A stretch of DNA of 9,003 nucleotides. Source: Spirochaetia bacterium (GTDB taxonomy: Bacteria > Spirochaetota > Spirochaetia > Treponematales > Breznakiellaceae). Shown here piece by piece: positions 1 through 9,003 of the stretch. Each line of letters opens with the position of its first letter. The first letter of the stretch is position 1. The stretch covers positions 1-9,003 of the forward strand of contig BOAU01000081.1 in NCBI GenBank assembly GCA_026002025.1, given 5' to 3'. The notes below the pieces were generated by a model. The model had not been told where the DNA came from. It searched no databases and was given only the letters and a program-made list of their open reading frames with translations. The position numbers and the translations under genes were made by a program.

Positions 1-1
1 T

Positions 2-64
2 ATTCATCGGGCCGTTAACTCCATGTTGGCCGCCCACCAAGCCAAGCTTCGTACCAAGGCTTAA
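2..64 (+). CDS. C-terminal 20 codons of an insertion-sequence protein (partial)
   Basis: An open frame enters from the left edge and stops with TAA at 62-64. It reads a basic, alanine-rich tail ending MLAAHQAKLRTKA. Its stop sits directly against the first terminal repeat of the element, which is where the last gene of an IS21-type element (usually istB, the ATPase helper) would end. Too little is left to recognise the family from the protein alone, so the product is inferred only from position. Confidence 0.4.
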   Translation: MHRAVNSMLAAHQAKLRTKA

Positions 65-123
65 AGGTACATTTTTGAAATGAGGCACCCATAGCTGAAA
101 GGTACATTTCTAAATGAGGCACC
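63..123 (+). repeat. Two direct terminal repeats of the left element
   Basis: Copy 1 (63-89) and copy 2 (98-123) share the 12-base left half AAAGGTACATTT and the 12-base right half AAATGAGGCACC. They differ only in a central 3-nt versus 2-nt spacer (TTG versus CT). The period is 35 bases. In IS21-like elements such internal terminal repeats are transposase-binding sites (known); their role here is inferred. Confidence 0.75.
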
Positions 124-144
124 ACGTCCGTCAAGAAAATGTAT

Positions 145-184
145 TATTCAGCCCTACATCCGTGTAGTACTTTGATATTCAGCC
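145..184 (+). promoter_or_regulatory. Direct repeat flanking a small inverted repeat upstream of the CARF-like gene
   Basis: TATTCAGCC occurs at 145-153 and again at 176-184. Between the copies lies CTACA-TCCG-TGTAG (154-167), a 5-bp hairpin or dyad. The stretch fills the short space between the insertion-sequence end at 124 and the gene starting at 250. It could be an operator or merely debris of an older insertion. I cannot pick a convincing -35/-10 pair here, although 217-226 is a T/A-only stretch compatible with a weak -10. Confidence 0.25.
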
Positions 185-249
185 GTTTTTACTGTTAAGT
201 CTTTCACTTTTTTGATCTATATATCATTATGGACTTACAGGAGCAGATA

Positions 250-867
250 ATGCAGAAGATAGTGTTTTGTAATATTATGATGAAGGCGCGGCTTGACCGT
301 TTCCGCTATAAGGTCAGCGGTAACAGCACCATAGCATTTGACGGCGAGGTTATTTTCCCCATAAACGGCGTATTGGCGAAGACCCTCAATAAAGACGATA
401 CGGTAAAAGTTGTGCTCCTTAAAAAGGACGACATAAACAACAACAGCGACCGTAATGTCGGCGAGTTTAGAGATGAGCTAAACATCATCAACAAGGGCAT
501 AGGCGCCGCCATAGACTATAAAGTGTTAAGTACGCCCCATGATGAAAGCCGCATCATCCAGGAAAAGCTGCTTAAGGAAATGGTCGATGAATTGAGCGAT
601 GGCGCGGCAATTTATGCCGACATAACCTACGGCCCCAAGTCTACGCCGATTATCGTTTTCAGTGTTTTGAATTTCGCGGAGAAATTTTTCAATGCCGATA
701 TAAAGAACATCGTGTACGGTAAAGTTGATTTCGATAAAGACAATAATCCTGTAAATCCTGAGTTGTTCGATATGACGCCGCTCTTTTATTTAAATTCCCT
801 GGCGAACACCATGGAGTGCAAAGACAGCGATCAGGCAAAAAAATTGTTGGACAGCATTCTATCATAA
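250..867 (+). CDS. CARF-like protein, Csx1/TM1812-type (stand-alone sensor domain)
   Basis: This is a 205-residue protein. The start at 250 is preferred over the in-frame ATG at 229 because AGGAG (239-243) lies 6 bases upstream of it. Residues 121-141 carry a beta-strand followed by D124-I-T-Y-G-P-K-S-T-P133 and then a hydrophobic helix. This mirrors the D-[IL]-T-H-G-[FY] signature and its helix in Csx1/TM1812 CARF proteins. I-V-Y-G-K-V (154-159) and F-D-M-T-P-L (173-178) match the later strand and the 'DLTPLL'-like segment of that family. Such domains bind cyclic oligoadenylate made by type III CRISPR Cas10 (known). No HEPN or other effector domain follows, so by itself it would be a sensor or possibly a ring nuclease (inference). 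The usual motif histidine is Tyr127. It is translationally coupled to the next gene by TAATG. No cas gene is visible, and the assignment rests on motif recognition only. Confidence 0.6.
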   Translation: MQKIVFCNIMMKARLDRFRYKVSGNSTIAFDGEVIFPINGVLAKTLNKDDTVKVVLLKKDDINNNSDRNVGEFRDELNIINKGIGAAIDYKVLSTPHDESRIIQEKLLKEMVDELSDGAAIYADITYGPKSTPIIVFSVLNFAEKFFNADIKNIVYGKVDFDKDNNPVNPELFDMTPLFYLNSLANTMECKDSDQAKKLLDSILS

Positions 868-1754
868 TGAAACGATCCAAAGAAGAATACGAAAAATTAA
901 TAAATAACTCGCCGCTGTTTACTATCGATAAAGACAAGGAAGGCGAACTATACGCTGCCGAAGAAAGGCGGTTTTTAACCGATTTGGCAGAATATCTTTC
1001 GTTATATATATTTACCCAGGACACCTTTGCCGAACTCGGTCTTGAAATTATCGAGACGGCGAAATCATGCATAAAAGCCTTTGACAGCGGTCATGGAAAA
1101 TTTCTGCATTACTTCAATTACGCATTGAGTAATCGGCGGCGCGTGAGCGCAGGAAAAAAAGCTGCGCAGGAACGGCAGCACGGGTTAAAGGTTGGCGATG
1201 ATACGCTTGTCAGAAAGGTAAATGGATATGCACATTTGAAAGGATATGATTTATCGGACACTTCGACGATCAGGCATTTGTGTACCGATACGATGAATTT
1301 GAAGGTGATTGCCGCTTTGTGCAATGTACCAACGGAAGGTGTGGTACACACCATTCGCACAATATACGAAACTTCCGTGTTGGGAGAATTCACCCTCAGC
1401 GATGACGGCAATGAGATAAGCATTTTTGATCGCCTATCAACGCCGGAGACAAAACTTGAAATGAATGATGAAGTGATTGCATTGTTAAAATCCATCGACA
1501 GTGCCTATAAAAACAGCAGGGACAGCCAAAAGCCCCTGCTCAAGAAACTGATAAGCATTAAACTTGCCCCCGTGATTTTAGAGCTGGAACTTGATCCGGC
1601 CTTTGACTTCTGGGATGCTGATATTGAAAAACAATACCGGTTAACCGGCGCCGTTCCTACCGCTCGGGACATTGCGGCGATGTTCGATGTGCTTGAACAG
1701 AGCGCAAGCCGGACAATCAATAATTTTTTCAAAAAAGCTGCGGCAAAGTGTTAA
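867..1754 (+). CDS. Divergent sigma-70-like transcription factor, coupled to the CARF-like gene
   Basis: This is a 295-residue soluble protein. Its ATG shares a base with the preceding stop (TAATG, 865-869), and there is no strong ribosome site of its own, so translation is probably coupled. Residues about 50-95 contain a helical segment with A-F-D-S-G-H-G-K-F-L-H-Y-F-N then a basic S-N-R-R-R. This pattern resembles sigma region 2, where 'FDPxxGxFxxYLxxxLxNR' is common. Residues about 262-291 (V-P-T-A-R-D-I-A-A-M-F-D-V-L-E-Q-S-A-S-R then a basic helix) resemble a region-4 helix-turn-helix for -35 recognition. The middle, residues 100-260, I do not recognise. Sigma-like function is an inference from these two segments; a phage or plasmid-type DNA-binding regulator is the main alternative. 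The gene ends with Lys-Cys, and only 30 bases separate it from the next gene. Confidence 0.55.
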   Translation: MKRSKEEYEKLINNSPLFTIDKDKEGELYAAEERRFLTDLAEYLSLYIFTQDTFAELGLEIIETAKSCIKAFDSGHGKFLHYFNYALSNRRRVSAGKKAAQERQHGLKVGDDTLVRKVNGYAHLKGYDLSDTSTIRHLCTDTMNLKVIAALCNVPTEGVVHTIRTIYETSVLGEFTLSDDGNEISIFDRLSTPETKLEMNDEVIALLKSIDSAYKNSRDSQKPLLKKLISIKLAPVILELELDPAFDFWDADIEKQYRLTGAVPTARDIAAMFDVLEQSASRTINNFFKKAAAKC

Positions 1755-1784
1755 GTTAAGCCAGCCTCAAGACTATTTATAAGT

Positions 1785-2396
1785 ATGAGCAAATACTTAA
1801 AGAAGATGATAACGATAATACTGTTTGGAATATCGGCGGCAGTATATTCACAGGAGATATTTAACTCCAACGATTATTATCTGATGGGAGACATAGGCGT
1901 AAGTTACGATGGAACAGAATTCCATTTGGACCTTATGGGCAGTTATGGATTTTATTTTGATACATTTGGCAGTCTGTATCTCAGGCCTGAACTGGAACTA
2001 TACTATAAAAATGATAGTGAATATTACAGCTGGCGTTTCGGTCCGCACTTATCAGCATTATACGGATATAATATAGGAGCCGAAGCATTCAGCGTATTTT
2101 TGTATGGCGGCGCCGGGATTGGTTACAATTTCCTCTTGTCTTCAACAGAAAGCAGTGGGAGCAGCGGATGGGTTGGGAACGGTATTTTTGGCGCAAAACT
2201 TTTGTTTTATGGGTTCGGCGCCTATGCCGAATACCGGATGAGTTTTTTGGGCGGAACCAATAGATTATCCGTAGGTTTAACTTTTGCGGTTGGGGGCAGC
2301 AGTTACGCTCCCACGCCATATAAACCACCGGCTCCCGCTCCTGCACCGCCGCCTCCGGCTGCAAATAATAAAAACCGCGATAGAGACTACTTTTAA
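1785..2396 (+). CDS. Outer-membrane beta-barrel protein with proline-rich tail
   Basis: This is a 203-residue protein. A Sec signal peptide is clear: basic M-S-K-Y-L-K-K, a hydrophobic core, and a likely cut near A-V-Y-S-Q (about residue 22). The rest alternates hydrophobic and polar residues rich in Gly, Tyr and Phe, in the pattern of amphipathic beta strands. Examples are G-S-Y-G-F-Y-F-D near residue 53, Y-G-G-A-G-I-G-Y-N-F near 107 and F-G-A-Y-A-E-Y-R-M near 145. This fits a small eight-stranded barrel of the OmpW/OmpA-barrel kind. Residues about 176-193 are a Pro/Ala tail, followed by a short charged end. No good ribosome site precedes the ATG at 1785; ATG 1806 is a possible alternative that keeps the signal peptide core. 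Exact family not recognised. Confidence 0.7.
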   Translation: MSKYLKKMITIILFGISAAVYSQEIFNSNDYYLMGDIGVSYDGTEFHLDLMGSYGFYFDTFGSLYLRPELELYYKNDSEYYSWRFGPHLSALYGYNIGAEAFSVFLYGGAGIGYNFLLSSTESSGSSGWVGNGIFGAKLLFYGFGAYAEYRMSFLGGTNRLSVGLTFAVGGSSYAPTPYKPPAPAPAPPPPAANNKNRDRDYF

Positions 2397-2412
2397 TATA
2401 TCAGGGGGGACC

Positions 2413-3195
2413 ATGAAAAGATTTATCATTAAATCCGCAGCGGTAATATTCTTAATACTATCCCTGGCGTCCTCATGCTCTAAAAGCGAACCCTACGGAA
2501 CCATTGAAAGAAGCAGTCCTCCTAATATTAGGTCCGACTTTCAGGAAGGGCAGGGCGTTGATGCGAACAATAACGGCAAACCTGATTTTATCGTGCGGAA
2601 CGGGCGTTTTATCGGTACGGTTTCAGGCAAAGACTTTGGCCCTGCTACCGTGGCAAATTTAAATGCCCGTAAAACTACAGCCCCGACGCAAATAAAGCCC
2701 ACACAGATAAAACCGTCTGCCGTACCGGCCGCAGCATCTGCCATAAATTATACAAACTATACTAATTTCAAAAATTATGCCTACTACCCTGCCCGTCAAT
2801 TTCTCGACACAACAGGCTGGACACTAACATCCCAAAGAAGCCATGAACTGCCTGAGGACATCAAAAACAAGGTTCGGAAAATCGGCGATTACCTGCACGA
2901 CCATTATACCTACGGTACCTACAAGTCATTTGATGGAATAGGGCAGGATGATGACAACGTATTCGATTGCGATGATTTTGCGGGATTAATGTACCGAATG
3001 GGACGCGAAGCCGGACTGGATATGTATATAATCAGCCTGCCCGGCCATTGGGCAAACGCGGTCAGGTATGGGAATACCCTTTACACCGTTGAGCCCCAGG
3101 GAGTAAAGGTAAAGTACCGGGATACAAGCAAATTCGGCAAATTTACATTGGCGGACTATGCCCGTTACACAGAACAAATTGTTGTTGAGCGATAA
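2413..3195 (+). CDS. Lipoprotein with transglutaminase-like cysteine domain
   Basis: This is a 260-residue protein. ATG 2413 is chosen because AGGGGGGA (2403-2410) stands just before it; the open frame extends upstream, but only by overlapping the previous gene. The N-terminus is a lipoprotein signal ending S-L-A-S-S-C22. Residues 50-58 read D-A-N-N-N-G-K-P-D, a calcium-loop-like motif, followed by V-R-N-G. A low-complexity linker with a tandem P-T-Q-I-K repeat (91-100) and N-Y-T-N-Y-T-N follows. The C-terminal domain has F-D-C186-D-D-F-A-G, P-G-H212-W-A-N-A-V and V-E227-P. This spacing fits the Cys-His-acid triad of transglutaminase-like/NlpC-like cysteine hydrolases (known families; the triad assignment is mine). 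It likely acts in the periplasm on peptide or cell-wall substrates. It lies 16 bases after the barrel gene and 14 before the GTPase gene, consistent with one operon. Confidence 0.7.
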   Translation: MKRFIIKSAAVIFLILSLASSCSKSEPYGTIERSSPPNIRSDFQEGQGVDANNNGKPDFIVRNGRFIGTVSGKDFGPATVANLNARKTTAPTQIKPTQIKPSAVPAAASAINYTNYTNFKNYAYYPARQFLDTTGWTLTSQRSHELPEDIKNKVRKIGDYLHDHYTYGTYKSFDGIGQDDDNVFDCDDFAGLMYRMGREAGLDMYIISLPGHWANAVRYGNTLYTVEPQGVKVKYRDTSKFGKFTLADYARYTEQIVVER

Positions 3196-3209
3196 AGGAT
3201 GAATGTGAA

Positions 3210-3851
3210 ATGGAAAACGGTCTGAAAACTATCAAGTGGTTTCCCGCCGGAAACAATGTTGTGTTTTACGGCTATCCGGGCAGCGGGAGAACAAATGCCT
3301 TTATGAAAATTGCGACAAAATTAAAACTTGGGTTGAAAATACCAATAAGCATCGTGAATTGCGATACATGGCATCTGGGAAAAAATTACACAATAGAATC
3401 ATTTGCAGAAATAACAGACATTCCATTTCATAAAATGGAGATCGATAAATTAGCCGATCTTCGGGACGATAATTTGCTTATTTATTTGCGGTTTGATGAA
3501 AGAGGTTACTTTTCAGAAGAAAATAGATCAAACATCGGTTTGAATCTAAATTATTTTTTTCAGAAGGATATTTTTCAGAATAAGAAATTCAAGAAAGTAC
3601 TTGTACTTGATTGTACGCGCAAAGACGATATCAATGATGCGCTAATAGAATCGGTCGGAAAAGATTTTATAGATGCGATAATACTTACAAAAGTTGATTT
3701 GCCCGCAGACAAAGAATCTGTTTACAATTATCTTTGTTCAATAAATATACCTGTAGCATTTATTTCATCCGGAGAAGATATTCTTAATGATGGCGCGTTT
3801 GTTGACAATGCTGTTATCTCAAGGATATTTGAAAAACATCATAAAGAATGA
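3210..3851 (+). CDS. SRP/FlhF-like P-loop GTPase domain protein
   Basis: This is a 213-residue cytoplasmic protein. AAAGGA (3194-3199) precedes the ATG by 10 bases. Motifs appear in SRP-GTPase order: P-loop G21-Y-P-G-S-G-R-T28, V-N-C-D-T-W-H-L-G (49-57) followed by a helix and D-I-P-F (matching the 'DTYRxGAxxQL...IP' box), L-V-L-D-C-T-R-K-D-D (131-140) in place of the DTAGR box, L-T-K-V-D (159-163) for guanine recognition, and F-I-S-S-G-E-D (184-190) as the closing loop. FlhF and SRP54/FtsY have this layout plus an N domain, which is missing here. The P-loop lysine is Arg27, so hydrolysis may be weak or absent. An ATGA overlap couples it to the J-domain gene. In this context it may position or regulate an envelope complex (inference). 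Confidence 0.6.
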   Translation: MENGLKTIKWFPAGNNVVFYGYPGSGRTNAFMKIATKLKLGLKIPISIVNCDTWHLGKNYTIESFAEITDIPFHKMEIDKLADLRDDNLLIYLRFDERGYFSEENRSNIGLNLNYFFQKDIFQNKKFKKVLVLDCTRKDDINDALIESVGKDFIDAIILTKVDLPADKESVYNYLCSINIPVAFISSGEDILNDGAFVDNAVISRIFEKHHKE

Positions 3852-4573
3852 GAAATATATGTTTGGTTATTTGTATTTTTTTATTCTCAGCTTTATTAAA
3901 CGCCGAACAAGTGCGGGACCATAACAACAACGGACACATCGATAATTATGATGTTGCACGGTCACACCCAAACGATTATTTCTGGAGAAATGGGTCATGG
4001 TATTACCTGAATCAAGGGGATATTAATTATGCGCGAAACGCAGTAAACTACCCAAGACAAAATCAAAAAACACAAGGCGGCACAACGAAAAATGGGCATC
4101 CCGTATTAATTATTATCGCGATTATTGGCGGAATTTACCTTACAAAAAAGTTTTTAAATTATTATGAGGAGAAAGCATACCAGGAACAACTCAGGGTACA
4201 ACGAATAGAAAGAAACAGACAAGAACAACTGATGCGGCAAAGGGAAGCGGAGTTTTTAGCTCAACAAGAACGGGAATATCAGGAGTTGCTAAGAAGACAG
4301 TTGTTTGAAGCGTTTATGCGTGAATACAAAAGGACAGTCCCTCCGCCTAAAGCGCCGCCGCAGTCTGATATGGTTTCATTTTACCGGAATATGCTGGGGC
4401 TTAGATTGCAATTTACCCAGGACGAGCTCAAAAGTGCCTATCGTGAAGCCGTGAAAAAATATCATCCCGATAAATACACCGATGCTTCAGAGCGCGACAG
4501 GGAAAATGCTGAAATGCTTATGAAGCAGGTTGTCGATGGGTATGAGGTGTTAAACGAGTTGACAAAGTGTTAA
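3848..4573 (+). CDS. Single-pass membrane protein with cytoplasmic coiled coil and C-terminal J domain
   Basis: This is a 241-residue protein whose start overlaps the preceding stop (ATGA, 3848-3851). Residues 1-19 are a signal peptide or first membrane helix. A short exported segment has D24-H-N-N-N-G-H-I-D32 and F-W-R-N-G (45-49). A transmembrane helix spans about 85-99 (V-L-I-I-I-A-I-I-G-G-I-Y-L), then basic K-K. Residues 105-160 are a Gln/Glu/Arg-rich coiled coil, then a Pro-rich hinge (164-171). A C-terminal J domain follows (about 175-238) with the diagnostic H206-P-D208 in K-K-Y-H-P-D-K-Y. J domains stimulate DnaK-type Hsp70 ATPase (known), so the J domain should face the cytoplasm, consistent with the predicted topology. 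The placement suggests recruitment of Hsp70 to the envelope complex made by its neighbours (inference). Confidence 0.8.
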   Translation: MRNICLVICIFLFSALLNAEQVRDHNNNGHIDNYDVARSHPNDYFWRNGSWYYLNQGDINYARNAVNYPRQNQKTQGGTTKNGHPVLIIIAIIGGIYLTKKFLNYYEEKAYQEQLRVQRIERNRQEQLMRQREAEFLAQQEREYQELLRRQLFEAFMREYKRTVPPPKAPPQSDMVSFYRNMLGLRLQFTQDELKSAYREAVKKYHPDKYTDASERDRENAEMLMKQVVDGYEVLNELTKC

Positions 4574-4589
4574 GTTTCTTTATCTTTCC

Positions 4590-4598
4590 TGCTATAAT
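4590..4598 (+). promoter_or_regulatory. Extended -10 promoter for the second lipoprotein gene
   Basis: TGC-TATAAT at 4590-4598 is a perfect -10 hexamer with the TGn extension. A consensus TTGACA lies at 4559-4564, but 28 bases away, too far to pair with it; the hexamer at the proper distance (about 4570-4575) is weak, which an extended -10 tolerates. Predicted transcription start is near 4605, giving a short leader containing AGGGGG at 4617-4622. This places a transcription boundary between the J-domain gene and the next gene. Confidence 0.6.
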
Positions 4599-4630
4599 AA
4601 AGGATGATACTATTTTAGGGGGTGTGTAAA

Positions 4631-5551
4631 ATGAAGGTTACTATTTTTGCTTTAATAATTGCGTTGGCCAGTTGTGGATCAACGCCTGCACAAACAGGCA
4701 GAAGTCAACAGGACACTGGTGAAGAACATCTGTCATCTTCAACGAGAACAAATACATTCAACGGTATTTCAGTTGAGGTGATTGGGATTCCTTATGAATA
4801 TAAAGATATTTGTGGTTATCGATCATTGGACTCCCTTATAGAGGCAGAGTATAAGTCGATATCCACCGGACAGTCTTCATCGTTTGTCAATTTTAGTATT
4901 GACAAGTTTATTTTTAACTTTAATGCAAATGGCAGCCTGGTTATCAGCGCCCTCTACAGCTATGATAAAACACCGGCGGAAAATGGGGGATTTTATCCTG
5001 CCCAATCAGGGAGGATACACGAATGGAAACTTGAACCTAAATACCACCGCCATTCCGGCGGTAATTGTTCGCTTGATTTCTACAATGACAGCGCAGTCTC
5101 CCAGGCAAAACTAAACGAGATGCGGAGCGACCCCTCTTTGGGAAAGGTGTATGATGTACTCCTTTCTGTTGCAGAAGATATGGATTACAATTATCCTGCC
5201 ATTGGCCGCAGGGCCGCATTTGTCACACTGCCAAATGGCAAGGAGCCGTTAAAAGGTGTCTGCGATGATTATTCCAATCTCTTGATTAATAGACTCACTG
5301 CGGCCAATATCAATGGTGTTAGCAATATACAAAAGGTGACAGGACAAAACCACGCATGGGTTACCCTTGTTTACAAAGGAAAAACTCTTTATCTTGATGC
5401 CACATGGTTTGACAAAAACAACATCAATGAAAATGGCGTGGTTGACCATACACCTTACAAAGACCCGCGCAACATGACCTTCGACAACGAAATCTTTACA
5501 AATCATAATCAACATCATATTGCCGGGGGCACAAGAAACATTGGATCATGA
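4631..5551 (+). CDS. Lipoprotein with classical transglutaminase-like domain
   Basis: This is a 306-residue protein. ATG 4631 is preferred over in-frame GTG 4622 because AGGGGG (4617-4622) sits 8 bases upstream of it and the resulting signal peptide is compact, ending in the lipobox L-A-S-C15. A Ser/Thr-rich linker follows to about residue 45. Residues 45-165 hold a domain of unknown role. The C-terminal part has G-V-C211-D-D-Y-S, N-H241-A-W-V and L-D256-A-T-W-F-D. This is the canonical Cys-His-Asp core of bacterial transglutaminase-like proteins (PF01841-type; known), often proteases or transpeptidases acting on extracytoplasmic peptides. It differs from the lipoprotein at 2413 in spacing and surrounding sequence, so it is not a simple recent duplicate. 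It is read from its own promoter at 4590. Confidence 0.8.
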   Translation: MKVTIFALIIALASCGSTPAQTGRSQQDTGEEHLSSSTRTNTFNGISVEVIGIPYEYKDICGYRSLDSLIEAEYKSISTGQSSSFVNFSIDKFIFNFNANGSLVISALYSYDKTPAENGGFYPAQSGRIHEWKLEPKYHRHSGGNCSLDFYNDSAVSQAKLNEMRSDPSLGKVYDVLLSVAEDMDYNYPAIGRRAAFVTLPNGKEPLKGVCDDYSNLLINRLTAANINGVSNIQKVTGQNHAWVTLVYKGKTLYLDATWFDKNNINENGVVDHTPYKDPRNMTFDNEIFTNHNQHHIAGGTRNIGS

Positions 5552-5576
5552 TATGGTAGACCCTGATCGGAAGAAC

Positions 5577-5596
5577 GCGCCGCATCCCTGCGGCGC
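5577..5596 (+). promoter_or_regulatory. Strong hairpin between the lipoprotein and MotA-like genes
   Basis: GCGCCGC-ATCCCT-GCGGCGC is a perfect 7-bp, all-GC stem with a 6-nt loop. It is followed by TAAAAAAGGA rather than a T-tract, so it is not a conventional terminator on this strand. It lies 4 bases before the ribosome site AAAGGA (5601-5606) of the next frame. It could protect the upstream mRNA 3' end or modulate translation of the downstream gene (inference). Confidence 0.5.
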
Positions 5597-5612
5597 TAAA
5601 AAAGGATGGAAT

Positions 5613-5777
5613 ATGAATATGGTAACGTATGTTTTATCATTGGCTTTAGGAGCATTACTGTTATTTTTTACCATTACAATAAGTGGCTCAAGTCCTCTTG
5701 GCTATTTTGATTTACCCAATTTAATGTTTGTGGTTGTATGCCCATTCATATTAATGTATATATTTGAATGGACATAA
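5613..5777 (+). CDS. MotA/TolQ-like N-terminal fragment (two membrane helices)
   Basis: This is a 54-residue frame. ATG 5613 has AAAGGA at 5601-5606 with a 6-base spacer; the longer open frame upstream overlaps the lipoprotein gene and has no such site. The protein has a hydrophobic helix at about 4-20 and a second at about 34-50, joined by G-S-S-P-L-G-Y-F-D-L-P-N-L. This linker strongly resembles the loop in MotA-family stator proteins, where 'GGSLxxFxDxPSLLIV' precedes the second helix (known family pattern). It stops at 5777 just after the second helix, while the next frame, shifted by one base, carries what looks like the rest of the family. It is read as the front half of a broken gene, or as one of two coupled small proteins. 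Confidence 0.55.
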   Translation: MNMVTYVLSLALGALLLFFTITISGSSPLGYFDLPNLMFVVVCPFILMYIFEWT

Positions 5778-6066
5778 TACTGTAAAAACGGCTTTTAGCG
5801 TGCCATTTAAGAAAAATAGTTCCAGGGAAACATTGCTGCCGGCAAACAGGTATTTTAAAAATCATAATAAAATAACATGGTTATGGGCATTTGCGGCGGT
5901 GCTTATTGGAGTAATTGGAATACTGCAAAATTTTAACAATAAATTGGCGACTGGGCCTAATCTGGCCCTGGCGATTATGTCAATATTTTATGCCGCAGTA
6001 ATACATGTTTTTGTAATAATACCGTTTACAGTATTGATAGATAGGAAAATAAAAGAGAGGTGCTAA
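5764..6066 (+). CDS. MotA/TolQ-like C-terminal fragment, +1 frame relative to the previous one
   Basis: This is a frame of 100 residues if it starts at TTG 5764. It is open from 5755 after a stop at 5752-5754, so the join to the preceding frame could lie anywhere in 5755-5777. There is no convincing ribosome site for a separate start. It has a polar 35-residue loop, a helix W-A-F-A-A-V-L-I-G-V-I-G-I-L (about 41-54), then G-P-N-L-A-L-A-I-M-S-I-F-Y-A-A-V and a final helix ending in I-D-R-K-I-K-E-R. This matches the last two helices of MotA/TolQ/ExbB channel subunits ('GxxxAxALxxTxYGxxxANxxxxP'). The cytoplasmic loop is shorter than in MotA. Together with the previous frame it would give a protein of roughly 150 residues. 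Confidence 0.55.
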   Translation: MNGHNTVKTAFSVPFKKNSSRETLLPANRYFKNHNKITWLWAFAAVLIGVIGILQNFNNKLATGPNLALAIMSIFYAAVIHVFVIIPFTVLIDRKIKERC

Positions 6067-6071
6067 AGTAA

Positions 6072-6086
6072 AAACAAGGCTTGTTT
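6072..6086. repeat. Short palindrome downstream of the MotA-like frames
   Basis: AAACAAG-G-CTTGTTT is a perfect 7-bp inverted repeat with a single central base, placed 5 bases after the stop codon at 6064-6066. No T-tract long enough for termination follows. It could be a protein-binding site or a weak 3'-end hairpin; function unknown. Confidence 0.35.
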
Positions 6087-6117
6087 AAGGGGTGAAACCA
6101 GTGAGCACCACCGAACC

Positions 6118-6137
6118 AGGCCGCTGCCGGCTTTTTT
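6118..6137 (+). terminator. Candidate weak intrinsic terminator
   Basis: AGGCCG-CTGC-CGGCTT forms a 4-bp GC stem (GCCG/CGGC), extendable to 6 bp with one G-T pair, with a 4-nt loop and six T's at 6132-6137. The short stem makes it weak. Its location between the MotA-like frames and the kinase fits the end of the preceding transcript. Confidence 0.4.
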
Positions 6138-6168
6138 ACGAATTTAGGTGTTGATTATGGCATAATCC

Positions 6169-6184
6169 TATACTATCATAGTAT
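6169..6184 (+). promoter_or_regulatory. Perfect dyad overlapping a candidate -10 upstream of the kinase
   Basis: ATACTAT-C-ATAGTAT (6170-6184) is a perfect 7-bp inverted repeat with one central base. TATACT (6169-6174) inside it fits a -10 hexamer, though no good -35 is visible; CATAAT with an upstream TGG (6158-6166) is an alternative extended -10. A dyad on the -10 is a common operator position, so a repressor may act here (inference). The kinase ribosome site AAGGGG (6191-6196) follows. Confidence 0.4.
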
Positions 6185-6201
6185 GAAGAAAAGGGGTTTA
6201 T

Positions 6202-6819
6202 ATGGCAGACTTGCCCAAGGGATTTACCCTCTCAACAAGGGATTTCAAGAAAACAACGGTGGGAGCCAAATTGGGTGAAGGGGGACAGGGGGCGGTCTAC
6301 CAGGTGGACTACGATGGCCAGCCCAAGGCCCTCAAATGGTATACCGCAGCACTAAAAAACCCGAAAAAGTTCTATGAAAATCTGGAAAATAACATCAAAA
6401 AGGGGGCTCCTGCCAACGCCTTCCTCTGGCCCGAGGCCATTACAGAAAAGCAGGGGGAAGCCTTCGGGTATATCATGAATCTGCGGCCCCCGGAGTATGT
6501 GGATTTTTCCCGGTTCCTTATCGGTAAGGAGGGGTTTGCCAGTATTACCGCCATGGTCAACGCAGCCCTGCGGATTACCGAGGGGTTCCAGGAATTGCAC
6601 CTCAAGGGGTACAGCTACCAGGACCTGAATGACGGCAACTTCTTTATCAACCCCGAAAATGGGGATGTGCTGATCTGCGATAACGACAACGTGTCCGAGT
6701 ACGGCAAGAATTCGGGGATTGCGGGGAAGGCCCGGTACATGGCGCCGGAGGTGGTGCTGGGCAAAAACCAGCCGGGGATTAAGACCGATAGCTTTTCCCT
6801 GGGGGTAGTATTGACATAG
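6202..6819 (+). pseudogene. Ser/Thr-type protein kinase, truncated in the C-lobe
   Basis: This frame has 205 residues, started by ATG with AAGGGG 5 bases upstream. Kinase motifs are in order: glycine loop G25-E-G-G-Q-G30-A-V-Y, A-L-K45 for the ATP lysine, Y-S-Y-Q-D141-L-N-D-G-N146 as the catalytic loop (the usual H-R-D is Y-Q-D), C-D160-N-D-N for the metal-binding DFG site, M-A-P-E183 and D196-S-F-S-L-G of helix F. The frame then ends at V-V-L-T, so the rest of the C-lobe and any C-terminal domain are gone. The DNA is clearly richer in G and C than the sequence right after it, which points to a recombination joint near 6811-6815 rather than a point mutation. Such kinases often sit with PP2C phosphatase and vWA genes in stress clusters (known), none of which is present. 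A functional product is unlikely. Confidence 0.75.
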
Positions 6820-6907
6820 CTATATTTTCAGGACAGACTTTTCTAAAGAAGCGTGGGAAAAGGATAAAAGAATAAATGATCGACTTGGGGCTCTTTGGGA
6901 TGTATGA
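6815..6907 (+). pseudogene. Possible C-terminal remnant of a lost gene
   Basis: Directly after the kinase break, a frame different from both neighbours is open for 30 codons, containing D-F-S-K-E-A-W-E-K-D-K-R-I-N-D-R-L-G-A-L-W-D-V before TGA at 6905-6907. The composition looks protein-like, with charged amphipathic helix character. Its stop overlaps the possible ATG of the next gene at 6900, as in an operon. It may be the tail of a gene whose front was lost when the kinase was truncated. The frame is too short to exclude chance. Confidence 0.25.
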
Positions 6908-7616
6908 ATTTGATTTGTCAATATTTTTTGAAAAGTTCCTAATTATTTTAGGGACCGCAATAATAGCAATACCTTCAGTAATTTTAGCTTATATCAAGTT
7001 ACTTCCCAAGAGCAAATCTACTCTATTAGAAGTATGCCCAATAATTGAGCAAAACGACACGGAGCAACCCTCTTATAATGAGGTCATTAATTTACGCACT
7101 CAACTTAAGAATATTCTTTTGGATAAAAAAATGACCGACAATGAACTCAAAAAGATTGGTCTTAACTTTAGAGTAAAGACTAAAGATACAGTATCTATAG
7201 AGTATAAAGTGAGAATGTCTTTCTATCTTGACATATTATCTGCGTGGTGGAAACACTCATTCAAAGACGATGACATAAAGGCTCAGTTTAGTTTTTTTGA
7301 AAGGTTAAAAAGATTTTTAAAACTTGTGGAGCGAAGTCTCTTTTTTGAAAATGAAACAGACTCAATCCTTAGTAGATTGCCTGATGGTCAACCATTTTGC
7401 CATCAATTACCAATATCAACAAGTGATAGTCTTTTTTGGAAAAATCTTTATGTCAGAGTTCGTGGTATTGATATTGATGGGAAAAAATCTAAATGGATAA
7501 AATTAAAGTTTCCAATGTTTGATAATAAGAAAATTAGGGATGAGATAATAATATTCCGCACAGACCCAGAAAACAAATTACTTGATAAAGAGTATGCCAA
7601 AGATAAATATGAATAA
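6876..7616 (+). CDS. Membrane-anchored protein of unknown function
   Basis: This is a 246-residue protein from ATG 6876, with AAAAGGA at 6858-6864 and an 11-base spacer. ATG 6900 (residue 9) is an alternative start with GGGG at 6887-6890. There is one clear hydrophobic segment at about residues 19-44 (F-L-I-I-L-G-T-A-I-I-A-I-P-S-V-I-L-A-Y) followed by basic K-S-K, so the remaining 200 residues are probably cytoplasmic. They are charged and rich in Lys, Phe and Ile, with W-W-K-H at about 117-120 and a beta-like stretch V-R-V-R-G-I-D-I-D-G-K-K-S-K-W near 196-210. No family is recognised. The AT-rich base use contrasts sharply with the kinase and matches the ATPase downstream. Its position ahead of an OLD-like ATPase fits a defence cassette in which the membrane protein is the effector (inference only). 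Confidence 0.65.
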   Translation: MIDLGLFGMYEFDLSIFFEKFLIILGTAIIAIPSVILAYIKLLPKSKSTLLEVCPIIEQNDTEQPSYNEVINLRTQLKNILLDKKMTDNELKKIGLNFRVKTKDTVSIEYKVRMSFYLDILSAWWKHSFKDDDIKAQFSFFERLKRFLKLVERSLFFENETDSILSRLPDGQPFCHQLPISTSDSLFWKNLYVRVRGIDIDGKKSKWIKLKFPMFDNKKIRDEIIIFRTDPENKLLDKEYAKDKYE

Positions 7617-7827
7617 TATTAAAATATTTGTACCCGGTTTTAACCAGCAAGTGCAACACCCGAAAACTTGGCAAGAATTGTATTTGGTGATTAGAGAAAA
7701 TAATTTTGCTTTGTGAGTTTTGGAAAGATGGCTGGGTGTAAAGTTAGCCAAAATAGATTGGAGATGGTATGGTTGCATTACAAGCTCCGTATGTATTGAC
7801 AAGAAAATTGAAGATGTGGTAAGCTAG
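7609..7827 (+). pseudogene. Small reading frame with one in-frame TGA
   Basis: The frame starts at ATG 7609, overlapping the end of the previous gene by 8 bases. It runs 35 codons to TGA at 7714-7716, then continues in the same frame for another 36 codons to TAG at 7825-7827. The part after the TGA (V-L-E-R-W-L-G-V-K-L-A-K-I-D-W-R-W-Y-G) is rich in Trp and hydrophobic residues and looks coded, not random. Either a sense codon such as CGA or TGG mutated to TGA, or only the 35-residue front is made. No selenocysteine hairpin is obvious. No homology is recognised. The overlap with the upstream gene favours a once-real gene in the operon. Confidence 0.35.
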
Positions 7828-7888
7828 AGAACATAAAGCTCCTGACCGTTTTTAAGGTATTAACGGCTAGGTAGATTGGAGTATAACT

Positions 7889-8911
7889 TTGATATCAAGT
7901 TGGGGATTAAAGAATTTTAAATCCATAAAAGAGGCAAGCCTTGAATTTGCACCTCTTACGGTGCTGACTGGAACAAACAGTAGCGGTAAAAGTTCCCTAT
8001 TACAGTCAATTCTTGCAATTTCCCAGACCCTTGCTTATAAAGACACTTCTCGCCAACTTGTATTAAACGGCGAAATGGTTCGTTTAGGTGATTTTGAGAC
8101 AATTTTAACCTCGGGTGCCAAGGACAAAACGCTTGCCGTAGAATTCACCGTAGAACCAGAGATGAGTGCTTTTGAGACAGAAGCGATAAGAAAGTTAATC
8201 TTGCTGGGAAATATCCATTTTAAAGAGAATATACATCTTGAAATGACATTTAACAATGGTGAACATGACGTATTTCCGTATCTTCAGGACCTTTCCCTTC
8301 ATACCTTAGATGACAATAAAAATATACGCAGCATTATGAAAATCAAGCGAAAAAAAGGTGATTATGACGAGATTCCCGCAAGTGAAATGGTGTCAGATAT
8401 GGATAATTTAGCTCTTTATCAAATTTTACCAACAAAATTCAACGTTATTGATTATTCCATAAAATTACCATTAAATAATTCTTATAATAAAAAACAAGAT
8501 ATTTATAAGCGTCATCAAATAGCAGAGTTTGAATGTTCCATGAAACATTTTTTACCGTCAGCGGTGCAATTTATTGTAAATGAAATCCTTGAATATGCTA
8601 GAATGGTTACTAAGTTTCTTAACGATCCACTTAGTCCATTTAGTAGATCGGATATGACACTAGCTCAAAAACATTTTTTGCCGTTTATAGGTGCCTGCGC
8701 AGACGGAATATCCAATAAGGCTGAATTTATAAGAAAAATGCGCAAAAATGCCTTAGCTCTCCAAGATTCACTATTAAGGTTAAGAGAAGAATTATCTTCA
8801 GAACCTACGTCTAAAACAAATAATAACATTGAAACAGATAAAGAAGATAAGAAACCAAACTCGGAAGCGGATCAAATTGGAATTGCCCCGGTTGGGTGGA
8901 CAGTTGGTTAA
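7889..8911 (+). pseudogene. OLD/DUF3696-like AAA ATPase, truncated by an insertion sequence
   Basis: This frame has 340 residues. It starts at TTG 7889, supported by GGAG (7878-7881) 7 bases upstream and by the typical opening I-S-S-W-G-L-K-N-F-K-S-I. Residues 17-40 carry L-E-F-A-P-L-T-V-L-T-G28-T-N-S-S-G-K33-S-S-L-L-Q-S, a canonical Walker A of the SMC/OLD/AAA_15-type ATPases; G-D-F-E-T-I-L near 67-73 also fits this group. The middle is an insertion-like helical region. The expected second half with signature, Walker B and C-terminal domain is missing. The last 11 residues, from I330 on, are encoded by the terminus of the IS3-like element starting at about 8878, so the frame was interrupted. 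Relatives act in anti-phage systems (Gabija, Septu, OLD; known), which suggests but does not prove a defence role. Confidence 0.75.
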
Positions 8912-9003
8912 GCCACCTTTGAACATAATGCCGCAGCCGGTGTCGAATAGTCAAGAGCCGAATGCAGCCGTTTCCGGTTGTAGTAGGTCTCAATGTATTC
9001 AAA
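8878..9003 (-). mobile_element. Terminus of an IS3-family (IS150-like) element
   Basis: The element enters from the right. Its end reads TGGAATTGCCCC then GGTTGGGTGGAC on the plus strand from 8878, the same layout as the IS150-group end (TG...TGCaCCc...TTGGAC; known). The transposase stop lies 30 bases inside it. It interrupts the ATPase gene. The other end and any target duplication are outside the window. Confidence 0.75.
8908..9003 (-). CDS. IS3-family transposase OrfB, C-terminal 31 residues (partial)
   Basis: On the minus strand, the sequence from the window edge reads F-E-Y-I-E-T-Y-Y-N-R-K-R-L-H-S-A-L-D-Y-S-T-P-A and ends in TAA (plus-strand TTA 8908-8910). This is the hallmark C-terminal end of the DDE integrase-type transposase of the IS3 family, where 'YxNxxRxHSALGYxTPxxY' is nearly invariant (known). 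The catalytic core lies beyond the window. In IS3 elements OrfAB is made by frameshifting of two overlapping frames; only the very end is visible here. Confidence 0.92.
   Translation of the reverse strand, partial: FEYIETYYNRKRLHSALDYSTPAAALCSKVA

Follow-up and report, generated by a model that had tools for sequence, protein, structure and literature searches.

A gene pair that encodes a CARF-only protein and a divergent sigma-70-family factor probably acts as a nucleotide-controlled transcription switch with a private promoter and exchangeable output modules. The pair was found in a 9,003-nucleotide stretch of DNA from a Spirochaetia bacterium (hereafter the window). A matching promoter-like site stands before the pair and before varied neighbouring gene sets, several of them antiviral, an arrangement suggestive of a portable switch that turns bacterial immunity on. 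A transcription switch of this kind was the core of the original prediction, which is now supported by CARF and sigma matches, conserved pairing and a shared promoter-like site whose −35 element largely tracks a sigma helix.

We infer that the CARF-only protein would sense a nucleotide signal, possibly a cyclic oligoadenylate where type III systems are present and otherwise another nucleotide or an RNA-end signal. Most likely, CARF would hold the co-translated sigma factor inactive until ligand binding. The freed sigma factor would then direct RNA polymerase to promoters of the TGTYAAS-N17-CTATATA type, amplifying its own operon from site 1 by positive feedback and switching on neighbouring exchangeable output modules, often antiviral genes.

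The CARF–sigma gene pair

The first protein had been read as CARF-like and devoid of a nuclease domain, and both readings were borne out. The window protein matched the PADLOC profile PDLC01820 (CARF2--CARF, E 8.9e-79, residues 8–211), structural comparison revealed a CARF-type Rossmann fold, and by model and profile the 206–212 aa are CARF throughout, with no AAA+ match. Of the TM1812-like signatures ascribed to it, D-I-T-x-x-x-K is invariant in 25 members. The protein scored 40.4 bits against the TIGR02221 (TM1812) equivalog, below the curated cut-off of 76.25 bits. Cyclic oligoadenylate binding by the family is putative.

The second protein, predicted to be sigma-like, is homologous in sequence to the sigma-70 family. 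A 47-member family profile matched 54 chains among PDB sequences up to E 10, of which 52 were sigma factors (best matches SigA, 2.6e-5, and sigmaF, 3.2e-5). TIGR02937 was matched by 21 of the 47 members at E up to 1 (best 8.3e-8) and Sigma70_r3 by 4 of 26 (best 7.6e-7); the window protein on its own gave a sigma-family match of E 0.098. Its structure model has helical parts at residues 5–104, 112–170 and 193–294 and a linker at 171–199 with pLDDT below 50, an architecture of sigma2, sigma3, region 3.2 linker and sigma4, and all 50 matches shown in structural re-alignment were RNA polymerase or sigma entries. The sigma gene of one relative (L001:10634–11740) is apparently chimeric with galactokinase-like sequence (P0013), perhaps through misassembly.

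As first noted, the sigma-gene start and the CARF-gene stop have one base in common (TAATG). Three promoter-like sites and two sets of putative output genes complete the layout (Table 1). The open reading frame of the second putative output is listed from a GTG at 4622, and AGGGGG precedes the ATG at 4631.

Table 1. Genes and promoter-like sites in the window
Feature	Position	Strand	Details
Promoter-like site 1	193..223	+	TGTTAAG-N17-CTATATA; 5' of CARF–sigma operon; putative autoregulation
CARF-only sensor protein gene	250..867	+	Frame open from 229; GGAG precedes ATG at 250
Divergent sigma-70-family factor gene	867..1754	+	295 aa
Promoter-like site 2	1749..1779	+	TGTTAAG-N17-CTATTTA; overlaps sigma stop; ends 5 nt 5' of next gene's ATG
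First putative output operon	1785..4573	+	4 genes; predicted from position to be a single operon under site 2
Outer-membrane-like protein	1785–2396	+	By eye; in first putative output operon
Transglutaminase-like lipoprotein	2404–3195	+	Pfam match below cut-off; in first putative output operon
SRP54-type GTPase	3210–3851	+	In first putative output operon
DnaJ-domain protein	3848–4573	+	In first putative output operon
Promoter-like site 3	4568..4598	+	TGTTAAG-N17-CTATAAT
Second putative output, lipoprotein-like (by eye)	4631..5551	+	Weak transglutaminase-like match below cut-off

Pairing is conserved in other genomes. By BLAST clustering, a relative of the sigma gene lies directly 3' of CARF in 34 of 42 loci, and low-identity alignment added three more (L037–L039); in L025, L034, L040 and L041 the sequence ends nearby or CARF is truncated, and L042 holds a CARF–sigma remnant. 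In the 34 paired loci both genes lie on the same strand, separated by −1 to +23 nt; L002 and L007 are exceptions, as there the longest open frame produces an overlap. Among 296 Spirochaetota genomes, CARF occurs in 15, in 20 copies, 18 of which are followed by a sigma-profile match and two by an ORF on the same strand, at distances of 2 and 5 nt; L083, L087 and L099 repeat earlier loci, leaving 15 of 17 new loci paired with a sigma match. CARF match, sigma match and conserved pairing, the three points on which the original prediction staked itself, were all found. Carriers include Treponema, other Spirochaetes, Clostridia, Deferribacteraceae, Fibrobacter, Cloacimonadota and Gastranaerophilales. 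Searches against PHROGs gave nothing better than E 0.075 for the CARF and sigma proteins, and viral carriage of the pair was rejected, as viral_contigs contained no relative.

The window CARF is 70% identical to that of a Deferribacteraceae MAG, which suggests transfer. Compared with L003 and L004, the window has 70% identity for CARF and 33–35% for sigma. This stronger conservation of CARF, and a gene order and near-zero gaps that fit any stoichiometric complex, would also suit a ligand-dependent co-activator, in which CARF, once bound to ligand, assists the sigma factor on RNA polymerase and exerts no restraint. We consider co-activation possible but doubtful, as positive feedback from site 1 would presumably call for a brake, something that restraint supplies and co-activation does not. 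The stand-alone CARF ring nucleases Sso2081 and Sis0455 are among the structural neighbours of the window CARF, and CARF might accordingly work as an off-switch, either as ring nuclease or as ligand sponge, beside a sigma factor that works without touching it; this is unlikely, because pairing stays strict even in carriers where no type III genes were detected. We favour restraint of the sigma factor by CARF.

Two or three copies of the pair occur in G027 (L028 and L033), G326, G036, G086 and G196. In G027, one pair lies 5' of a MoxR module and the other 5' of viperin. The L042 remnant (L042:9893–10621), 3' of type III genes, fuses early CARF to a later sigma part in one frame.

Promoter-like sites and the region-4.2 helix

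The upstream regions of the pair have a common motif, TGTYAAS-N16..18-CTATATA or CTAATA. A strict pattern, derived from some of the same loci in which it was counted, matched 48 times in 642 kb compared with 10.5 times in mononucleotide shuffles, and 47 of the 48 matches were on the CARF strand; a looser pattern did no better than shuffles (97 versus 97.75). A site matrix was built only from sites up to 200 nt 5' of CARF (14 loci, with 3 near-duplicates dropped). Outside this training set, 17 of 36 sigma-gene ends reached at least 8 bits versus 20 of 455 other gene ends (rank-test p 5e-6), where near-duplicate loci stay among the 36, L001, L017, L025, L034, L040, L041 and L042 are left out, and 13 of the 20 control ends lie inside these modules, some of them training sites that were reached from the end of the preceding gene. 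Once neutralized to both −35 variants, the matrix gave, at a threshold of 17 bits, 40 sites on the CARF strand, up to 14 of them training sites, versus 1 on the opposite strand, with a permuted-column mean of 1.0 each. Fifteen newly fetched loci, among them L112, which is closely related to the T. vincentii locus, yielded 11 sites on the CARF strand and 0 on the opposite strand, spread over 7 of the 15. TGTTAAG-N17-CTAT occurs three times in the window (193, 1749 and 4568) versus 0.009 times in shuffles. Computation shows the shared sites and their placement before the pair and before neighbouring gene sets.

A genome-wide regulon was rejected: T. vincentii has 7 pattern matches where the reversed control gave 9, and two of these 7 matches lie 4.3 kb apart in the CARF–sigma locus. 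Likewise, the pattern indicated no wider regulon in a Cloacimonadota genome (9 versus 10 in the reversed control) or in T. saccharophilum (0 versus 5).

The −35 element varies with a sigma helix that we take to be region 4.2, from profile alignment to sigmaF and general knowledge of the family. Considering sites of at least 15 bits on the CARF strand, all 14 loci with an E[QEA]S helix (the window, L002–L012, L014 and L031) have T at −35 position 4, and all 11 KT[DN]-helix loci with such a site (L019–L022, L024, L026–L028, L032, L033 and L035) have C there in the site closest to the pair. L020 additionally has a TGTTAAC site 8.6 kb away, and the KT[DN] loci L023, L029 and L030 have no such site. 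Fisher's test of helix type versus −35 type gave 2e-7, which overstates independence because the classes follow clades. Weaker sites (12–15 bits) carry mixed −35 variants. By eye, DEGY-helix sigmas carry TATCAA at both places (L082, L085 and L083, the last a repeat of L018), and four TKS-helix sigmas have TGGAAAC (L095 and L098) or TGTCAAC (L089 and L091) after the sigma gene. The −35 variant agrees in 16 of the 18 loci with two or more sites, the exceptions being L020 and L040. Helix type and −35 type thus appear largely to match across loci, and because the −35 of the shared promoter largely tracks the region-4.2 helix, a working transcription switch is supported. Core RNA polymerase binding and transcription start by the sigma factor are presumed.

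Genes behind the sites

A second site often lies 5' of the next gene downstream of the pair in relatives, and defence-type genes stand behind these sites. They include Upf1-type helicases resembling MkoA of Mokosh (L005, 2.6e-77), MoxR-type AAA proteins (L024 and L028) and viperins (L033, 2.2e-69, with a site 22 nt upstream; L111, 7.3e-65, with a weak 13.2-bit site before it). A further recurrent set consists of VWA, PP2C, kinase and helicase genes (L003, L004, L032 and L035). In T. vincentii, a CBASS-type phospholipase and cyclase lie 3' of the pair; a 10.5-bit match directly follows the sigma gene, and a 15.9-bit site follows the CBASS-type genes, 31 nt 5' of a MoxR-related gene. Within this locus (L026:11684–16677, T. 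vincentii OMZ 806), a patatin effector and a cyclase, apparently split into two frames, are situated between the pair and the MoxR-related frames, and the stronger sigma-type site is the one after the CBASS-type genes. In L104, an AbiD-like gene (1937–2893, 1.3e-22) directly follows the pair. MoxR-like genes (by eye) occupy the other strand, and a 21.2-bit site points away from these MoxR-like genes.

Sites 2 and 3 of the window precede envelope-like proteins, a GTPase and a DnaJ protein. For these putative outputs PADLOC gave only weak IetA matches, to the GTPase (6.4e-5). The different products of 2404–3195 and 3848–4573 have in common, by eye, an N-N-N-G stretch and, after it, an RNG motif close to the N-terminus. 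Further along, 7889–8911 encodes an AAA_15 ATPase whose N-terminus is similar to NsnB (3.3e-24) and which is 48.8% identical over 82 residues to the product of a gene two upstream of CARF in L037; 6202–6819 encodes a short kinase with BLAST relatives among the kinases of the VWA–PP2C–kinase sets (L003, L004, L032 and L035).

Signal source and related systems

Type III CRISPR genes were found at individual loci but not in carriers at large. In T. saccharophilum (L038), which has no detected site before the pair, the sigma gene and a cas6-like gene (by eye) overlap, with Cas10 and RAMP genes after them; L039 has the start of a Cas10-like gene 3' of the pair (by eye), and L042 has type III genes upstream of the remnant. 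We chose RAMPs (PF03787) as the type III marker because the Cas10 palm model PF22335 also matches in an E. coli control. RAMP genes were present in 6 of 40 carrier genomes (the genomes of L001 and of the window not being counted) and in 3 of 15 in a second set, with three genomes common to both sets; many carriers are draft MAGs of unknown completeness, and some RAMP absences may be false. PF22335 scored above its cut-off in 8 of the 40 carriers and in 4 of the 15; 6 of the 40 had both RAMPs and a Cas10 match over the cut-off, and G017 and G002 passed it without RAMPs. No RAMP match was found in the complete T. vincentii chromosome or in G326 and G270, whose carrier contigs span 2.7 and 3.4 Mb. 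Carriage in type III genomes is therefore true of a minority, and because RAMPs occur in only 6 of 40 carriers, the pair appears to be a switch of general use, employed at times by type III loci, and not an accessory of type III systems. That it is such an accessory, with Cas10 and RAMP genes overlooked because the genomes are drafts, as the three loci above and the six carriers with both markers might suggest, is highly improbable given the lack of RAMP matches in 34 of 40 and 12 of 15 carriers, T. vincentii, G326 and G270 included, and the E. coli match of the Cas10 model.

CapW, a WYL-domain repressor, differs from the pair in not being a sigma factor. As a CBASS regulator, it resembles the pair in the transcriptional control of a defence operon (PMC9122588). 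CalpL–CalpT–CalpS of type III CRISPR likewise ends cyclic-nucleotide sensing in a sigma factor (PMC11229360), whereas the sensor here is CARF-only and 34 of 40 carrier genomes have no RAMP match; the window pair comprises no SAVED–Lon sensor or cleavable anti-sigma factor, and the 10 window ORFs scanned contain no Lon-type protease. In RtcR, too, a CARF domain feeds sigma-dependent transcription (PMC4012209), but there a single protein carries the CARF together with an AAA+ domain that acts on sigma-54; the window CARF is not fused to such an activator, and a separate CARF comes with its own sigma-70-family factor and promoter. Csa3, a CARF–wHTH transcription factor, has its own DNA-binding domain (PMC8699464), unlike this CARF, which adjoins a sigma factor. 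As far as the cited passages show, CalpL–CalpT–CalpS, RtcR and Csa3 work in related ways, and in none of them is a CARF-only sensor coupled to a sigma-70-family factor of its own; a CARF and sigma-70 pair was not found in the open-licence papers searched.

We lean, with some reserve, towards a CRISPR-independent and previously undescribed cassette of CARF sensor, private sigma and private promoter, a cassette that passes from phylum to phylum and connects to interchangeable antiviral modules (viperin, Mokosh-like helicase, MoxR–VWA and kinase–phosphatase–VWA), joined too by CBASS and type III CRISPR loci, implying a nucleotide alarm signal in hosts without Cas10. If so, bacteria would raise antiviral weapons by nucleotide-triggered sigma switching, not direct effector activation, in genomes without CRISPR, and the promoter signature would allow sequence-only listing of new defence genes. 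The question raised is which signal the CARF protein reads where there is no Cas10. CD-NTases were rejected as a general source, PF18144 having been found in only 5 of 40 carriers. Small proteins, about 114 or 152 aa long, recur upstream of the pair (L005, L006, L010, L012, L014, L016 and L031; L008, L009, L015 and L041); an mCpol miniature cyclase was rejected as their identity, as neither shows a cyclase motif by eye. A DEDD-exonuclease-like protein (by eye) is encoded upstream of the pair in L006, L007, L012 and L031.
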